Shown: positions 1-64,000 of the stretch, piece after piece | Position numbering within the stretch: the stretch's first letter is position 1 | How the letters are laid out: the number at the start of each line of letters is the position of its first letter | Assembly (NCBI RefSeq): GCF_000152745.1 | Contig: NZ_CH672428.1 | Span: forward strand, 616,916 to 680,915 | Direction of reading: 5' to 3' | DNA: 64,000 nucleotides | DNA from: Oceanicaulis sp. HTCC2633 | Lineage (GTDB): Bacteria; Pseudomonadota; Alphaproteobacteria; Caulobacterales; Maricaulaceae | Program-made: the position numbers and the translations under genes | The notes under the pieces: model-generated | Told to the model about the DNA's origin: nothing | The model's input: the letters and a program-made list of their open reading frames with translations, nothing else | Databases searched by the model: none

Positions 1-978
1 GGTTTCCTCCCGTTGCGTGCGGGCCTCAAGCGTCAGGGCCTGCCCCAGACGCCGCCAATGCGGCGCCGTCAGCTCGACCTGAAGACCGCTTTGCACCGTC
101 GCCAGGTTCAGATTGACATCAAGGGTCTCGTCGCCACCGAAGAGATTGCGGCGCTTGTAGGCCCCGCTTACGCCGCCCCCCTCACTCGTGGACAGGCTGA
201 AACCGGCTTCCGCAACATGTCGGGGCGAAGGCGAGGTCGAGACCAGGACCGCTCTTTGTTGAGGGCCATCAAGACCGGTCGGCTCTTCCAGGGTCACGGC
301 GGCGCTGGACATGCTTTCCAGCGATTCAAGCCGGCTTTCAAACACGCGCATCTGGGCAGCGCTCGCCGCCTCGCCTGTTTCGAATGGCGACAGTCGCTCG
401 ATAAAGCTCTGACGCCAGCGGGCAGACTGCAGGTTGATGTCCCCGAAACGGCTTTCGACGCCCGGGTCATAGACAAAGACGGCCCGTGCGCTCGCATCCG
501 CATGGTCGACGGTGACAGTCCGATCCTCCAGTCGGGCGTCCGGCCAGCCGGAATTGCGCAGGGCTCTCAAACCCTCGGTCTCAGCCGCGAGCACATCTTC
601 AGCGCGCACAGCGGCGCCGGACCAAAGGGGCAGCGCGTCCCGAGCAATGGTCGCCGCCTCCCGGCTCCCTCCAGCCTCGACCTCCAGCGCCGTGAAATGA
701 AACTGTTGGCCCGGCGTCACTTGAAAGATCGGAGCATCCTCGCTCTGGTCCGTGATGACGCGAGCCGTGTAATACCCTTCGGCACGCAAATAGCGCACGA
801 TAAGATCCGCTCCGGCGCGCGTATTGACCGCGCCCGATTTGGACCGTTCCTCGATCAGCGATTGCAGGGCGTTTTCAAGAGCCGCGTCGTCAGAGTCATT
901 GAGATTGACGGTTTGCGCCTGGGCCGAGGCGGTCATGGCGGCTAATGCCGTAAATGCGATCGCCCTTAGCAGCATCAT
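1..978 (-). CDS. TamA/BamA-family outer membrane assembly protein, N-terminal part (cut by left edge)
   Basis: The reverse strand is open from about 978 to the window edge. It begins with a signal peptide (LLRAIAFTALAAMTASAQAQ). POTRA-like sequence follows (ADLIVRYLRAEGYYTARVI, then a RALRNSGWPDARL stretch). The visible end has alternating beta-strand sequence such as VSGAYKRRNLFGGDETL, typical of the start of an Omp85/D15 barrel. This order fits TamA, the outer-membrane partner in autotransporter and envelope protein assembly; a BamA paralogue is the alternative. The barrel C-terminus lies outside the window. The start could be the ATG pair at 978/975 or an in-frame ATG at 999, and none has a strong ribosome site. 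No EcfG promoter precedes it. Confidence 0.7.
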   Translation of the reverse strand, partial: MMLLRAIAFTALAAMTASAQAQTVNLNDSDDAALENALQSLIEERSKSGAVNTRAGADLIVRYLRAEGYYTARVITDQSEDAPIFQVTPGQQFHFTALEVEAGGSREAATIARDALPLWSGAAVRAEDVLAAETEGLRALRNSGWPDARLEDRTVTVDHADASARAVFVYDPGVESRFGDINLQSARWRQSFIERLSPFETGEAASAAQMRVFESRLESLESMSSAAVTLEEPTGLDGPQQRAVLVSTSPSPRHVAEAGFSLSTSEGGGVSGAYKRRNLFGGDETLDVNLNLATVQSGLQVELTAPHWRRLGQALTLEARTQREET

Positions 979-1086
979 CTGAAACTCAGTTCGTCCCATG
1001 CATGAAGAAAAGCAGCGGGGCCTTCGCCTCGCCGCTCTGGTATCGTATTCGCCTCAAACATGGCCAAAAAACAACAGGCCAGTTTG

Positions 1087-1257
1087 TCAGTCGTTGTGCA
1101 ATTCCCCGGTCTCGAAGCGGATTTCTCCGTCCCCGAACTGAATTTCGACCGTATCAGACTGCGCTTCCTGCCACACCAGAACTCCCAGAGTGACGATCAG
1201 GACAAGAACAATGGCGGCTCCGACGAGGACGACAGGGCTTGGTTTTTGGTTTTTCAT
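1087..1257 (-). CDS. Small single-pass membrane protein, stress-induced
   Basis: This is a 56-residue protein. It has a short basic N-terminus (MKNQKPSP), one long hydrophobic helix at about residues 9-28, and an acidic tail rich in Asp and Glu (EIQFGDGEIRFETGELHND) predicted to lie in the periplasm. The start at 1257 is chosen because the mRNA reads AAGGAGCAGGAG just before the ATG; a longer in-frame reading to 1380 would run through the promoter. A perfect EcfG promoter sits 32 bases upstream, back to back with the one for the ATP-grasp gene. I recognise no family, and its function is unknown. Confidence 0.6.
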   Translation of the reverse strand: MKNQKPSPVVLVGAAIVLVLIVTLGVLVWQEAQSDTVEIQFGDGEIRFETGELHND

Positions 1258-1288
1258 CTCCTGCTCCTTGCTGTTTCGTTGTGACCCA

Positions 1289-1314
1289 AACGCATACTTC
1301 AGCAAAAGGGTTCC
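1289..1314 (-). promoter_or_regulatory. EcfG promoter for the small membrane protein
   Basis: On the minus strand the sequence reads GGAAC, 17 bases, CGTT, an exact match to the alphaproteobacterial EcfG consensus. It points at the gene starting at 1257. Confidence 0.85.
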
Positions 1315-1324
1315 GTAAAAAAGC

Positions 1325-1349
1325 GGAACCCTCTGATCACTCCGGCGTT
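1325..1349 (+). promoter_or_regulatory. EcfG promoter for the ATP-grasp/amidotransferase operon
   Basis: The sequence is GGAAC, 16 bases, CGTT, an exact match. The final T is only 8 bases before the ATG at 1358. With the usual start point 6-9 bases after CGTT, the mRNA would begin at or next to the start codon. Confidence 0.88.
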
Positions 1350-1357
1350 TTACGCGT

Positions 1358-2653
1358 ATGAAGATAATCGCATTGATCACCTATGGTCGCAGCCTGATGG
1401 CGCTGACCATGGCGGAATCGGTCCAACCGCTCGTCGACCGGGTTATTGGGCTGGACACCATCGGGCTGACCGCCCTGTCCTTCTCAAAGTACTGCGATGA
1501 AACGCGCACCGTGCGCGAACCGTCGGAGGGACGCGGCTATACAGAAGACATCGCCTCAATCTGCAGGGAGTTCGCGGATGACCGGGTCCTAATCATGCCC
1601 GGGTTCGAGGACATGGAGACGCTGGCGGAGCACCGCAGCCTTCTGCCTGCCAACGCTGTTCTGGCCGCTCCCGATCAGAATTCGATAGAGCAAGTCACCC
1701 CGAAGCATCATTTCGCCAAGCTGGTGAAAGAGCATGACATCAACGCCCCTGAAACCGAGTTTTTTGAAACCGAGGATGAGGCGCAGTCCGGTCCGAGCAT
1801 GGACTTTCCGCTCCTGATGAAGCCCAGCCGCGGCGCTGGCGGCCGGGGAATTTCAAAGGTCGAGAACCGCAAGGCCTATGAGGCCTACCTCACCGATCAT
1901 GCCCAGAGCTATCCGCTGTTGGCCCAGTCCCTTGCTGAGGGAGACGACTATTGCGTCAGCGCGCTCGCCCATGACGGCGAGGTGATTGTCATGTCCGCCT
2001 ATACCAATCTGGAAAACCAGCCGCGCGAGGCGGGAGCAGGCGTTGTGCGGGAAACAGTGAGCGCCAAGCCCTTCGAGGATGATATCCGCAAGATCGCCCG
2101 GGCGACGGGCTGGACCGGCGTCTTCGAAACAGACTTCATGTGGAGTGGAGACGATGCGGACTCTCCCGCCGTCATTGAGGTGAACGCCCGCTTCTGGGCC
2201 GGTCTGCGTCATTCGACTCTCAGCGGCGTCGACTATGCGCGACACCTGGCTGAACTTACGCTTTACGATGAGCTCAAATCCACGCCAGGCACGCCCGAGA
2301 TCGGCTATCGCTCGCAAGTCCCCCTGGCCTGGATCCCTTCAGCGTTAGACGGCGCCTTCAGTGAGAGCGACTATGCCAGACAGTTGTCAGAAAGCTGGGA
2401 GAAAGTGAAAAACGCCAAGGGATTCAGTCTGAAGAACTTTGGAAAACTCATCGCCTCCCTTTCCGACGCGAAGGCCGCCAAGGAAGCGCTCGAGGATGTG
2501 ACCCATCGTGTCATGGACCGATCGTCCCTGGATGTCGACCTGCTCGCGAAGGATGATCCGGCTGCGGCGCTTGGAGCCCTCTTCATCGTCTCCCACCTCG
2601 CTAAGTTTGGAGAACTGCCGCCCGAAGTCAGCTTTGATTCCGTAGGGTCATGA
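1358..2653 (+). CDS. ATP-grasp carboxylate ligase of unknown substrate
   Basis: This 431-residue cytoplasmic enzyme has the ATP-grasp layout. A Rossmann-like start (IIALITYGRSLMALTMAES) is followed by the nucleotide-binding loop MKPSRGAGGRGISKV with Lys155. The metal-binding signature EVNARFW supplies Glu274, Asn276 and Arg278. The family joins a carboxylate to an amine or thiol through an acylphosphate; the substrate cannot be read from sequence. The C-terminal 110 residues are helical and unassigned. The family-like N-terminus starts at residue 2, so the ATG at 1358 is very likely correct even though no ribosome site precedes it. The stop overlaps the start of the next gene by 4 bases, so the pair is translationally coupled. 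Expression should be EcfG-dependent. Confidence 0.85.
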   Translation: MKIIALITYGRSLMALTMAESVQPLVDRVIGLDTIGLTALSFSKYCDETRTVREPSEGRGYTEDIASICREFADDRVLIMPGFEDMETLAEHRSLLPANAVLAAPDQNSIEQVTPKHHFAKLVKEHDINAPETEFFETEDEAQSGPSMDFPLLMKPSRGAGGRGISKVENRKAYEAYLTDHAQSYPLLAQSLAEGDDYCVSALAHDGEVIVMSAYTNLENQPREAGAGVVRETVSAKPFEDDIRKIARATGWTGVFETDFMWSGDDADSPAVIEVNARFWAGLRHSTLSGVDYARHLAELTLYDELKSTPGTPEIGYRSQVPLAWIPSALDGAFSESDYARQLSESWEKVKNAKGFSLKNFGKLIASLSDAKAAKEALEDVTHRVMDRSSLDVDLLAKDDPAAALGALFIVSHLAKFGELPPEVSFDSVGS

Positions 2654-3324
2654 CCCGCCCTGTCATTGCATATGTCACGGCGCCCAAGGGCGATCTCATC
2701 CTCTCCTTGCTTGTAGGGGCAGTCATCAGACTGTCAGGCGGGAAACCCTTGCGCCTGCGCGAGGAACCCCGCAGTGGAGAACGTCTGTTTGACGGTCTGA
2801 TCCTGATGGGAGGGCTGGATATCCACCCCAGCCGCTATGACGCAAGCATAGAAATCGAAAGCCGTTTCGATCCGGAGCGGGACGGATTGGAGATAGGCTG
2901 GCTGCAACATGCCCGGGACCAGGACCTCCCGGTTTTGGGCATTTGCCGCGGTCTGCAGATGCTGAACATCTTCTATGGCGGGGACCTGCATCAGAAGCTC
3001 GACCCCGAGCTGACCCGAGACTGGCCGAACGGACCCTTGGGCTACACGTTATTCCGGAAGCCGATACAGCTCACAGGCCAGAGCTTCCTGTCAGACGTCT
3101 TCGCCCCGTACGAAACGGTCAGCGTCAACAGCCTGCACCGCCGGGCCGTCAGAACGATCGCCCCCGGATTTCATGCTACCGCCTGCGGCGAACGGGGCGG
3201 GGTCCAGGCGATCGAAGCGGACAACGCGCCGCTGCGGCTGGGCGTCCAGTTCCATCCCGAACTCCTGGTCTACAGAGCGGACATGCGTCGCTTGTTTCGA
3301 GCCTTCATCAAGGCCTGCGCATAA
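2650..3324 (+). CDS. Class I amidotransferase-like gamma-glutamyl hydrolase (peptidase C26)
   Basis: This 224-residue protein carries the C26 signature GGLDIHP at about 55-60, the nucleophile motif GICRG with Cys99, and HPE with His202 and Glu204, so the catalytic triad is intact. The family includes PuuD, which cleaves gamma-glutamyl amides. It overlaps the ATP-grasp gene by ATGA and ends in a strong terminator, so the two form a closed two-gene operon. One reading is that the ligase makes, and this enzyme breaks, the same amide. The other is that this domain supplies ammonia to the ligase, although C26 enzymes are usually hydrolases rather than ammonia donors. Confidence 0.85.
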   Translation: MTRPVIAYVTAPKGDLILSLLVGAVIRLSGGKPLRLREEPRSGERLFDGLILMGGLDIHPSRYDASIEIESRFDPERDGLEIGWLQHARDQDLPVLGICRGLQMLNIFYGGDLHQKLDPELTRDWPNGPLGYTLFRKPIQLTGQSFLSDVFAPYETVSVNSLHRRAVRTIAPGFHATACGERGGVQAIEADNAPLRLGVQFHPELLVYRADMRRLFRAFIKACA

Positions 3325-3326
3325 AA

Positions 3327-3357
3327 AACGGCCCCGTCTGAGGACGGGGCCGTTTTG
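3327..3357 (+). terminator. Bidirectional intrinsic terminator
   Basis: A perfect 12-bp stem (3327-3338 with 3343-3354) closes a 4-base loop. It is flanked by A and T runs and lies between convergent genes, so it can end transcription from both sides. Confidence 0.9.
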
Positions 3358-3376
3358 CATAAAGGCGCGGAAGACC

Positions 3377-3514
3377 CTAGTTGCGGTTTTCCTCGGCGGT
3401 GTCCTCAATCGCGTCACCAGCTTCTTCAATGTCGCGACCGGCGCCCGCAATCGTGTTGCAGCCGGTGAGGATCAGCGTGGACACGGCCAGAGCGCAAAGC
3501 ATAGCGTACTTCAT
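3377..3514 (-). CDS. Entericidin-like small lipoprotein
   Basis: This is a 45-residue lipoprotein precursor. It has a signal sequence, the lipobox LTGC with Cys19, and a mature part NTIAGAGRDIEEAGDAIEDT, which is the hallmark of the entericidin A/B family. The mRNA has AAGGAGG 7 bases before the ATG. An exact EcfG promoter lies 30 bases upstream, inside the gap after the sensor kinase gene. In enterobacteria these peptides are membrane-anchored and linked to stationary phase; a role in envelope stress here is inference. Confidence 0.88.
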   Translation of the reverse strand: MKYAMLCALAVSTLILTGCNTIAGAGRDIEEAGDAIEDTAEENRN

Positions 3515-3543
3515 TATAGCCTCCTTTTTTATGGCCTATTTGA

Positions 3544-3568
3544 AACGAACCAGACCATCAGAGGTTCC
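3544..3568 (-). promoter_or_regulatory. EcfG promoter for the entericidin-like gene
   Basis: On the minus strand GGAAC is followed after exactly 16 bases by CGTT. It sits between the kinase stop codon and the small lipoprotein gene. Confidence 0.88.
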
Positions 3569-3574
3569 CTGTAC

Positions 3575-5275
3575 TCAGCTCTTTTCTTCGCCAACCCGCA
3601 GCACAAAATCCATACCGCCTTCAGCATTGGCCTCAGACCAGGTTTCACCGTCCACCTGCATGGCGAACGCCTCCATCAGGGACGACCCTGTGCCCTGAGA
3701 CGCCGTATCAGACATGCCCACGCCATCATCACGGATGCGCAAGGTCAGATCCTGCGCCGAGCTGGCAGTCAAAGACACGATAATGCGCCCGCTATTGCGG
3801 TCCTGGAAGGCATGCTTGTAGGCATTGGTGACCGCTTCAGTGACGAACAGGGCGATCGGAACAGCCGTATCAGGCTCAAAGGCGACGTCCTCACACTCGG
3901 CCTGGACAGAGATTGATCGTGAACCGTCATCACTGACCTGTTGCAAGTTCATGGCGAGCTCTGACAGGAAGCCGGGCATGTGCACCGCGCGCAAATCATC
4001 AGCCTCGTACAGGCTCCTGTGAACGAGCGAGAGCGCATTGATCCGCCGGCGCGCCTCCATGAGCGCGGAGCGCCCCTCCCCATCGGCCATTCGGCCCGCC
4101 TGCAGGTTGAGCAGGCTCACAATGATCTGCAGGTTGTTCTTCACCCGGTGGTGGATTTCCCGAAGCAGGGCGCCGCGTTGCTCCACCGAGGCCTCCAGCT
4201 CGCTGTGTTGCTCTTCAAGCGAGGTGGCCATTTCCGACATCGTATTCGCGAGTTCGCGTATTTCACGGGGCGCGTTCTGGGCGCGGATGGGCACAACGTC
4301 CAGACGCCCGCTGCCATACACGGCCGCGATCCGACGAAGATACCCCAGCCAGCGCAGCACGTAGTGATCCACGGCGAGCCAGACACTGGCGAGAGCCAGA
4401 GCGTACATGAGCAAAGGGATCAGGAAGGTCGCGGCGACCGACACCAGACCCCACTGTGTCACAGGCGCAGGAGATATCAGGAGAAGCGCCAGCTCATCCT
4501 CGACCAGGGGCGTCAACACCGCCGGGCGCTCACCCCCGTCCATCGACAGGCGCAGGGGTTCGGGACGGGACAATCCCTCAACCCGCCCGAGCAGGTCATC
4601 CTGCAGCTCTATCGCCACAGGCTTGAGGACACGCGCCGTATCGACTTCACGGGCTTCGGAGGGCGTCACGAGCACCACCTGACTCCCCTCGGCCACAGCA
4701 TTGTCGATCAGGTTGCGAGACGCCTGCAGCACATCAATCGCTGCGGCCGCTGCGCCTCTGAATTCGCCCTCCTGCCCCAGTCGGGAGGCGACAATCAGAA
4801 TCGGTCGTCGTGTGACGCGTCCCAGCGTCACGCCGGAAACAGAGCGTTCCGCCCCATTCTGCAAACTCTGATGCCAGTCCTCAGTACTCAGATCGAGCTG
4901 CCGGGCGTCCTCCAGGGCGGAACAGATGATCTCGCCATTGGCATTGGTCAGAGCGATATTTGTGAGAACCGTATCGCCGCCTGCAATCTGGGCCATGGCC
5001 CGACTGCAGCCGCCCGGCGCACTCATGAAAGCGAACCCGCGAGTCGATACGGCATCAATGATGCCTTGGGCCCGAGATATGGATTCATTGAGTTCTGACG
5101 CAGCAAGCGCGCCCAGAATGATCATGCGATCCCTCTGAACGCGCTGCTCTTCCCGCGCCTCGCTCCAGGTTTGCGCCATGGCGATCAGCAATAGGGGAAA
5201 AAGCGCCACAGCCAGCACCAGAGCGAGCACGAACCGCAATCGCCCGGTCATTTCCCCGCCCGGTTTGAACGGCAT
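3575..5275 (-). CDS. HisKA_2-type sensor histidine kinase, PhyK-like
   Basis: This 566-residue inner-membrane kinase has a first membrane helix at about 13-34, a periplasmic sensor of about 240 residues, and a second helix at about 276-304. A HAMP-like linker and a coiled coil follow. The phosphoacceptor motif is LLREIHHRVKNN (His375/His376), and the ATPase domain shows TEAVTNAYKHAF and DDGVGM. The HHRVKNN motif defines the HisKA_2 family, which in other alphaproteobacteria phosphorylates PhyR. It starts 3 bases after ecfG, so nepR, ecfG and the kinase form one autoregulated operon. An internal ATG at 5251 has a GGGG stretch close upstream and could be the real start. Confidence 0.88.
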   Translation of the reverse strand: MPFKPGGEMTGRLRFVLALVLAVALFPLLLIAMAQTWSEAREEQRVQRDRMIILGALAASELNESISRAQGIIDAVSTRGFAFMSAPGGCSRAMAQIAGGDTVLTNIALTNANGEIICSALEDARQLDLSTEDWHQSLQNGAERSVSGVTLGRVTRRPILIVASRLGQEGEFRGAAAAAIDVLQASRNLIDNAVAEGSQVVLVTPSEAREVDTARVLKPVAIELQDDLLGRVEGLSRPEPLRLSMDGGERPAVLTPLVEDELALLLISPAPVTQWGLVSVAATFLIPLLMYALALASVWLAVDHYVLRWLGYLRRIAAVYGSGRLDVVPIRAQNAPREIRELANTMSEMATSLEEQHSELEASVEQRGALLREIHHRVKNNLQIIVSLLNLQAGRMADGEGRSALMEARRRINALSLVHRSLYEADDLRAVHMPGFLSELAMNLQQVSDDGSRSISVQAECEDVAFEPDTAVPIALFVTEAVTNAYKHAFQDRNSGRIIVSLTASSAQDLTLRIRDDGVGMSDTASQGTGSSLMEAFAMQVDGETWSEANAEGGMDFVLRVGEEKS

Positions 5276-5277
5276 GC

Positions 5278-5904
5278 CTACCGAGCCTGTTCAGCGAGGT
5301 CGCTGACCTGATCAAGAAGCGTGTCGACGGCTTCTGAGGCGGCGATGCCATCTGAATTGGCCTTGGCGGCCGGTCCGGCCTTCATGATCCCTTCCAGAGC
5401 GAGACGCGCCCGGGACACACGGCTTTTGACGGTCCCTATCGCGCAATCGCAAATTTCAGCGGCTTCCTCATAGGAATACCCGCCCGCACCGACCAGGATC
5501 AGGGCTTCGCGCTGGTCATCAGGAAGCTCGGCAAGGCCACGACGCAATTCGTCCAGCGCCACGATCTGTTCCTGATTGTCCACTGCAGGCAGCGTGCGCT
5601 CCGCCAGTTCCTGATCCCACTCGGCCTGCCGCCAGGACCGGCGCTTGTCGGAGTAGAACTGATTGCGGACAATGGTCAGGACCCAGGCGCGAAAATTCGT
5701 GCCCGCCTTGAACTTGTCCCGTGCAGACCAGGCTTTCATCATGGCGTCCTGCGCCAGGTCGTCTGCGCTGGCCGCGTCGCCAGTCAGGCTTCGTGCGAAG
5801 GCGCGCATATGGGGGATCGCATCCGTCAGCTCTTTTCGAAACTGCGGCTGGGTCATCAATTCGGACGGCGACAGGCCGACCTTTTCTGAATCGACCTTAC
5901 TCAC
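5278..5904 (-). CDS. ecfG: EcfG-family extracytoplasmic-function sigma factor
   Basis: This 208-residue sigma factor has region 2 (DAIPHMRAFARSLTGDAASA to NFRAWVLTIVRNQFYSDKRR) and region 4 (ELPDDQREALILVGAGGYSY, then GTVKSRVSRARLAL). It lacks the extra domains of large sigma factors. It directs RNA polymerase to the GGAAC/CGTT promoters found around it. I choose the GTG at 5904, which overlaps the nepR stop by 8 bases and has an AGGCGG ribosome site. An ATG about 17 codons later is the alternative but has no ribosome site. The overlap with nepR couples synthesis of the sigma factor to its anti-sigma factor, as is usual at this locus. Confidence 0.95.
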   Translation of the reverse strand: MSKVDSEKVGLSPSELMTQPQFRKELTDAIPHMRAFARSLTGDAASADDLAQDAMMKAWSARDKFKAGTNFRAWVLTIVRNQFYSDKRRSWRQAEWDQELAERTLPAVDNQEQIVALDELRRGLAELPDDQREALILVGAGGYSYEEAAEICDCAIGTVKSRVSRARLALEGIMKAGPAAKANSDGIAASEAVDTLLDQVSDLAEQAR

Positions 5905-6115
5905 GGGCGCCGCCTTTCTGGTCGCCGCGCTTGGCCTCGCCTTCTTCGAGACGGTCAAGCAAATCGGCAAAATCGTCAGGGACGCCTTCGTCCAGCACGG
6001 AATCAAACATGTGGCGCAATCCTGCGCCAATGTTTTCCTGCTGCTTGCGGGTCCGCTGCACGAGCGAGGGATCCGGGGCGCTCCGGGCGCCATTCTTGTC
6101 CTCTGACATTGCCAT
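5897..6115 (-). CDS. nepR: NepR anti-sigma factor
   Basis: This 72-residue acidic protein has the conserved NepR core GLRHMFDSVLDEGVPDDFAD followed by LLDRLEEGE, the two helices that bind EcfG or PhyR. In the known circuit NepR holds EcfG inactive until phosphorylated PhyR takes it away. The start may be 6115 or the ATG two codons later at 6109. The gene lies directly in front of ecfG and is transcribed from an EcfG promoter, giving positive and negative feedback in one transcript. Confidence 0.93.
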   Translation of the reverse strand: MAMSEDKNGARSAPDPSLVQRTRKQQENIGAGLRHMFDSVLDEGVPDDFADLLDRLEEGEAKRGDQKGGARE

Positions 6116-6173
6116 TCTAAGTCGCCATTCTCATGTCTTCATTTATGGTCGATAGGACCGAATTACATAAAAG

Positions 6174-6198
6174 AACGCAGGTTCCCTGATCGGGTTCC
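6174..6198 (-). promoter_or_regulatory. EcfG promoter for nepR-ecfG-kinase (autoregulation)
   Basis: On the minus strand GGAAC, 16 bases, CGTT, exact match, 59 bases before nepR. It is divergent from the phyR promoter 20 bases away. Confidence 0.92.
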
Positions 6199-6218
6199 CA
6201 AAAAACTGAATCTTTTTT

Positions 6219-6243
6219 GGAACCCTTTCGGAAATCGGTCGTT
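6219..6243 (+). promoter_or_regulatory. EcfG promoter for phyR
   Basis: The sequence is GGAAC, 16 bases, CGTT, exact match. The CGTT ends 34 bases before the phyR ATG. Confidence 0.92.
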
Positions 6244-6277
6244 TTGTACCGACATAGTTTTGTGGGGAGAGCCCAGA

Positions 6278-7051
6278 ATGAGTTTCGTTTCAGCAATTCG
6301 CGCACACATTCCCTATCTGCGCAGATATGCTCGCATCCTGACCGGTTCTCAGCAAAGCGGCGACGCTCATGTGCGCGCTTGCCTAGAAGCCGCCGTTGAA
6401 GGCAATGAAGAGCTAGGCCATGACCTGCCGCCCCAGGTCGCCTTGTTCCAGTTATTCCATGCCTGCTGGAATCCCGAACTGGATACGAGCGATCTCCAGG
6501 ATGAGGCCACCCCGCTCTCGCACGTCACCCCCAAGGCCCGCCAAGTCATGCTGCTGACATCCGTCGAGGGCTTCTCGATTGAGGATGTCGCCAAGATCCT
6601 GCGCATCGATGACGCAGAGGCCCAGTCGCTTCTGGTCTCAGCGCAACAGGAGCTGAACGCTGGTCTCGCCACGCGCGTCATGATCATCGAGGATGAGCCC
6701 GTGATCGCCCTGGATCTGCGGGCCATCGTGGAAAACGCCGGCCACAGCGTGACCGGCGTGGCAAGGACCCGGGATCAGGCCGTCGCGCTGGCGCAGAAAT
6801 CTCCGCCGGGCCTCGTGCTGGCTGACATCCAGCTCGCCGACGACAGCTCGGGCATTGATGCGGTCAAGGATATTCTTGATGAAATGAATGTTCCGGTGAT
6901 TTTCATCACCGCCTACCCTGAACGTCTTCTGACCGGTGAAAAACCCGAGCCGACCTACCTCGTGACCAAGCCTTTCATGCCGGAAACCGTGTCCGCCACG
7001 ATCAGCCAGGCCCTGTTCTTTTTCGAACGCAAGTCGGTTGCAGCTGAGTAG
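6278..7051 (+). CDS. phyR: PhyR, general stress response anti-anti-sigma regulator
   Basis: This 257-residue protein has a sigma-like domain (about 1-125) resembling EcfG and a C-terminal receiver domain (about 133-250). The receiver shows the acidic pair in MIIEDEP, phosphoacceptor Asp183 in LADIQL, Thr211 in FITAY and Lys231 in TKPF. Phosphorylation exposes the sigma-like domain, which then binds NepR and frees EcfG. The ATG at 6278 is chosen for its GGGGAG ribosome site; a longer reading from 6260 adds only six residues and loses it. It is divergent from nepR and ends in a strong terminator. Confidence 0.96.
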   Translation: MSFVSAIRAHIPYLRRYARILTGSQQSGDAHVRACLEAAVEGNEELGHDLPPQVALFQLFHACWNPELDTSDLQDEATPLSHVTPKARQVMLLTSVEGFSIEDVAKILRIDDAEAQSLLVSAQQELNAGLATRVMIIEDEPVIALDLRAIVENAGHSVTGVARTRDQAVALAQKSPPGLVLADIQLADDSSGIDAVKDILDEMNVPVIFITAYPERLLTGEKPEPTYLVTKPFMPETVSATISQALFFFERKSVAAE

Positions 7052-7072
7052 ACCCCCGCTTTCCCCATTTGA

Positions 7073-7113
7073 AAAAGGGCGCTGCGAATTTATTCGCAGC
7101 GCCCTTTTCTTTG
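7073..7113 (+). terminator. Intrinsic terminator after phyR
   Basis: A perfect 16-bp stem (7073-7088 with 7093-7108) encloses loop TTTA and is followed by a T-rich tail. Confidence 0.93.
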
Positions 7114-7184
7114 TCATGCCGCAAACGCAAAATCCAGACACATTAAAGACATGATGAATTCACGAGATTGCCTGAAGAGAATCC

Positions 7185-7209
7185 GGAACACATAAGCATG
7201 CTCAACGTT
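7185..7209 (+). promoter_or_regulatory. EcfG promoter for the first PRC-barrel gene
   Basis: GGAAC, 16 bases, CGTT, exact match, ending 46 bases before the ATG at 7256. Confidence 0.9.
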
Positions 7210-7255
7210 TCCTTATTGCGTTCGACTTGATCGCTAGCAATGAAGGAGAGACATT

Positions 7256-7996
7256 ATGTTGAACAAGCTGATGCTGACCACCTCGATCGCTCTGATTTCC
7301 ACCACCGCTCTGGCGACGGCGCAAGCCCAGGACGCCGGGATGCAGGCCGAGATGGAGACGAGCGCAGAAGCGACGATGTCCAGCGACATGGTCAAGGCGT
7401 CCGACATTGTCGGCGCAGACCTTGAATATGCGGACGGTGCTTCGGCCATCACGGACATTCGCATGAATGACGCCGGCGACCCGGAAGCGCTCGTGATCTC
7501 ACGTGGTGGTTTCCTGGGACTGTTTGACGAGGAAGTCGCCGTCTCCACCGTCGCCGCCAGCATCGCTCATGACGCAGAGGGCGAGCTGGTCGTCACCGCA
7601 TCTCTGACCGATGCGCAGCTTGAAGACGCCGAAGCCATCCAGGACAGCCCGTTTGTGGTCTCGATCGAAGATCAACGCGAGGATGGCGACCTGTTTTACA
7701 GCGATCTCACCGGCGCTGCGATCCTCAACGACGCCGGCGAAACCATCGCTCACCTTGAGGACGTGAAGTTCACGCTGAGCGGTGAAACCGAATACGCGAT
7801 CATCCGCGACGGCGGCTTTCTGGGCCTGGGCGGCGAAGTCGGCCTTGTCGACTTTAACGAGCTGGAACTGGCCTATTCCGCCGAAACCGGTTGGACCGTG
7901 ACGTCTGACATCACCGGCGATGACGTGCGTGTGATGGAAGAGACGCCCATCAATACCGGCGCCTATCTGGATGGCCGTCAATTCCCAAGGGGCTGA
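7256..7996 (+). CDS. Exported PRC-barrel domain protein, stress-induced
   Basis: This 246-residue protein has a clear signal peptide ending ATAQAQ near residue 25. It then has two PRC-barrel-like units, about 48-95 (ASDIVGADLEYADGASAITD) and 145-205. Each contains a GGFLGL turn (ISRGGFLGLFDEEVAV and IRDGGFLGLGGEVGLV), so the protein looks like an internal duplication. The mature part is very acidic. PRC barrels are small beta domains found in photosynthetic reaction centre H subunits and RimM; exported versions are common in alphaproteobacteria but poorly understood. A strong ribosome site (AAGGAGAG) supports the start, and an EcfG promoter and a terminator make it a single-gene unit. Confidence 0.82.
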   Translation: MLNKLMLTTSIALISTTALATAQAQDAGMQAEMETSAEATMSSDMVKASDIVGADLEYADGASAITDIRMNDAGDPEALVISRGGFLGLFDEEVAVSTVAASIAHDAEGELVVTASLTDAQLEDAEAIQDSPFVVSIEDQREDGDLFYSDLTGAAILNDAGETIAHLEDVKFTLSGETEYAIIRDGGFLGLGGEVGLVDFNELELAYSAETGWTVTSDITGDDVRVMEETPINTGAYLDGRQFPRG

Positions 7997-8009
7997 CCAA
8001 CCCCAAACT

Positions 8010-8039
8010 GGGGGCGCGCTTCGGCGCGCCCCCTTTTTT
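8010..8039 (+). terminator. Intrinsic terminator after the PRC-barrel gene
   Basis: A 10-bp GC stem (8010-8019 with 8024-8033), UUCG loop and a run of six Ts. From here to about 8304 I see no gene on either strand. Confidence 0.95.
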
Positions 8040-8304
8040 GTTCACGATAGGCTGCTCTGACTTATTCCGTCGGCAAAGCAAACGCAGCTGCCGTGAAAGT
8101 CTGCCTGATGTCTCTTTGCTCACAGATCTCGCCGTATCGATCATCAGAGGTGGAGCCTGTCTGATACAGACAGCGGAACGGTCTGCTCCCTCTTTCGAAT
8201 TCACAAGCCCGTTGATGACGGCGCGCTGGCTCAACTTCAGTTCCACTGACCTGACGGGCTTCTTGCAACGCATTGTGAGCGTTTCAGGGTTCCAGAACAG
8301 CGCC

Positions 8305-8421
8305 AACAAAGAAGCCGCCCTCATATGGAGGGCGGCTTCAAAAGCGGCTGCGCAAGGCCGTCAGGGGGAGGGTCAGCCTTCGCAGCTGGGTCGTCAATCA
8401 TCCCGGCGGGGACCGGGATAT
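8305..8421 (-). ncRNA. Candidate stress-induced small RNA, GsrN-like
   Basis: An exact EcfG promoter on the minus strand (8428-8452) fires into a stretch with no convincing protein gene. The predicted RNA of about 115 bases starts near 8421. It folds into a 7-bp hairpin with loop UCCCCG (8400-8419), then an 11-bp hairpin with one bulge and a long C-rich loop containing CCCUCCCCCU (8347-8386). It ends with a 12-bp terminator hairpin (8311-8339) followed by UUUG. Caulobacter GsrN, the known sigma-T-dependent small RNA beside the general stress locus, also uses C-rich loops that pair with G-rich ribosome sites. Homology to GsrN is inferred from architecture and location, not from alignment. A 26-codon reading frame exists inside but has no ribosome site. 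Confidence 0.7.
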
Positions 8422-8427
8422 CCGACT

Positions 8428-8452
8428 AACGCCCCGGTGCGAACGCGGTTCC
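8428..8452 (-). promoter_or_regulatory. EcfG promoter for the candidate small RNA
   Basis: On the minus strand GGAAC, 16 bases, CGTT, exact match. It lies just past the end of the FNT gene with no annotated gene downstream. Confidence 0.85.
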
Positions 8453-8468
8453 CTGAAATCTGGACTCT

Positions 8469-9272
8469 CTAATCGATTTCCTCGTGCACCTGGCCATAGG
8501 CCAGACCTGCAAACAGAGCGGCGCCGCCCAGCGTATTGCCGACAAGCACGGGCAGGATGAAGGCCAGCCCCTCCCCTGCGCCCCAGACGCCGGCGACAAT
8601 CAGGACAGTCGTTTCGACCGTCCCCGCCACGATATGCGGGAAACCGCCCGCCCCCACCAAATAGGTCACGATGAAGACCGCGCCGAGCTTCTCGTAAGGC
8701 AATCCTGGCAGCGACCAGGCCATCAGGCCAATGAGGAATCCGGCAGGCAGGGCCGAAATGAAGTTCCCCAAAGCATCCCTGTGTGTGATGTGAGAGGATG
8801 CTGAGACCATCGCCTCGAACAGATCCGGCTCGGTCACATGCGATAGCACAGCCCCGATGGCGACCGCGCCAACGAGATTGCCGAACAGGACAATCGCCCA
8901 CAACCGCCCCAGAAGACGGACGGAGCGCCAGCGACGATTCTTGGTGACCGGCAGGACCGCGGTCAGCGTATTCTCCGTGAAGAGCTGCATGCGGGCCATG
9001 GCGATCAGAAGAAAGCCCGCCGGGTACCCCACGGCGATCGCCAGCGAGCTCCAGGACGCGTCTCCGACCGCTTTCTCGATCGCCCCCATGAGCAGCACGG
9101 ACGCGCCCATGGCCAGACCGGCTGTCAGCGCCGAGTACAGCAAGGAGCTGGAGGGGCGAAGCAGCTCTTCCTTCCCGGTCTCCGCAATGACGGAATAGAG
9201 GGTTTTGGACGCAATTTCGCTGCGCGCCGCAAGTCGCTTGGCGCGCAGCTCATGATCAGTTTTCTTTGACAA
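8469..9272 (-). CDS. Formate/nitrite transporter (FNT) family membrane protein
   Basis: This 267-residue protein has six predicted membrane helices after a basic cytoplasmic N-terminus of about 40 residues. The FNT fold is suggested by the spacing of helices and motifs such as AIAVGYPAGFLLIAMARMQL, LFTENTLTAVLPV and IVAGTVETTVL. FNT pentamers conduct small monovalent anions such as formate, nitrite or hydrosulfide. The long N-terminus resembles the YfdC branch, whose substrate is unknown. The start is a TTG at 9272 with an AAGGGT site upstream. It is the last gene of a five-gene unit driven by the EcfG promoter at 10486-10510. Confidence 0.85.
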   Translation of the reverse strand: MSKKTDHELRAKRLAARSEIASKTLYSVIAETGKEELLRPSSSLLYSALTAGLAMGASVLLMGAIEKAVGDASWSSLAIAVGYPAGFLLIAMARMQLFTENTLTAVLPVTKNRRWRSVRLLGRLWAIVLFGNLVGAVAIGAVLSHVTEPDLFEAMVSASSHITHRDALGNFISALPAGFLIGLMAWSLPGLPYEKLGAVFIVTYLVGAGGFPHIVAGTVETTVLIVAGVWGAGEGLAFILPVLVGNTLGGAALFAGLAYGQVHEEID

Positions 9273-9283
9273 GGGCAGACCCT

Positions 9284-9646
9284 TTATTTGGAAAGCGCGA
9301 ACCGGGACAGGGTTTCCATGGCGAGCTTGGGTTTTCGAGCGAGAAGTGCGCCGAACCCCATCAGCGTCGCCGTTGTTTGCAAAGGCTTGCGCTTCATGGC
9401 CATCTCCACGAGCGCCAGGGGCGAGGCGGAGCTGGACGTCGTTTCAGAAGGCGGCTCTTTGCGGTTGGCTTTCCAGAGAAGGATTGCTGCGGCGATCGAG
9501 CCCAGAGAGGCATAGATAGCGCCAACAAGGGCGCTGGCCACCCACGGGGAGTACTGGACTGACGCCCAGCTCCATCCCGCATGGGTGGCGAACACTGCGC
9601 CGATGATCGGGCCGATCAGGGCAATGACTATCAGCAGTGCGTTCAC
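9284..9646 (-). CDS. Small membrane protein of unknown function
   Basis: This 120-residue protein has two hydrophobic segments near the N-terminus (about 3-24 and 34-60), a Ser/Thr-rich linker and a basic amphipathic C-terminus. The GTG start at 9646 has a GGGAGCG ribosome site that overlaps the stop of the gene before it. It sits 11 bases from the FNT gene, so they are co-transcribed. I do not recognise a family; a role in membrane stress is only inferred from the operon. Confidence 0.7.
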   Translation of the reverse strand: MNALLIVIALIGPIIGAVFATHAGWSWASVQYSPWVASALVGAIYASLGSIAAAILLWKANRKEPPSETTSSSASPLALVEMAMKRKPLQTTATLMGFGALLARKPKLAMETLSRFALSK

Positions 9647-9656
9647 GATGCGCTCC

Positions 9657-9941
9657 CTAGCGGCGCATCAGCAATGCGCCGAGAAAGCCGGCGCCGATGG
9701 CGGCGCCGCAAGCGCCCAGCGGGTTTTCACGAATAAGTTCGCGAAGCTGGTCCGGGGCCTCTTCGGCGGCTTCCATGCCATCCTCCAGCACGGATTTGCC
9801 GGCCTTCACGCCGTTTTCTCCGCTCTGCTGGACAATCTTAGACAGATCACCCACCAGCTGGTCCATGTCCTCGCGCAGAGAATCCAGATCCGCTTTGAGT
9901 TCTTCAGTTGTAATGTCGGGTTTAGCAGCGGCGCGTGCCAT
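9657..9941 (-). CDS. DUF883-type (ElaB/YqjD-like) membrane-anchored protein
   Basis: This 94-residue protein has a long acidic amphipathic helix (about 12-70). It ends in the short hydrophobic anchor GACGAAIGAGFLGALLMRR preceded by RENPLG, the layout and sequence of the DUF883 family. E. coli members are tail-anchored proteins that accumulate in stationary phase and bind ribosomes; that role here is inference. The mRNA has AAGGAGAG before the ATG. It is the third gene of the EcfG-driven membrane operon. Confidence 0.85.
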   Translation of the reverse strand: MARAAAKPDITTEELKADLDSLREDMDQLVGDLSKIVQQSGENGVKAGKSVLEDGMEAAEEAPDQLRELIRENPLGACGAAIGAGFLGALLMRR

Positions 9942-9986
9942 TTTGCTCTCCTTTTCTGAAGTCTGTGAGTGGGCGATAAGTCTGTC

Positions 9987-10196
9987 TTAGCGGGACGGTT
10001 CGTCCGTGGCCTCTTCAGCTTCATCCACGGCTTCGTCCACTTCCTCGCCGGCGTTCTCGAAGGTGTCCTGGTCCTCGCCAGTCACATTCTCGACCGCCTC
10101 ATCCATGTCTTCGCCTGCGTTTTCCGCCGGACCATCAGAACAAGCGACAGCCGTCAGCAGGAACGGAGCGGCGAACAGGGGGACAAACTTTTTCAT
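9987..10196 (-). CDS. Small acidic lipoprotein
   Basis: This 69-residue product has a signal sequence and a likely lipid-modified Cys19 in LTAVACS, although Ala at -3 is less usual. The mature part is extremely acidic, with repeated units such as NAGEDMDEAVENV and NAGEEVDEAVDEAEEA that resemble the entericidin pattern. The start at 10196 has an AAGGAA site; a longer in-frame reading to 10391 would run into the gene upstream. It is the second gene of the EcfG-driven operon. Confidence 0.75.
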   Translation of the reverse strand: MKKFVPLFAAPFLLTAVACSDGPAENAGEDMDEAVENVTGEDQDTFENAGEEVDEAVDEAEEATDEPSR

Positions 10197-10228
10197 GATT
10201 TCAATTCCTTCACGTCTATATGGCGATG

Positions 10229-10255
10229 CGGCTGCGGGGGTCCGCCCCGCAGCCG
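10229..10255 (-). other. Intercistronic hairpin without a T tail
   Basis: A perfect 11-bp GC-rich inverted repeat (10229-10239 with 10245-10255) lies between the first and second genes of the membrane operon. Without a T run it is unlikely to be a full terminator. It could protect the 3' end of the first message or partly reduce expression downstream. Confidence 0.6.
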
Positions 10256-10272
10256 TGGCGATCAGTCCAGGG

Positions 10273-10449
10273 TCAGGCTCGCGGCGTCCGACCACGCAGT
10301 GCGCCAAACAGCAGCGACACCACGAACAGAACCAGGAAAACGAAGAACAGCACTTGCGCGATAGAGGCCGCGCCGGCTGCAATGCCGCCAAACCCGAACA
10401 GGGCTGCGATCAGGGCGACGACGAAAAATCCAAGGGCCAGTCTCAGCAT
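10273..10449 (-). CDS. DUF1328 small membrane protein
   Basis: This 58-residue protein is too short for most gene finders. It has two membrane helices (about 4-24 and 32-49) joined by a Gly/Ala-rich turn [14 protein letters not shown], which is the DUF1328 (UPF0391) family pattern, and a basic tail. It heads the five-gene operon. The promoter match 37 bases upstream is exact and GGAG precedes the start. These peptides are often seen in osmotic and general stress regulons; the molecular role is unknown. Confidence 0.88.
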
Positions 10450-10485
10450 GGGTTAGCTCCGTGTGTATCAATCAGGCCCCCAATC

Positions 10486-10510
10486 AACGCATCGACCCTC
10501 AACAGGTTCC
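10486..10510 (-). promoter_or_regulatory. EcfG promoter for the DUF1328-to-FNT operon
   Basis: On the minus strand GGAAC, 16 bases, CGTT, exact match. It diverges from the dps promoter across an AT-rich spacer (10511-10647). Confidence 0.9.
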
Positions 10511-10647
10511 AGAAAACTCCAAAATCATTTCAAAATTTCGCGCGTATATATAAAGCATACATTATCTCATTCAGGGTCGCCGGAGCACTTGGCAAGCTAT
10601 TGCAAAATTGCGGCAGGCGCTGACTGCAGTTTTATTCTCCCTCTCCG

Positions 10648-10673
10648 GGAACCTTAACGCATCCGTCCGCGTT
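10648..10673 (+). promoter_or_regulatory. EcfG promoter for dps
   Basis: GGAAC, 17 bases, CGTT, exact match, ending 31 bases before the dps ATG. Confidence 0.9.
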
Positions 10674-10704
10674 TATCGGTCCCGCAACATGATGGAGATT
10701 GATA

Positions 10705-11214
10705 ATGAGCAGCGCCGCTCTTGCTTCCAAAACCGCTCAATTTGATCAGAAAGCCGGCATTCAACCTGAAGACCGCTCCAAGATCGCGAGCGAGCTGGGC
10801 AAGGTCCTGGCTGACAGCTACATGCTCTTCATCAAGACCCAGGGCGTTCACTGGAACGTCGTCGGCCCCACCTTCTACAGCCTGCACAAGCTGACTGAAG
10901 AGCACTACGGCAACCTCTATGCCGCCATCGACGAGATCGCCGAACGCATCCGCGCCCTGGGCGAGAAGGCCCCGGCCTCTTATCGCAAATATGGCGAGTT
11001 GTCCGACATTCAGGATTATGACCTGGAGCAAACGGCCGAACAGCATGTGAAAATGCTGATCGATGACCACCGGACCGCCGTCAAATCCATGCGCGGCGCC
11101 ATCGAATGGTGTGAGGACAAGAAAGACTTCGTCACGGCCGACATGCTGATCGAGCGCATGAGCTGGCACGAGGAAGCCATCTGGATGCTCAACTCGATCA
11201 TCGCCGAGAAATAG
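10705..11214 (+). CDS. dps: Dps, DNA-binding ferritin-like protein from starved cells
   Basis: This 169-residue protein has the Dps four-helix fold and its inter-subunit ferroxidase residues. These are the His in TQGVHWNVVGP and the acidic pair in LYAAIDEIAERIRALG, the latter supplied by the neighbouring subunit. Dodecamers oxidise ferrous iron with hydrogen peroxide and store it. The ATG at 10705 is preferred over a TTG two codons earlier, since GGAG lies 7 bases before it. It stands alone between an EcfG promoter and a terminator, in keeping with dps membership in general stress regulons. Confidence 0.95.
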   Translation: MSSAALASKTAQFDQKAGIQPEDRSKIASELGKVLADSYMLFIKTQGVHWNVVGPTFYSLHKLTEEHYGNLYAAIDEIAERIRALGEKAPASYRKYGELSDIQDYDLEQTAEQHVKMLIDDHRTAVKSMRGAIEWCEDKKDFVTADMLIERMSWHEEAIWMLNSIIAEK

Positions 11215-11228
11215 GCTGTCAGACGTCT

Positions 11229-11258
11229 GAAAAAGCGGGCCTTCGAGCCCGCTTTTTC
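11229..11258 (+). terminator. Intrinsic terminator after dps
   Basis: A 12-bp stem (11229-11240 with 11247-11258) contains A and T runs. The next gene starts only 16 bases later, so read-through may contribute to its expression. Confidence 0.88.
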
Positions 11259-11273
11259 GCGTGAGGAGAAACG

Positions 11274-12464
11274 ATGAGCCAATCGCCAGACGCCGCCGCC
11301 TCTGAAGCCCTCAACGCGATGGAAGCGAATGTCCAGAGCGTGGTCGAGCAAGGTCGGAACACCGTCTCGGTCCTGATCGACTGGATCGCTGAGGACACGC
11401 AGGCCGTCACGCTCGCCCTGGCGATCACGCTTGGCGTCGCGGTCGTCGCAACCTTGATCAAATGGGGCGTTTCCCTGATCCGGCAGCGCTCCGAACAGAG
11501 CAGTCTGGCGTATGTCTTCCTGGGCGCCGCGGATCGCTTGTCCGCCATGACCTTTCTGGTCGTCGGCGCGGTGATCGGTCTTGGGGCGACCGGCGCGCCA
11601 TCCCAGGTCATTGATGCAACCTGGTATATCCTTGGGCTCATCCTGATCATCCAGATCGCCGCAATCATACGCGGGCTTCTGGTGGATCTTGTCCAGCGAC
11701 GCGCCCTGAAACGATCGGACACCCGCAGCGCCGTCTGGAACGGCATCGCGATCATCAAATGGGCGATCAGCACCTTTATCTGGTCGGCCGCCCTGCTGCT
11801 GGTTCTGGATAACGCCGGCGTGGATATCACTGCGCTGATCGCAGGCCTGGGCGTGGGCGGCATCGCGATCGGCCTGGCGGCGCAGGGCCTTTTCAGCGAT
11901 CTCTTCGCAGGCGTGTCGATCCTTTTCGACAAGCCCTTCCAGCGAGACGACTTCATCGAATTTGGCGATTTTCTGGGCACGGTCAGCAAGATCGGCCTCA
12001 AGACGACGCGACTGCGCTCGCTCTCAGGCGAGGAAGTCATCATCCGCAACACCAACCTGCTGGATGAGACGATCCGCAATTACCAGCGCCTGGAGGAACG
12101 CCGCTGGCAGTTCCGCATTGGCGTGATCTATCAGACAGGCGCTGACAAGCTCGCGCAGATTCCGGACTGGATCGAGACCATCATCGATGAAACCGAGCAG
12201 GTCCGTTTCGAGCGCGCTCATTTCGCCGGTTTTGGCGACAGCGCGCTTGAATTCGAGATCGTCTGTCATGCCCAGAGCATGGAGTATGCCGTTTACATGG
12301 ATGTCCGCCACGCCGTGAACCTCGCCCTCGTCCGGAAGTTCGCCGAAGAAGGCGTCGAGTTCGCCTATCCCACCCGCACTCTCATGGTTGCGCGCGGAGA
12401 CGGCTCTGTTGTCGATCCCGCGCGCGCCCCCTCAGAGCCCTCTGAAACAGGAGACGAGCAATGA
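11274..12464 (+). CDS. Small-conductance mechanosensitive channel, MscS family
   Basis: This 396-residue inner-membrane protein has about four helices in its first half. The pore helix is glycine/alanine-rich (ITALIAGLGVGGIAIGLAAQ). The MscS beta domain follows (DKPFQRDDFIEFGDFLGTV, then EEVIIRNTNLLDETIRNY) and a C-terminal alpha/beta domain. Such channels open under membrane tension to release osmolytes on hypo-osmotic shock. GAGGAGA precedes the ATG. No EcfG promoter is visible in the short gap after dps, so it may depend on dps read-through or an unseen promoter. Its stop overlaps the next gene by 4 bases. Confidence 0.92.
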   Translation: MSQSPDAAASEALNAMEANVQSVVEQGRNTVSVLIDWIAEDTQAVTLALAITLGVAVVATLIKWGVSLIRQRSEQSSLAYVFLGAADRLSAMTFLVVGAVIGLGATGAPSQVIDATWYILGLILIIQIAAIIRGLLVDLVQRRALKRSDTRSAVWNGIAIIKWAISTFIWSAALLLVLDNAGVDITALIAGLGVGGIAIGLAAQGLFSDLFAGVSILFDKPFQRDDFIEFGDFLGTVSKIGLKTTRLRSLSGEEVIIRNTNLLDETIRNYQRLEERRWQFRIGVIYQTGADKLAQIPDWIETIIDETEQVRFERAHFAGFGDSALEFEIVCHAQSMEYAVYMDVRHAVNLALVRKFAEEGVEFAYPTRTLMVARGDGSVVDPARAPSEPSETGDEQ

Positions 12465-12727
12465 CCAAGGATCATGGCCCATCCGTCAAGGACGACGAAA
12501 CCTATGAAGCCTTGCGTGAGGACGGGGCCTCCAAATCCAAGGCCGCCCGTATCGCCAATGCCCAGGCGTCCGATGAAACTGACGCCTCGGCAAAGGGCGG
12601 TGCGCACGAACCATATGAGGAGTGGACCAAGGATGAGCTGTACGAGCGCGCCCAGGAAATCGGCATAGAAGGCCGGTCCGACATGACCAAGGATGAGCTG
12701 ATCAAGGCTCTGCGCAACGGACAATAG
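12461..12727 (+). CDS. Small charged protein with a Rho N-terminal/SAP-like motif
   Basis: This 88-residue protein combines an N-terminal DDETYEALREDGASKSKAAR segment, as in small DUF7218-type proteins, with a C-terminal helix pair WTKDELYERAQEIGIEGRSD, then MTKDELIKALRN. The second part resembles the nucleic-acid-binding Rho N-terminal/SAP fold. It overlaps the MscS gene by ATGA, so the two are coupled. Binding to DNA or RNA is a prediction; it has no membrane segment. Confidence 0.75.
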   Translation: MTKDHGPSVKDDETYEALREDGASKSKAARIANAQASDETDASAKGGAHEPYEEWTKDELYERAQEIGIEGRSDMTKDELIKALRNGQ

Positions 12728-12743
12728 CGCGTTCATCTGAACT

Positions 12744-12806
12744 TCAGCCTCAAAATATCGGGAACATCCTGTCTTTCAGCGCGTTTCTGAATTGAGGCTG
12801 ATTTTT
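12744..12806 (+). repeat. Ten-bp inverted repeat enclosing an EcfG promoter, with T tail
   Basis: TCAGCCTCAA at 12744-12753 pairs perfectly with TTGAGGCTGA at 12792-12801, followed by five Ts. In RNA it would be a long-loop terminator for the mscS operon. The 38-base loop contains the whole promoter of the next gene. Confidence 0.6.
12761..12785 (+). promoter_or_regulatory. EcfG promoter for the secreted protein at 12817
   Basis: GGAAC, 16 bases, CGTT, exact match, ending 31 bases before the ATG. Confidence 0.88.
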
Positions 12807-12816
12807 GGAGGACTGC

Positions 12817-13371
12817 ATGTTCGTTACGACCGCTTTATTGCTGACAATGCAGACTGCGACTGTTCCGGGCTTGCAAAATCCGGGTCCTGAACCTGAGTCC
12901 CGGCTCGTCCTGAGAAACTTTACCGATCAGCTCCATGCCGAGTTCGGCGACACCAGCCAGAGCAGCTGGTCCATCCCGTTGGGCGGCGATGATAGCCCTT
13001 CGCTGGTTCCCTCCCTTTCTGCGCAGAATGAAAGCCGGAACGACAGCGACGAGCTGTCGGCTCTGGGGATCGGCCTAGAGCTTGAGACCAGCCCCCTCGC
13101 CTTCCGCTCCATCCGTCGTCTCAGCCTGATTGTTTCCTATGACCAGGAGACTGTGATCATGCGACCTGGCGGCGGCGGCGTCAGCGCCCTGACCCGTGTC
13201 GCGGGCGAAGTCGGCGTGGCCGACGGGTTCGCTGGCATCGGCATGTCCCTGAGCGAACATGGCGCCCTGACTGCGGGCTATATCCGACAGGAACGCGAAA
13301 TCCGCTTCGGTGAGAATAGCTGGGAAGCGGAATCAAGCTTTGTCGGGCTTACCTATCGACAAGCCTGGTAG
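12817..13371 (+). CDS. Secreted or outer-membrane-like protein of unknown function
   Basis: This 184-residue protein starts with a short hydrophobic segment (MFVTTALLLTMQTATVPG), possibly a weak signal peptide. The rest is rich in short alternating strands (FRSIRRLSLIVSYDQE, GIGMSLSEHGALTAGYI, SFVGLTYRQAW) ending in Trp. This looks like part of a small beta barrel, but it is too short to call. The start at 12817 has TTGGAGGA upstream; the reading from 12805 begins with a TTG inside that site. It has its own EcfG promoter and terminator. No family is recognised. Confidence 0.65.
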   Translation: MFVTTALLLTMQTATVPGLQNPGPEPESRLVLRNFTDQLHAEFGDTSQSSWSIPLGGDDSPSLVPSLSAQNESRNDSDELSALGIGLELETSPLAFRSIRRLSLIVSYDQETVIMRPGGGGVSALTRVAGEVGVADGFAGIGMSLSEHGALTAGYIRQEREIRFGENSWEAESSFVGLTYRQAW

Positions 13372-13408
13372 GCTGATTTTCAACGCTTGAGTCTGCCGCA
13401 CCCCTCGA

Positions 13409-13439
13409 CCCCGCAAATGCATAAGCATCTGCGGGGTTT
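13409..13439 (+). terminator. Intrinsic terminator after the 12817 gene
   Basis: A 7-bp outer stem (13409-13415 with 13430-13436) has an inner ATGC/GCAT pairing, then TTTG and a second T-rich stretch at 13441-13448. Confidence 0.75.
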
Positions 13440-13493
13440 GTTCTTTTTGCGATTCGTCTTGCCTGATTCCTGTTCAGACCCGCCACGAAAACG

Positions 13494-13518
13494 GGAACCG
13501 CCGGGAGACTGGAACGTT
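13494..13518 (+). promoter_or_regulatory. EcfG promoter for the second PRC-barrel gene and yqaE
   Basis: GGAAC, 16 bases, CGTT, exact match, ending 39 bases before the ATG at 13558. Confidence 0.9.
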
Positions 13519-13557
13519 TGTTCGGGAGCCCTGACCCTTTTCAAGGAGGCCTGACCG

Positions 13558-14265
13558 ATGAAGACCGCCATCACCCTGACCGCCGTTGTTGCGCTGGCTG
13601 GACTATCGGCAGCCGCCTTCACCCAGACCAGTCAGACGACTGAACCCGAATTTGTTCAGGAGACCGTCAGCGGCAAGCCGTTCTATCTGGCGTCCACCCT
13701 TCTGTCCTCGCGCCTGATGCTCAAGGACAGCCAGGTCCAGATCAAGGATCTGCTTCTGGATGAAACCGGCAATCTGCAAGCTGTTGTCGTGGACAATCCG
13801 AACTTCATGAGCGGCGACGCCGCAATTGCGGCGGACCTGATCTACCGGGCTGGCGCAGAGGGTCAGGAGACGTTGCGCGTGGATCTGGATCGCACGGACT
13901 TCCAGATGCTGAGCCAGGGCGCCGGCTATCAGCCGATCGGTCTGAGCTGGGCGTCAGAGTATGAGAATGCACGCTCACTGAGGGCGTTGATGGGGCGTCC
14001 CATCTCCGTCAGTGAGACGTCTGCCCGCATCGCCGTGGACGACATCGAGATCAGCGAAGGCGGAGCGGTGTTGGCTGTACGGTTTGAATCCCGCGGCTGG
14101 AGCGCCTTTGACCGCCTGGAAGGCCGCCTTCCCGTGAATGCGGTGCGGTTTGACTACGCCCAACCTCAAGGCTGGACCATCGCCTCCACCGTCAACGACG
14201 CCCAGCTGAACGCGCTGGCCGGTCGTGACACCGCGATCTTCCTGAGCGCCGCTTCGGCGTCCTGA
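13558..14265 (+). CDS. Exported PRC-barrel-like protein, stress-induced
   Basis: This 235-residue protein has a signal peptide (MKTAITLTAVVALAGLSAAA, cut near residue 22). Two beta-rich units follow, about 38-110 (GKPFYLASTLLSSRLMLKD, VQIKDLLLDETGNLQAVVVD) and 135-215 (LMGRPISVSETSARIAVDD). This is the same general layout as the protein at 7256, though the sequence is clearly different. AAGGAGG precedes the start. It shares an EcfG-driven transcript with the YqaE-type peptide that follows. Assignment to the PRC-barrel group rests on the strand pattern and is less certain than for the first. Confidence 0.7.
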   Translation: MKTAITLTAVVALAGLSAAAFTQTSQTTEPEFVQETVSGKPFYLASTLLSSRLMLKDSQVQIKDLLLDETGNLQAVVVDNPNFMSGDAAIAADLIYRAGAEGQETLRVDLDRTDFQMLSQGAGYQPIGLSWASEYENARSLRALMGRPISVSETSARIAVDDIEISEGGAVLAVRFESRGWSAFDRLEGRLPVNAVRFDYAQPQGWTIASTVNDAQLNALAGRDTAIFLSAASAS

Positions 14266-14288
14266 TTTATTGATTGAAGGAGACCCTT

Positions 14289-14480
14289 ATGAGCACGCAA
14301 CAAGCGACCGCTACCGGCGGTGACATTTTCCGCATCATCCTGGCCATCCTGCTGCCGCCGCTCGGCGTGTTCTTCCAGGTCGGTCTGGGCCTGCACTTCT
14401 GGCTGAACATTCTGCTGACCCTGTTCGGCTATGTGCCCGGCATCATCCACGCGGTGTGGATCATCGCCACCCGTCGCTAG
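14289..14480 (+). CDS. YqaE/Pmp3-family proteolipid membrane peptide
   Basis: This 63-residue protein has two membrane helices and the family signature LAILLPPLGVFFQVGLGLHF, then NILLTLFGYVPGIIHAVWII. Pmp3 relatives in yeast, plants and bacteria are induced by salt, cold or osmotic stress and affect membrane potential. The ATG at 14289 has GAAGGAGA upstream and is preferred over a TTG at 14274. It is the second gene after the EcfG promoter at 13494. Confidence 0.92.
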   Translation: MSTQQATATGGDIFRIILAILLPPLGVFFQVGLGLHFWLNILLTLFGYVPGIIHAVWIIATRR

Positions 14481-14492
14481 GCCATACGCCAG

Positions 14493-14533
14493 AATTCGGG
14501 CGCTGGAATCCTCCCCGTTCCAGCGCCCGAATT
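14493..14533 (+). terminator. Hairpin terminator after yqaE
   Basis: A perfect 16-bp inverted repeat (14493-14508 with 14518-14533) with only a weak T tail. It closes the stress island. Confidence 0.8.
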
Positions 14534-14613
14534 ATATCTGGACACAGGCGCGCCCGCACGCCCGCAGCGAAGCGAGGATCGCCCGAACCGAGTGAGGGAG
14601 AACAGGAAAGAAG

Positions 14614-14698
<85 letters not shown>

Positions 14699-14853
14699 AC
14701 AGGCAAGACAGGCCGCAGAGTTAGCGTCTGGCGCAACCCGCGGTCAATCTGTCATAGCCGCTGACCCCGCTGTCGGATGCACTGTGCAAAGCGCCATGGA
14801 CGCAGATGCCTGATGCGCCATCATGGACTGCGCGTTCAACAGGCGAGACGACC

Positions 14854-15480
14854 ATGACCCAGGCCTCTTCCGACACCCCCCGCTCCGAAGACCGCAGCGG
14901 CTTTGACTGGGAATCCCGGTTTCAGTCCGATGACGCGCCCTGGGAGCGTCAGGGCGTCCATCCGGCAGCACAAGACTGGGTCCGCAACGGCGAGATCAAA
15001 CCCGGACAGGCCATACTGACGCCCGGCTGCGGACGCAGTCAGGAACCGGCCTTCCTGGCGAGCCGGGGCTTTGATGTGACGGCCACCGATATCGCCCCGA
15101 CCGCCATCGCCTGGCAGAAGACCCGGTTCCAGACTCTGGGCGTGATGGCTGAAGCGATCGAGACAGATGCGCTCGCCTGGCGTCCCGAGACCGGGTTTGA
15201 TGCGCTCTATGAACAGACTTTCCTGTGCGCCATCCACCCCAAACGGCGGCAGGATTATGAGGCCATGGCGCATGCCAGTCTGAAGTCTGGCGGAAAACTG
15301 CTCGCGCTTTTCATGCAGAAAGCCGAAATGGGCGGTCCGCCCTATGGCTGCGGACTGGACGCCATGCGTGAACTGTTTGCGGACACACGGTGGGTCTGGC
15401 CTGACGGCGAGGCTCGCCCCTACCCGCACCCCGGCCTGAATGCGAAGGCCGAGCTCGCCATGGTGCTGATCCGCCGCTAG
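14854..15480 (+). CDS. TPMT-type SAM-dependent methyltransferase
   Basis: This 208-residue protein has the thiopurine methyltransferase family start (WESRFQSDDAPWERQGVHPA), motif I ILTPGCGRSQEP for S-adenosylmethionine, an acidic residue in DVTATDIAPTAIAW, and LYEQTFLCAIHP in place of motif IV. Bacterial relatives methylate thiols, selenium or tellurium compounds; the substrate here is unknown. The start at 14854 fits the family N-terminus. An ATG at 14806 would add 16 residues without a better ribosome site. Confidence 0.85.
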   Translation: MTQASSDTPRSEDRSGFDWESRFQSDDAPWERQGVHPAAQDWVRNGEIKPGQAILTPGCGRSQEPAFLASRGFDVTATDIAPTAIAWQKTRFQTLGVMAEAIETDALAWRPETGFDALYEQTFLCAIHPKRRQDYEAMAHASLKSGGKLLALFMQKAEMGGPPYGCGLDAMRELFADTRWVWPDGEARPYPHPGLNAKAELAMVLIRR

Positions 15481-15542
15481 CGCGCCGATAGCAGACTTTT
15501 AAGCCCTTTGCGGCAGCATGACGGCTCCAGAATGGAGCCCTC

Positions 15543-16406
15543 ATGGCCGCAGTAAGCGCCTCCTACGTTTCATCGCTCTACAACGCCGACGCTTTCGCGC
15601 GAGGCGCGGGAAAGCGTGCATCTTCATCGGAAGGGGCTCCGCCCGCCAAAGTCGCGACCAAGGTTCAGGACCGGCTGAGCGACGCGTTAGAGGCCATGAA
15701 ACGCGCCCCTGAAGAGCATAAGCAGGCCGCCCGGAACCGGGCGCGAGACCGTGTGGAAGCTGTCCGCGAACAGCTCAAGATCATCAAGGAACTCTACGCG
15801 CAGAACCCCAAGGAAATGGCGAAAGCGCTTCGCCATCTCGTCAAGGAACTTCAGACCGCGCTCAAGGCCTACAAGGAGGCCGGCGGAGATATGACGTCGA
15901 TAGGCGGGGCAGGCCTCATCGCCATGACCGCGAGCGCCGCGCCTTCTCGATCTACAGGCGCCCCTGGCTCTGAGCCTGATGCAAACGCAGCGGAAACGGG
16001 GGCAGAGACTGATGACGCCCCTGTGTTCGGCGAGCCGGCCGCAAGTCCGGCCCACTCGCCAGGCCAAGGGCCACGTCCTGACTCGTCTGACATGTCCGTT
16101 GAAGAGCTTGAGGCCCGACTGGGCGTGCTGATGGGCGATGAGGAATTCGTCCGGTCTGTCGACGGATTGAAGCGCAAGATCAAGGAATTGTTCGAGACTT
16201 CGAAAATCCAGTCCGCTTTCCTGTCCCGGGACCGGTCGCGGGATAAGGCCTTTGAAGCGCTTGACGAAGATCTCGAGGCCCTCGATGAGGATGTCACCGC
16301 GTACAAGCGTGACGTTCAGGATGAGCTGATCGCGGTGAGGCTTGAGATCAAGCTGATTGAACGCGGTGAGCGGTCTGCGCCTGTCGCGCTGGATGTGAGC
16401 GCCTGA
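15543..16406 (+). CDS. Coiled-coil protein of unknown function
   Basis: This 287-residue protein has no signal peptide or membrane helix. It has a charged helical block at about 40-115 (LSDALEAMKRAPEEHKQAAR), a Pro/Ala/Ser-rich linker (about 125-185), and a second helical block (about 190-280) with strong heptad character (DKAFEALDEDLEALDEDVTA). It reads like two coiled coils on a flexible tether. It ends 7 bases from the convergent MATE gene. The region before it holds no recognisable promoter. I do not recognise a family. Confidence 0.7.
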   Translation: MAAVSASYVSSLYNADAFARGAGKRASSSEGAPPAKVATKVQDRLSDALEAMKRAPEEHKQAARNRARDRVEAVREQLKIIKELYAQNPKEMAKALRHLVKELQTALKAYKEAGGDMTSIGGAGLIAMTASAAPSRSTGAPGSEPDANAAETGAETDDAPVFGEPAASPAHSPGQGPRPDSSDMSVEELEARLGVLMGDEEFVRSVDGLKRKIKELFETSKIQSAFLSRDRSRDKAFEALDEDLEALDEDVTAYKRDVQDELIAVRLEIKLIERGERSAPVALDVSA

Positions 16407-16413
16407 TCCGGGT

Positions 16414-17778
16414 CTATCGCTTGCCGCCTTCCTTGGCGGTCAGGGGCGCGAATTTCAGCACCAGGAAGGCGATCACGACGCCAGCAATCAGGTTTGCGGC
16501 GAACAGGCCCCAGATCACGCCGTTGGCGCCGCCCAGATAATTGCCCAGCCAGGCCAGCGGAATGATCAGGGCGACTCCGCGGAAGGCATTGCACGCCACT
16601 CCGATCAGCGGGCGACCGAGACCGTTGAATCCCGCCGCCGCCGCCATCGCCACTCCATACCCGCCCATGGCGAACGGCGCGATCGCCCAGTAGGTGCTCG
16701 CGACAGCCTGTCCTTCAGCCGATGGCAGGAAGACCGGGGCCAGGAACCGCCCCAGCACGAAAAGCATGACCGCCATCGCAAATCCCCAGCCGGCGCAGAA
16801 GAGGAAGGATTTGACGAACGCTTCGCGCACCCGGTGATCCAGTCCGGCCCCGCCATTCTGCCCGGTGATGGGGCCAATGGAGCCCGAGAGCGCGAACAGT
16901 GGAATCAAAGCCAGCGCCTCGACCCGCATGCCCACGCCGAGGCCCGCCACTGCAGGCTCGCCAAACGGCGCCATTGCGGCGAACACCATCGTATTGGCCA
17001 GGGGGCCGATCATGTTCGAGCCTGACGCCGGCGCGCCGATGCGCGCGATCTCGCGCCAGTTCCAGAACAGGGTGTCAAAGCCCGGCCAGCTGAAGTCGAG
17101 CATCTTCTCGCGGAAGACCAGAACGCCGAGCGCAATCATGAAGACCGCCATGTTGGCGATCAGGGTCGCCAGCGCCGCGCCCGTCACCTCCATCGCCGGG
17201 ATGGGGCCGAGACCGAAGATCAGGATCGGGTCGAGGATCATGTTGATGACGGCGGCGATGATCATGATCACGCTGGGCACGATGGCGTCGCCCATGGCGC
17301 GCAGCAGGTTGCTCGCCACCATCGGGCCCACCATGAAGACCGCGCCGGCGAACCAGATCGTCATGTACTCCCGCACATAGGGCATCATCTGGTCGGTCGC
17401 ACCCATGGCTCGAAAGACCGGATCGATCAGCGGAATGCCGATCACGCTGACCAGCAGCACCATGATGAAGGACAGGCTCAACGCATCCGTCGCCACGCGT
17501 TTGGTGGATTCGCCGTCCCCGCGCCCGGCCGCACGCGCCACCACCGACACGGCGCCGGCGCCCAGGCCGATCGATATGCTCATCACCAGCATGGAGACCG
17601 GAAACACGAACTGCACCGCCGCCTGCTGGTCCGTGCCCAGCCGTCCTACCCAATACGCGTCGATCACGCCGACCAGCATCATGGCCAGAATGCCAAAGCT
17701 CATCGGGGCGACCAGACGGATGATGTGACGGAAGACCGATCCCTGAGTCAGATCGTTCGAGGCGCGGGTGGAGGCCAT
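16414..17778 (-). CDS. MATE-family multidrug/toxin efflux transporter
   Basis: This 454-residue protein has twelve predicted membrane helices in two similar halves. The first half starts LTQGSVFRHIIRLVAPMSFG, with IDAYWVGRLGTDQQAAVQFV and GLGAGAVSVVARAAGRGDGE typical of MATE antiporters. These exchange cationic drugs or metabolites for Na+ or H+. The gene is close to maeB on the same strand but separated by a terminator-like hairpin. The substrate is unknown. Confidence 0.92.
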   Translation of the reverse strand: MASTRASNDLTQGSVFRHIIRLVAPMSFGILAMMLVGVIDAYWVGRLGTDQQAAVQFVFPVSMLVMSISIGLGAGAVSVVARAAGRGDGESTKRVATDALSLSFIMVLLVSVIGIPLIDPVFRAMGATDQMMPYVREYMTIWFAGAVFMVGPMVASNLLRAMGDAIVPSVIMIIAAVINMILDPILIFGLGPIPAMEVTGAALATLIANMAVFMIALGVLVFREKMLDFSWPGFDTLFWNWREIARIGAPASGSNMIGPLANTMVFAAMAPFGEPAVAGLGVGMRVEALALIPLFALSGSIGPITGQNGGAGLDHRVREAFVKSFLFCAGWGFAMAVMLFVLGRFLAPVFLPSAEGQAVASTYWAIAPFAMGGYGVAMAAAAGFNGLGRPLIGVACNAFRGVALIIPLAWLGNYLGGANGVIWGLFAANLIAGVVIAFLVLKFAPLTAKEGGKR

Positions 17779-17808
17779 GGGAAGGCTTTCTAAAAGTCAG
17801 AAAATCAA

Positions 17809-17842
17809 ACAGCGCCATAGGTAGGACACCCCATGGCGCTGT
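17809..17842 (-). terminator. Hairpin between maeB and the MATE gene
   Basis: A perfect 10-bp inverted repeat (17809-17818 with 17833-17842) with a 14-base loop. On the minus strand it is followed by TTTGATTTT, so it most likely ends the maeB transcript. An operator in the MATE promoter region is the alternative. Confidence 0.65.
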
Positions 17843-17892
17843 TCCATGCCCGAAATGGAAAAGGTCTGTTCAGGACCCCGATCCAGGCCCAC

Positions 17893-20163
17893 TCAGGGCG
17901 TGTGGTTGAGATCGTAGGCGGCAAGTCCGGCCAGATTGACGATGTCGGACACATTGGAGCCGACACGCGCCACCTGCACGGATTTCTCGAGCCCGATCAG
18001 CAGGCCTTCGATCACCGTGGCGCCGCCCGCGGATTTCAGAAGCCGCGCCGCGATCGAGGCCGAGTGCACCGCAGGCATCACCAGCACATTGGCCGCGTCC
18101 GACAGGCGCGAGAACGGATAGCGTTCGCGATGATTGGGATCGAGCGCGATATCGACCGCCATTTCGCCCTCATACTCGAAATCAAGATCCAGCTGATCAA
18201 GACGCGCGACCGCGCTCTGGACTTTCGTGGTCCGCTCGCCCGGCGGATTGCCGAAGGTGGAATAGCTCATGAAGGCCACGCGCGGATCGAGGCCCAGACG
18301 GCGCGCGGCATGGGCTGCGCCCACCGCGATCTCGGCCAGACCTTCGGAGTCGGGGAATTCCGTCACGTTGGTGTCGGCGATCATCAGCATCTTGCCGCGC
18401 GCCAGCGCCACGGTCAGGCCGATCACCCGCCCGCCCGGCGCGGGGTCGAGCACCAGACGGATATCGCTCATCGTATTGGTGAAGTGACGCGTTACCCCCG
18501 TCACCATGCCGTCGGCGTCCTCGAACTTGAGCATGCAGGCGGAGAACACGTTCCGGTCATTGTTCACCAGACGCTGCACGTCGCGACGCAGGTAGCCGCG
18601 ACGCTGGAGACGCTTGTACAGCCAGTCCGCGTAATCGGCGTTGCGGTCCGACAGACGCGCATTCTGGATCTCCAGCACGTCATCCGGCAGTCCGAGAGAG
18701 CGCATGTTCGCCTTGGCCACTTCTTCGCGCGCTACCAGCACAGCCTGCCCCAAACCCTGGGACTGGAAGGCGAAGGCGGCGCGGATGACGGACGGCTCCT
18801 CGCCTTCCGCGAAGACGATGCGCTTGTCGGAGCCGGAAATGGACTGTGTAACGCGCTGCTGGAGCGCAGCGGTCGGATCGAGGCGACGCGCCAGCGACTG
18901 ACGATATTTCTCCTCATCCTCGATCGGGATGCGCGCCACGCCCGTCTCGATCGCAGCGCGCGCCACATAGGGCGGAACGAAACTGATCAGGCGCGGATCG
19001 AAGGGAGACGGGATGATGTAGTCCCGGCCGAACCGCAGACCGCCATCCGATTTGTTGGCTGTGGAGACCTCGTCCGGCACGTCCTGACGCGCCAGATCGG
19101 CAAGGGCGCGAGCCGCGGCCAGCTTCATTTCCTCGTTGATCGTCCGCGCGCGCACATCAAGCGCCCCGCGGAAGATATAGGGAAATCCCAGCACATTATT
19201 GACCTGATTGGGAAAATCCGAACGGCCTGTCGCGATTATCGCATCAGAACGCGCCGCCCGGACCTCGTCGGGCATGATTTCGGGCGTTGGATTCGCCATG
19301 GCGAAAATGATCGGGTCCGCCGCCATGGATTTCACCATGTCCTGCGAGACGATGCCGCCTGCGGACAGGCCCAGGAAGACGTCTGCGTCCACCATGGCCT
19401 CTTTCAGCGTGCGCAGATCGGTCTCGCGCGCATGCTGGGCCAGGCGGTCATGCAGGTCGTTGCGACCGGTATGCACAACGCCATTCACATCCACCACCGT
19501 GACATTGTCGTGCCTGACGCCGAGCGATTTCACCAGCTCCAGCACCGAGAGGCCGGCCGCGCCCGCGCCGCACAGCACCAGCTTGACGTCTTCAAACTTG
19601 CGGTCGGTCAGATGACAGGCGTTGATCAGGCCAGCTGCAGCAATAATGGCCGTGCCGTGCTGGTCATCATGAAACACAGGAATATCGAGCTTTTCGCGCA
19701 GGCGCGCCTCGATCTCGAAGCATTCCGGGCTCTTGATGTCCTCGAGATTGATCCCGCCAAAGCTGTCGCCGAACCCGGCGACGCAATCGACGAATTTGTC
19801 GGGGTCCGTGTAATTGATCTCGAGATCGAAACCGTCAATGTCGGCAAAGCGCTTGAACAGCACGGCCTTGCCTTCCATCACCGGCTTTGAGGCGGCGGCC
19901 CCCAGATTGCCCAGGCCCAGGATCGCGGTGCCATTGGACACCACGGCGACAGTGTTGCCCTTGGACGTGTAGTCATAGACCGCGTCAGGATTTTCGGCGA
20001 TCGCGCGCACGGGTGCGGCCACGCCGGGCGAATAGGCCAGCGCCAGATCGCGCTGGGTCGCCATCGGCTTTGTCGGGATCATCGCCACCTTGCCCGGCGG
20101 GCTCGCGCGGTGAAATTCCAGCGCGTCGGCGTCGGTCGAGGAAAGCTTTTCGTTGTCGGACAT
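17893..20163 (-). CDS. maeB: NADP-dependent malic enzyme with phosphotransacetylase-like domain
   Basis: This 756-residue enzyme matches the length of MaeB. The N-terminal malic domain (about 1-425) contains [16 protein letters not shown] and [20 protein letters not shown], the acidic metal site in [15 protein letters not shown], and the NAD(P) fold [16 protein letters not shown]. The C-terminal part (about 430-756) is phosphotransacetylase-like but usually serves only regulation. It converts malate to pyruvate and CO2 with NADPH formation. A short gap of 67 bases separates its start from the gene upstream. Confidence 0.96.
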
Positions 20164-20230
20164 GGCGATGATGAATCTAACTGGTCTGGTGGAAACTCAT
20201 GTGAGCTATACGCGTCTGCGCAGCCGCTTG

Positions 20231-21763
20231 CTACACCGGCGCACGCATCAAACGCTGCAGGGCCGCCTTGCGTCCTTGCAAGCCGCCGACGTGCGCAAGT
20301 GCTTGAGGCAAGCAGGAGAGGACCGTCTCCACACTCCCGCCCATGCCCAGTCGACGCCCGGCGTCACCATGGCAGTAAACCGCCGCTGACGCCGCGTCAT
20401 AGACGCCTTGCCCCTGCGCCAGAAACGCGCCGATCAGACCCGCCAGCACATCGCCTGTACCTGCTGTCGCCAGACGCGGGCTGGCGTGGACATTGACCCT
20501 GACATCACCTCCGGGAGCGGCAATCACGGTATCTGCCCCCTTGAAGACCACGACGGCGCCACATCGGCGGGCCGCCAGACGAGTGCGCTCTATCTTGTTG
20601 CCATCACCGGTCTTTTCCGTGAGATCGGGAAACAGTCGCTCGAATTCTCCTCCATGAGGCGTCAGCACGCATGTGTCGTGAAGCGCTTCGAACAGACGGT
20701 CAGGTTCATCCCGAAACACGCTCAGGGCGTCCGCATCCAGAACCAGCGGAATCTGCGAGCGGCACGCTGACAGCACGCGTTGTTTCAGACGCTCATCCGG
20801 CCCCGCTCCGGGCCCGAGAACTGCCGCGCTGGCGCGATGGTCTGCGAGCACCTCTCCAAAGTCGGCGTCATGGTCATAGGCTCGCGCGACAAGGCTGTCG
20901 GAAGCGGAGGCGATTTCATTCAGCGCCCCCTGTCCGGACAGAAGCGTGACAAACCCGGCTCCACCAATCTGACCGGCCCGCGCCGCCAGACGCGACGCCC
21001 CTGTGGCGCCATATCCTCCCGCAAGCACACACAACCTTCCGCGCGAGTGCTTGTGCGCGTCGGTTTCAACATCGGCGCCTGGAAGTTCCCACAGATCAGG
21101 ATGATTGAGCATGGCGCAGGGATGAGCCGTCTCGCTCCAGCCATCCGGAATGCCGATATCGCACAGAACGACCTCTCCGCATCCCTGTCGGCCGGGAGAC
21201 AGCAAATGGGCCGGCTTGAGCCGATGAAAGGTGACGCTCAGATCCGCCCGGAAGCAGGGTCCGTCAAGCGGCGCGAGATCGCCTGACAATCCGCTCGGCA
21301 CATCGACTGCAACACAGACGCCGTCAAAGGACTGGCTTTCGCTTGAAAGACGGGCCGGTTCCCCCTCCAGCGGCCGGTTCAGCCCGGCGCCAAACAACGC
21401 GTCCACGATGAGCGCATGGTCTTTCAGGCGGCAGTCGGACAAGGCGTGAATGTCACCAGTCCACTCTTGCGCGCACGTTGCGGCGTCTCCAGTCAGGTTC
21501 TGACGGTCCACTGCCGAATAGATCGTCACAGCCCAACCGGCCTGGCGCAGCTGCTCGCCGACAACCCAGCCGTCACCGCCATTATTGCCAGGTCCGCACA
21601 ACACGGCCGCCGATCTAGGGGCCCAGCGGGACATGATCGCCCGGGCCACACCCGTCCCGGCGCTTTGCATGAGACGGCGTCCGTCCACTCCTTGTTCAAT
21701 GGCGAAGCTATCCGCTGCGCTCATTGCAGAAACCGTTAGTATGGCGTGCGGCTGGTCTGACAT
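20231..21763 (-). CDS. nnr: Bifunctional NAD(P)HX epimerase/dehydratase
   Basis: This 510-residue fusion repairs hydrated NADH and NADPH. The N-terminal epimerase domain (about 1-215) has VLCGPGNNGGDGWVVGEQL and VDALFGAGLNRPLEG. The C-terminal dehydratase domain (about 225-495) has LCVLAGGYGATGASRLAARA, LGPGAGP, LVLDADAL, LTPHGGEFERLF and the nucleotide motif ATAGTGDVLAGLIGAFLAQG. It lies on the same strand as maeB and upstream of it. It is divergent from glnB, with a 150-base gap that must hold both promoters. Confidence 0.95.
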   Translation of the reverse strand: MSDQPHAILTVSAMSAADSFAIEQGVDGRRLMQSAGTGVARAIMSRWAPRSAAVLCGPGNNGGDGWVVGEQLRQAGWAVTIYSAVDRQNLTGDAATCAQEWTGDIHALSDCRLKDHALIVDALFGAGLNRPLEGEPARLSSESQSFDGVCVAVDVPSGLSGDLAPLDGPCFRADLSVTFHRLKPAHLLSPGRQGCGEVVLCDIGIPDGWSETAHPCAMLNHPDLWELPGADVETDAHKHSRGRLCVLAGGYGATGASRLAARAGQIGGAGFVTLLSGQGALNEIASASDSLVARAYDHDADFGEVLADHRASAAVLGPGAGPDERLKQRVLSACRSQIPLVLDADALSVFRDEPDRLFEALHDTCVLTPHGGEFERLFPDLTEKTGDGNKIERTRLAARRCGAVVVFKGADTVIAAPGGDVRVNVHASPRLATAGTGDVLAGLIGAFLAQGQGVYDAASAAVYCHGDAGRRLGMGGSVETVLSCLPQALAHVGGLQGRKAALQRLMRAPV

Positions 21764-21883
21764 TTCACATCACCCTCAGGCATCGCCCCACTTTCGAGCA
21801 TTAGCGCTCACAAATGCAGCATCGGTAAATTTCAACATCCGTGCGACGTAACCATCACTTGCGAGGCCCAAAGCGATCCTTAG

Positions 21884-22249
<366 letters not shown>

Positions 22250-22305
22250 TCCACACTCTTTCAATCGCCCGCCAGCACCCACAGCCAGCAATTAAGGACC
22301 CTGCC

Positions 22306-23712
22306 ATGTCTGCTGACAAGATCCTCAAACAAATCAAGGACGAAGACGTCGAGTTCGTCGATCTGCGTTTCACCGACCCGCGCGGCAAGCTGCAACACGT
22401 CACCTTTGACGTTGATATGGTCGACGAAGATTTCTTCGAAGAAGGCTCCATGTTCGACGGATCCTCGATCGCTGGCTGGAAGGCCATCAACGAGTCCGAC
22501 ATGGTTCTGATGCCGGACGTGAAGACCGCAGCCATCGACCCCTTCTTCCAGCAGACCACGCTTTCGATCGTTTGCGATATTCTCGAACCAGACAGTGGCG
22601 AAGCCTATAACCGCGATCCGCGCACCACGGCCAAGAAGGCCGAGAACTTCCTCGCCGCCTCCGGCATTGGCGACAAGGCGTTCTTCGGTCCGGAAGCCGA
22701 ATTCTTCATTTTTGACGATGTGCGCTGGTCGACCGCCCAGAACAACACCTTCTATGCGCTCGACTCCGAGGAAGGCCCCTATAATTCCGGCACGAAGATG
22801 GAAGGCGGCAACCTCGCCCACCGTCCGGGCCCGAAAGGCGGCTATTTCCCTGTGCCGCCGATCGATTCGCTTCAGGACATGCGGTCTGAAATGCTGTCCG
22901 TGATGAAAGAGCTCGGCCTGCAGCCCGAGAAACATCACCACGAAGTGGCGCCGTCCCAACACGAGCTGGGGATGAAATTCTCCACGCTCACCGAGATGGC
23001 CGACCGCATGCAGACCTACAAATACATCGTGCACAACGTCGCCGCCGCCTATGGCAAGACCGCGACCTTCATGCCGAAACCGGTCTATGCCGACAACGGT
23101 TCGGGCATGCACGTGCACCAGTCGATCTGGAAGGACGGCAATCCGCTGTTCGCCGGCGACAAGTATGCCGGCCTGTCCGACACCTGCCTGTATTACATCG
23201 GCGGCATCATCAAGCATGCGCGCGCGATCAACGCCTTCGCCAACGCGTCCACCAACTCCTACAAGCGCCTGGTCCCGGGCTTCGAAGCCCCGGTCCTGCT
23301 GGCCTATTCGGCCCGCAACCGCTCGGCGTCGATCCGTATCCCGCACGTGCCGTCCGCCAAGGGCAAGCGTATCGAGACGCGCTTCCCCGATCCGGCCGGC
23401 AACCCGTACCTGACTTTCGCCGCGCTTCTGATGGCGGGCCTGGACGGCATCGAGAACCAGATTCATCCCGGCGACGCGATGGACAAGGATCTCTATGACC
23501 TGCCGGCTGAAGAGCTCAAGGACATCCCGACGGTCTGCTCGTCCCTGCGCCAGGCGCTCGAATCTCTCGACGCCGACCGTGACTTCCTCAAGAAGGGCGG
23601 CGTGATGGATGATGACCAGATCGACGCCTATATCGATCTGAAGATGGAAGAAGTGTCCCGGATCGAACACCACCCGCACCCGGTGGAATTCGAGCTGTAC
23701 TACAAGGTGTAG
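22306..23712 (+). CDS. glnA: Glutamine synthetase type I
   Basis: This 468-residue enzyme condenses glutamate and ammonia to glutamine. It shows the catalytic segment [14 protein letters not shown], the [20 protein letters not shown] and [20 protein letters not shown] motifs, and the adenylylation loop KDLYDLP with Tyr397, so activity should be controlled by covalent modification downstream of PII. The length is normal for the class. A strong terminator follows the stop. Confidence 0.98.
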
Positions 23713-23736
23713 TTCTCCTTCCTGTCAGGACGTCTG

Positions 23737-23773
23737 CGGCCGCTCCGGATTGCTCCGGGGCGGCCGTTTTCAT
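23737..23773 (+). terminator. Intrinsic terminator after glnA
   Basis: CGGCCG at 23737-23742 pairs with 23761-23766, extended by an inner TCCGG/CCGGA pairing, followed by TTTT. The 140 bases from here to the next start show no feature beyond a possible ribosome site. Confidence 0.88.
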
Positions 23774-23917
23774 TTCAGCCTCTTCTGCACAAAGCGAAAT
23801 TGGCTGCGGCGCAGGGTCGAGCGATGGTCGACGCGCGCAAAACCATGGGCTAGAAAGACTCTCCTACGCACGTATGGTTCACCTCTTGTGAACTTGCGCC
23901 CGACCGGAGACCGACGC

Positions 23918-26900
23918 ATGCGCCGCAGCCTTCTCGCCGCCGTTTCCCTGTCCGCACTGATCGCCACGCCTGCCTGGGCGGATGAGGAGATCAATGACGA
24001 ACGCACCGAGCCGGTCGAGACCGCCGATGCGGATGGCGCAGGCAATGCCGACAATATCGTCATCGGATCAAACGGCCGCGTCACCCTGATCGGGGTTCCG
24101 GGCCCTGCCGTACACGTCAATTCGAACAACGATCTGACCACTCAGAACGGGTCGATCATCCGCATCAATGACCGCGATGGCGACGGCGATCCTGTCAGCG
24201 TGGATGGCGCGGTGGGCATTCAGGTCGATCCCGGCGTCGAAGGCGATATCTCTCATGGCGGCCGCATCGTGCTGGATGACAGCGACGATCCGGCGGACCT
24301 GGGCACGGACGATCTCGTGGATGCCGACAATGACGGCGAGGTCGACGATCCGGACGGCGAGGCGGACGGCGCTTTTGCTCAGGACCAGAACAAGACCGGC
24401 CTGCTGATCGGCGCCGTGGACGGCGATTACAATCCGGTGGCCGGCCAGGATGCGGTGACGGGCGATGTCGCCATCACCAGCACCGGCGCCATTGTCGTCC
24501 AAGGCCAGAACAGTTTCGGCGTGCGCGCCGTGACCGCGATCGACGGCGATTTCTTCTCGGATGGATCGGTCACCGTGACCGGCGAGAACAGCCGCGGCAT
24601 CTCCCTCGAGGATGATGTGTCCGGCAATGTGGAAATCATTTCCGTGAACACGGTCTCACCGGGCGGCAATGCCGTTGTGGTGGAGGGCGATGTGGGCGGC
24701 GGCGTTCGCGCCAACGGGACGGTTTCCGCGCACGGCTATCGCACCACAACCCGCTATCGTGAAAATCTCATGGTTCTCTTCGAGAATGAAGAGGAAGCGG
24801 CTGCGCGCGGCGATGTGGCGGACAATCTTGATTCGGGTTCGGCCTTTCTGGTGGCGGGGTCTGTCGCCGACGGCGTCTTCATCTCCACCAGCGGCACCAT
24901 CCAAGCCTATACGGGCGGCGGCGCTGCGCTGGAACTGCGCCCTGACGAGGACGGCACGGGCGATCAGGTGATCGGCGAGGTCTCCCTGCCCGATGATTAC
25001 ACCACCAATCGCACCGATGACGATGATGAGGGCGATCAGCTGGGTTATGCGGTCGTCAACGAGGGCACCATCGCCAACAACGCTGTGTTTGACGGCAAGG
25101 ACGCCACGGCGTTCCTGGTCGTCGGACGTGACGACAATGGCGTGCTGCGCTCGGTGATACTGGGCGCCGGCGGGGTCATGAACACCCGCACGGTCACCGC
25201 CACCGCCTATGACGGCACTGCGCGCGCCATGCATTTCGGCGCGGGCGCTCAGGCCGACACGATCCTGAACTCCGGTGTTCTGCGCGCCGCCGCCGTGCTC
25301 GGCCATGAAGAGGACGGATTCGCAGACGACGCCTATGGCGCAGGACGCGCCATCGCGCTTGATCTGGACGAGAACTCACAGATTCGCCGCATCCTCAACG
25401 AGGCCGGCAATATCAACGCCACCATCACTGGCGGCGGCCAAAGCGCAATTGCGATCCGCTCCAACGACGATTCACTCGATGAAATCCGCAACTCCGGGAT
25501 CATCAGCGCCGTCGCCGGCGGTCTTGAAGACGGCTTTTCGCGCGATGACATGGAGATCCTGGCGATCGACGCCCGCAACAATGACGGCGGCCTCGCGATC
25601 ATTCAGGAGCAGGCCTATGACGATGAGGGCGAACCGATCTCAACGCCCTCCATCACCGGCGACATCCTACTTGGCGACGGGGATGATCGCGTCGAGATCA
25701 ACGCGGGCTCCATCACTGGCGACATCTCGTTCGGCCTGGGCGCTGACGTTCTTGTCATCAATAACGGCTCGCTGAACGGCGCCGTCAGCGATGCGGACGG
25801 CCATCTCGTGCTAGATGTGACCAATGGCGAGATCGGTTTGACGGGAACGGACGCACTGGCCCTTCGGGACGCGATTTTCCGCAATGGCGGGGTGCTGGAA
25901 GTCGTCATTGACGCCCAGGATCGCACAAACGCCTTCCTGAACGCGTCCGGCGACGTGACCTTCGAGGAAGGATCCTCACTTTCGGTCGGTCTGGGCGATG
26001 TGATCGGCGCTGGCGGAACCTTCGAGATCATTACGGCCGGCACGCTGAGCATTGCAGATGAAGCGGGCACCCTGACCACCACCGAGTCGCCCTATCTGTA
26101 TAACGCCACGCTGGCGCGCTCGAGCGAGGACGAAAACAAGATCCTTCTCACGCTCGAGCTGAAGACGGCGGACGAGCTGGGCATGCACGTCAATCAGGCT
26201 GCGGCCTATGACGAAGCGCTGGCCGCGTTCGAGACCATTGAATCCCTGGGCGCCGCCTTCGCCGGACTGCGCACCGCCGAGGAATTCTACGGCGCCTATG
26301 ACCAGCTGCTGCCGGAATACGCCGCCAGCGCGATCCAGTTCGCCCTGGCGTCCAACGACGCCGCCGCAGGCGCCCTTCAGGGCCGTCTGCGCAATGCCCG
26401 TCTGGCTCCCGATGATCTGGCCGGCGTCTGGATCCAGGAGTTCGGCTATTACGCCGACCGGTCCAGCACCGCCTTCGGCCCGGGCTATCGCGGTCAGGGC
26501 GTCGGTCTGGCGGTTGGACTCGACCGTCCCGTCGGCCCCTTCTACGCCGTCGGCCTCCAGCTCGTGGGCGCCGCCAGCGAGATCGAGGAGACCAATGGTT
26601 TTGACCAGCCCATGGTGTCCATGACCGGTCAGATTGGCGGTTACGCCGCCCTGAATCTCGGCGGCTTCGACATCTCAGGCAATGTCGGCCTCGGCTACGA
26701 CTATTTCGAAACAGACCGTGAAATCCGAATTGGCGACTTCACCGCCCTGACCAGTGCGGATTGGAGCGGCTGGCATGCGACCGCCAGCTTCCAGGCGGGC
26801 CGGGACATCGCCTTTGGCAAATGGGTGCTGCGTCCTGAAGCTGACCTGACCTATGTGACCCTGTTTGAGAGCGGGTATTCGGAAACCACATCCGGAACGA

Positions 26901-27265
26901 ATGCGGACGCCATCTCGGATCTGGCGCTGATCGTAGACGACCGCGAGTCCTCCACCCTGCTCGGTTCGGGCACGCTGACGCTGGCTCGCCGGTTCGGCAC
27001 GGATGAATCCTGGTGGGCGCCCTCGCTGCGCGTGGGTTACCGCGGCGAGTTCTCCAGCTCCGGCGGCGAAACCACGGCCCAGTTTGGCCAGGATGGCAAT
27101 CCATTCACCCTGCGCTCTGAACAACTGGCCAATTCCGGCGCCCTGCTGGGGTTTGGCCTGAGCGCAGGCTCGAACTACTCCACCTTCACGTTCGCGTATG
27201 ATGCGGATGTCCGTGACGACTTCGTCCGACATGTCGCCCGTCTGGTCATCCGACTGACATTCTAG
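23918..27265 (+). CDS. Large autotransporter (type Va secretion) with acidic beta-helix-like passenger
   Basis: This 1115-residue protein has a signal peptide (MRRSLLAAVSLSALIATPAW, cleaved after WA near residue 23). The passenger of about 780 residues is rich in Asp, Gly and Asn, with many short strands of the beta-helix kind. The last 270 residues form an autotransporter barrel (GVWIQEFGYYADRSSTAFGP onward) ending in the aromatic signature RLVIRLTF. Two Asp-rich stretches at about 80-145 (INDRDGDGDP, DADNDGEVDDPDGE) resemble calcium-binding loops. It is probably an adhesin or surface protein; no protease or lipase motif is visible. The ATG at 23918 has CGGAG upstream and gives a clean signal peptide. 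The TamA-like gene at the left edge belongs to the machinery that could assemble it. Confidence 0.88.
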   Translation: MRRSLLAAVSLSALIATPAWADEEINDERTEPVETADADGAGNADNIVIGSNGRVTLIGVPGPAVHVNSNNDLTTQNGSIIRINDRDGDGDPVSVDGAVGIQVDPGVEGDISHGGRIVLDDSDDPADLGTDDLVDADNDGEVDDPDGEADGAFAQDQNKTGLLIGAVDGDYNPVAGQDAVTGDVAITSTGAIVVQGQNSFGVRAVTAIDGDFFSDGSVTVTGENSRGISLEDDVSGNVEIISVNTVSPGGNAVVVEGDVGGGVRANGTVSAHGYRTTTRYRENLMVLFENEEEAAARGDVADNLDSGSAFLVAGSVADGVFISTSGTIQAYTGGGAALELRPDEDGTGDQVIGEVSLPDDYTTNRTDDDDEGDQLGYAVVNEGTIANNAVFDGKDATAFLVVGRDDNGVLRSVILGAGGVMNTRTVTATAYDGTARAMHFGAGAQADTILNSGVLRAAAVLGHEEDGFADDAYGAGRAIALDLDENSQIRRILNEAGNINATITGGGQSAIAIRSNDDSLDEIRNSGIISAVAGGLEDGFSRDDMEILAIDARNNDGGLAIIQEQAYDDEGEPISTPSITGDILLGDGDDRVEINAGSITGDISFGLGADVLVINNGSLNGAVSDADGHLVLDVTNGEIGLTGTDALALRDAIFRNGGVLEVVIDAQDRTNAFLNASGDVTFEEGSSLSVGLGDVIGAGGTFEIITAGTLSIADEAGTLTTTESPYLYNATLARSSEDENKILLTLELKTADELGMHVNQAAAYDEALAAFETIESLGAAFAGLRTAEEFYGAYDQLLPEYAASAIQFALASNDAAAGALQGRLRNARLAPDDLAGVWIQEFGYYADRSSTAFGPGYRGQGVGLAVGLDRPVGPFYAVGLQLVGAASEIEETNGFDQPMVSMTGQIGGYAALNLGGFDISGNVGLGYDYFETDREIRIGDFTALTSADWSGWHATASFQAGRDIAFGKWVLRPEADLTYVTLFESGYSETTSGTNADAISDLALIVDDRESSTLLGSGTLTLARRFGTDESWWAPSLRVGYRGEFSSSGGETTAQFGQDGNPFTLRSEQLANSGALLGFGLSAGSNYSTFTFAYDADVRDDFVRHVARLVIRLTF

Positions 27266-27360
27266 AACAACTTCACATAGATGCATTGCACGCATCAGGG
27301 GAGTCTGGTAAGGATAATTCGTCTTCCTGTCCTGACCCCATGCATTGACGGCGAAGACAT

Positions 27361-27445
27361 GGGTCGGCGCGTATGACGCAGGCGCGCCGACCCCACGCTT
27401 CCCCTCGCACACGAAACGCGCACGCTTGCACAGGCGTGCGTTTTT
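27361..27445 (+). terminator. Two stacked hairpins, the second an intrinsic terminator
   Basis: The first is a perfect 11-bp inverted repeat (27361-27371 with 27383-27393). The second is a 7-bp stem (27419-27425 with 27434-27440) followed by five Ts. They lie 95-180 bases after the autotransporter stop. They may simply end that message, or form the 3' end of a small RNA in the 238-base gap. Confidence 0.7.
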
Positions 27446-27503
27446 CATTTGGCGCCCGTCAGGGTTTCACTGCCGGTTAACCGTGTGAGAGCAGAGTGCG
27501 GAC

Positions 27504-28112
27504 ATGGTGATCCGGTCCGTCATTCTTGGCCTTGTTGGTCTTGTTCTTCTGTCAGGCTGCGCGTCCGGCCCGCCTGATCAGGTTCATGACGCCTGCCTCA
27601 TCTTGCAGGACAATCGCAGCTGGTGGCGGGATCTGCAGCGAACTGAACGGCGCTGGGGCATTTCGCCCGGCACCCAGCTCGCCTTCCTGAAAAAGGAATC
27701 CAGCTTCAATCGTCATGCGCGACCGGCGCGGAGACGCCTGCTGGGCGTCATTCCCGGCGCCCGTCCCTCTTCCGCCTATGGCTATGCGCAGGCGCTCAAC
27801 AGCACCTGGGACTGGTATCGCGAGGACACGGGACGGCGGGGGGCGGACCGCGACGACTTTGGCGACGCCGTGGACTTTATCGGCTGGTATGCGAGCAAAT
27901 CCCAGCGCCTCTCGGGCATAGCCCTAGATGATCCCTATTCGCTCTATCTGGCCTATCACGAAGGTCATGGGGGCTTTAACCGGCGCACCTATCGCAACAA
28001 GGACTGGCTGCTGCGTGCGGCCCGAACCGTGCAGACAGATGCAGAGCGATACGATTCCCAGATCCGCCGCTGCGAGCGTCGCCTCAACCGCGGACTGATC
28101 CCGTTCTTCTAG
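27504..28112 (+). CDS. Lytic transglycosylase-like lipoprotein
   Basis: This 202-residue protein has a lipoprotein signal (LVLLSGCASG, Cys at about 19). An SLT-type lysozyme fold follows: the catalytic Glu is in AFLKKESSFN, then SSAYGYAQALNSTWDWY and YLAYHEGHGGFNRRTY, which match the family core. It should cleave the peptidoglycan glycan strand from the periplasmic face of a membrane. This short form is common in alphaproteobacteria. It ends 3 bases from the convergent ACT-domain gene. Confidence 0.85.
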   Translation: MVIRSVILGLVGLVLLSGCASGPPDQVHDACLILQDNRSWWRDLQRTERRWGISPGTQLAFLKKESSFNRHARPARRRLLGVIPGARPSSAYGYAQALNSTWDWYREDTGRRGADRDDFGDAVDFIGWYASKSQRLSGIALDDPYSLYLAYHEGHGGFNRRTYRNKDWLLRAARTVQTDAERYDSQIRRCERRLNRGLIPFF

Positions 28113-28115
28113 CGA

Positions 28116-28520
28116 CTAGGATCGCGCCGCACGGGAAAGCGCCTGCAGCACCTCAAGCGCATCCCGCGCCCTGTCCTCAGCCACAAAGACATGGTCATGG
28201 TGAAGCGCCGCCACGACATTGGCGCTGATCCCGCGCTCTGACAGGGCCTGAGCGATGCTCGCCGTCAAACCCACTGCCTCCAATGCGGAATGCACGCTGA
28301 GTGTGATCCGACGACAGATATGGATCGGTTCAAGCCCCAATGTCTCCAGATCATCAAGCAGAGCGATGATCGAGACTCCCTCCTCCTCCCGGAATGTCGC
28401 GAAAGCGATCTCGCACAGCGTTTCTGTCAGCATATCCAGCCTGGCATAGGCGTAGGGATGAGGGTCGAGCACCGGCTCGAGCCCCTCGAGCAGGGCTTGC
28501 AGATCCGTCAGAGGCTTCAT
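28116..28520 (-). CDS. ACT-domain protein (DUF2241 type)
   Basis: This is a 134-residue cytoplasmic protein. The N-terminal part (TDLQALLEGLEPVLDPHPYA) and middle (CEIAFATFREEEGVSIIALL) form a DUF2241 domain. The C-terminal part (LSVHSALEAVGLTASIAQAL, then GISANVVAALHHDHVFV) is an ACT fold, a small-molecule sensing module. The start at 28520 is chosen because the family begins there and GGAAAG lies upstream; an in-frame ATG at 28568 is less likely. It is divergent from parE. Confidence 0.85.
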   Translation of the reverse strand: MKPLTDLQALLEGLEPVLDPHPYAYARLDMLTETLCEIAFATFREEEGVSIIALLDDLETLGLEPIHICRRITLSVHSALEAVGLTASIAQALSERGISANVVAALHHDHVFVAEDRARDALEVLQALSRAARS

Positions 28521-28605
28521 CGCGTCAAGCTTTCCACATGGCATTGCGGTGCAGGCTGCTTCGCCCACTACACGCCGGGCCGGGCGTGAGGCAAGTTACG
28601 CTGTG

Positions 28606-30744
28606 ATGGCTGATGATTCGCAAGACGATCTGTTTTCCGCTCCGTCCGCGCCCAAAGGGCCGGCCTCCCCGTCCGCGCCGCGTGTGACGACGCCTGATCC
28701 CGCGCCTGCTGCTCAATCGACAGCGGAACCGCCCCGGCAAACGCCGCCCGCGCCTCCGCCCGCCGCACCGAAACCCGCCGCTCCCATCCCGGCCGCCTCT
28801 GCGGAGAACAAGGGGTATGACGCCTCCTCGATCGAGGTGCTCGAGGGCCTGGAGCCGGTCCGCAAGCGTCCGGGCATGTATATCGGCGGCACCGATGAGC
28901 GGGCGCTGCATCACCTGTTTGCAGAAATCCTCGACAACTCGATGGATGAAGCCGTGGCCGGCCATGCCGACCGCATCGAAGTCACAATGGATGAGGATGG
29001 CTTCGTCTCCGTAAGCGATAACGGTCGGGGCATCCCCGTCGATCCGCATCCCAAGTTTCCCGACAAATCCGCGCTCGAAGTCGTGCTGACCACGCTTCAC
29101 GCAGGTGGCAAATTCTCAGACAAGGCCTACCAGACCGCCGGCGGCCTTCACGGGGTGGGCGTGTCCGTGGTGAACGCCCTGTCCGAGTTGGTCGAGGTCG
29201 AGGTGGCGCGCGACAAGACACTCTGGCGTCAGGTCTATGTGCGCGGGATTCCCCAGGGCCCGGTCGAAAAGGTCGGCGGCGCGCCGAACCGGCGCGGCAC
29301 CACTGTTCGATTCAAGCCTGATCCGGAAATCTTCGGCCCGCGCGCCATTCTTAAGGCGCCGCGCATCTTCAACATGGCGCGCGCCAAGGCGTTCTTGCGC
29401 CGTGGCGTGCAGATCCGCTGGAAATGCCCCGAAAGCCTCGTTGAAGGAACGGACATTCCGGCTGAAACCACCCTCGCCTTCCCGGGCGGTCTCGCTGACC
29501 GGCTCGTCGAGCTCACACCGGGCGCAGCTCTGGTCACCGACCAGTTCGCGGGCCGCGTCGAGCGTGACGGACGGATGGGCGCCGTGGAATGGGCGGTCGC
29601 GTTTTCCGAGAACGGTTTCGGTCCCGATGACAGCTTCTGCCAGAGCTTCTGCAACACCGTCCCCACACCTATGGGTGGAACGCACGAACAAGGCCTGCGA
29701 TCCGCCCTGTCCAAGGGCCTTCGCGCCTATGGCGAGCTCGCCAATGTGAAGAAAGCCGCCCAGATCACGGCTGATGATGTGATGGGCGGCGCCGGCGTTC
29801 TGATATCGGTCTTCATCAAGGATCCCGAATTCCAGGGACAGACCAAGGACAGGCTGTCCACCGCCGAGGCGGGCCGTCTGGTCGAACAGGCCATTCGCGA
29901 CCAGTTCGATCACTGGCTGGCGGGCCGTCCCAAGGACGCTGCGCGTCTCGTGGAATGGGCGGTTGATCGGGCTGAGGACCGGCTCAAGCGCAAGCGCGAG
30001 AAAGAGGTCAAGCGCCAGTCCGCCACCCGCAAGCTGCGCCTGCCGGGCAAGCTGGCGGATTGTTCCCAGAATTCCGCCGAAGGCGCCGAGCTGTTCCTGG
30101 TCGAGGGTGATTCTGCAGGCGGCTCCGCCAAACAGGCGCGCGACCGGAAGACCCAGGCCATCCTGCCCCTGCGCGGCAAGATCCTGAACGTTGCGTCGGC
30201 CACCGCGGACAAGATCGCCGCCAATCAGGAAATCTCTGACCTCCTGCTGGCGCTCGGCGTGCAGCCGGGCAAGAAATTCGACCTTGAGGACCTTCGCTAT
30301 GAGCGCGTCATCATCATGTGTGACGCCGATGTGGACGGCGCTCACATTGCTGCGCTCCTGGCGACCTTCTTCTACAAATTCCTGCCTGGCCTGATTGAAT
30401 CTGGCAGGCTCTTCATGGCCCAGCCGCCGCTCTACCGCCTGACCCAGGGCGGCAAGACGCTCTATGCCCAGGATGATGTCGAGAAGGACCGCCTTCTGGA
30501 GACGGCCTTCAAGAAGGGCAAGGTTGAAGTCGGCCGCTTCAAAGGTCTGGGTGAAATGACCCCGCCCCAGCTCAAATCCACCACAATGCTGCCGGAGAGC
30601 CGGTCGCTGGCGCGGGTCGTCGTGACGCCTGAAATGCGCGAAAGCGCCGATGCGCTGGTGGAAACCCTGATGGGCAAGAAACCTGAACTGCGCTTCCAGT
30701 TCATTCAGGACAATGCTCCCTTCGTGGAAGACGTGGACGTCTAG
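28606..30744 (+). CDS. parE: DNA topoisomerase IV subunit B
   Basis: This 712-residue enzyme subunit has the GHKL ATPase motifs EILDNSMDEAV, SDNGRGIPVD and GGLHGVGVSVVNALS. It has a TOPRIM domain with EGDSAGGSAKQARDRKTQAI and DADVDGAHIAALL. It lacks the insert of enterobacterial GyrB, and the PGMYIGGTDERALHH region is typical of ParE. The first 65 residues are a Pro/Ala-rich low-complexity extension not needed for the fold. It pairs with ParC (not in this window) to unlink daughter chromosomes. Confidence 0.96.
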   Translation: MADDSQDDLFSAPSAPKGPASPSAPRVTTPDPAPAAQSTAEPPRQTPPAPPPAAPKPAAPIPAASAENKGYDASSIEVLEGLEPVRKRPGMYIGGTDERALHHLFAEILDNSMDEAVAGHADRIEVTMDEDGFVSVSDNGRGIPVDPHPKFPDKSALEVVLTTLHAGGKFSDKAYQTAGGLHGVGVSVVNALSELVEVEVARDKTLWRQVYVRGIPQGPVEKVGGAPNRRGTTVRFKPDPEIFGPRAILKAPRIFNMARAKAFLRRGVQIRWKCPESLVEGTDIPAETTLAFPGGLADRLVELTPGAALVTDQFAGRVERDGRMGAVEWAVAFSENGFGPDDSFCQSFCNTVPTPMGGTHEQGLRSALSKGLRAYGELANVKKAAQITADDVMGGAGVLISVFIKDPEFQGQTKDRLSTAEAGRLVEQAIRDQFDHWLAGRPKDAARLVEWAVDRAEDRLKRKREKEVKRQSATRKLRLPGKLADCSQNSAEGAELFLVEGDSAGGSAKQARDRKTQAILPLRGKILNVASATADKIAANQEISDLLLALGVQPGKKFDLEDLRYERVIIMCDADVDGAHIAALLATFFYKFLPGLIESGRLFMAQPPLYRLTQGGKTLYAQDDVEKDRLLETAFKKGKVEVGRFKGLGEMTPPQLKSTTMLPESRSLARVVVTPEMRESADALVETLMGKKPELRFQFIQDNAPFVEDVDV

Positions 30745-30899
30745 GCTCCATACCGGCCCATTGATCGACAGCCTTCATCGCTAGCGGGAAGAGTCTCGAC
30801 CCGGGACTCGCCTATGGGTTGTTTTTCGATTAACGTCATTCTCCTGACAGGCGCGCGCCCTCTGCGCGTGTGATCAGGGTCTGGCGCATCGGAGGCCCC

Positions 30900-31691
30900 A
30901 TGACGGCACGTCTCTTCTTGATCTTCATGGCATTCACCCTGCTTCTCGGTGGATCGCAGGCGCTTGCACAGGATGACGAGCCGCCCCGAGCGGACGAGTA
31001 CCAGACGAGAACCGATTTTCTGGCGTGCCGCGGCAATGGGTATGCGCTGTGCTATTATTCGGGGCCCTCTGGCGAACAGCCCACAAAGGTCGGGACCACA
31101 TCCCCGCCACTGCCCTGCAATCCCAATATTTCCAATACTGCGGCGTGTACCTGTTACGCCCTGCCGGATGGCCGCTATCAAGGCGAGCAAACCTGGAACT
31201 ATGTTGAAGTCGGCTCGATCCTCAATGAAACGGTTCGCGAGCTGACGATCGCACGTTGCGGCGAGACCGGCGAACGCTGTCTCAATCTGTACTCGCTACA
31301 CCATGACTGCCGGGAGCCGGACGGAGTCATAGCTGCCCGGGCCGAGTGCGAGCAGGCGCCTGTATGCGGCTTTCTGGGCAATCCCGCGGAGGGCGTGCCC
31401 CAGACACTGTACCCGGAATTGGGCGATGCAGTCCTGATCTCGACATTCTCATTCGCCTATCGGGACGTGCATGAGCTCGGAACGACCGATTGCACCCAGC
31501 TTGAGTCGGCCTCCTATGCCGGCTGCATGACTGCTCCATGCCGGGCGGATGAGAATGGGCTGACCAGCTGCGAATGTCCGGTTTATCAAGGCCCCTATCA
31601 GGTCGGGCAGCGCTATCCCGAACTTCAGTGCACGCTCGACGCCCATATCTGGTCCGCCGCCTATCACGAGACCTCCGACGCCGAAGAGTGA
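30900..31691 (+). CDS. Secreted cysteine-rich protein of unknown function
   Basis: This 263-residue protein has a signal peptide (MTARLFLIFMAFTLLLGGSQALAQ over its first 24 residues). The mature part contains about 18 cysteines, in pairs such as TACTCYA and CMTAPC...CECP. This suggests several disulfides in the periplasm or outside the cell. GGAGG lies 5 bases before the ATG. It stands alone between parE and a strong terminator. I recognise no domain. Confidence 0.75.
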   Translation: MTARLFLIFMAFTLLLGGSQALAQDDEPPRADEYQTRTDFLACRGNGYALCYYSGPSGEQPTKVGTTSPPLPCNPNISNTAACTCYALPDGRYQGEQTWNYVEVGSILNETVRELTIARCGETGERCLNLYSLHHDCREPDGVIAARAECEQAPVCGFLGNPAEGVPQTLYPELGDAVLISTFSFAYRDVHELGTTDCTQLESASYAGCMTAPCRADENGLTSCECPVYQGPYQVGQRYPELQCTLDAHIWSAAYHETSDAEE

Positions 31692-31709
31692 TTCCCCTCG
31701 GTGTAAATC

Positions 31710-31743
31710 TGCGGGCCCTCCCAGGGAGGGCCCGCATTTTTTT
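31710..31743 (+). terminator. Intrinsic terminator, shared by convergent genes
   Basis: A perfect 12-bp stem (31710-31721 with 31725-31736) followed by seven Ts. Its T run overlaps the stop codon of the convergent beta-lactamase gene. Confidence 0.92.
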
Positions 31744-32593
31744 ACGGATGTGCGTACGAGGTGGCGTCGGTCAGCAATCGCTCCGCCATTTGTCGGCGAA
31801 AGAGCCTGACATCATCAAAGCTGGATGCTTCGGCATGGAGAGCGAAAACGATCGGGGCTCGCTCCTCCCGAACCAGATAGCCGACATACCAGCCCTCATA
31901 GCGGCCATCCTGGTCGGTCAGCACAACCGGGCCTGCGCCCGTCTTGCCATGAAGCTCGCCATCAGGGCGCTGGCCTGCGAGAGACACCTCATCAAGCGCT
32001 GCGAGGCTCGCTTCACTGACGCCAAGCTCTCGCTTCAGAAGATGCTCGAGAAAATTGATCTGCTCTCTGGGAGAGATTTCCAGCGTATGGTCGAGCCAGA
32101 ACCGGTCCGAGCCGTCTGCGACTTCTGCATCCCCATACGACCAGGCCGGCAGGATGTCCTGATAGATGTCCGTCCCGATCTCGAGCGCCAGATCCTGGAA
32201 CGCCCAGGCGGCCGACCGGACAAAGGCGCTTCTCAGGGTCTGGTCCTGCCGCCAGTCCTCTGGCCAATAGCTGGCGGGCGGACGCTGGGCCGAGTCCCAG
32301 GGCAGCTCAGTGTCGAGGCTCTCCGCCGCCCCGGTTTCAAGCGCAATGACCAGATTGGGAATCTTGAAGGTCGACCACGGACCACGACGATGATCCGGCT
32401 CACTGCCCTCCAGGATATGTGTTTCGCCAGTTTCCAGATCCCGGGCAATGAAACTGATCTGCCGATCTCCGATAAACTCGAGATGGGGTTGGCGACTGAT
32501 CCTGATTTCCGACGGCGCCTGCTGCGCCCAACCTGACGCGCTTGCGGTCAGGCCGAGAAACAGCGCGCACAGGCCAATAGATGCAGATTTCAT
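31742..32593 (-). CDS. Class D (OXA-type) beta-lactamase-like protein, divergent
   Basis: This 283-residue exported protein (signal peptide to about residue 24) has the class D active-site Ser74 and Lys77 in STFK, the region WPEDWRQDQTLRSAFVRSAA, YGD at 153-155, Trp166 in FWLDHTLEISPREQ, and KTG at 217-219 (HGKTGAG). Class D enzymes usually have S-x-Val and YGN; here these are Ser127-Ala-Ala129 and YGD. Serine hydrolysis of beta-lactams is plausible, but the Val-to-Ala change next to the carboxylated lysine may alter activity. The start at 32593 has a GGGG site and gives a clean signal peptide. No regulator gene is adjacent. Confidence 0.85.
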   Translation of the reverse strand: MKSASIGLCALFLGLTASASGWAQQAPSEIRISRQPHLEFIGDRQISFIARDLETGETHILEGSEPDHRRGPWSTFKIPNLVIALETGAAESLDTELPWDSAQRPPASYWPEDWRQDQTLRSAFVRSAAWAFQDLALEIGTDIYQDILPAWSYGDAEVADGSDRFWLDHTLEISPREQINFLEHLLKRELGVSEASLAALDEVSLAGQRPDGELHGKTGAGPVVLTDQDGRYEGWYVGYLVREERAPIVFALHAEASSFDDVRLFRRQMAERLLTDATSYAHP

Positions 32594-32798
32594 AGGTCGT
32601 CCCCTGTGATGAAGTCTGTGGGGTGTCTCACTGCAAAGGGGCGAAGACGAGGCGGAAATGGCGCCATTGAGGGGGAGCCGGGTCGAACCGCCTTTCGGGG
32701 TTATCAAGTAACACCTTCCCTCACCCCTTCAAATTAAGCCAGTCTGCGGCTTCGCGATCCGCGCCTCACGACCGGCGCGATAATAAGGGGAGAGTTCC

Positions 32799-34223
32799 GT
32801 GCACAGAACACTGAAGGCGCTCGGCGCGTCGATAGCGGCCTTGTCCGTTGTCGGCCTCGCCGCGTGCTCAAACGACACCAGCTCCGGATCGGATCAGAAC
32901 GGCGATGTCGATGTCGTCCGCTATGATCCCAATCCGTTTCCGAGCACCTATGAACCGGTCCCGTCCGGCGTGACGCTCCTGACGGGCGCCACGGTCTTCG
33001 ACGGCGTGGGCGGTCAGCTCGAGAACACGGATATCCTGATCGAGAACGGGCGCATCGCAGCGATCGGTTCAGGCCTGTCCGCGCCAGAGGGCGCCAGCGT
33101 TATCGACGCTCGGGGCCGGTTCATCACGCCCGGCGTCGTGGACATTCACTCACACCTCGGGGTGTATCCCTCCCCCAGCGTGAACGCGCACTCTGATGGC
33201 AACGAAGCTGTGGCGCCCGTCACCGCCGAAGTCTGGGCCGAGCATAGCGTCTGGCCCCAGGATCCCGGCTTTGATACCGCGCTGGCCTCCGGCGTGACCA
33301 CGCTGCATATCCTGCCCGGGTCCGCGAACCTGTTTGGCGGACGCGGCGTCACGCTGCGCAATGTGCCCTCGCGGACCATGCAGGGCATGAAGTTTCCGGA
33401 CGCGCCCTATACGCTGAAAATGGCCTGTGGCGAAAACCCCAAGCGCGTTTACGGCAACCGCGGCGGTCCCGCCACCCGCATGGGCAATCTCGCCGGTTAC
33501 CGGCAAGCCTGGCAGCAGGCGAGCGATTACCGTCAGAGCTGGCACGAATACTGGGAGGCCGCCGAGGCGGGCGAGGATGTCGATCCGCCCACCCGCAATT
33601 TCGAGCTCGACACGCTGATGGGCGTGCTCGAAGGGGAAATCCTGGTCCAGATGCACTGCTATCGCGCCGATGAAATGGCGATGATCCTCGATCTCGCCGA
33701 GGAGTTCGACTACCAGGTCACCACCTTCCATCACGCTGTGGAGGCCTACAAGATTCCTGACCTCCTGGCCGAGCACAACACGTGCGCCGCCGTATGGGCG
33801 GACTGGGGCGGCTTCAAGATGGAGGCCTATGACTCCATCCGTGAGAACCTGCCGCTCACCCATGCGGGCGGGGCCTGCGCCATGATCCATTCGGACTCCG
33901 ATCTCGGCATCCAGCGCCTCAATCACGAAGTCGCCAAAGCCCTGTCGGATGGGCGCCGGATGGGCATCGAGATCTCCGATGCCGAGGCCGTGAGCTGGTT
34001 CACATCGAACCCGGCCCGCGCTCTGGGAATCTTCGACCAGACGGGCTCCATCGAGGAAGGCAAGCGCGCCGACCTCGTCCTGTGGTCCGGTCACCCGTTC
34101 TCCAGTTATGCGCTGGCGGACAACGTCTATATCGACGGCGCGCTGATGTTCGACCGCGCCGATCCCGAGCGTCGCACCGTGCGCGACTTCATGCTCGGCC
34201 AACCCGGTGAAGGAGACTACTGA
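32799..34223 (+). CDS. Exported amidohydrolase lipoprotein
   Basis: This 474-residue protein begins with a lipoprotein signal (VGLAACSNDT, Cys at about 24). It is an amidohydrolase of the imidazolonepropionase-like group: the HxH metal motif is in VVDIHSHLGVYPS, then further histidines in LVQMHCYRADE and TTFHHAVEAYKIP and the acidic ligand in MIHSDSDLG. This set supports an active metal site. The substrate is unknown; related exported enzymes act on peptides or cyclic amides. It overlaps the second amidohydrolase by TGATG, and the pair is a recurring alphaproteobacterial and marine arrangement. Confidence 0.88.
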   Translation: MHRTLKALGASIAALSVVGLAACSNDTSSGSDQNGDVDVVRYDPNPFPSTYEPVPSGVTLLTGATVFDGVGGQLENTDILIENGRIAAIGSGLSAPEGASVIDARGRFITPGVVDIHSHLGVYPSPSVNAHSDGNEAVAPVTAEVWAEHSVWPQDPGFDTALASGVTTLHILPGSANLFGGRGVTLRNVPSRTMQGMKFPDAPYTLKMACGENPKRVYGNRGGPATRMGNLAGYRQAWQQASDYRQSWHEYWEAAEAGEDVDPPTRNFELDTLMGVLEGEILVQMHCYRADEMAMILDLAEEFDYQVTTFHHAVEAYKIPDLLAEHNTCAAVWADWGGFKMEAYDSIRENLPLTHAGGACAMIHSDSDLGIQRLNHEVAKALSDGRRMGIEISDAEAVSWFTSNPARALGIFDQTGSIEEGKRADLVLWSGHPFSSYALADNVYIDGALMFDRADPERRTVRDFMLGQPGEGDY

Positions 34224-35498
34224 TGAAAAAGCTCCTGACATCGCTTCTGCTGGCAGCGGCCGTCATCGCCCCCGCCAGCGCGCAGACGCTCGTCATCAAC
34301 AATGGCCGCGTGATCACCAACACCAGCACCGGCGTGATTGAGAACGGCGCCGTGGTGATCCGCGACGGCGTCATTGTCTCTGTGGGCGATTCCGGTGAGG
34401 TGCAGGATGACTCGATCGAAGTCATCGACGCCCAAGGCGGCTGGATTACGCCGGGCCTGTTCCATCCCCAGACCCAGCTCGGTCTGATCGAGGTGGGCGC
34501 CGAGCCTTCCACCCATGACGACGCCGCCGATGACAGCAGCTTCACCGCTGCGTGAATGTGGGGCGGACGGTTTCAACCCGTCCGCCACCCATATCGACTC
34601 GGCGCGCCTTGAAGGCGTCACCCGGTTTGCCGTTCATCCCACGACCGGCTCGGCCATTCTGGCCGGACGCGGCGCGCTGGCGGATGCGACGGGGTCGGAA
34701 GACAGCCTGTTTGCAACCCGCCAGTTCATGCTGGTGGACATGTCCCAGTCCGGGGGCCGCACAGCGGGCGGATCACGGACGGCGGCCTGGGCCTTCCTGC
34801 GCGCCGCCATCGAGGACGCCCGCTTCTATCCGGGGCGCTTCATGTCCCATCATGAAGGCGACGCCATTGACCGCTATGACGCAGCGGCGCTGGTCAGTGC
34901 GGTGCGGGGCGAAATCCCGCTGATCATGCTGATGGACCGGGCGGCGGATATCCGTCGCGCTATCGCCTTCGCCGATCAGTATCCCGCGATCCGAGTGATC
35001 ATCGCCGGCGGGGCTGAAGCGCATCTCGTGGCGGATGAACTCGCGGACGCCAGCATTCCGGTGATCTATGATCCCATGCGGAACCTGCCCGACAGCTTTG
35101 ACACCCTCGCCTCCACCAATGAAGGCGCGTCGATCCTGCACGAGGCGGGCGTCCAGCTCGCATACACCACGCTGGGCTCCGACCTCTACTTCAACCCGCG
35201 GCTTCTGGCCCAGCATGCCGGCATCGCCGTCGCGCACGGGGCCGACTGGGCGGACGCCTTCCGGGCGATCACGCTGACGCCGGCCGAGATCTATGGCGTC
35301 GGCGACCGCTTTGGCGCCCTGGCGTCCGGCTATGCGGCTGATGTGGTGGTCTGGGACGGTGACCCGCTGGAAGTGATGAGCGCGCCCACCAGCGTCATCA
35401 TCAATGGCGAGATCCAGAGCCTCGAAACCCGTCAGACCCGTCTGCGGGACCGCTATGCGGAGATCGTGGACGAGCATCAGTACGCCTACGAGCACTGA
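34223..35498 (+). pseudogene. Second exported amidohydrolase, disrupted by a frameshift
   Basis: The first 110 codons (signal peptide MKKLLTSLLLAAAVIAPASA, then TLVINNGRVITNTSTGVIEN) end at a TGA at 34553. The family sequence resumes in the +2 frame (DGFNPSATHIDSARLEGVTR) and runs to 35498. The break lies in GCTGCGTGAATGTGGGGCGG. A sense version would read roughly FTAALNVADGFNP, so a net +1 base change within about 10 bases is enough. It may be a real mutation or a base-calling error. The usual HxH metal motif is replaced by HPQTQ even in the intact part, so this paralogue was probably a degenerate partner of the first. Treating the second half as a separate gene from an ATG at 34515 is not supported. 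Confidence 0.85.
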
Positions 35499-35538
35499 TC
35501 GCGTCCCTTAAACGTCACACACTGGCGTTTAAGTCACA

Positions 35539-35579
35539 GAAAAGGGCCGGCCGCGTTGACAGCGCGCGCCGGCCTTTTA
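35539..35579 (+). terminator. Intrinsic terminator after the amidohydrolase pair
   Basis: A GC stem around GGCCGGC/GCCGGCC with flanking A and T runs. A smaller 8-bp inverted repeat (CTTAAACG/CGTTTAAG) precedes it near 35507-35533. Confidence 0.8.
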
Positions 35580-35669
35580 TGTTCGCGCCACGCAAATGCG
35601 CCGGATGAGCTGGCGCCGGTTAGCCAGGATCGACCCCGCTCCTGACCGAATAAGCGACTTCAGAGGCGC

Positions 35670-37112
35670 ATGACGTTTGAAGACCTCGGGCTGAGCCCCG
35701 CACTCCTGTCAGCTATTGCTGACGCCGGCTACGAAAAACCCACTCCGATCCAGGAGGGCGCCATTCCGGTTGCGCTCACCGGGCGGGATGTTCTGGGCAT
35801 CGCCCAGACCGGCACCGGCAAGACCGCATCCTTCACCCTGCCCATGATCGAGCGCCTCTCGCGCGGTCGCGCCCGCGCCCGCATGCCGCGCTCTCTGGTG
35901 CTGGCGCCGACCCGGGAACTGGCGGCGCAAGTGGCGGACAACGTCAAGCTCTACGCCAAGAACCACAAGCTCAACATGGCGCTGCTGATTGGCGGCGTGT
36001 CGTTTGAACCGCAGAAGAAGATTCTGGATCAGGGCGCGGACATCCTCATCGCGACGCCAGGCCGGCTTCTGGACCACTTTGAACGCGGCGGCCTCCTGCT
36101 GACCGGCGTCGAGATCCTCGTGATCGACGAAGCCGACCGCATGCTCGACATGGGCTTCATCCCCGATATCGAGCGGATCCTGAAATTGCTGCCGCCACGC
36201 CGTCAGACCCTGTTCTTCTCCGCCACCATGCCGGGAGAGATCAAGCATCTGGTGGACACCTTCCTGCGTGATCCCGAGCGGGTTGAAGTGACGCGCCCGG
36301 CTCAGACGGCTGATACGATCACCCAGTTCATCCTGCGCGTGTCCGACAATCAGGCTCGCACCAAGCGCGAAGCCCTGCGCGCCGCGATCAACCGGGACGG
36401 CGTGAAGAACGGCATCATCTTCTGCAATCGCAAGCGCGACGTGGATATTGTCGCACGCTCGCTGCAACGCCACGGCTTTTCCGCCGCTCCGATCCATGGC
36501 GATCTTGACCAGAGCCAGCGCACGAAAACCCTGGCCGAATTCAAATCCGGAGAACTGCGTCTTCTGGTCGCATCTGACGTGGCCGCCCGCGGTCTCGATA
36601 TTCCGGCGGTGAGCCATGTGTTCAATGTCGATATTCCGCGCAATGCTGACGACTATGTGCACCGCATCGGCCGGACCGGCCGCGCGGGACAGAAGGGTGA
36701 AGCCGTCACGCTCGTGTCCTCAGAGGACAACAAGGCGCTCGCCAAGGTCGTCAAGCTGATCGGCAAGGAACCGGCGGAGCTGAAGCTGTCCGGCGAAGCT
36801 CCCGAGGCACCGGTTGCAGAAGCGTCCAAGGCGGAAGCCGTCGACGAGAAACCCAAATCCCGTCGCCGTTCGCGCTCCCGCGCCAAACCTGAAGCCGAGG
36901 CGCCCGCCGCTGAAGCCGCAAAAGCCGAAGCAGTCTCCGAGCGCGCCCCGGCTCCGGCCCCGGCCCAGGACAAACCCGAACGCAAGGAACGGTCGTCCCG
37001 CAATGAACGCTCCTCGCGTCAGGATCGTCGGGACCGCCATGAGCGCGATCTCAGCCCGGTCGGGTTTGGCGATCATGTGCCGGAATTTTTGCTCCGTCCC
37101 GCGCTTCCCTAG
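35670..37112 (+). CDS. DEAD-box RNA helicase, RhlE type
   Basis: This 480-residue helicase has the Q motif (YEKPTPIQEGAIPV), motif I AQTGTGKT, motif II DEAD in VIDEADRMLDMGF, motif III SAT, and motif VI HRIGRTGRAG. The last 100 residues are a low-complexity tail rich in Ala, Glu, Arg and Pro (RRRSRSRAKPEAE, then a Ser/Arg/Asn/Asp-rich end). Such tails bind RNA or other degradosome partners. RhlE-type helicases associate with RNase E, ribosome assembly and cold growth in alphaproteobacteria; rne lies 24 kb downstream in this window. Confidence 0.93.
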   Translation: MTFEDLGLSPALLSAIADAGYEKPTPIQEGAIPVALTGRDVLGIAQTGTGKTASFTLPMIERLSRGRARARMPRSLVLAPTRELAAQVADNVKLYAKNHKLNMALLIGGVSFEPQKKILDQGADILIATPGRLLDHFERGGLLLTGVEILVIDEADRMLDMGFIPDIERILKLLPPRRQTLFFSATMPGEIKHLVDTFLRDPERVEVTRPAQTADTITQFILRVSDNQARTKREALRAAINRDGVKNGIIFCNRKRDVDIVARSLQRHGFSAAPIHGDLDQSQRTKTLAEFKSGELRLLVASDVAARGLDIPAVSHVFNVDIPRNADDYVHRIGRTGRAGQKGEAVTLVSSEDNKALAKVVKLIGKEPAELKLSGEAPEAPVAEASKAEAVDEKPKSRRRSRSRAKPEAEAPAAEAAKAEAVSERAPAPAPAQDKPERKERSSRNERSSRQDRRDRHERDLSPVGFGDHVPEFLLRPALP

Positions 37113-37207
37113 GCAAAATCGACGTTGCGTTTACCCGATCTTTTGATTCAGATGCGATAGTTCCCGCCAAGAACCGCAGAATAGCGGTCCAAGGTCAGGG
37201 GTTCGTT

Positions 37208-38269
37208 TTGAACGGTCGTCTACACGCAGCTGAGGGTATCGAGATCGGGCGCAAAGCGCTTGATTTGATGGCAAGTCTCGGGCTTGTGCCCACGCCTCAC
37301 AACTATGCGATTTTCACCGCATATGTGTCTGATACGATACCGGAGTTGTGTTCGGTCATTCAGGGACATCTGGATCGGGATGAACCGATGTCTCCCGACC
37401 TTCTGGAAGACCTTTACGACACCCATTTCAGTTTCAAGCGGATCCAGAGCGCCGTCCTGGACGCCGGCGGCGCGATGAGTCGCGAACTGGGCTCTGTGGT
37501 GCAGACCCTTCAGGCCGCCGAGCGTGACACCGCCGCCTATGGCGCGGAGCTGGCCGGCGCTTCAGGCCGTCTCGACAAGGTGACGGACGCCAGCGCAATC
37601 AAGCAGATGGTGGAAGGCCTCGTCGCCGCCACGGCGCGGATGCAGCGCCGTTCGCGTGATCTGGAACGCCGCCTGCAGGAAACCAGCCAGGAAGTGAACC
37701 AGCTTCGCAGCAATCTTGAAAAGGTGCGCGAAGAAGCGATGACCGACGCCCTGACCGGAGTCGCCAATCGCAAACGCTTTGACGAATCCATGCGCAAGTC
37801 ACGCCGAGAGGCGGATCTGACCGGCGCGCCCTTCTCGCTCGTGCTCTGCGATATCGACCACTTCAAGCGCTTCAACGACACCTGGGGACATCAGACCGGA
37901 GACCAGATCATCCGCTTTGTCTCCGCCTGTCTGGCGCGCTACGCGTCGGACCATCATGTCGTGGCGCGCTATGGCGGCGAGGAATTCGGCATAGTCATGC
38001 CCAACACCTCCTTGCAGGATGCAACCGAAATCGCTGAAAAGATCCGACAGGTGGTTGAAAGCAAACGCCTGTTGCGCAAGTCGACCAATGAAGACCTTGG
38101 CAATATCACCGTTTCGATGGGCGTGTCGCAATTCCGACCGTCCGAGGTTGTGGAATGCCTGATCGAGCGCTGCGACGCCAATCTGTACAAGTCCAAGCAG
38201 AAAGGCCGGAACCGCGTCACGGTCGATGGGGCCGAGATGAACGGAGGCCGCGGCACGGCTGCTGCCTGA
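37208..38269 (+). CDS. GGDEF-domain diguanylate cyclase
   Basis: This 353-residue protein has an N-terminal helical region (about 1-160), including GRKALDLMASLGLVPTPHNY, seen in other alphaproteobacterial GGDEF proteins, and a coiled-coil linker. The GGDEF domain (about 180-335) has the active-site motif RYGGEEFGIV and the substrate-site aspartates in CDIDHFKRFND. The residues where the RxxD inhibitory site normally lies read YASD, so product inhibition through that site is probably absent. It has no membrane segment. The start appears to be a TTG at 37208 with AGGGG upstream. Confidence 0.9.
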   Translation: MNGRLHAAEGIEIGRKALDLMASLGLVPTPHNYAIFTAYVSDTIPELCSVIQGHLDRDEPMSPDLLEDLYDTHFSFKRIQSAVLDAGGAMSRELGSVVQTLQAAERDTAAYGAELAGASGRLDKVTDASAIKQMVEGLVAATARMQRRSRDLERRLQETSQEVNQLRSNLEKVREEAMTDALTGVANRKRFDESMRKSRREADLTGAPFSLVLCDIDHFKRFNDTWGHQTGDQIIRFVSACLARYASDHHVVARYGGEEFGIVMPNTSLQDATEIAEKIRQVVESKRLLRKSTNEDLGNITVSMGVSQFRPSEVVECLIERCDANLYKSKQKGRNRVTVDGAEMNGGRGTAAA

Positions 38270-38287
38270 CGCAACTCACAGCGCTAT

Positions 38288-38325
38288 AAGAAAGCCCTCA
38301 TCCATGGATGAGGGCTTTCTTGTTT
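38288..38325 (+). terminator. Bidirectional intrinsic terminator
   Basis: A perfect 16-bp inverted repeat (38288-38303 with 38306-38321) lies between the convergent GGDEF and GST genes. Confidence 0.93.
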
Positions 38326-38335
38326 CCCGGATTGG

Positions 38336-38938
38336 TCAGGCCGCTGGCGGGCGCGTCTGTTCGAAGCTGGCGCGCTGATCCCAACGCGCGGCGAATTCGC
38401 CCAGTTCAGGATAGTCTCCGCGCCAGTCGAGCTCAGGGTAGCGCAGGTCCAGATAGAACAGCGCAACTGCAACGCTGAGCGCCCCTAGATCCACAGACCG
38501 CTCATACTGGCCGCGGTCGGCGTATAGCGCGTCGAGCGTGCGGCGAATGCCCCGCTCCCACCGCTCGGACCAGTAATCCCATTGCTTGTCCGCCTCCCGT
38601 TGCATTTCGATGCGGCGGCCAATGGTCAGATCGATCAGACCGTCGGCCAGAGCCTGCTGGCGCAGCACCAGAATGCGGCTGGCGCCCCGCTTGGGAATCC
38701 AGTTCTCGTCATCCAGACTGTCGATGAACTCGCAGATCAGAGGGGAATCCATCAAGGCCGGCGCGCCTTCGCGGGTCAGGGCGGGAACCTTGCCCAGCGG
38801 ATTGGCGTCCAGCAGCTCCGCCGGATCGCTGCGTGGGTCGCACTCGATCACTTCGATCTTGTGCTCCAGGCTTTTCTCGATGATCAGCGCCCGGCATTTG
38901 CGTGCATAGGGCGAGGTCGGCGACACAAAGAGTTTCAC
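38336..38938 (-). CDS. Glutathione S-transferase family protein
   Basis: This 200-residue protein has the thioredoxin-like N-terminal domain (LFVSPTSPYARKCRALIIEK, with NPLGKVPAL and DSPLICEFIDSL contacting glutathione) and a helical C-terminal domain. Ser in TSPYARK is the likely catalytic residue. It belongs to the small GST group with unknown, often stress-related, substrates. It is a single gene ending at a shared terminator. Confidence 0.92.
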   Translation of the reverse strand: MKLFVSPTSPYARKCRALIIEKSLEHKIEVIECDPRSDPAELLDANPLGKVPALTREGAPALMDSPLICEFIDSLDDENWIPKRGASRILVLRQQALADGLIDLTIGRRIEMQREADKQWDYWSERWERGIRRTLDALYADRGQYERSVDLGALSVAVALFYLDLRYPELDWRGDYPELGEFAARWDQRASFEQTRPPAA

Positions 38939-39014
38939 AGCACCAGTCCTCCGTCAGAACCGGCATGAGGCCGTGCGTCCCGCAGAAAGGCAAGCTTTGG
39001 TGGCAGGCTGAAGG

Positions 39015-39374
39015 CTAGTCCGCGACCTGCGCAGGCACGAGGGTCACACTCTCGCCGCAGCCGCAGGCATCCGTCTCATTGGGATTGCGGAAGACGAACT
39101 TGGCGTGCAGCGGAGTAACCTCATAATCGATCTGGGCGCCCAGCAGGAACAGCAAGGACTTGGCGTCCACCACGATCTCGACGCCCTGATCCTCGACCCG
39201 CTCATCGAGTGGATCGGGCTCGGCGACATAGTCCATGACGTATTCCATGCCCGCACAGCCGCCATTCTTGACGCCCACGCGCAGATAGCCGAGATCCCGG
39301 TCTGCCATGAGCTTCTTGACGCGCGTGGCGGCGGCTTCGGTCAGGGTGACGGCCTTGGGTCGTTGTCGGGCCAT
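39015..39374 (-). CDS. sufA: A-type iron-sulfur carrier SufA/HesB
   Basis: This 119-residue protein carries the three cluster-binding cysteines of A-type carriers, in KNGGCAGMEY and, near the C-terminus, CGCGESVTL. It accepts Fe-S clusters from the SufBCD scaffold and passes them to target enzymes. It is the last gene of the nine-gene isc/suf operon, 10 bases after sufT. Confidence 0.95.
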   Translation of the reverse strand: MARQRPKAVTLTEAAATRVKKLMADRDLGYLRVGVKNGGCAGMEYVMDYVAEPDPLDERVEDQGVEIVVDAKSLLFLLGAQIDYEVTPLHAKFVFRNPNETDACGCGESVTLVPAQVAD

Positions 39375-39384
39375 AATCGGCTCC

Positions 39385-39855
39385 TCAGAACATGTTCAGC
39401 GTCAGCTTGGCTTCGTCGGACATGCGGTCCGGCGACCAGGGCGGGTCAAAGGTCAGCGTGACATCGGCGCGGTCCACGCCCTTGACGGTCTCACAAGCGT
39501 CCCGGACCCAGCCGGGCATCTCGCCCGCCACCGGACAGCCCGGGGCCGTCAGGGTCATCTCGACCTTCAGGACATGATCCGGCTCAAGATCAACCTGATA
39601 GATCAGGCCGAGCTCATAAATGTCGACCGGAATTTCCGGATCAAACACCGTCTTGAGCGCTTCAATCACATCGCGGGTGATCCGCTCGATCTCTTCCTGC
39701 GGAATGTCGAGCTCCTGCTTGGCGTCTGCCTCAACCTCAGGGACCGAGACGGTCGCACCCGCTTCAGCCGGCTTGTCTTCGGTCATGGACGGGGCGGCGC
39801 CCAGATCCAGCACGTCACGTGCATCGGCCTTGTGTTCAGTATCCATGCTCATCAT
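39385..39855 (-). CDS. sufT: SufT (DUF59) Fe-S maturation protein
   Basis: This 156-residue protein has an acidic N-terminal extension of about 50 residues. A DUF59/MIP18 domain follows (DVIEALKTVFDPEIPVDIYE, MTLTAPGCPVAGEMPGWVRD with the conserved Cys, and DVTLTFDPPWSPDRMSDEAK). SufT assists delivery of Fe-S clusters when demand is high. It lies between sufS and sufA. Confidence 0.93.
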   Translation of the reverse strand: MMSMDTEHKADARDVLDLGAAPSMTEDKPAEAGATVSVPEVEADAKQELDIPQEEIERITRDVIEALKTVFDPEIPVDIYELGLIYQVDLEPDHVLKVEMTLTAPGCPVAGEMPGWVRDACETVKGVDRADVTLTFDPPWSPDRMSDEAKLTLNMF

Positions 39856-39860
39856 GCCCT

Positions 39861-41102
39861 CTAGATGAGAAAGCTCTTGGCTTTTCGCAATGCTTCAAGC
39901 GCCGCGTCCACATCCGCCTCATTATTGTAGGCGGCGAAGCTGGCGCGCACCGTTCCGACCACGCCGAAGCGCTGCATCAGAGGATGGGCGCAATGATGCC
40001 CGGCCCGCACAGCGACGCCATACTTGTCCATGAGTTGCGCCAGATCATGCGGATGCGCGCCCTCCAGACTGAAGGAGGTGATGGCGCCCTTGTCCTGGGT
40101 CCGACCAAGAAGCGTTACGCCCTCAAAGTCCGCCAGACCGGCTTCGAACCGGTCCATCAGCTGACGCTCATGCTCCATCAGTGCGATGCGGTCGAGGCTC
40201 GTGAGCCAGTCAAGCGCGGCGCCCAGACCGATCACCTCGGCGATCACGGGTGTTCCGGCCTCGAACTTGTGCGGTACGTCGGCATAGACCACGCCGTCCT
40301 CGCGCACTTCCGCAATCATCTCGCCGCCGCCCTGATAGGGCCGCAAGCGATCCAGCCAGTCACCCGACGCATAGAGCGCCCCGACGCCGTTGGGCCCATA
40401 CAGCTTGTGCCCCGTGACCACGTAGAAGTCACAGCCAAGCGCCTGCACATCGACCGGCATGTGTACCGCGCCCTGGGAGCCATCCACCAGCACCGCCGCG
40501 CCAACCGCGTGCGCCTTCTCCACTATGGCTTCGATCGGAGACACCGTGCCCATGACGTTGGACATGTGGGTGATGGCGACCATCTTCGTGCGCTCGGTCA
40601 GCAGGCTCTCGAACGCCGCCATGTCGAGCGCGCCGTCATCGGTCACCGGCGCCCATTTGAGCACCACGCCCTTGCGTTCACGCAGGAAATGCCAGGGGAC
40701 GATGTTGGAGTGATGCTCCATCTGGCTGACGATGATCTCGTCGCCCTCTTTGAGCGTCGCGCCAAAGCTGTCGGCCACAAGGTTGATGGCCTCGGTGGCG
40801 CCGCGTGTGAACACGATCTGGTCCGGCGATGCGGCGCCCAGAAAGCGCGCCAGCTTGCCCCGGCTCGCCTCGAACGCCTCAGTGGCCTCATTGGCGAGGG
40901 TATGCAGACCCCGGTGCACGTTGGCGTAAGAGTGACGCCAGACATTCGCCACCCCTTCAATCACGGCTTCCGGCTTCTGGGCCGAGGCCGCGCTGTCGAG
41001 ATAGACGAGCGGCTTGCCATTCACTTCACGCGTCAGGATCGGGAACTGACGGCGCACCGCCATTACGTCCAGCCCGGCCACAGGTTTCAGCTCTGCGGTC
41101 AT
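39861..41102 (-). CDS. sufS: Cysteine desulfurase SufS
   Basis: This 413-residue PLP enzyme has a group II desulfurase layout. The PLP lysine is in YVVTGHKLYGPNGVGALY, and the active-site Cys is in AVRAGHHCAHPLMQRFGV near the C-terminus. It takes sulfur from cysteine to form a persulfide for SufBCD. Its start overlaps the sufD stop by ATGA. No sufE gene is visible in this operon, so the sulfur acceptor is elsewhere or not needed. Confidence 0.96.
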   Translation of the reverse strand: MTAELKPVAGLDVMAVRRQFPILTREVNGKPLVYLDSAASAQKPEAVIEGVANVWRHSYANVHRGLHTLANEATEAFEASRGKLARFLGAASPDQIVFTRGATEAINLVADSFGATLKEGDEIIVSQMEHHSNIVPWHFLRERKGVVLKWAPVTDDGALDMAAFESLLTERTKMVAITHMSNVMGTVSPIEAIVEKAHAVGAAVLVDGSQGAVHMPVDVQALGCDFYVVTGHKLYGPNGVGALYASGDWLDRLRPYQGGGEMIAEVREDGVVYADVPHKFEAGTPVIAEVIGLGAALDWLTSLDRIALMEHERQLMDRFEAGLADFEGVTLLGRTQDKGAITSFSLEGAHPHDLAQLMDKYGVAVRAGHHCAHPLMQRFGVVGTVRASFAAYNNEADVDAALEALRKAKSFLI

Positions 41103-42199
41103 GACAGCGCCTCCAGCCCGACCATAAGACGCGCCAGCAGGCGCTCACGGTCATCCTCATCGCGAATGCGCTCGATCGGTTCCGCCAGGAAGCTCTGTGT
41201 CAGAAGAGCCCGCGCCTTGCTCTCGGGCAAGCCGCGCTGACGCATGTAGAACAGGGCGTCCTCATCCAGAGCGCCAAAGGCGTTGCCATGAGCGCAGACC
41301 ACATCATCGGCGTAAATCTCAAGCTCGGGCTTGGCGTCGATCTCGGCCTTGTCATCCAGCAAAAGGCCGCGATGCTGCATCTGGGCATCGGTCTTCTGCG
41401 CCGCCTGCTCCACATGGATCTTGCCCTGGAAGACGCCTTTTGCGCCCCTGGCCGCCGCGCCCTTGAACAGCTCCTTGGTCACCCCGTTCGGGCCCTCATG
41501 GCGCACAAGCGAGGTCTGATCGAGATGCAGGCCCTCATCGAGCACATAGGCGCCATCAAGCTGCAGCTCGGCGCCCTCGCCGGCATGGCTGACATGGGTT
41601 TCAAGCCGGGCGAGTTTTGCGCCGAAACCGAGCGTCGTCTGGTTGAGCTTGGCGCCCGGCGCCAGATCAATCAGGCTCGTCACGACCAGCGCCGCATCCG
41701 GGGACGCATGCTGCTCGATCACACGATCCAGCTCGGCGCCCGGCATCACGACGATAACCAGCGTCAGATTGGCGAAGCCGTCCGGTTCCACCGCATAGCT
41801 TTCAACGAGCTCGGCCTTCACGCCTTCAGGCACCAGCACCAGAACCTGCTGGTTGGAGACGCCGGAGCTGGCTTCCAAGCCCAGTTCCAGACGCTCGCCG
41901 TCTTCCAGCGTGTAGACCTGAATATCCTCGCCAAGTGCAGAAGCGAGGCGCGGCATGAGAAGGCTCGGCTCCTCGTCCTGTTCAGCCCAGGCGTCAGGCT
42001 CACGTGAGATGGTGAAGGTCAGGACGCCCGGCTCGGCGGGCAGCTTGCCCACCACCGTGCGCAGATCGGTCCATTTCCATTCTTCCACCCGGCGATGCGG
42101 CAAGCCGTGTTCGGAGAGGACGGCGCGCAGGGGCGCGTCCTGCGGCAGCTGATCGATCAGCGCCGTTTCCATGTCCGTAAGTTTGAGCGCAACCGTCAT
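41099..42199 (-). CDS. sufD: Fe-S scaffold subunit SufD
   Basis: This 366-residue protein has the SufB/SufD right-handed beta-helix core and the C-terminal helical part YADDVVCAHGNAFGALDEDA, with the conserved His in VCAHG. The N-terminal part (PHRRVEEWKWTDLRTVVGKL) is typical of SufD. It pairs with SufB and SufC in the scaffold where clusters are built. It overlaps sufC and sufS at each end, showing tight coupling. Confidence 0.95.
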   Translation of the reverse strand: MTVALKLTDMETALIDQLPQDAPLRAVLSEHGLPHRRVEEWKWTDLRTVVGKLPAEPGVLTFTISREPDAWAEQDEEPSLLMPRLASALGEDIQVYTLEDGERLELGLEASSGVSNQQVLVLVPEGVKAELVESYAVEPDGFANLTLVIVVMPGAELDRVIEQHASPDAALVVTSLIDLAPGAKLNQTTLGFGAKLARLETHVSHAGEGAELQLDGAYVLDEGLHLDQTSLVRHEGPNGVTKELFKGAAARGAKGVFQGKIHVEQAAQKTDAQMQHRGLLLDDKAEIDAKPELEIYADDVVCAHGNAFGALDEDALFYMRQRGLPESKARALLTQSFLAEPIERIRDEDDRERLLARLMVGLEALS

Positions 42200-42963
42200 T
42201 ACGCCGCCTCGCCTGCGTATTTGTCATAGCCCTCTTTTTCGAGCTTGTGCGCCAGCTCGGGCCCGCCGGTTTCCTGAATGCGGCCCGCCGCCATGACATG
42301 AACCACGTCCGGCTTGAGGTAATCGAGCAGCCGCTGATAATGGGTGATCACCAGCATGCCGCGCTCTTCATTGCGCAGGGCGTTCACGCCTTCTGCGACA
42401 ACCTTCAGAGCGTCGATGTCGAGCCCGGAATCGGTCTCATCGAGGATCAGGAATTTGGGCTGCAGCATCAGCGCCTGGAAAATCTCCATGCGCTTCTTCT
42501 CACCGCCCGAAAAGCCCACATTCACCGGGCGCTTGAGCATGTCATTGCTGATGCCCAGCTGAGCCGCAGCTTCGCGCGCCAGCTTCATGAAGGCGGGCGC
42601 CGGGACTTCGTCCTCGCCGCGCAGACGCTTCTGGGCGTTCAGCGCTTCCTTGATGAAGGTCAGGGTCGGAACGCCCGGGATTTCCACCGGATACTGGAAG
42701 GACAGAAAGACGCCCGCCGCGGCGCGCTCTTCGGGCTCCATCTCGGCGAGGTCCTGACCGTCAAAGCTCATCGAGCCGCCGGTGATCTCGTAACCGTCCC
42801 GACCCGAGAGCACATAGGACAGCGTGGACTTGCCGCAGCCATTGGGCCCCATGATCGCGTGCACCTCGCCCGCGGGGACTTTCAGGCTCACGCCCTTGAG
42901 GATCTGGCGGCCGTCGCCGTCTTCCGCATCAACGCGCGCTTGCAGGTTCTCAATCACCAACAT
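42199..42963 (-). CDS. sufC: SufC ABC-type ATPase
   Basis: This 254-residue ATPase has Walker A GPNGCGKSTL, the signature NVGFSGGEKKRMEIFQALML, Walker B FLILDETDSGLDIDAL and the H-loop VITHYQRLLDYL. It powers shape changes in the SufB-SufD scaffold. About 100 bases with a GC-rich hairpin separate it from the lipoprotein gene upstream in the operon, the widest gap in the unit. Confidence 0.97.
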   Translation of the reverse strand: MLVIENLQARVDAEDGDGRQILKGVSLKVPAGEVHAIMGPNGCGKSTLSYVLSGRDGYEITGGSMSFDGQDLAEMEPEERAAAGVFLSFQYPVEIPGVPTLTFIKEALNAQKRLRGEDEVPAPAFMKLAREAAAQLGISNDMLKRPVNVGFSGGEKKRMEIFQALMLQPKFLILDETDSGLDIDALKVVAEGVNALRNEERGMLVITHYQRLLDYLKPDVVHVMAAGRIQETGGPELAHKLEKEGYDKYAGEAA

Positions 42964-43065
42964 GGTCGTCTTCCTTATCGTCGCGCCGGCGCATGAGAGG
43001 GAGGCCGGCTCGAACCCTTTATCGTTTCAGGCGCAGCGCCCGAAGGCGCGCGCCCCGTCTTCATC

Positions 43066-43712
43066 CTAAAGCTCCGCCTCGCAGCCGTTCAGCAACAGGT
43101 CGGCGTCATGGCTTGAGGCTTCAAAGGCCGGACCTTGCGTCAGCACGCAGGCGGCGTCGGCGTAATCGGCATCAAGTTGATAGACGAGCACCAGCCCGTC
43201 CTCGGTGAGCACATGGGTTGTGTAGCTGTACTGAACCGCAGAGCCGCGCGAGGAGATGCCGATCAGGCCGGTCTGAACATCCGGCGTCAGATCAAACCCG
43301 CTCACCTCGCCTGCAGGCTCGAAGCGCTCTTCGCTGACCTGCTGCCAGATGCGATAGACCGTGTTCACATTGCCGGTGAAGTCCGGAATGATCAGTTCGA
43401 GATCGCCATCCTGATCGAGATCTTCAAGCGACGGTCCGGACACGGCGTTGCCATGCTCTTCACCGAACCGCTGCAGCTCCGCGCCGTCTTCCAGCGCCAA
43501 GAGGCGGAATTCATATCCGCCGTCGGTGGATGAATAGATCAGACCCGTCGTATCGCTCACGGCTTCCACGCAGCCTTCCGCCAGTCCGTCGCCACACATG
43601 GCGAGACGGGCAGAGTGTGCAGGCGCGTCAGCTTCCGATGACGATGACGGCTGGGAGCACGCACCCAGAAGCGTCAGGCTGACAACACCGAGGGCAGACC
43701 AATACACGTTCA

Positions 43713-43716
<4 letters not shown>
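43066..43716 (-). CDS. Calcium-loop (VCBS/FG-GAP-like) lipoprotein inside the suf operon
   Basis: This 216-residue protein has a lipoprotein signal ([13 protein letters not shown], Cys at about 20) and is therefore exported. The mature part has one FG-GAP-type calcium-binding loop ([16 protein letters not shown], about 97-112), four cysteines and many short strands. Its start overlaps the sufB stop by ATGA, so it is translated with sufB. Nothing in cytoplasmic Fe-S assembly calls for an exported protein here. It may be an insertion that borrowed the promoter, or a gene whose product senses or uses the same iron-starvation signal. Function is unknown. Confidence 0.8.
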
Positions 43717-45224
<1,508 letters not shown>

Positions 45225-45245
45225 AAGCCGCTTCCTTCTTCAGTC

Positions 45246-46385
45246 TCACACCGCCGCGCGGGGGCGCATGCGGGCATATTCATTCAGCCAGGCGTTCGCG
45301 AACGCCTCGATATCATCTTGCGTCGTCGTCCAGCCCAGCGAAATGCGCAGCGCGCTTTCCGCATCCGCCGCCGACGCGCCCATAGCTTCGAGCACCTTGG
45401 ATTTGCGCACCTTGCCTGAGGAGCAGGCCGAGCCGGCGCTGACGGCAAAGCCATTGAGATCGAGCGCGATCACCTGAATTTCACTCGGCCAGCCCGGCGC
45501 AGACAGGCACAAGGTGTTGTCCAGTCGCTCTGCATCTTCGCCCCAGATTGTAATTTCGGGTGCGCCCGCTTTCAGTCGCGCTTGCAATTCGTCTCGCAAA
45601 GCCCTGATTTGGCTGAACTCTTCCGCGCCGCCAGCAACAGCTGCCGCGGCGCCAAATCCGGCGATACCGGCGACATTCTCGGTGCCCGCACGGCGGTTCT
45701 TCTCCTGTCCGCCGCCGATCAGTTGCGGCGCCACACCCGCTTCACACGCCACCGCCAGAGCGCCCACGCCTTGGGGTCCGCCGAGCTTGTGGGAGGAAAA
45801 CGCGGCGAAATGAGCGAACGATCCGGCGAAATCAAACCCGGCCTTGCCCAGCATCTGAACCGCGTCGATGTGATAGAGATGACCCGCTTCGCGGATCATG
45901 CGCCCGGCCTCGGCATAGGGCTGGATCACGCCGGTTTCGTTGTTGGCCGCCATCAGCGCGAACAGGATCGGGGTTTCGCCTTCGGTTTCAGCGCGTTGAA
46001 GGCGATCCTTGAGCCAGTCTATGTCTGCCTGACCGGTCTTCAGAACCGGCCAGATTTCGCAAGAAACGCCCAGCGCCTGTGCGGCAGCGCCGACGGCGTC
46101 GTGCTCAATCGCCGAAACGATCACACGGGTCGCGCCCGCCGCGATCCCGGCCCTAAGACCCAGATTGTTCGCTTCCGTGCCGCCCGAGGTGAAGACGAGG
46201 TCTTCCGCCCGTGCGCAGATCTTTTTCGCGATCACGCCGCGCGCCATCTCGATCCGGGCGCGCGCCGACCGCCCCGGCCCATGGACCGAGGACGGATTGC
46301 CCACAGCTTCCAGCGCCGCCATCACGGCGTCGCGGGCTTCAGGCCGGACCGGAGCGGTCGCATTATGGTCGAGATAGACCGTCAC
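45246..46385 (-). CDS. iscS: Group I cysteine desulfurase, IscS/NifS-like
   Basis: This 379-residue PLP enzyme starts TVYLDHNATAPVRPEARDAV, the hallmark of NifS/IscS. It carries the PLP lysine in FAAFSSHKLGGPQGVGALAV and the mobile-loop Cys in VSAGSACSSGKVRKSKVLE. It is a second desulfurase in the same operon as sufS, which is common in alphaproteobacteria. It may serve other sulfur acceptors such as tRNA thiolation. Its start overlaps the iscR stop by ATGA. Confidence 0.94.
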   Translation of the reverse strand: MTVYLDHNATAPVRPEARDAVMAALEAVGNPSSVHGPGRSARARIEMARGVIAKKICARAEDLVFTSGGTEANNLGLRAGIAAGATRVIVSAIEHDAVGAAAQALGVSCEIWPVLKTGQADIDWLKDRLQRAETEGETPILFALMAANNETGVIQPYAEAGRMIREAGHLYHIDAVQMLGKAGFDFAGSFAHFAAFSSHKLGGPQGVGALAVACEAGVAPQLIGGGQEKNRRAGTENVAGIAGFGAAAAVAGGAEEFSQIRALRDELQARLKAGAPEITIWGEDAERLDNTLCLSAPGWPSEIQVIALDLNGFAVSAGSACSSGKVRKSKVLEAMGASAADAESALRISLGWTTTQDDIEAFANAWLNEYARMRPRAAV

Positions 46386-46849
46386 TCCGCCGCCGCCTCC
46401 AGCGCTGCATCCGGCGCCCGACGTCGCATGGACATGCCCATGACGCGGCGCTCCAGCACGTCTTCCAGCGTCACGTCATTGAGGAAGAGATGGATATGGC
46501 GGCTCAACTCATCCCACAGATCATGGGTGATGCAGCGGCGCCCGCTTTCCAGACAGCCTGTCGCCTTGCCCTGGCAACGCGTTACGTCTACCGGCTCTTC
46601 AACCGCCAGCATGATGTCCGCGATGCGGGTTTCCCCCAGAGGACGCGCCAGCTTGTACCCGCCGCCCGGACCGCGCACGGATTTGACGACGCCTGCACGG
46701 CGCAACTTTGCGAACAATTGTTCGAGATAGGAGAGAGAGATTTCCTGACGCGAGGCGATATCGCCCAGCGGCACGGGCTTCTCGAGGCTGGCCTGGGCGA
46801 GATCGACCATGGCCATCACTGCGTAACGCCCCTTGGTGCTCAGCTTCAT
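46382..46849 (-). CDS. iscR: Rrf2-family regulator IscR
   Basis: This 155-residue regulator has an Rrf2 winged helix (MKLSTKGRYAVMAMVDLAQA, LEQLFAKLRRAGVVKSVRGP) and three cysteines, Cys92, Cys99 and Cys106, for a [2Fe-2S] cluster. His109 lies near the fourth ligand position. It senses Fe-S status and controls the operon it heads. The start at 46849 is the family start; a longer reading to 46897 has no ribosome site. The spacing between its first two cysteines (seven) is one larger than in E. coli IscR. Confidence 0.95.
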   Translation of the reverse strand: MKLSTKGRYAVMAMVDLAQASLEKPVPLGDIASRQEISLSYLEQLFAKLRRAGVVKSVRGPGGGYKLARPLGETRIADIMLAVEEPVDVTRCQGKATGCLESGRRCITHDLWDELSRHIHLFLNDVTLEDVLERRVMGMSMRRRAPDAALEAAAE

Positions 46850-46979
46850 GACATTATCCTTGGCTAACCCGAACAAATAAGCGCGGCGCGCTCGCATTAT
46901 GCGGCCCTGCTGTGCTATGAGGCCGACCCGTTTGTCTCACATCTGTCGCGCTACAGGGAGCTAATATCCCAAGCGCGAG

Positions 46980-46989
46980 AGTCAAGTAT
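46980..46989 (-). promoter_or_regulatory. Putative IscR half-site overlapping a -35 element
   Basis: On the minus strand ATACTTGACT matches the left half of the IscR type I consensus (ATAsyyGACT). It includes TTGACT, a good -35 sequence, about 130 bases before iscR. The right half is not present. Half-site recognition by IscR is known in Rhodobacter. I could not place a convincing -10 box at 17 bases. Confidence 0.5.
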
Positions 46990-47082
46990 TAGGACTTGGT
47001 TTTCCCATACCCCTTGCACCACCTGGAAATCAATTCCTGAGTGCAGAGCTAGGGAAATTGCAGCAGGACCCGTAATCCTTCC

Positions 47083-47766
47083 ATGCCCGACGTTATCATT
47101 CCCGGCCCTGCCGGCCGCCTTGAAGGCAAATACAGCCCGTCCAAGACCCCTGGCGCGCCCGTTGCGCTGATCCTGCATGCGCACCCGCGCGGCGGCGGTC
47201 ATATGGACACGCCGGTCACGACCATGATGTACGACGAGTTCAAGGCGCGCGGCTTTTCCGTGCTGCGGTTCAATTTCCGCGGCGTGGGACGCAGCCAGGG
47301 CACGTATGATCAGGGTCTGGGCGAGCTCTCTGATGCGGCGACCGCGCTCGACTGGGCGCAGGCGCACAACCCGAACGCCTCCTATTGCTGGGTGGCCGGG
47401 CATTCCTTCGGCGCCTGGATCGCCATGCAGCTCTTGATGCGCCGCCCCGAGATCGCAGGCTTCATCTCGGTGTCTCCGCCCACCAACATGTATGATTTCA
47501 GCTTCCTCGCGCCCTGCCCGGCCTCTGGCCTGATCGCGCACGGGGAATCGGACGCCATCGTGCCGCACGATGAAATGGAGCGCGCCATGAGCAAGGTGCG
47601 CACCCAGAAGGGCATCGTGATCACCCACGACATCATCAAGGGCGCCGGTCATTTGTTCACCGACCACCTGGATCCGCTCGAAGCGTCGGTTAAAGGCTAT
47701 CTCGACAAACGCTTGCCTGAAGTGGAAGTCGAACGCTCTGAAATGGCGAGCACCGGCAAACGCTAG
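47083..47766 (+). CDS. Alpha/beta hydrolase, COG2945 type
   Basis: This 227-residue protein has the oxyanion loop ALILHAHPRGGGHMDTPV, FNFRGVGRSQGTYDQGLGEL, the nucleophile elbow VAGHSFGAWIAMQL with the catalytic Ser, the Asp in AHGESDAIV and the His in GAGHLFTDHLDP. The triad is complete. The group consists of cytoplasmic esterase/peptidase-like enzymes with unknown natural substrates. It is divergent from iscR. Confidence 0.88.
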   Translation: MPDVIIPGPAGRLEGKYSPSKTPGAPVALILHAHPRGGGHMDTPVTTMMYDEFKARGFSVLRFNFRGVGRSQGTYDQGLGELSDAATALDWAQAHNPNASYCWVAGHSFGAWIAMQLLMRRPEIAGFISVSPPTNMYDFSFLAPCPASGLIAHGESDAIVPHDEMERAMSKVRTQKGIVITHDIIKGAGHLFTDHLDPLEASVKGYLDKRLPEVEVERSEMASTGKR

Positions 47767-47785
47767 AACCGACTCTGAACGATAT

Positions 47786-47818
47786 GAAAAGCCCCGGTCA
47801 GCTGGCCGGGGCTTTTTC
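47786..47818 (+). terminator. Bidirectional intrinsic terminator
   Basis: A 12-bp stem (47786-47797 with 47806-47817) with A and T runs lies between the convergent hydrolase and anmK genes. Confidence 0.92.
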
Positions 47819-48927
47819 TATGAAGGATGAGCGATCCGGCCACCCGTTTGCGGCTGATCGACACCCGTCGTTCCCGGAAAACTTAGCGGCAGGCCGCGCT
47901 GCGTGCGTGCGGCGAGAACGGCGAAGGCTTCCGCCTCGATCAGATCCCCACGCCAGCCCACCGCTTCGGCGCTGCACACCGAAATGCCTGTCGCCGCGCT
48001 GATCCGGCGCAGGAGGTCGGCATTCTTGCGGCCGCCGCCGCAGACGATCAGGCGGCGGGGCCGTTCACTGCAGGCCTTGAGCCCCAGCGCGATGGACTCT
48101 GCGGTGAATTGTGACAGCGTCGCCGCTCCATCCTCCACGCCGAGATTGCGCGCCGCGTCGAGGGAGAAGTCCCAGCGATCAAGTGATTTGGGGCCCTCCA
48201 GCGCAAAATGCGGATGCGCCAGCAATTCCGCCAGCCCCGCCTCCAATACCCGCCCTTGGGACGCCAACGCGCCGTCGCGGTCCATGGGAGCGCCAGTGTG
48301 GTCCTCCACCCAGGCGTCGATCAGGCCATTGCCGGGGCCGGTGTCAAAAGCGTCGAGCGCGCCATCCGAACGGAGCAGCGTAAGATTGGCCACGCCGCCA
48401 ATATTCAGAACGCCCAGAGGCTGTTCCAGCCCGGCCCAGCGCGCCAGCACCTGGTGATAGATGGGCGCCAGCGGCGCGCCCTGACCGCCCGCCGCCATGT
48501 CCGCGGTGCGGAAATCATAGGCGACCGGGACGCCCAGCCGGCCCGCCAGGGACTGTCCATCCCCCAGCTGGCGGGTCTGACCGTCGCGCCCGTCCTTGGG
48601 AGGGTGGTGCACCACGGTCTGACCGTGAAAACCCACGAGTTCAATATCGGCGACGGCGATGCCCGCCATCACGGCGACGCGCTCCACCGCCCGCGCGTGA
48701 GTGGCGGTCAGAACGCGCTCGGCCTCGCGGAAGATCGCAGGCTCATCACCGTCGAACCGCCAGACCAGAGCTGCGTCCACAGCCGCTTTCAGAACCGCGC
48801 GTTCATCTGGCTCGAACGGCGTTTCGCACCCGGGACCGAAGCGGGCGATCATTTCTCCGTCCGTCTCGAGCAAGGCTGCATCCACGCCATCCAGAGAGGT
48901 GCCGCTCATGAGTCCGATCGCGATCAT
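47818..48927 (-). CDS. anmK: Anhydro-N-acetylmuramic acid kinase
   Basis: This 369-residue enzyme begins IAIGLMSGTSLDGVDAALLE and contains GFHGQTVVHHPP, AYDFRTADMAAGGQGAPLAP, NIGGVANLTLL and CGGGRKNADLLRRI, the standard AnmK motifs. It phosphorylates and opens 1,6-anhydroMurNAc during recycling of peptidoglycan fragments made by lytic transglycosylases such as the one at 27504. Its start overlaps the AsmA-like gene by ATGA. Confidence 0.96.
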   Translation of the reverse strand: MIAIGLMSGTSLDGVDAALLETDGEMIARFGPGCETPFEPDERAVLKAAVDAALVWRFDGDEPAIFREAERVLTATHARAVERVAVMAGIAVADIELVGFHGQTVVHHPPKDGRDGQTRQLGDGQSLAGRLGVPVAYDFRTADMAAGGQGAPLAPIYHQVLARWAGLEQPLGVLNIGGVANLTLLRSDGALDAFDTGPGNGLIDAWVEDHTGAPMDRDGALASQGRVLEAGLAELLAHPHFALEGPKSLDRWDFSLDAARNLGVEDGAATLSQFTAESIALGLKACSERPRRLIVCGGGRKNADLLRRISAATGISVCSAEAVGWRGDLIEAEAFAVLAARTQRGLPLSFPGTTGVDQPQTGGRIAHPS

Positions 48928-51900
48928 GGAGCATCCTCCTGTGGTTCCGGTTCGGCTTCGGGTGGGGTGTCAGGCTCCGGTGTCGTCGCACCGTCCGCCT
49001 CGCGCGATTGAGCGGCTTGCGCCTGTTCAGCACGGCGTTCCGCTTCCAGCGCGTCCAGTTCGCGTTCGGCCGAAGTGCCCTCAAAAATCCTGCGAAACAC
49101 GCCCGGCGCCAGCGCAGACAGCGGGTTCGCGGTCACGCGGGTCTCACTGAAGGGGCCGCTAACGGAGAAGGTGACGCCAATGACCCCCTCGCCCTGACGC
49201 GATGTGAACAGCTCCCCCAGAACCGGCACCGAGCCCAGAATGGAATTGACGCCATAGGACGGCAGAAGTGTCCCGTTGACCGTCAGACGCTCGTCACTGA
49301 AATCGACTAGCCCGTTCCAGGTCGCGCCAAGCGATGGGCCTGCAACGCGCGCCTCACGCATTTCGAGAATGCCGCCCTGCCAGACAAACTGGCTTTCCAG
49401 TCGTTCAAAGCCGATGCCCTGGCCGCTGAGAAGCCCTCCCAGGCCTTCGAGCGAGCCAGCTGCAAGAATGCGGGCCAGGAGCGGCATGCGGTTGAGGGTG
49501 AAACCATCCACCTCGATCTCACCGCTGACGCCTCCCGGCTGCCCGAGCGGGGGAGCGGCGCCATTCAGCCTCAGGGCGCCGCCCGAGATATTATCGAAAC
49601 CTGCGAAGGCGCTCAGAAGAAGCCCGGCATCCGGACCCAGCGCGCTCAGGCGACGCACGCTCGTCTCTTCTTCCGGCTCAAATCGGACAATGACCGGTCC
49701 GCCGTCAGCATCCGCCTCCAGCACGAAACGCGCAACGCCTTCCGGGCGCGCGTTCAGGGTCAGGCCGACATTGCTGAATGACTGGTCGCGCACCAGGACG
49801 CGGTCCAAAACGCCTTCGAAGTTGACCGCGGCGGCCAGGTCCCCGCCGCCTGAGGGCGCCGCCATGCCGAACAGGTCCCGCGCATCCAGAAAGGCGCCGC
49901 GCACAGCGATGTCCAGCACGCCTTCGGGGCCGTCAGGTCGGGAAATCTCGGCGCTGAGGTCCATGCGCCTATCGATGAAGACGCGAGAGGCCTCAGCCGC
50001 CAGCAAGCGCCCATCCACCGCCATCTCGGCGCTGGTGTCGAGCGCCACGCCCTCTGCGTTGAGCTGCAGCCGGTCGAGCTGGATCGCGCCCTCGCTGGAA
50101 ATGTTGGCGGCCAGTGAGGCCGTGGCCGGCTCACCGGCCGCCTTGTCCCAAAGATTGGCGGGGAGCGCGATCGCAGCGTTCTGAAGATCGAGATCAAGAC
50201 TTACATCGGAGAAGTCCATGCCCCGGCCGTTCAGCACGGCTTCCACGCCGACCGCCCCGTCCATGAAGCGCCGCAAGGGCAGGCCGATCTGATCGAGCTC
50301 CCGCGCCGTCATTGTCGAGGTTACACGCACCTGGGTGGGCTTGGCCGCTTCGCCCAATCCGAAGGTTTCCGTCCAGACGATATGGGCATCGGCTGAAGCG
50401 ATGCGGGCGTCGCCTTCGGCGTTCAGTCCCTCGGGCGTCACGGAAATGGAGACGACGCCGTTTGACAAGTCCACTCCGGGCGGTCCGGCAGGACCGGAGA
50501 CATCCTCGAAGCGACCGGAGAACTCAAAGCCCAGATCCTCCGCAGGCACGGTCCGCAGCATGGGGCGGCGGATCTCGAAGCTCAGCTCCCCCTGCCCGCC
50601 GAACGCTTGTGGATCGAAGCCGTATTCGCTGGCGAGATTAAGGGGCGGCTCGCTGACCAGCATGAGCACGTCGGCCACATCGCCCCGACCGGCGCCGCCG
50701 AAGCGGGCGATCGCGCCCTTGGGATTCAGACGCGGTATGTCGACATAGATACGCGTCGCTTCAATTGCGCCGATGGCGCCGCCGTAGCCCTCCAGCGACA
50801 GTGAATTGCCGCGCAGAACCGCATCGCCGGACAACCCCAGCAATGGGGTCATGGTGCTCATATAGCGGACGTCGGCATCTGTGAAACTGAAGCTGAGCGT
50901 CAGATCCTCATCCGCGATGGTTTTCGCGGCCAGCGCCTCCGCTCTGAGATTGATATCCAGCGTCGCGCCGGTCACGCGTCCGTCCAGAATGCTGTCGCGC
51001 ACCCAATCCCGGGCGCCCAGCGCGAAATCGACGGGCCAATGATTGAGCACATCGCGTTTGGTCAGCGTGCCTTGCACCGGTCCATTGAGCTTGAGTGTCG
51101 GAAGCAGGCCCGCAGACGTATCCTCCAGGGCGAGGGAGCCTGAGAACTCTGCGGCGGCGGCCGGCAGGACAGCGTTCAGCTCATCAAAACGGATCTGTCG
51201 TTGATCAATGTCCAGCCCGCCGGCAAGCGCAACCGACCGCCATTGCAGGGGTTCGGGAAAGACACCGCTCAAATCAAGACGCCCCTGCCCGGCGTTCAGT
51301 TCATAAAGGGCCCGCGCCGGTATGGCGTCGTCATAGGCGGTGAAGTCATGCAGGGCCCCGTTCAGAGACAGGGTCAGCAGATCTGAATCCACGCTCAGCT
51401 CATGCAGGTCCAGACGGCCCGCCTCCACATCAAGCGAAGCGTCGATGCGCGCCGCCCGGATATCGGTCTGACGGCCTGCCGACCGGATCACGCCGGTATC
51501 CGCCTCCATCTGGAGACTCGCCTGGCGCAGTCCGGCCTCACGTGAGGCGTCAAAGACCAGATGCATGTCAAAAGGCGCGTCCAGCGCCGAGAGCCCGGTA
51601 AAGGGGCCCTGAAGCGGCGCAGCGGCGGCCGGAACGAGGTCCGTGAGCGCTGCGTCGACAAAGACGCTTTCCAGCGACCGGCCTGACTGGACGTCCAGCG
51701 TGATGGGTGCGAGCCCCGCAGAGGTCACAAGCGCGCCTTCCGCGCGCAGGGAGAGCGCCCCGTCACTGAGCTCGAGCGCACCGCCCATTCCGGTGAAAAG
51801 GCCGGTCCAGTCGTGATACTCGTCTCTCACCTGCAAGCTGACATTGGAGACATCCACGCGCAAAAGCCGGGCGAAGACCCGACTTGCCCGATCCATGTTG

Positions 51901-52379
51901 AAGTCAGGCGCGGCGTCCTCGGACTCCTGAGCGGCTCCGAACCGGTCCTCCAGGGCGCCCAGACCGCCGGTCAGACGCCCGAGCTCATCGCGGTAGAGCC
52001 AGAGGGTGCCTCCCCGCGCTTCCAGACTGACCGGCGCGACACGTCCGGCCAGCAGCAGGTCAAGGGCGACGCCGGCTTCAATCCGCTCCGAGGCGATGAT
52101 GGTATCCCCGTCAGCGCGGGAAATGCTCACATCGCGCGCTGTGACCACAAGCGCGGCGTAAGCGGGATCGAAGCTGAGCTCGAGATCGCCGATGGCGGCG
52201 GCGTCGCCCTTCACCGCCTCGAGCAGGATCTCGGTGACGGCCGGACGGATCATTTCCGCATTCACGGGCCCTTCCGCCAGCCGCCAGAGCGCCGCCCCGA
52301 AAGCCACCACAGCCAGAGCCAGAAGCGCAGCAATCGCTTCAAGCAGGTAGAGAAGTGACAGGCGGGCGATACGGCGCAT
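48924..52379 (-). CDS. Large AsmA-like (YhdP/DUF3971-type) envelope protein
   Basis: This 1151-residue protein has one N-terminal membrane helix (about 10-32). A very long periplasmic region of repeating beta strands follows, with repeats such as SLSLRAEGALVTSAGLAPIT and TFSVSGPFSETRVTANPLSA. The C-terminal part (about 950-1110) matches the AsmA-like C-terminal domain. The last 40 residues are acidic and Pro-rich. YhdP-type proteins form a hydrophobic groove bridging inner and outer membranes and move phospholipids. It is co-transcribed with anmK. Confidence 0.88.
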   Translation of the reverse strand: MRRIARLSLLYLLEAIAALLALAVVAFGAALWRLAEGPVNAEMIRPAVTEILLEAVKGDAAAIGDLELSFDPAYAALVVTARDVSISRADGDTIIASERIEAGVALDLLLAGRVAPVSLEARGGTLWLYRDELGRLTGGLGALEDRFGAAQESEDAAPDFNMDRASRVFARLLRVDVSNVSLQVRDEYHDWTGLFTGMGGALELSDGALSLRAEGALVTSAGLAPITLDVQSGRSLESVFVDAALTDLVPAAAAPLQGPFTGLSALDAPFDMHLVFDASREAGLRQASLQMEADTGVIRSAGRQTDIRAARIDASLDVEAGRLDLHELSVDSDLLTLSLNGALHDFTAYDDAIPARALYELNAGQGRLDLSGVFPEPLQWRSVALAGGLDIDQRQIRFDELNAVLPAAAAEFSGSLALEDTSAGLLPTLKLNGPVQGTLTKRDVLNHWPVDFALGARDWVRDSILDGRVTGATLDINLRAEALAAKTIADEDLTLSFSFTDADVRYMSTMTPLLGLSGDAVLRGNSLSLEGYGGAIGAIEATRIYVDIPRLNPKGAIARFGGAGRGDVADVLMLVSEPPLNLASEYGFDPQAFGGQGELSFEIRRPMLRTVPAEDLGFEFSGRFEDVSGPAGPPGVDLSNGVVSISVTPEGLNAEGDARIASADAHIVWTETFGLGEAAKPTQVRVTSTMTARELDQIGLPLRRFMDGAVGVEAVLNGRGMDFSDVSLDLDLQNAAIALPANLWDKAAGEPATASLAANISSEGAIQLDRLQLNAEGVALDTSAEMAVDGRLLAAEASRVFIDRRMDLSAEISRPDGPEGVLDIAVRGAFLDARDLFGMAAPSGGGDLAAAVNFEGVLDRVLVRDQSFSNVGLTLNARPEGVARFVLEADADGGPVIVRFEPEEETSVRRLSALGPDAGLLLSAFAGFDNISGGALRLNGAAPPLGQPGGVSGEIEVDGFTLNRMPLLARILAAGSLEGLGGLLSGQGIGFERLESQFVWQGGILEMREARVAGPSLGATWNGLVDFSDERLTVNGTLLPSYGVNSILGSVPVLGELFTSRQGEGVIGVTFSVSGPFSETRVTANPLSALAPGVFRRIFEGTSAERELDALEAERRAEQAQAAQSREADGATTPEPDTPPEAEPEPQEDAP

Positions 52380-52470
52380 ATGAACTCAAAGTCGGGTCGC
52401 GACTGGACGCGGCGGGACGAAATGACAATCTTCCGCACCAATGGTTCGGAAATCATCAAGGATGACACTC

Positions 52471-52938
52471 ATGAGCGAGCTCAAGCCCGGCGACAAGGCC
52501 CCTGACTTCACGCTTCCTGCAGATGGCGGTCGCCAGATCTCATTACGGGAGCTGCAAGGCAAATCGGTCGTCCTGTATTTCTATCCCAAGGACGACACCC
52601 CGGGCTGCACGACAGAGGCGATCGGTTTCTCCGAGGCGATTGACGATTTTGAGGCCGCTGGCGCTGTGGTTATCGGCGTGTCCAAGGACAGCGTAGCCAA
52701 ACATGACAAGTTTCGCGACAAGCATGAGCTGAAAGTGGTCCTGGCGTCTGACGAGGCGGGCGATACGGTCGAAGCCTATGGCGCCTGGGTCGAGAAAAAC
52801 ATGTATGGCCGCACCTATATGGGTATTGAACGCTGCACCTATCTGATCGGCCCCGACGGCGTGATCCGGCAGGTCTGGCGCAAGGTGAAGGTCAAGGGCC
52901 ATGTGGACTCCGTGCTCGAGGCCGTGAAGGCCTCCTGA
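52471..52938 (+). CDS. bcp: Thioredoxin-dependent thiol peroxidase, Bcp type
   Basis: This 155-residue peroxiredoxin has the peroxidatic Cys in YFYPKDDTPGCTTEA. The resolving Cys found five residues later in many Bcp proteins is replaced (EAIGFSE), so it works as a 1-Cys form or uses another thiol. It reduces peroxides in the cytoplasm. AAGGA lies 9 bases before the chosen ATG at 52471. Its stop overlaps the DUF455 gene by TGATG. Confidence 0.95.
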   Translation: MSELKPGDKAPDFTLPADGGRQISLRELQGKSVVLYFYPKDDTPGCTTEAIGFSEAIDDFEAAGAVVIGVSKDSVAKHDKFRDKHELKVVLASDEAGDTVEAYGAWVEKNMYGRTYMGIERCTYLIGPDGVIRQVWRKVKVKGHVDSVLEAVKAS

Positions 52939-53777
52939 TGACCCGTGAGGCCCCGACCTGCGTGATGGAGATGGCGGCCCGCGTAGTCGCGACCGCCGAC
53001 CCGTCCGAAAAGGTGCGCCTGGCGCACGAAGCTGCGCACGCCTGGAGCTCAGGACAGCTTGACGCTCCACGGTCGGGAGCGGCGTCCTGCGCGCCGGATG
53101 CGCCAGGCCGCCCCCCTCGTCCTGAACTCAAGCCGCCGGCTCAGGTTCCCCGACGCAGATTGGGCAATCCCGCCGGTCGCTTCGCGCTGATGCACGCCGT
53201 CGCCCATATCGAGTTCAACGCCATCGATCTGCATTTCGACATGGTCGCCCGGTTCGCCGGAGACGCCCGCATTGCCGACGCGCAACGTCACGGTTTTGTC
53301 TCGGACTGGATCTGCGTTGGGGATGACGAGGCGAGACACTTCACGCTGGTGCGCAGACGATTGCAGGAGATGGGCGGTGATTACGGCGATCTGCCCGCCC
53401 ATGACGGACTGTGGGAGGCCGCCAGCAACACTTCAGGCGATCTGGCCGCCCGACTTGCAGTCGCGCCCATGGTGCTCGAAGCGCGCGGTCTCGACGTCAC
53501 TCCGATGATGATCGAGAAACTCGACTCGGTCGGGGATGAGGCGAGCGTGGCCATCCTCCGGATCATCTATGAGGAGGAAGTCGGACATGTCGCCGCAGGC
53601 TCGCGATGGTTCGAACATGTGTGCCGCGATGAGACGGATAGCGCCGAACACTGCTTTCATCGCCTTGTCTCGACATACTTCCGTGGACCGTTGAAGCGCC
53701 CCTTCAATGCACCGGCGCGCTCCGCCGCAGGCCTGCCCGGATGCTTCTATGAGCCCTTGGCGGAAGCCCTGTCCTGA
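52938..53777 (+). CDS. DUF455 ferritin-like protein
   Basis: This 279-residue protein has a helical core with pairs of acidic and His residues that suggest a di-iron site: AVAHIEFNAIDLHFDM, GDDEARHFTLVRRRL, MVLEARGLDV and IYEEEVGHVAAG. This matches DUF455, related to the MiaE ferritin-like fold. Coupling to bcp suggests a role in peroxide or iron handling. The substrate is unknown. Confidence 0.9.
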   Translation: MTREAPTCVMEMAARVVATADPSEKVRLAHEAAHAWSSGQLDAPRSGAASCAPDAPGRPPRPELKPPAQVPRRRLGNPAGRFALMHAVAHIEFNAIDLHFDMVARFAGDARIADAQRHGFVSDWICVGDDEARHFTLVRRRLQEMGGDYGDLPAHDGLWEAASNTSGDLAARLAVAPMVLEARGLDVTPMMIEKLDSVGDEASVAILRIIYEEEVGHVAAGSRWFEHVCRDETDSAEHCFHRLVSTYFRGPLKRPFNAPARSAAGLPGCFYEPLAEALS

Positions 53778-53931
53778 AACCAGCGCTTGCAAGACGCGCC
53801 GACGCACGAGACATATTTCATAACAATCCATGGGAGCCGGTACGCGGCTTGCAACGGATCAGTTGATAAACGATGCGTTATCATGCGAGATAGCGCATCG
53901 AGGGGCGAGGATAGCGAGGCGACGCAGTCGG

Positions 53932-55170
53932 ATGGTGAAACGACTACTGGCCGGACCTTGGGAGCAGATCAAACAGCGCTTCCCGGATCGGCAGATCTAT
54001 CACCGGACCGAAGGTCAGGTGAGATACTTCGCTATCACTACCGAGATGCAGCTCTCGGCGATCGGCGGCGTGTGCCTGCTGGCTGTCTGGCTGTCTCTGA
54101 CTACGGTCGGCATGCTGCTGGACGGTCGCGCCGACCAGCGCGCCAAACAGCAATTCGCCCAGATCGAAGCGGAATACCGAAACGAGGTTGATGAGGCGCG
54201 TGCGGCTGAAGCCGCCGCCATCGCCTACATGGAATCGCGCACCGACGCCTTTGACCGCACGGCGGGCGAGTTCCAGATGCGCCATGACACGCTGCGCCGT
54301 CTGCTCGATTTTGCGGACGATCTGTCCGTGGGCGAGGAGCGCGAGAGCCCCAGCCTTGATGAAGGCCGTATCCTGATGGCCGCCTCGCCAGCGGATCCCG
54401 ATCCGCGTCAGGCGCTGCTTGACCCGGTTGGTGAAGAAGCTTTTGACGGCCTCGCGGAAGAACGCGTCGCCGCTCTGCTCGCAGATCAGGAATCCGCTCT
54501 GGCCGAGGCAGAGAACGCTGCCGAACGCCGTCTCGAAAATCTGCGCGCTGTCCTGCGCCTTACCGGCATGCGCGTGGACGAAGCCATGCAGGAAGGTCCG
54601 TTGGAAAACGAGGATGGCGGCACGGGCGGCCCGCTGATCAGTCTCGATCAGGCGCCATTGTTCAGCGACGCTCTCAATCTCGAGGACCCGTTCAATGCCC
54701 GCGTCGCCCGCATCGCCAACCGGCTTGTGGAAAGCGAGCAGGTCGAAGCTTTGCTGAACGCGACGCCGCTCGGCTTGCCGATTGATGGCCCGTTTCGTGA
54801 GACATCGCGTTATGGCGCGCGAATTGACCCGTTCACGCGTCGTCTGGCCATGCATGCGGGCAAGGACTTCGCGGCGTTCCGAAACGCACCGATTGTGGCG
54901 CCTGCGCCGGGTCGGGTCGTTTACGCGGGCTGGCGGGCCGGGTATGGTCGGACCGTCGAAGTGGATCACGGATACGGGTTCCGCACGCGATATGGCCACC
55001 TTCACTCCATCGACGTGCGCCGCGGCGATGATGTGGAGCTGGGACAAAGACTGGGGGGGATGGGGTCGACCGGTCGTTCAACCGGGACGCACCTCCACTA
55101 TGAAATCTGGTTCCGCGGCGAACACATTGACCCCGAAGACTACATAAGAGCCGGACGCTATGTTCACTAA
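53932..55170 (+). CDS. M23-family (LytM) peptidoglycan endopeptidase, bactofilin partner
   Basis: This 412-residue protein has a short cytoplasmic N-terminus, one membrane helix (about 38-62), a periplasmic coiled-coil region (about 70-240), and a C-terminal M23 domain (about 280-405). The zinc-site motifs HAGKD and HLHYEI are intact, so it should cut peptide cross-links. The stop lies inside the start of the bactofilin gene (11-base overlap). Membrane-anchored M23 enzymes next to bactofilins (LmdC with BacA in Hyphomonas) guide local wall growth in stalked and budding bacteria. The ATG/GTG pair at 53932 is the likely start; a longer reading to 53830 has no ribosome site. Confidence 0.9.
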   Translation: MVKRLLAGPWEQIKQRFPDRQIYHRTEGQVRYFAITTEMQLSAIGGVCLLAVWLSLTTVGMLLDGRADQRAKQQFAQIEAEYRNEVDEARAAEAAAIAYMESRTDAFDRTAGEFQMRHDTLRRLLDFADDLSVGEERESPSLDEGRILMAASPADPDPRQALLDPVGEEAFDGLAEERVAALLADQESALAEAENAAERRLENLRAVLRLTGMRVDEAMQEGPLENEDGGTGGPLISLDQAPLFSDALNLEDPFNARVARIANRLVESEQVEALLNATPLGLPIDGPFRETSRYGARIDPFTRRLAMHAGKDFAAFRNAPIVAPAPGRVVYAGWRAGYGRTVEVDHGYGFRTRYGHLHSIDVRRGDDVELGQRLGGMGSTGRSTGTHLHYEIWFRGEHIDPEDYIRAGRYVH

Positions 55171-55717
55171 AAAAGATATGCCCCCGAGCGACAACTCAGC
55201 AGCCGCCGCCGCTCCTGCTCCGACCAAGAGGTCCGCCATGAAAGCCAAAGCCCCCTCCATCCTGAGCGCTGATCTGAAGATCACCGGCTCCATCGTCTCT
55301 GATGGCGAAGTGCAGCTGGACGGCACCGTTGAAGGCGATGTGCGCGCCACCGACCTCACCATTGGCGAGGAAGCCTCGATCAAGGGCGAAGTGATCGCCG
55401 AGAATGTGGTCATCCGTGGCCGCGTGAACGGATCCGTTCGCGCCCGTCAGGTGCAGCTCTCTTCCACCGCCCGCGTGGAAGGCGACGTCATTCACGCCAC
55501 CCTGGCAATCGAGAGCGGCGCGTATTTCGACGGCCTGTGCAAACGCTCCTCCGACCCGCTGTCTGATGTGAAGGCGCCGCCTGCCAGCGCCAAGCCGGCT
55601 GCGCAACCCGCCAGCTCGAGCAGCAGCTCCACGGCGTCCTCCACCACTCCGCCTCCCGCGACGACAGCCAGCGCCGACAAGGCCGTGGCCAACGATCCGT
55701 TCACGTCGAAGTCCTGA
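55160..55717 (+). CDS. Bactofilin (BacA-type cytoskeletal protein)
   Basis: This 185-residue protein has a flexible N-terminus (about 1-30), the bactofilin beta-helix core (ADLKITGSIVSDGEVQLDGT to TLAIESGAYFDGLCKRSSDP, about 37-130), and a Ser/Thr/Pro/Ala-rich tail. Bactofilins form filaments without nucleotides and recruit cell-wall enzymes to particular sites. The 11-base overlap with the M23 gene implies coupled translation. Confidence 0.94.
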   Translation: MFTKKDMPPSDNSAAAAAPAPTKRSAMKAKAPSILSADLKITGSIVSDGEVQLDGTVEGDVRATDLTIGEEASIKGEVIAENVVIRGRVNGSVRARQVQLSSTARVEGDVIHATLAIESGAYFDGLCKRSSDPLSDVKAPPASAKPAAQPASSSSSSTASSTTPPPATTASADKAVANDPFTSKS

Positions 55718-55739
55718 GACTGCAGACGCCTCCGATGAG

Positions 55740-55770
55740 AAAAGGGCCGGTGCTGAGCACCGGCCCTTTT
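55740..55770 (+). terminator. Bidirectional intrinsic terminator
   Basis: A 14-bp stem (55740-55753 with 55757-55770), loop TGA, with A and T runs, between bactofilin and the convergent prfB. Confidence 0.92.
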
Positions 55771-55791
55771 GCGTTCAGGCATACCTGAGGG

Positions 55792-56905
55792 CTAGTCCTC
55801 TTCGGTCTTTCCGACGCGCTGCGCCAACGCAGCGGCCATGAAGTCATCCAGATCCCCGTCGAGCACCCCTTGGGTGTCCGAGGTCTCCACCTGCGTGCGC
55901 AGATCCTTGACCATCTGATAGGGCTGCAGGACGTAGGAGCGGATCTGATGGCCCCATCCGATATCGGTCTTGGACTCCGCATCCGCCTGGGCGGCTTCCT
56001 CGCGTTTCTGCAATTCGAGCTCATACAGGCGCGCGCGCAACATGGTCCAGGCGTTCGCCCGGTTCTTGTGCTGGGAGCGATCGGTCTGACACGCGACCAC
56101 AATGCCTGTGGGTTCGTGGGTCAGGCGCACGGCGGAGTCCGTCTTGTTAATGTGCTGCCCGCCCGCGCCCGAAGCCCGGTAGGTGTCCACACGCACATCC
56201 TTGTCCTCGATCTCGATCTCGATGGTGTCGTCCACCAGCGGATAGGTCCAGACAGACGCAAAGCTGGTATGGCGGCGGCCCGAGCTGTCATAAGGCGAGA
56301 TGCGCACCAGACGGTGCACCCCGGCCTCGGTCTTCAGCCAGCCATACGCGTTCTCGCCTTTCACCAGGATGGTGATGGATTTCAGGCCGGCCTCCTCGCC
56401 CGCCTGCGCCTCGATCACCTCGACCTTGAAACCGGACTTCTCCGCCCATCGGGTGTACATGCGCGCCAGCATGGAGGCCCAGTCCTGCGCCTCGGTGCCG
56501 CCGGCGCCGGGGTGAATCTCGAGATAGCTGTCATTGCCGTCCGCTTCACCAGACAACAGAGCTTGCAGTTCGGCCTTGCCCGCCCGCGCGCGGAGCGCTT
56601 TCAGCGCTTCGGTCGCGTCCTGATAAAGGTCGTCATCGCCCTCCATCTCGGCCATCTCGGCAAGCTCGAGCGTGTCGGCGAGATCGGCGACGATCTCCTG
56701 AACCTCGGTCATCGACTGATCGAGGCGATTGCGTTCGCGCATCAGCGCCTGTGCTTCAGTCGGGCGGTCCCAGAGTGTGGGGTCTTCCGCCCTGGCGTTC
56801 AGTTCATCCAGTCTTTTCTCAGCCGTAGGCCAGTCAAAGACGCCTCCGTAGCAAGGCGGTGGACTGTTCGATGGCGTCTTTGAGTTCAGCGATCTCGGCG
56901 CGCAT
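55792..56905 (-). CDS. prfB: Peptide chain release factor 2, with programmed +1 frameshift
   Basis: The protein needs two frames. Codons 1-23 run from the ATG at 56905 to CTT at 56839-56837, followed by an in-frame TGA. After a +1 shift the reading continues from GAC at 56835 to 55792, giving about 370 residues, normal for RF2. The GGQ motif is in [15 protein letters not shown] and the codon-recognition triplet reads SPY ([15 protein letters not shown]) where E. coli has SPF. RF2 ends translation at UGA and UAA and limits its own synthesis through the shift. Confidence 0.96.
56834..56848 (-). promoter_or_regulatory. prfB programmed frameshift site
   Basis: On the minus strand the site reads CGG AGG CGT CTT TGA C. 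The internal Shine-Dalgarno-like CGGAGG lies 3 bases before the slippery CTT and the UGA stop, as in E. coli (AGGGGG TAT CTT TGA C). Confidence 0.95.
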
Positions 56906-57016
56906 GGCGGATCTCCTGAGAGTCTGGGTAAAAGGGTCGGAGGGGGTCGATAAACGAGGCGCAGCCCCTGGACAAGAGACTGCGCCTGTTTCGATCAGGA
57001 ACCAGAGGACATACTG

Positions 57017-59545
57017 CTAGTAAAGGCCGCCCAGTGCGTCCTCATCCTCTTCATCATCGGGTGTGTCGGACGGGTTTCCATCCGAGAAGTCCACCCCAAG
57101 GGCGTTCGCGCCAAAACTCAGAGTTTCTTCCGCCGCCGTCTGGCCGCGTTGCGGCTCAGTGCCCGGCTTGAAGGCTTCCAGAATGACGCCGGGCCGCCCG
57201 ATCACGCCGGGTTCTCCGGTTTCACGATCGATCGGCGCCAGGCTCACCCCGTCAGGAACGCGGAAAGGCGCCACCGAATAGGTCTCCAGCGCGGCGCCCA
57301 GGAACTCCGCCGCCACAGGCGCCGCCACACGGCCGCCCGCCTCGCCCGAGCCCAGCGGGCGCGGATTGTCGAAGCCGACATAGACGCCGACGACAAGGTC
57401 GGGGCTGAACCCGACAAACCAGGCGTCATGGAAATCATTGGTGGTGCCGGTCTTGCCGCCCAGCGGACGGCCGAGCGAGCGCAGGGCCGTCGCGGTGCCG
57501 CGCTCAACGGCGCCTTCCAGCATGTGCACGATCTGATAGGCGGTGACAGGATCAACCACCTGTTCGCCCAGTTCGGGCAGACGCGGCTCTTGTAGGGAGG
57601 GATCATACCCGCCCGGCACATCACAGCCGACGCACTCGCGCTCATCATGAATATAGATGGTATCGCCCGACCGGTCCTGAACCCGGTCGATCAGGGCCGG
57701 CTCGATCAATCGTCCGCCATTGACCAGCGCGCCATAGGCGCCGATCAGACGCATCAGCGTGGTTTCCCCTGCGCCCAGCGACATGGCGAGGGTGGGCTGA
57801 AGCTCGTCATAAATGCCCGTCCGCTCACCCATGTCGACGATGGGGGCCATCCCCATATCCTGCGCAAGACGCACGGTCATCACATTACGAGACAGCTCGA
57901 GCCCGCGACGCAGGGTCGAGGGGCCGTAGAAGACCTCGGAATAGTTCTGCGGGCGATAGAACCGCATTTCCGCATCGCCCGACGCCACAAAAGGCGCGTC
58001 CAGAATGATGGAGACCGGCGTATAGCCGTTTTCCAGCGCGGCGGCATAGACGAACGGCTTGAAGGAGGAGCCAGGCTGACGGCGCGCCTGAACAGCGCGA
58101 TTAAACTGGCTGTGCTGGAAGGAATAGCCGCCTACCATGGCCAGCACCCGGCCCGTGAACGGGTCGATGGCGACAATACCGCCATTCACGGCCGGAATCT
58201 GGCGCAACCCGTAATGATCCTCCTCGACCGTCTCGTCCGGCGCGTCTTCGGCCACCAGATCCTCAACGATCACCACATCGCCCAGCTCGAACACGTCCGA
58301 AGGCTGGCGAATGGCGCCGCCTGTGCGGGGAAAACCATTCTCGTCGCGGCGCGGTTCCCTCGCCCAGGCCAAGGCATAGAGCGGGATCCGGCCCCGGCTG
58401 CGGTCGGCGAATCCGATCAGCGCGTCCGTGTCGGTCAGCTCCAGCACCACCGCGAGCCGCCAGCCATCATCCATATCGGCAGGCGGTTCAATCTCGGACA
58501 GCTGGTCAGGCCAGGCATCAAAACTTTCAAGCGTGGCCACCGGACCACGATAGCCGTGACGGCGGTCATAGGCCTCAAGCCCGTTGCGCAGGGCCTGACG
58601 AGCGGCGAGCTGCATGCGGGTATCAAGCGTGGTGCGGATCGACAGGCCGCCTTCATACAGCTGGTCCTGACCATACCGATTGAACACTTCACGGCGCACC
58701 TGCTCGACGAAGTATTCCGCCGCCAGATATTCGTCGCCGTCCAGGCGCTCGGCGGTTTCCAGCGGCATTTCCATGGCCGCCTCGCCCGCCTCGCGGCTGA
58801 CGACGCCATTGGCGATCATGCGCGAGATCACCCAGTTGCGACGACCTATGGCCTCTTCCGTGTTCCGGGTCGGATGATAATTGCTCGGGCCTTTGGGCAA
58901 GGCCGCAAGATAGGCCGCTTCATGCAGCTCAAGCTCATCGAGCGACTTGTCGAAATAGTTCAGCGCCGCCGCCGCGATGCCGTAGGCGCGATTGCCCAGA
59001 TAGATCTCGTTCAGATAGAGCTCGAGAATCTGATCCTTGGTGAAGGCCCGCTCCATGCGACGGGCGATGACGATCTCGCGAATCTTGCGGTCAATGCGCT
59101 GGTCGGAACTGAACAGGAAGTTCTTGGCGACCTGCTGGGTGATGGTCGAACCGGACTGCAGCGCCGCATTGGGATTGCGCATGCGTGCGATGATCGAGCG
59201 GATGCCCCCGCGCACCATGCCCAGATAGTCCACGCCGCCGTGGTTGTAGAAATTCTTGTCCTCGGCGGACAGATAGGCGTCGATCACCAGAGGCGGGATA
59301 TTCTCGATCGGCACGAAGACCCGATGCTCGATCGCGTATTCCTGGATCAGACGTCCGTCGCCGGCATGAACACGGCTCATGATGGGCGGTTCGTATTCAG
59401 CCAGCTGCTGGTAGTCGGGCAGGTCGTCCGTCACCCGGACCACATACACAGCGCCGGCGATCACGCCGATCACGCCCAGAACGACCGCCGCGCCTGCGCC
59501 CCAGATCAGGACCCGCAAGGCGTTACTCCAACTCAACAGCTTCAT
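57017..59545 (-). CDS. mrcA: Class A penicillin-binding protein 1A
   Basis: This 842-residue enzyme has one membrane helix (about 12-38), a glycosyltransferase 51 domain (SAEDKNFYNHGGVDYLGMVR, GSTITQQVAKNFLF, LYLNEIYLGNRAYG), an OB-like insert, and a transpeptidase domain. The transpeptidase has Ser in PGSSFKPFVYAAAL, SRN in LELSRNVMTVRL and KTGTTNDFHDAWFVGF. It polymerises and cross-links peptidoglycan. The start at 59545 places the helix correctly. It follows amiC on the same strand with a 119-base gap, so the two may share a message. Confidence 0.96.
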   Translation of the reverse strand: MKLLSWSNALRVLIWGAGAAVVLGVIGVIAGAVYVVRVTDDLPDYQQLAEYEPPIMSRVHAGDGRLIQEYAIEHRVFVPIENIPPLVIDAYLSAEDKNFYNHGGVDYLGMVRGGIRSIIARMRNPNAALQSGSTITQQVAKNFLFSSDQRIDRKIREIVIARRMERAFTKDQILELYLNEIYLGNRAYGIAAAALNYFDKSLDELELHEAAYLAALPKGPSNYHPTRNTEEAIGRRNWVISRMIANGVVSREAGEAAMEMPLETAERLDGDEYLAAEYFVEQVRREVFNRYGQDQLYEGGLSIRTTLDTRMQLAARQALRNGLEAYDRRHGYRGPVATLESFDAWPDQLSEIEPPADMDDGWRLAVVLELTDTDALIGFADRSRGRIPLYALAWAREPRRDENGFPRTGGAIRQPSDVFELGDVVIVEDLVAEDAPDETVEEDHYGLRQIPAVNGGIVAIDPFTGRVLAMVGGYSFQHSQFNRAVQARRQPGSSFKPFVYAAALENGYTPVSIILDAPFVASGDAEMRFYRPQNYSEVFYGPSTLRRGLELSRNVMTVRLAQDMGMAPIVDMGERTGIYDELQPTLAMSLGAGETTLMRLIGAYGALVNGGRLIEPALIDRVQDRSGDTIYIHDERECVGCDVPGGYDPSLQEPRLPELGEQVVDPVTAYQIVHMLEGAVERGTATALRSLGRPLGGKTGTTNDFHDAWFVGFSPDLVVGVYVGFDNPRPLGSGEAGGRVAAPVAAEFLGAALETYSVAPFRVPDGVSLAPIDRETGEPGVIGRPGVILEAFKPGTEPQRGQTAAEETLSFGANALGVDFSDGNPSDTPDDEEDEDALGGLY

Positions 59546-59664
59546 CTTGCCCTCATAGACGGCGCGCAAGGCCTGCCCGCCCACGCCTTATTACGCCCGC
59601 TGATGGCGCTATTATGGCGTGGGTTGGCCGTCAACCCAATGACAGATGCAGATATGAGGCCAGA

Positions 59665-60888
59665 TCAGCGGGTGCTGGAGGCAGAGGCGGCGTTCTGGGC
59701 GATATAGCGCTCGCCCTCGCCGCCCTGACAATGCGCAAAATGAGCGTCAATGGCTGCAGCGGCAGACTGCATCAACCGGCGCCGGTCCGTCGCGCTGTTC
59801 AGGCGGCGCGCATCATTGCGATTGGTCAGGAAGCCCATCTCAAAGAGCACCGCCGGGACTTCCGCATCGATCAGCACAGCGAAATTCGCCCGCATCGGCG
59901 TGTTGCGGAACAACGGATTGACCCGGCCCACCTCGCTGCGCAGCGCATCCGCGAAACGCTCGGACTGGCTTTCCTTGTTGGTCAGCGACATCTCGACAAG
60001 GATGCGCGAGACTTCTTCGGGACGGTTGGAGTCCACCCAGTCACCCTGGCTGATGGCGCGCGAACGCGCCCGGTCCACGGCCCGGTGATTCATCGAATAC
60101 ACGGTGGCGCCCTCCGGGGTGGACGAGCTACCCGCCGAATCCGCATGCAGGGAGATGAAGAGATCAGCTTCCGCCTCACGCGCAATCTCGACCCGATCAT
60201 ACAGGTCCACGAACACATCGCGATCCCGGGTCATGATGACCTCATACCGGCCCGTCGCATTGAGAAGGTCACGCAGTTCGAGCCCGGCAGCCAGATTCAC
60301 ATCCGCCTCATCCCCACCGCCAAATCGGGCCAGGGCGCCCGGGTCGCGGCCGCCATGGCCCGGATCAATAACCACGCGTACGGCTTCACACGCCGGCGGC
60401 GCGGCGGAGACCACGGCGTTCTCGACAAGGAACTGGGCCATGTTCGTCGTTTCGGCCGGAAATCCGGACACCTGCTGAAAGGTGCTGGAGCCAACCGGAA
60501 TCAGGTCCACGACGGTGCGGTAGCCGCCGCCATCGGGATCCAGCGAGAAATGGTGATCAATCGTGGACGGCGCTGTCAGCGCGAAGACCAGACGCGGCGC
60601 ACCCGCCTGTCCATCAAACTGGAAACGCCCCACCAGGCCGTCGCCCTCGCCCTGACGATTGGGCAGTTCGGGCACGTCCCATCCGGCCTGGTCAAAGGAG
60701 ACAACCAGTCGCGAAACAGGCTCAGCCAACGTGAAAGCGCGAGAATCAAGCGGGGTTTCGCTTTCGATGACGATGCGCGTGTGCGTTTCGTAGGCGCCGA
60801 ACCGCACTTTCGTGATGTCGGACGCGAACGCTGACCCTGAAATCACCGTCAGGGCGCACGCGACAAGACTCGCCATCAATCGCATCAT
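59665..60888 (-). CDS. amiC: N-acetylmuramoyl-L-alanine amidase, AmiC type
   Basis: This 407-residue exported enzyme has a signal peptide (MASLVACALTVISGSAFA), an AMIN domain (about 25-125) for septal targeting, and an Amidase_3 domain (about 180-395). The amidase shows VVIDPGHGGRDPGALA, the His in FISLHADS and VLFEMGFLTNRNDARRL, so the zinc site and catalytic Glu are present. It removes stem peptides to allow daughter cell separation. The start is one of several ATGs between 60900 and 60885. Confidence 0.95.
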   Translation of the reverse strand: MMRLMASLVACALTVISGSAFASDITKVRFGAYETHTRIVIESETPLDSRAFTLAEPVSRLVVSFDQAGWDVPELPNRQGEGDGLVGRFQFDGQAGAPRLVFALTAPSTIDHHFSLDPDGGGYRTVVDLIPVGSSTFQQVSGFPAETTNMAQFLVENAVVSAAPPACEAVRVVIDPGHGGRDPGALARFGGGDEADVNLAAGLELRDLLNATGRYEVIMTRDRDVFVDLYDRVEIAREAEADLFISLHADSAGSSSTPEGATVYSMNHRAVDRARSRAISQGDWVDSNRPEEVSRILVEMSLTNKESQSERFADALRSEVGRVNPLFRNTPMRANFAVLIDAEVPAVLFEMGFLTNRNDARRLNSATDRRRLMQSAAAAIDAHFAHCQGGEGERYIAQNAASASSTR

Positions 60889-60900
60889 GACCACCACCAT

Positions 60901-61410
60901 CCCGAGGTCCCAAGCGGGTTTTGCGTCATTTCAAGGCGCGCAAAACTCCATTCGACGACAAGGTAAAACGACACGCCTTGAGATTCGGTTAGCGAGTCCT
61001 TTACGAGACTCTAACACGGCGAAGCTCGCTTTTCATTGGCGACATTCTCGTGCAATGTGATTATGTTCGAAGGTCAGGAACGGACGCGTCCGCGCGCCGC
61101 CTGCATCGAATACCCTTGAAGATGGGCGCACAGGCGCAAATCTTCAGATCAGACAGATTTCTGGACGACGCGGGAGGGCCAAGGCCCGCCGCCGGCGCCA
61201 CAAGCCAGAATAACTGGCGCACGGGTGACAGTTCGAATCAGAACCGCCCTTGCCCGGTTAAGGACAGACCCATGATGCGCGCTCCCGCCGCGAGATCATC
61301 TTTACTAAGAACAGATCGCCGCCGAGCGCGTTCCATCCACAATCGCTGCATGTCTGACGCCGCCTCCCAGTCGAGCGCGGCGATCGGCATGCGGTATGGA
61401 GCGTTTTTTA
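60901..61410 (+). other. Gene-free region containing the rne promoter and probable long 5' leader
   Basis: These 510 bases separate amiC from rne. I see no gene with coding character on either strand. A possible promoter is TTGGCG near 61038 with ATTATG about 18 bases on. If transcription starts there, the leader would be about 340 bases, in line with the long autoregulatory leader of rne genes. I cannot confirm a conserved hairpin by eye. Confidence 0.45.
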
Positions 61411-64000
61411 ATGTCACGCAAAATGCTGATCGACGCCGCCCACCCGGAAGAGACCCGGGTGGTGATTGTCGACAACAATCGGGTTGAGGAATTCGATTTC
61501 GAATCGGCTTCCAAGAAGCCGATCCGGGGCAACATCTATCTTGCCAAGGTCACTCGCGTAGAGCCGTCGCTGCAGGCGGCCTTTGTTGAATACGGGGGCA
61601 ACAAGCACGGCTTCCTCGCCTTCAACGAGATCCACCCCGATTATTACCAGATCCCGCACGAGGATCGCGCCGCCCTGCGCGAGGCCGAGGCCGAGGTCGC
61701 CGCAGACCTCGGAGAAGACGCCGGTTCGGACGAAGAGAACGAGGACGCCCCGGCGCCCGACGAGGATGATCTGATCGATGAAGCGGCGCGCCGTCGCCGC
61801 TCCTTCCTGCGCAAGTACAAGATCCAGGAAGTCATCAAGCGCCGTCAGGTGCTGCTCGTTCAGGTCGCAAAGGAAGAGCGCGGCAACAAGGGCGCCGCGC
61901 TGACCACCTATCTGTCGCTGGCCGGCCGGTATTGCGTGCTGATGCCCAACACCGCCCGCGGCGGCGGCATTTCTCGCAAGATCACCAATGCGTCGGACCG
62001 CAAGCGCCTGAAGTCAGCTGTCTCCGAGCTGTCCGTGCCCCAGGGCATGGGTCTGATCATCCGCACTGCGGGCGCAGCGCGCACCAAGGTCGAGATCAAG
62101 CGCGATTACGACTATCTGATCCGCCTCTGGGAGACGATCCGCACGACGACGCTGGAATCCAGCGCGCCCAAGCTGATCTATGAGGAAGGCAATCTCGTCA
62201 AACGCGTGATCCGCGATCTCTATGACAAGGAAATCGACGAAGTTCTGGTGGACGGCGAAGAGGCGTACAAGGAGGCCAAGGCCTTCATGCGCATGCTGAT
62301 GCCCAGCCACGCCAAGAAGGTCCAGAACTATCGCGACGCCACTCCGCTGTTCCTGCGTCATCAGGTGGAAAGCCAGCTTGAAGCAATCCATTCGCCTGTC
62401 GCACAGCTGAAATCGGGCGGCTATATCGTCATCAATCCGACAGAAGCGCTCGTCTCCATCGACGTGAACTCGGGCAAGGCGACCAAGGAACGCAATATCG
62501 AGCAGACTGCGCTCAAGACCAATATGGAAGCGGCTGAGGAGGCCGCCCGCCAGATGCGTCTGCGCGACCTCGCCGGGCTGCTGGTCATCGACTTCATCGA
62601 CATGGACGAGAACAAGAATGTTCGCGCTGTCGAGAAGAAGATGAAGGACTCCCTCAAGCGCGACCGCGCCCGCCTGCAGGTGGGCCGTATCTCCCAGTTC
62701 GGACTGATGGAGATGAGCCGTCAGCGCCGCCGGACCTCGCTGGTGGAAGGCTCCACCGATGTATGTCCGCACTGCCAGGGCTCGGGCCATATCCGCTCGA
62801 TCGAATCGAGCGCACTGGTCGCCCTGCGCACGCTGGAAGAGGAAGGCGTGCGGGGCCGGACGGCCAAGGCGCGTCTGCGCTGCTCGCCTGAGGTCGCGCT
62901 GTATATTCTCAACGAGAAACGCGATCACCTCACCGCCATCGAGGCGCGCTACGACATGAGCGTCACGGTGTCCGCCGATGACAGCCTGATCCGTCCCGAT
63001 TGTCAGCTCGAACGCCTGGAAAGCCGTCGCGAAGCCGCCCGCGCAGTCGCCGAAGCCGCCCGCGCCGACACCCCGCTGACCAGCGCAGACGCCGTGGAGC
63101 CGGACCTGGATATCGATGAGGACGAGTCTGACGAAGCAGAAGACAGCGCCGAACGCGACACTCGCCCTGCCCGCTCCGCATCGGATGAGACCAATGAAGA
63201 CGGCTCCAAGAAGCGCCGTCGCCGTGGTCGTCGGGGCGGACGCAACCGCCGCAAGCGGAATGATGAAGCTGGCGGTCAGGACGACGCCCAGGCCGCGCTC
63301 GATAATGCGGACGATGAAAACCGTGCCGAGACCACCGACACCGCTTCGGATGATGAGGTGGCGGGCCTGCAGGTGATCGAACCTTCCGAGTCTGAACCCT
63401 TTGGCGCCAGCGAAGGCGAAGACGGCGAAGAGGCCGCACCGCGCCGCAAACGCCCCAGCCGTCGCCGTCGCAAACCCTCGGAGCGTAGCGAATCCGCCCC
63501 AGATGACAGCGAGTCGTCTGAAACCGCCGCAACTGACACGTCTGAGGACGCCCAGGCTTCTGACGACAGCCCCGCCGCGGATCAGGATGAGGCGCCGGCG
63601 AAACCCAAGCGTCGCACCCGCCGCAAGAAACCGGCTGAGACTGAGTCTGCAGCCGAGGCTGAGGACGCGGGCACCGCGAAACCGACTGCAGACGCTCAAT
63701 CTGGCGATGCAGAGGATGAGGCGCCCGCCAAGCCCAAACGGCGCACCCGCCGCAAGAAGGCCGAGCCCGCTGCTGACGCCGCGTCTGAAACCAATGCGGC
63801 TGACGACGAAACGGCATCCGCTGATGCGGGTGACTCTGCGAAGCCCAAGCGTCGTACGCGCCGCAAGAAGGCCGAGCCGGAAAACACCGACAAGGCGGCG
63901 CGCGAAGCCATGGAACAGGCCAGCGCACCGGCCGAACTGAGTGTTGAAGAGGCCAAGGCCGAGATCCAGGCGTCAGAGACCAACGCCGAGCCTGCGGCAG
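61411..64000 (+). CDS. rne: Ribonuclease E, N-terminal part and most of the tail (cut by right edge)
   Basis: The open frame covers 863 codons and runs off the window. The S1 domain (IRGNIYLAKVTRVEPSLQAA) is split by an acidic insert of about 60 residues, the usual alphaproteobacterial form. The RNase core has the 5' sensor region, the metal-binding aspartates in SIDVNSGKATKERN and LLVIDFIDMDENKN, and the zinc-link CPHCQGSGH. From about residue 560 a disordered tail alternates acidic stretches with arginine patches. Three of these are near-identical KPKRRTRRKK units at about 732, 773 and 811. The tail normally binds RNA, helicase and other degradosome partners. The ATG at 61411 has GGAG 10 bases upstream. 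Confidence 0.96.
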   Translation, partial: MSRKMLIDAAHPEETRVVIVDNNRVEEFDFESASKKPIRGNIYLAKVTRVEPSLQAAFVEYGGNKHGFLAFNEIHPDYYQIPHEDRAALREAEAEVAADLGEDAGSDEENEDAPAPDEDDLIDEAARRRRSFLRKYKIQEVIKRRQVLLVQVAKEERGNKGAALTTYLSLAGRYCVLMPNTARGGGISRKITNASDRKRLKSAVSELSVPQGMGLIIRTAGAARTKVEIKRDYDYLIRLWETIRTTTLESSAPKLIYEEGNLVKRVIRDLYDKEIDEVLVDGEEAYKEAKAFMRMLMPSHAKKVQNYRDATPLFLRHQVESQLEAIHSPVAQLKSGGYIVINPTEALVSIDVNSGKATKERNIEQTALKTNMEAAEEAARQMRLRDLAGLLVIDFIDMDENKNVRAVEKKMKDSLKRDRARLQVGRISQFGLMEMSRQRRRTSLVEGSTDVCPHCQGSGHIRSIESSALVALRTLEEEGVRGRTAKARLRCSPEVALYILNEKRDHLTAIEARYDMSVTVSADDSLIRPDCQLERLESRREAARAVAEAARADTPLTSADAVEPDLDIDEDESDEAEDSAERDTRPARSASDETNEDGSKKRRRRGRRGGRNRRKRNDEAGGQDDAQAALDNADDENRAETTDTASDDEVAGLQVIEPSESEPFGASEGEDGEEAAPRRKRPSRRRRKPSERSESAPDDSESSETAATDTSEDAQASDDSPAADQDEAPAKPKRRTRRKKPAETESAAEAEDAGTAKPTADAQSGDAEDEAPAKPKRRTRRKKAEPAADAASETNAADDETASADAGDSAKPKRRTRRKKAEPENTDKAAREAMEQASAPAELSVEEAKAEIQASETNAEPAA
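63600..63873 (+). repeat. Three-copy Arg-rich repeat in the RNase E tail
   Basis: The unit AKPKRRTRRKK is encoded three times (near 63599, 63727 and 63840), with nearly the same flanks (EAPAKPKRR, EDEAPAKPKRR, DSAKPKRR). It lies within rne and is an internal coding repeat, not a mobile element. Confidence 0.85.

Follow-up and report, generated by a model that had tools for sequence, protein, structure and literature searches.

Here, we describe a predicted gene for a small RNA driven by the sigma factor EcfG and located beside the general stress response locus of Oceanicaulis sp. HTCC2633, on the minus strand of the 64,000-nucleotide stretch analyzed (referred to here as the window). An initial annotation had proposed such an RNA with a C-rich loop; the proposal was borne out by conservation and by a controlled survey of stress loci, so that the EcfG-driven gene now appears well supported by its sequence, its conservation, and the survey. 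In our opinion, the product probably acts in trans, as a small RNA that belongs to the EcfG (general stress) regulon, is transcribed from its own promoter in the 3' flank of a formate/nitrite transporter (FNT) gene, and pairs through a seed with G-rich ribosome-binding regions.

The promoter (positions 8452-8428, minus strand) is an exact match to GGAAC-N16-CGTT, as had been noted from the sequence at the outset. Nine such exact N16 boxes are present in the window, where 0.40 is expected (none of 100 shuffles reached nine), and all of them are located between positions 1.3 and 13.5 kb, in the surroundings of the genes assigned through Pfam as phyR, ecfG, and the sensor kinase; the two boxes with an N17 spacer are a number reached by 7 of 100 shuffles. 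The locus comprises phyR (6275..7051, plus strand; PF22029 and PF22233), an open reading frame containing the EcfG sigma factor (5278..6093, minus strand; PF04542 and PF08281), and, adjoining ecfG, a gene for an HWE/HisKA_2 sensor kinase (3575..5275, minus strand; PF07568 and PF07536). Directly upstream of the small RNA and on the same strand is the FNT gene (8469..9272, minus strand; PF01226, E 2.9e-38), which ends GAAATCGATTAG and closes a gene cluster, presumably one operon, with an exact EcfG box of its own ahead of it (10486..10510, minus strand). The box of the small RNA starts 16 bases past the FNT stop codon (8471-8469). Thus, the stretch previously described as gene free is indeed without a gene but is the 3' flank of a gene on the same strand, and because of this, the terminator of the small RNA can also end the FNT mRNA. 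Further along the minus strand, there is no gene for the promoter to drive; the next gene, encoding a PRC-barrel protein (7256..7996, plus strand; PF05239), is oppositely oriented, converges on the small RNA, and has its own EcfG box (7185-7209).

Elsewhere in the locus, an exact EcfG box (3544-3568) precedes an unlisted 45-codon lipoprotein gene (3377-3514, minus strand; MKYAMLCALAVSTLILTGCNTIAGAG...), the product of which is presumably entericidin-like. The EcfG site downstream of the kinase had been suspected to be the place of gsrN; in the window, it leads into this lipoprotein gene, and in 14 relatives, similar or other small genes come next.

With transcription assumed to start ~6 to 8 nt after CGTT, the predicted RNA is ~115 nt long (about 8422-8306, minus strand). 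Its predicted fold consists of two hairpins and then a terminator, in agreement with the initial annotation, and has a minimum free energy of -59.4 kcal/mol (z score of -6.8; 0 of 200 shuffles were as stable). Hairpin 1 (8399..8420, minus strand) has a predicted loop with CCCC, and hairpin 2 (8347..8386, minus strand), with 13 predicted pairs in the window, displays a 13-base loop, ACCCUCCCCCUGA (8361..8373, minus strand), which we propose as the seed on the basis of its conservation in three species. The intrinsic terminator (8307..8339, minus strand), recognized by folding and by a pattern scan, has a 12-bp stem (8339-8311) and a modest T-tail, TTTGTT; the region shows no excess of terminator-like sites (4, against an expected 3.2). 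The 10-mer ACCCTCCCCC occurs three times in the 3.17-Mb genome, twice in hairpin loops ahead of terminators.

It is extremely improbable that the product is a small protein. The window does contain an ATG frame of 26 codons, named in the initial annotation as the feature that selection might be keeping instead, but this frame is lost in both congeneric species that carry the RNA: there is no ATG before the terminator in one (G014), and in the other (G007), the corresponding ATG is followed immediately by TGA. No Shine-Dalgarno site is found at a suitable distance from the frame, and two long overlapping frames gave only short, weak tblastn matches.

A plain DNA search of 61 relatives with the small RNA stretch returned some match at an E value of ≤1 in 60 of them, and only two, both in congeneric species, were judged to be real (G014, 1.6e-16; G007, 5.8e-6). 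In both, the gene order of the window is kept: the copy follows FNT and is located downstream of phyR, with the promoter 14 nt from the FNT stop (16 nt in the window), and all three genomes have PhyR. In a hand alignment of the three species, the -35 and -10 cores are invariant (9 of 9 positions), while the spacer is invariant at 3 of 16 positions. The loop region of hairpin 2, GAYCCUCCCCC(C)UGAC, is invariant at 14 of 16 positions, with five tandem C residues in the window's genome (G000) and in G007 and six in G014. Hairpin 1 is invariant at 13 of 22 positions, with 83% of its cells paired in the alignment. Two C-rich loops had been claimed initially; the one in hairpin 2 is conserved, whereas the loop of hairpin 1 keeps only CCC. 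The terminator stem is paired in 100% of the cells, and its tail in G014 is weak (ATTATG). The syntenic copies fold with z scores of -6.4 (G014) and -3.9 (G007), and hairpin 2 of G007 is predicted to be weaker, with fewer pairs and with inner loops. Three pairs of hairpin 2 show a change on both sides; this number of two-sided changes was equalled in 17 of 500 shuffles, and the covariation score was equalled in 28 of 500. With three sequences, the covariation in this hairpin is thin and suggestive only, and the facts that there are only three close copies and that close relatedness alone preserves sequence were counted against the conservation argument.

A covariance model built from the three copies (R1) scored its own sources at 132.5, 117.3, and 109.7 bits, as expected by construction, with the next match at 25.2 bits. 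Among the 137 genomes of the family, only the three source genomes had matches below an E value of 1e-20 (best other, 6.7e-5), and 37 had a match at an E value of ≤0.1. The weak matches beyond the three copies were taken for terminators and noise, with the exception of that in G023 (E 0.0076), which coincides with an EcfG site close to phyR. In g1, the genus of the window's genome, 10 of 15 genomes are without a PhyR match at an E value of ≤1e-30, and therefore, the general stress response seems to be patchy or lost among close relatives; the best R1 match in these ten genomes has an E value of 0.025.

The rule applied in a survey of stress loci required, downstream of an EcfG box, a terminator and an unpaired stretch of pyrimidines that includes six or more C residues. 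Of the 68 loci covered, one was the initial 20 kb of the window; the other 67 were phyR-centered stretches of useful length, 58 from the same family (six genomes gave two each) and 9 from outside it, among which a single stretch is from the family bearing GsrN, the stress-induced small RNA discussed below. Of the 336 EcfG boxes in these loci, 47 were accompanied by a terminator and 8 also by a C-loop, and the eight loci with a C-loop RNA (window, G014, G007, G023, G017, G034, G076, and G026) represent five genera. By the same rule, 60 of the 68 loci have no such RNA. For 25 scrambled motifs, 483 sites were found, of which 88 had a terminator and 2 had a C-loop, one of the latter being the GsrN of G054, whose -10 element is TGTT. 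Fisher tests returned p values of 0.003 per terminator-bearing site, 0.014 per site, and 0.04 with one per genus, which are optimistic because the cutoffs were set after the first examples had been viewed. A looser scan additionally found an RNA in G078, outside the set defined by the survey rule, and missed those of the window and G007. The C-loop RNAs vary in their stems, strand, and distance (for example, G017 and G034 have theirs at +3.1 kb on the same strand, and G026 at -2.9 kb); what persists seems to be the promoter with the C-loop, whereas stems, strand, and position change. It is conceivable, at somewhat less than an even chance, that they represent a "moving" small RNA module of the Caulobacterales stress response, in which the EcfG promoter and the C-rich loop are kept and stems, strand, distance, and neighbors are replaced, GsrN being the Caulobacteraceae case and the window RNA another. 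With only promoter and C-loop kept, such a class would escape ordinary homology searches.

The survey also bears on a simpler reading, according to which the stretch is only the 3' end of the FNT operon, the hairpins and terminator stabilizing or ending the FNT mRNA and the EcfG box being incidental or giving a by-product. The location of the RNA directly behind FNT, on the same strand and with a terminator, would suit this reading, but we consider it unlikely, since the EcfG cores are kept while the spacer diverges, scrambled motifs rarely precede such RNAs, and the C-loop stretches of G017, G034, G023, and G026 are without an FNT match (tblastn, E ≤1e-5).

The initial annotation had called the RNA GsrN-like. 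According to Tien et al. (2018, PMC5869019), BLAST detects GsrN in no family other than the Caulobacteraceae, and the candidates in other groups were picked mostly for their position and promoter; its six-C 5' loop pairs with the katG leader; and its gene lies away from the stress locus in C. crescentus and typically close to it in others. As a stand-in for GsrN sequences, a search for EcfG boxes with C-runs yielded an element common to the genomes of f3, the GsrN-bearing family, which belongs to the same order as the window's genome but is another family, and a scan of named genomes followed. The element was found in 83 stretches (Caulobacter, including C. vibrioides T5M6, Brevundimonas, Phenylobacterium, and unclassified bins) and is preceded by an EcfG box in all 80 of these that were tested; judging from lineage, promoter, length, and C-run, we take it to be GsrN. 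In 75 of the 86 stretches carrying this putative GsrN, phyR is matched on the same strand at a distance of 0.7-2.2 kb upstream. The earlier statement that Caulobacter GsrN also lies beside the stress locus agrees with these stretches and not with C. crescentus, for which PMC5869019 gives a distal position.

A covariance model of GsrN (R2) was built from 25 sequences, L168 and 24 of 31 non-redundant ones; the latter came from 63 in which a T-run was clear, out of 80 inspected (83 in total). At an E value of ≤0.01, R2 had hits in 5 of the 6 f3 genomes; in the window's family, all 37 genomes, the whole of G000 included, were without a hit. The GsrN model search suggested at the outset as a check thus gave no match at this cutoff in G000. 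When R2 was run unfiltered on 301 bases around the RNA, the best match (18.0 bits) covered hairpin 2 and the terminator, C-loop on C-loop. Over 19 loci (58.6 kb, unfiltered), the window RNA ranks fourth (E 0.053), after the C-loop RNA of G034 (23.7 bits, E 0.0042) and two matches that are not C-loop RNAs, one in L129 and one at another place in L119. The model scores 17.9 bits (E 0.054) at the RNA of G017, 16.0 bits (E 0.13) at that of G014, and 7.7 bits (E 5.3) on G007.

These matches raise the question of whether the RNA is a true GsrN ortholog, that is, the fast-evolving descendant of a gsrN gene that was located near phyR in the Caulobacterales ancestor. R2 aligns stem, C-loop, and terminator in register in the window, G034, G017, and G014; the 5' arm of hairpin 2 in G014, GCTGCGGAGG, is identical to a GsrN arm; the C-runs have GAC behind them with no more than one base in between; and both RNAs lie near phyR, the box in the window being 2.2 kb from the phyR start and hence close to phyR-nepR-ecfG. 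Nevertheless, orthology appears doubtful to us. Two of the three R2 matches that outrank that of the window are not C-loop RNAs, and no match at an E value of ≤0.01 exists in G000. The window and G014 RNAs align with GsrN in register (GCTGCG.AGG and C-run), but 38% and 16% of shuffles, respectively, reach the alignment score, and G007, with its low R2 score, does not align at the place of the C-loop. In a Smith-Waterman comparison of 12 RNAs with GsrN, 1 (G028) was at p<0.05, and not at the C-loop. The window RNA is on the strand opposite to phyR, the reverse of the putative GsrN elements, and is without an inner hairpin, and its C-loop, CCCUCCCCC, is in the second hairpin rather than being a run of six tandem C residues in an exposed 5'-hairpin loop. 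As to katG, neither gene of G000 has a run of four G residues within 160 nt upstream of its likely start, and one of the two katG genes of G014 has GGGGG at -62; katG was thus not supported as a shared target. The weak R2 match, the shuffle result, the reversed strand, and the katG leaders without G-runs together make the RNA GsrN-like in design and not a demonstrated GsrN. The shared design holds: both GsrN, as described in PMC5869019, and the window RNA have an EcfG/sigma-T promoter, a length of about 100-115 nt, a hairpin with a C-run loop, a terminator, and, for GsrN usually, a position near phyR. GsrN differs in having its seed in the 5' hairpin, an inner hairpin, six or more C residues, and the katG leader as a target, as well as in its strand in the stretches seen, and its sequence match to the window RNA is not significant. 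Descent from GsrN is a minority view, and the GsrN-like label holds for the design.

The design is also reminiscent of other alphaproteobacterial RNAs. The alpha-r14/NfeR1/cuckoo RNAs (PMC10746234) display an anti-Shine-Dalgarno C-rich loop on hairpins with variable stems; they have three hairpins each with CCUCCUCCC and, for NfeR1, an RpoD signature, whereas the window RNA has one CCUCCCCC loop and an EcfG promoter, and CCUCCUCCC is absent from its predicted sequence. The alpha-R8/SisA-D RNAs of Caulobacter (PMC12559287) similarly combine a short C/U-rich seed with a terminator, have several siblings per genome, and pair near start codons, but they are commonly located beside an N-formylglutamate amidohydrolase gene, and their 10-mer, UUUCCUCCCU, is in a single-stranded stretch; this core is absent from the predicted RNA. 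In an Rfam search of the window at the gathering score, only a tRNA matched. A weak full-length match of alpha-r7 (RF02342) to the window RNA (21.7 bits, E 0.02) is far below the cutoff of 60 and absent among the matches for G014 and G007, and this identity was rejected. No report of this RNA was seen among the papers listed in searches of open-licence literature, which concerned GsrN and the stress response with EcfG in two sister-family genera. C-rich, CCUCC-bearing loops could also bind proteins, and the RNA might be a protein sponge or a titrator of Hfq or the ribosome, with its C-loop binding protein or ribosomal RNA and not mRNAs. We rate this even lower than the FNT reading, since for comparable RNAs, pairing with G-rich sites on mRNAs is described (GsrN, PMC5869019; SisA, PMC12559287) or predicted (alpha-r14, PMC10746234).

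Similar EcfG-driven hairpins were seen away from a phyR match in g14 (4 of 6 genomes), in g15, and, without a T-run terminator, in G010. In a pattern search of the 137 family genomes, 15 genomes had a total of 17 matches (control, 9), of which L126, L129, L131, and L134 proved on reading to be coding or leader sequence. Order wide, there were 32 matches in 30 of 299 genomes (control, 5); 12 of the 30 genomes belong to f4/g31, and their matches look like GC-rich repeats. Some G010 loci (such as L278, L282, L285, L287, and L289) are dispersed palindromic repeats, CCCCACCCCGACCCTCCCCC(G/A)AGGGGGAGGGAGGGG, with similar GC-rich matches in f4 g31. Genus g7 (L048 in G076, L050 in G078, and L125 in G080) has a very long EcfG-driven hairpin with C-rich loops ~4.3-4.5 kb upstream of phyR. 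In the window's genome and its two congeners (L144 in G000, L132 in G014, and L143 in G007), an EcfG promoter leads into a 5' leader whose C-run lies in a predicted hairpin, possibly a cis leader with the same kind of C-loop, directly ahead of a gene starting M(N/D)xLKDLYIDQLQDLYSADKQ, which we take to resemble YciF/DUF892. Finally, two tandem hairpin-terminator elements are found on the opposite strand behind a gene that resembles dps (L274/L283, at G000:C1 about 2843141; L269; L250). They are present in three species, with a loop that differs in G014 and with no Rfam match at the gathering score; one loop is CUCCUCCCC, like that of the EcfG-driven g14 RNAs L121-L124, and the other is ACCCUCCCCCU, as in the window seed. 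Since the same loop 11-mer occurs in the dps-side element of the window's genome, such siblings could share targets.

The seed loop CCCUCCCCCU is complementary to AGGGGGAGGG. The sequence GGGGGAGG is found 3-12 nt before an ATG 12 times in G000, 14 times in G014, and 9 times in G007, compared to 7, 4, and 4 times for the backward pattern; one G007 site is counted twice in these numbers, and one of the G000 matches comes from the strand complementary to the dps-side hairpin. The excess is modest, and GGAGG before ATG, an ordinary ribosome site, is expected anyway. The search for G-rich leaders, also suggested at the outset, thus produced sites common to two or three species but only a modest excess over the control. 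The sites shared by all three species stand before long frames for a 151-amino-acid protein (L261) and a 213-amino-acid protein (L267), neither with a Pfam match, and those shared by G000 and G014 precede genes for a TonB-dependent receptor (L272) and a DctP-type solute-binding protein (L252). The predicted duplexes between loop and leader at the shared sites range from -18.8 to -24.5 kcal/mol.

Under stress, PhyR frees sigma-EcfG from NepR, and in Oceanicaulis, this release would allow sigma-EcfG to transcribe the ~115-nt RNA from the promoter recognized in its sequence. In the predicted fold, hairpin 2 would hold the conserved loop open as a seed, and with Hfq, the gene for which is present in the genome, the loop may pair with G-rich stretches at or near ribosome-binding sites, for example, those ahead of the TonB-dependent receptor and the DctP solute-binding protein. 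The most likely effect on a target would be repression, and activation, as for GsrN and katG, would also be possible; in its design, the RNA would work like GsrN.

In summary, the survey of 68 loci is new here, with eight C-loop RNAs found behind EcfG boxes and two behind scrambled motifs, and the work yields concrete loci, seeds, and predicted targets. A rule consisting of promoter, C-loop, and terminator finds such RNAs at the stress loci of five genera in a sister family of the Caulobacteraceae, and therefore, the alphaproteobacterial stress response may commonly have a post-transcriptional arm that sequence searches overlook.
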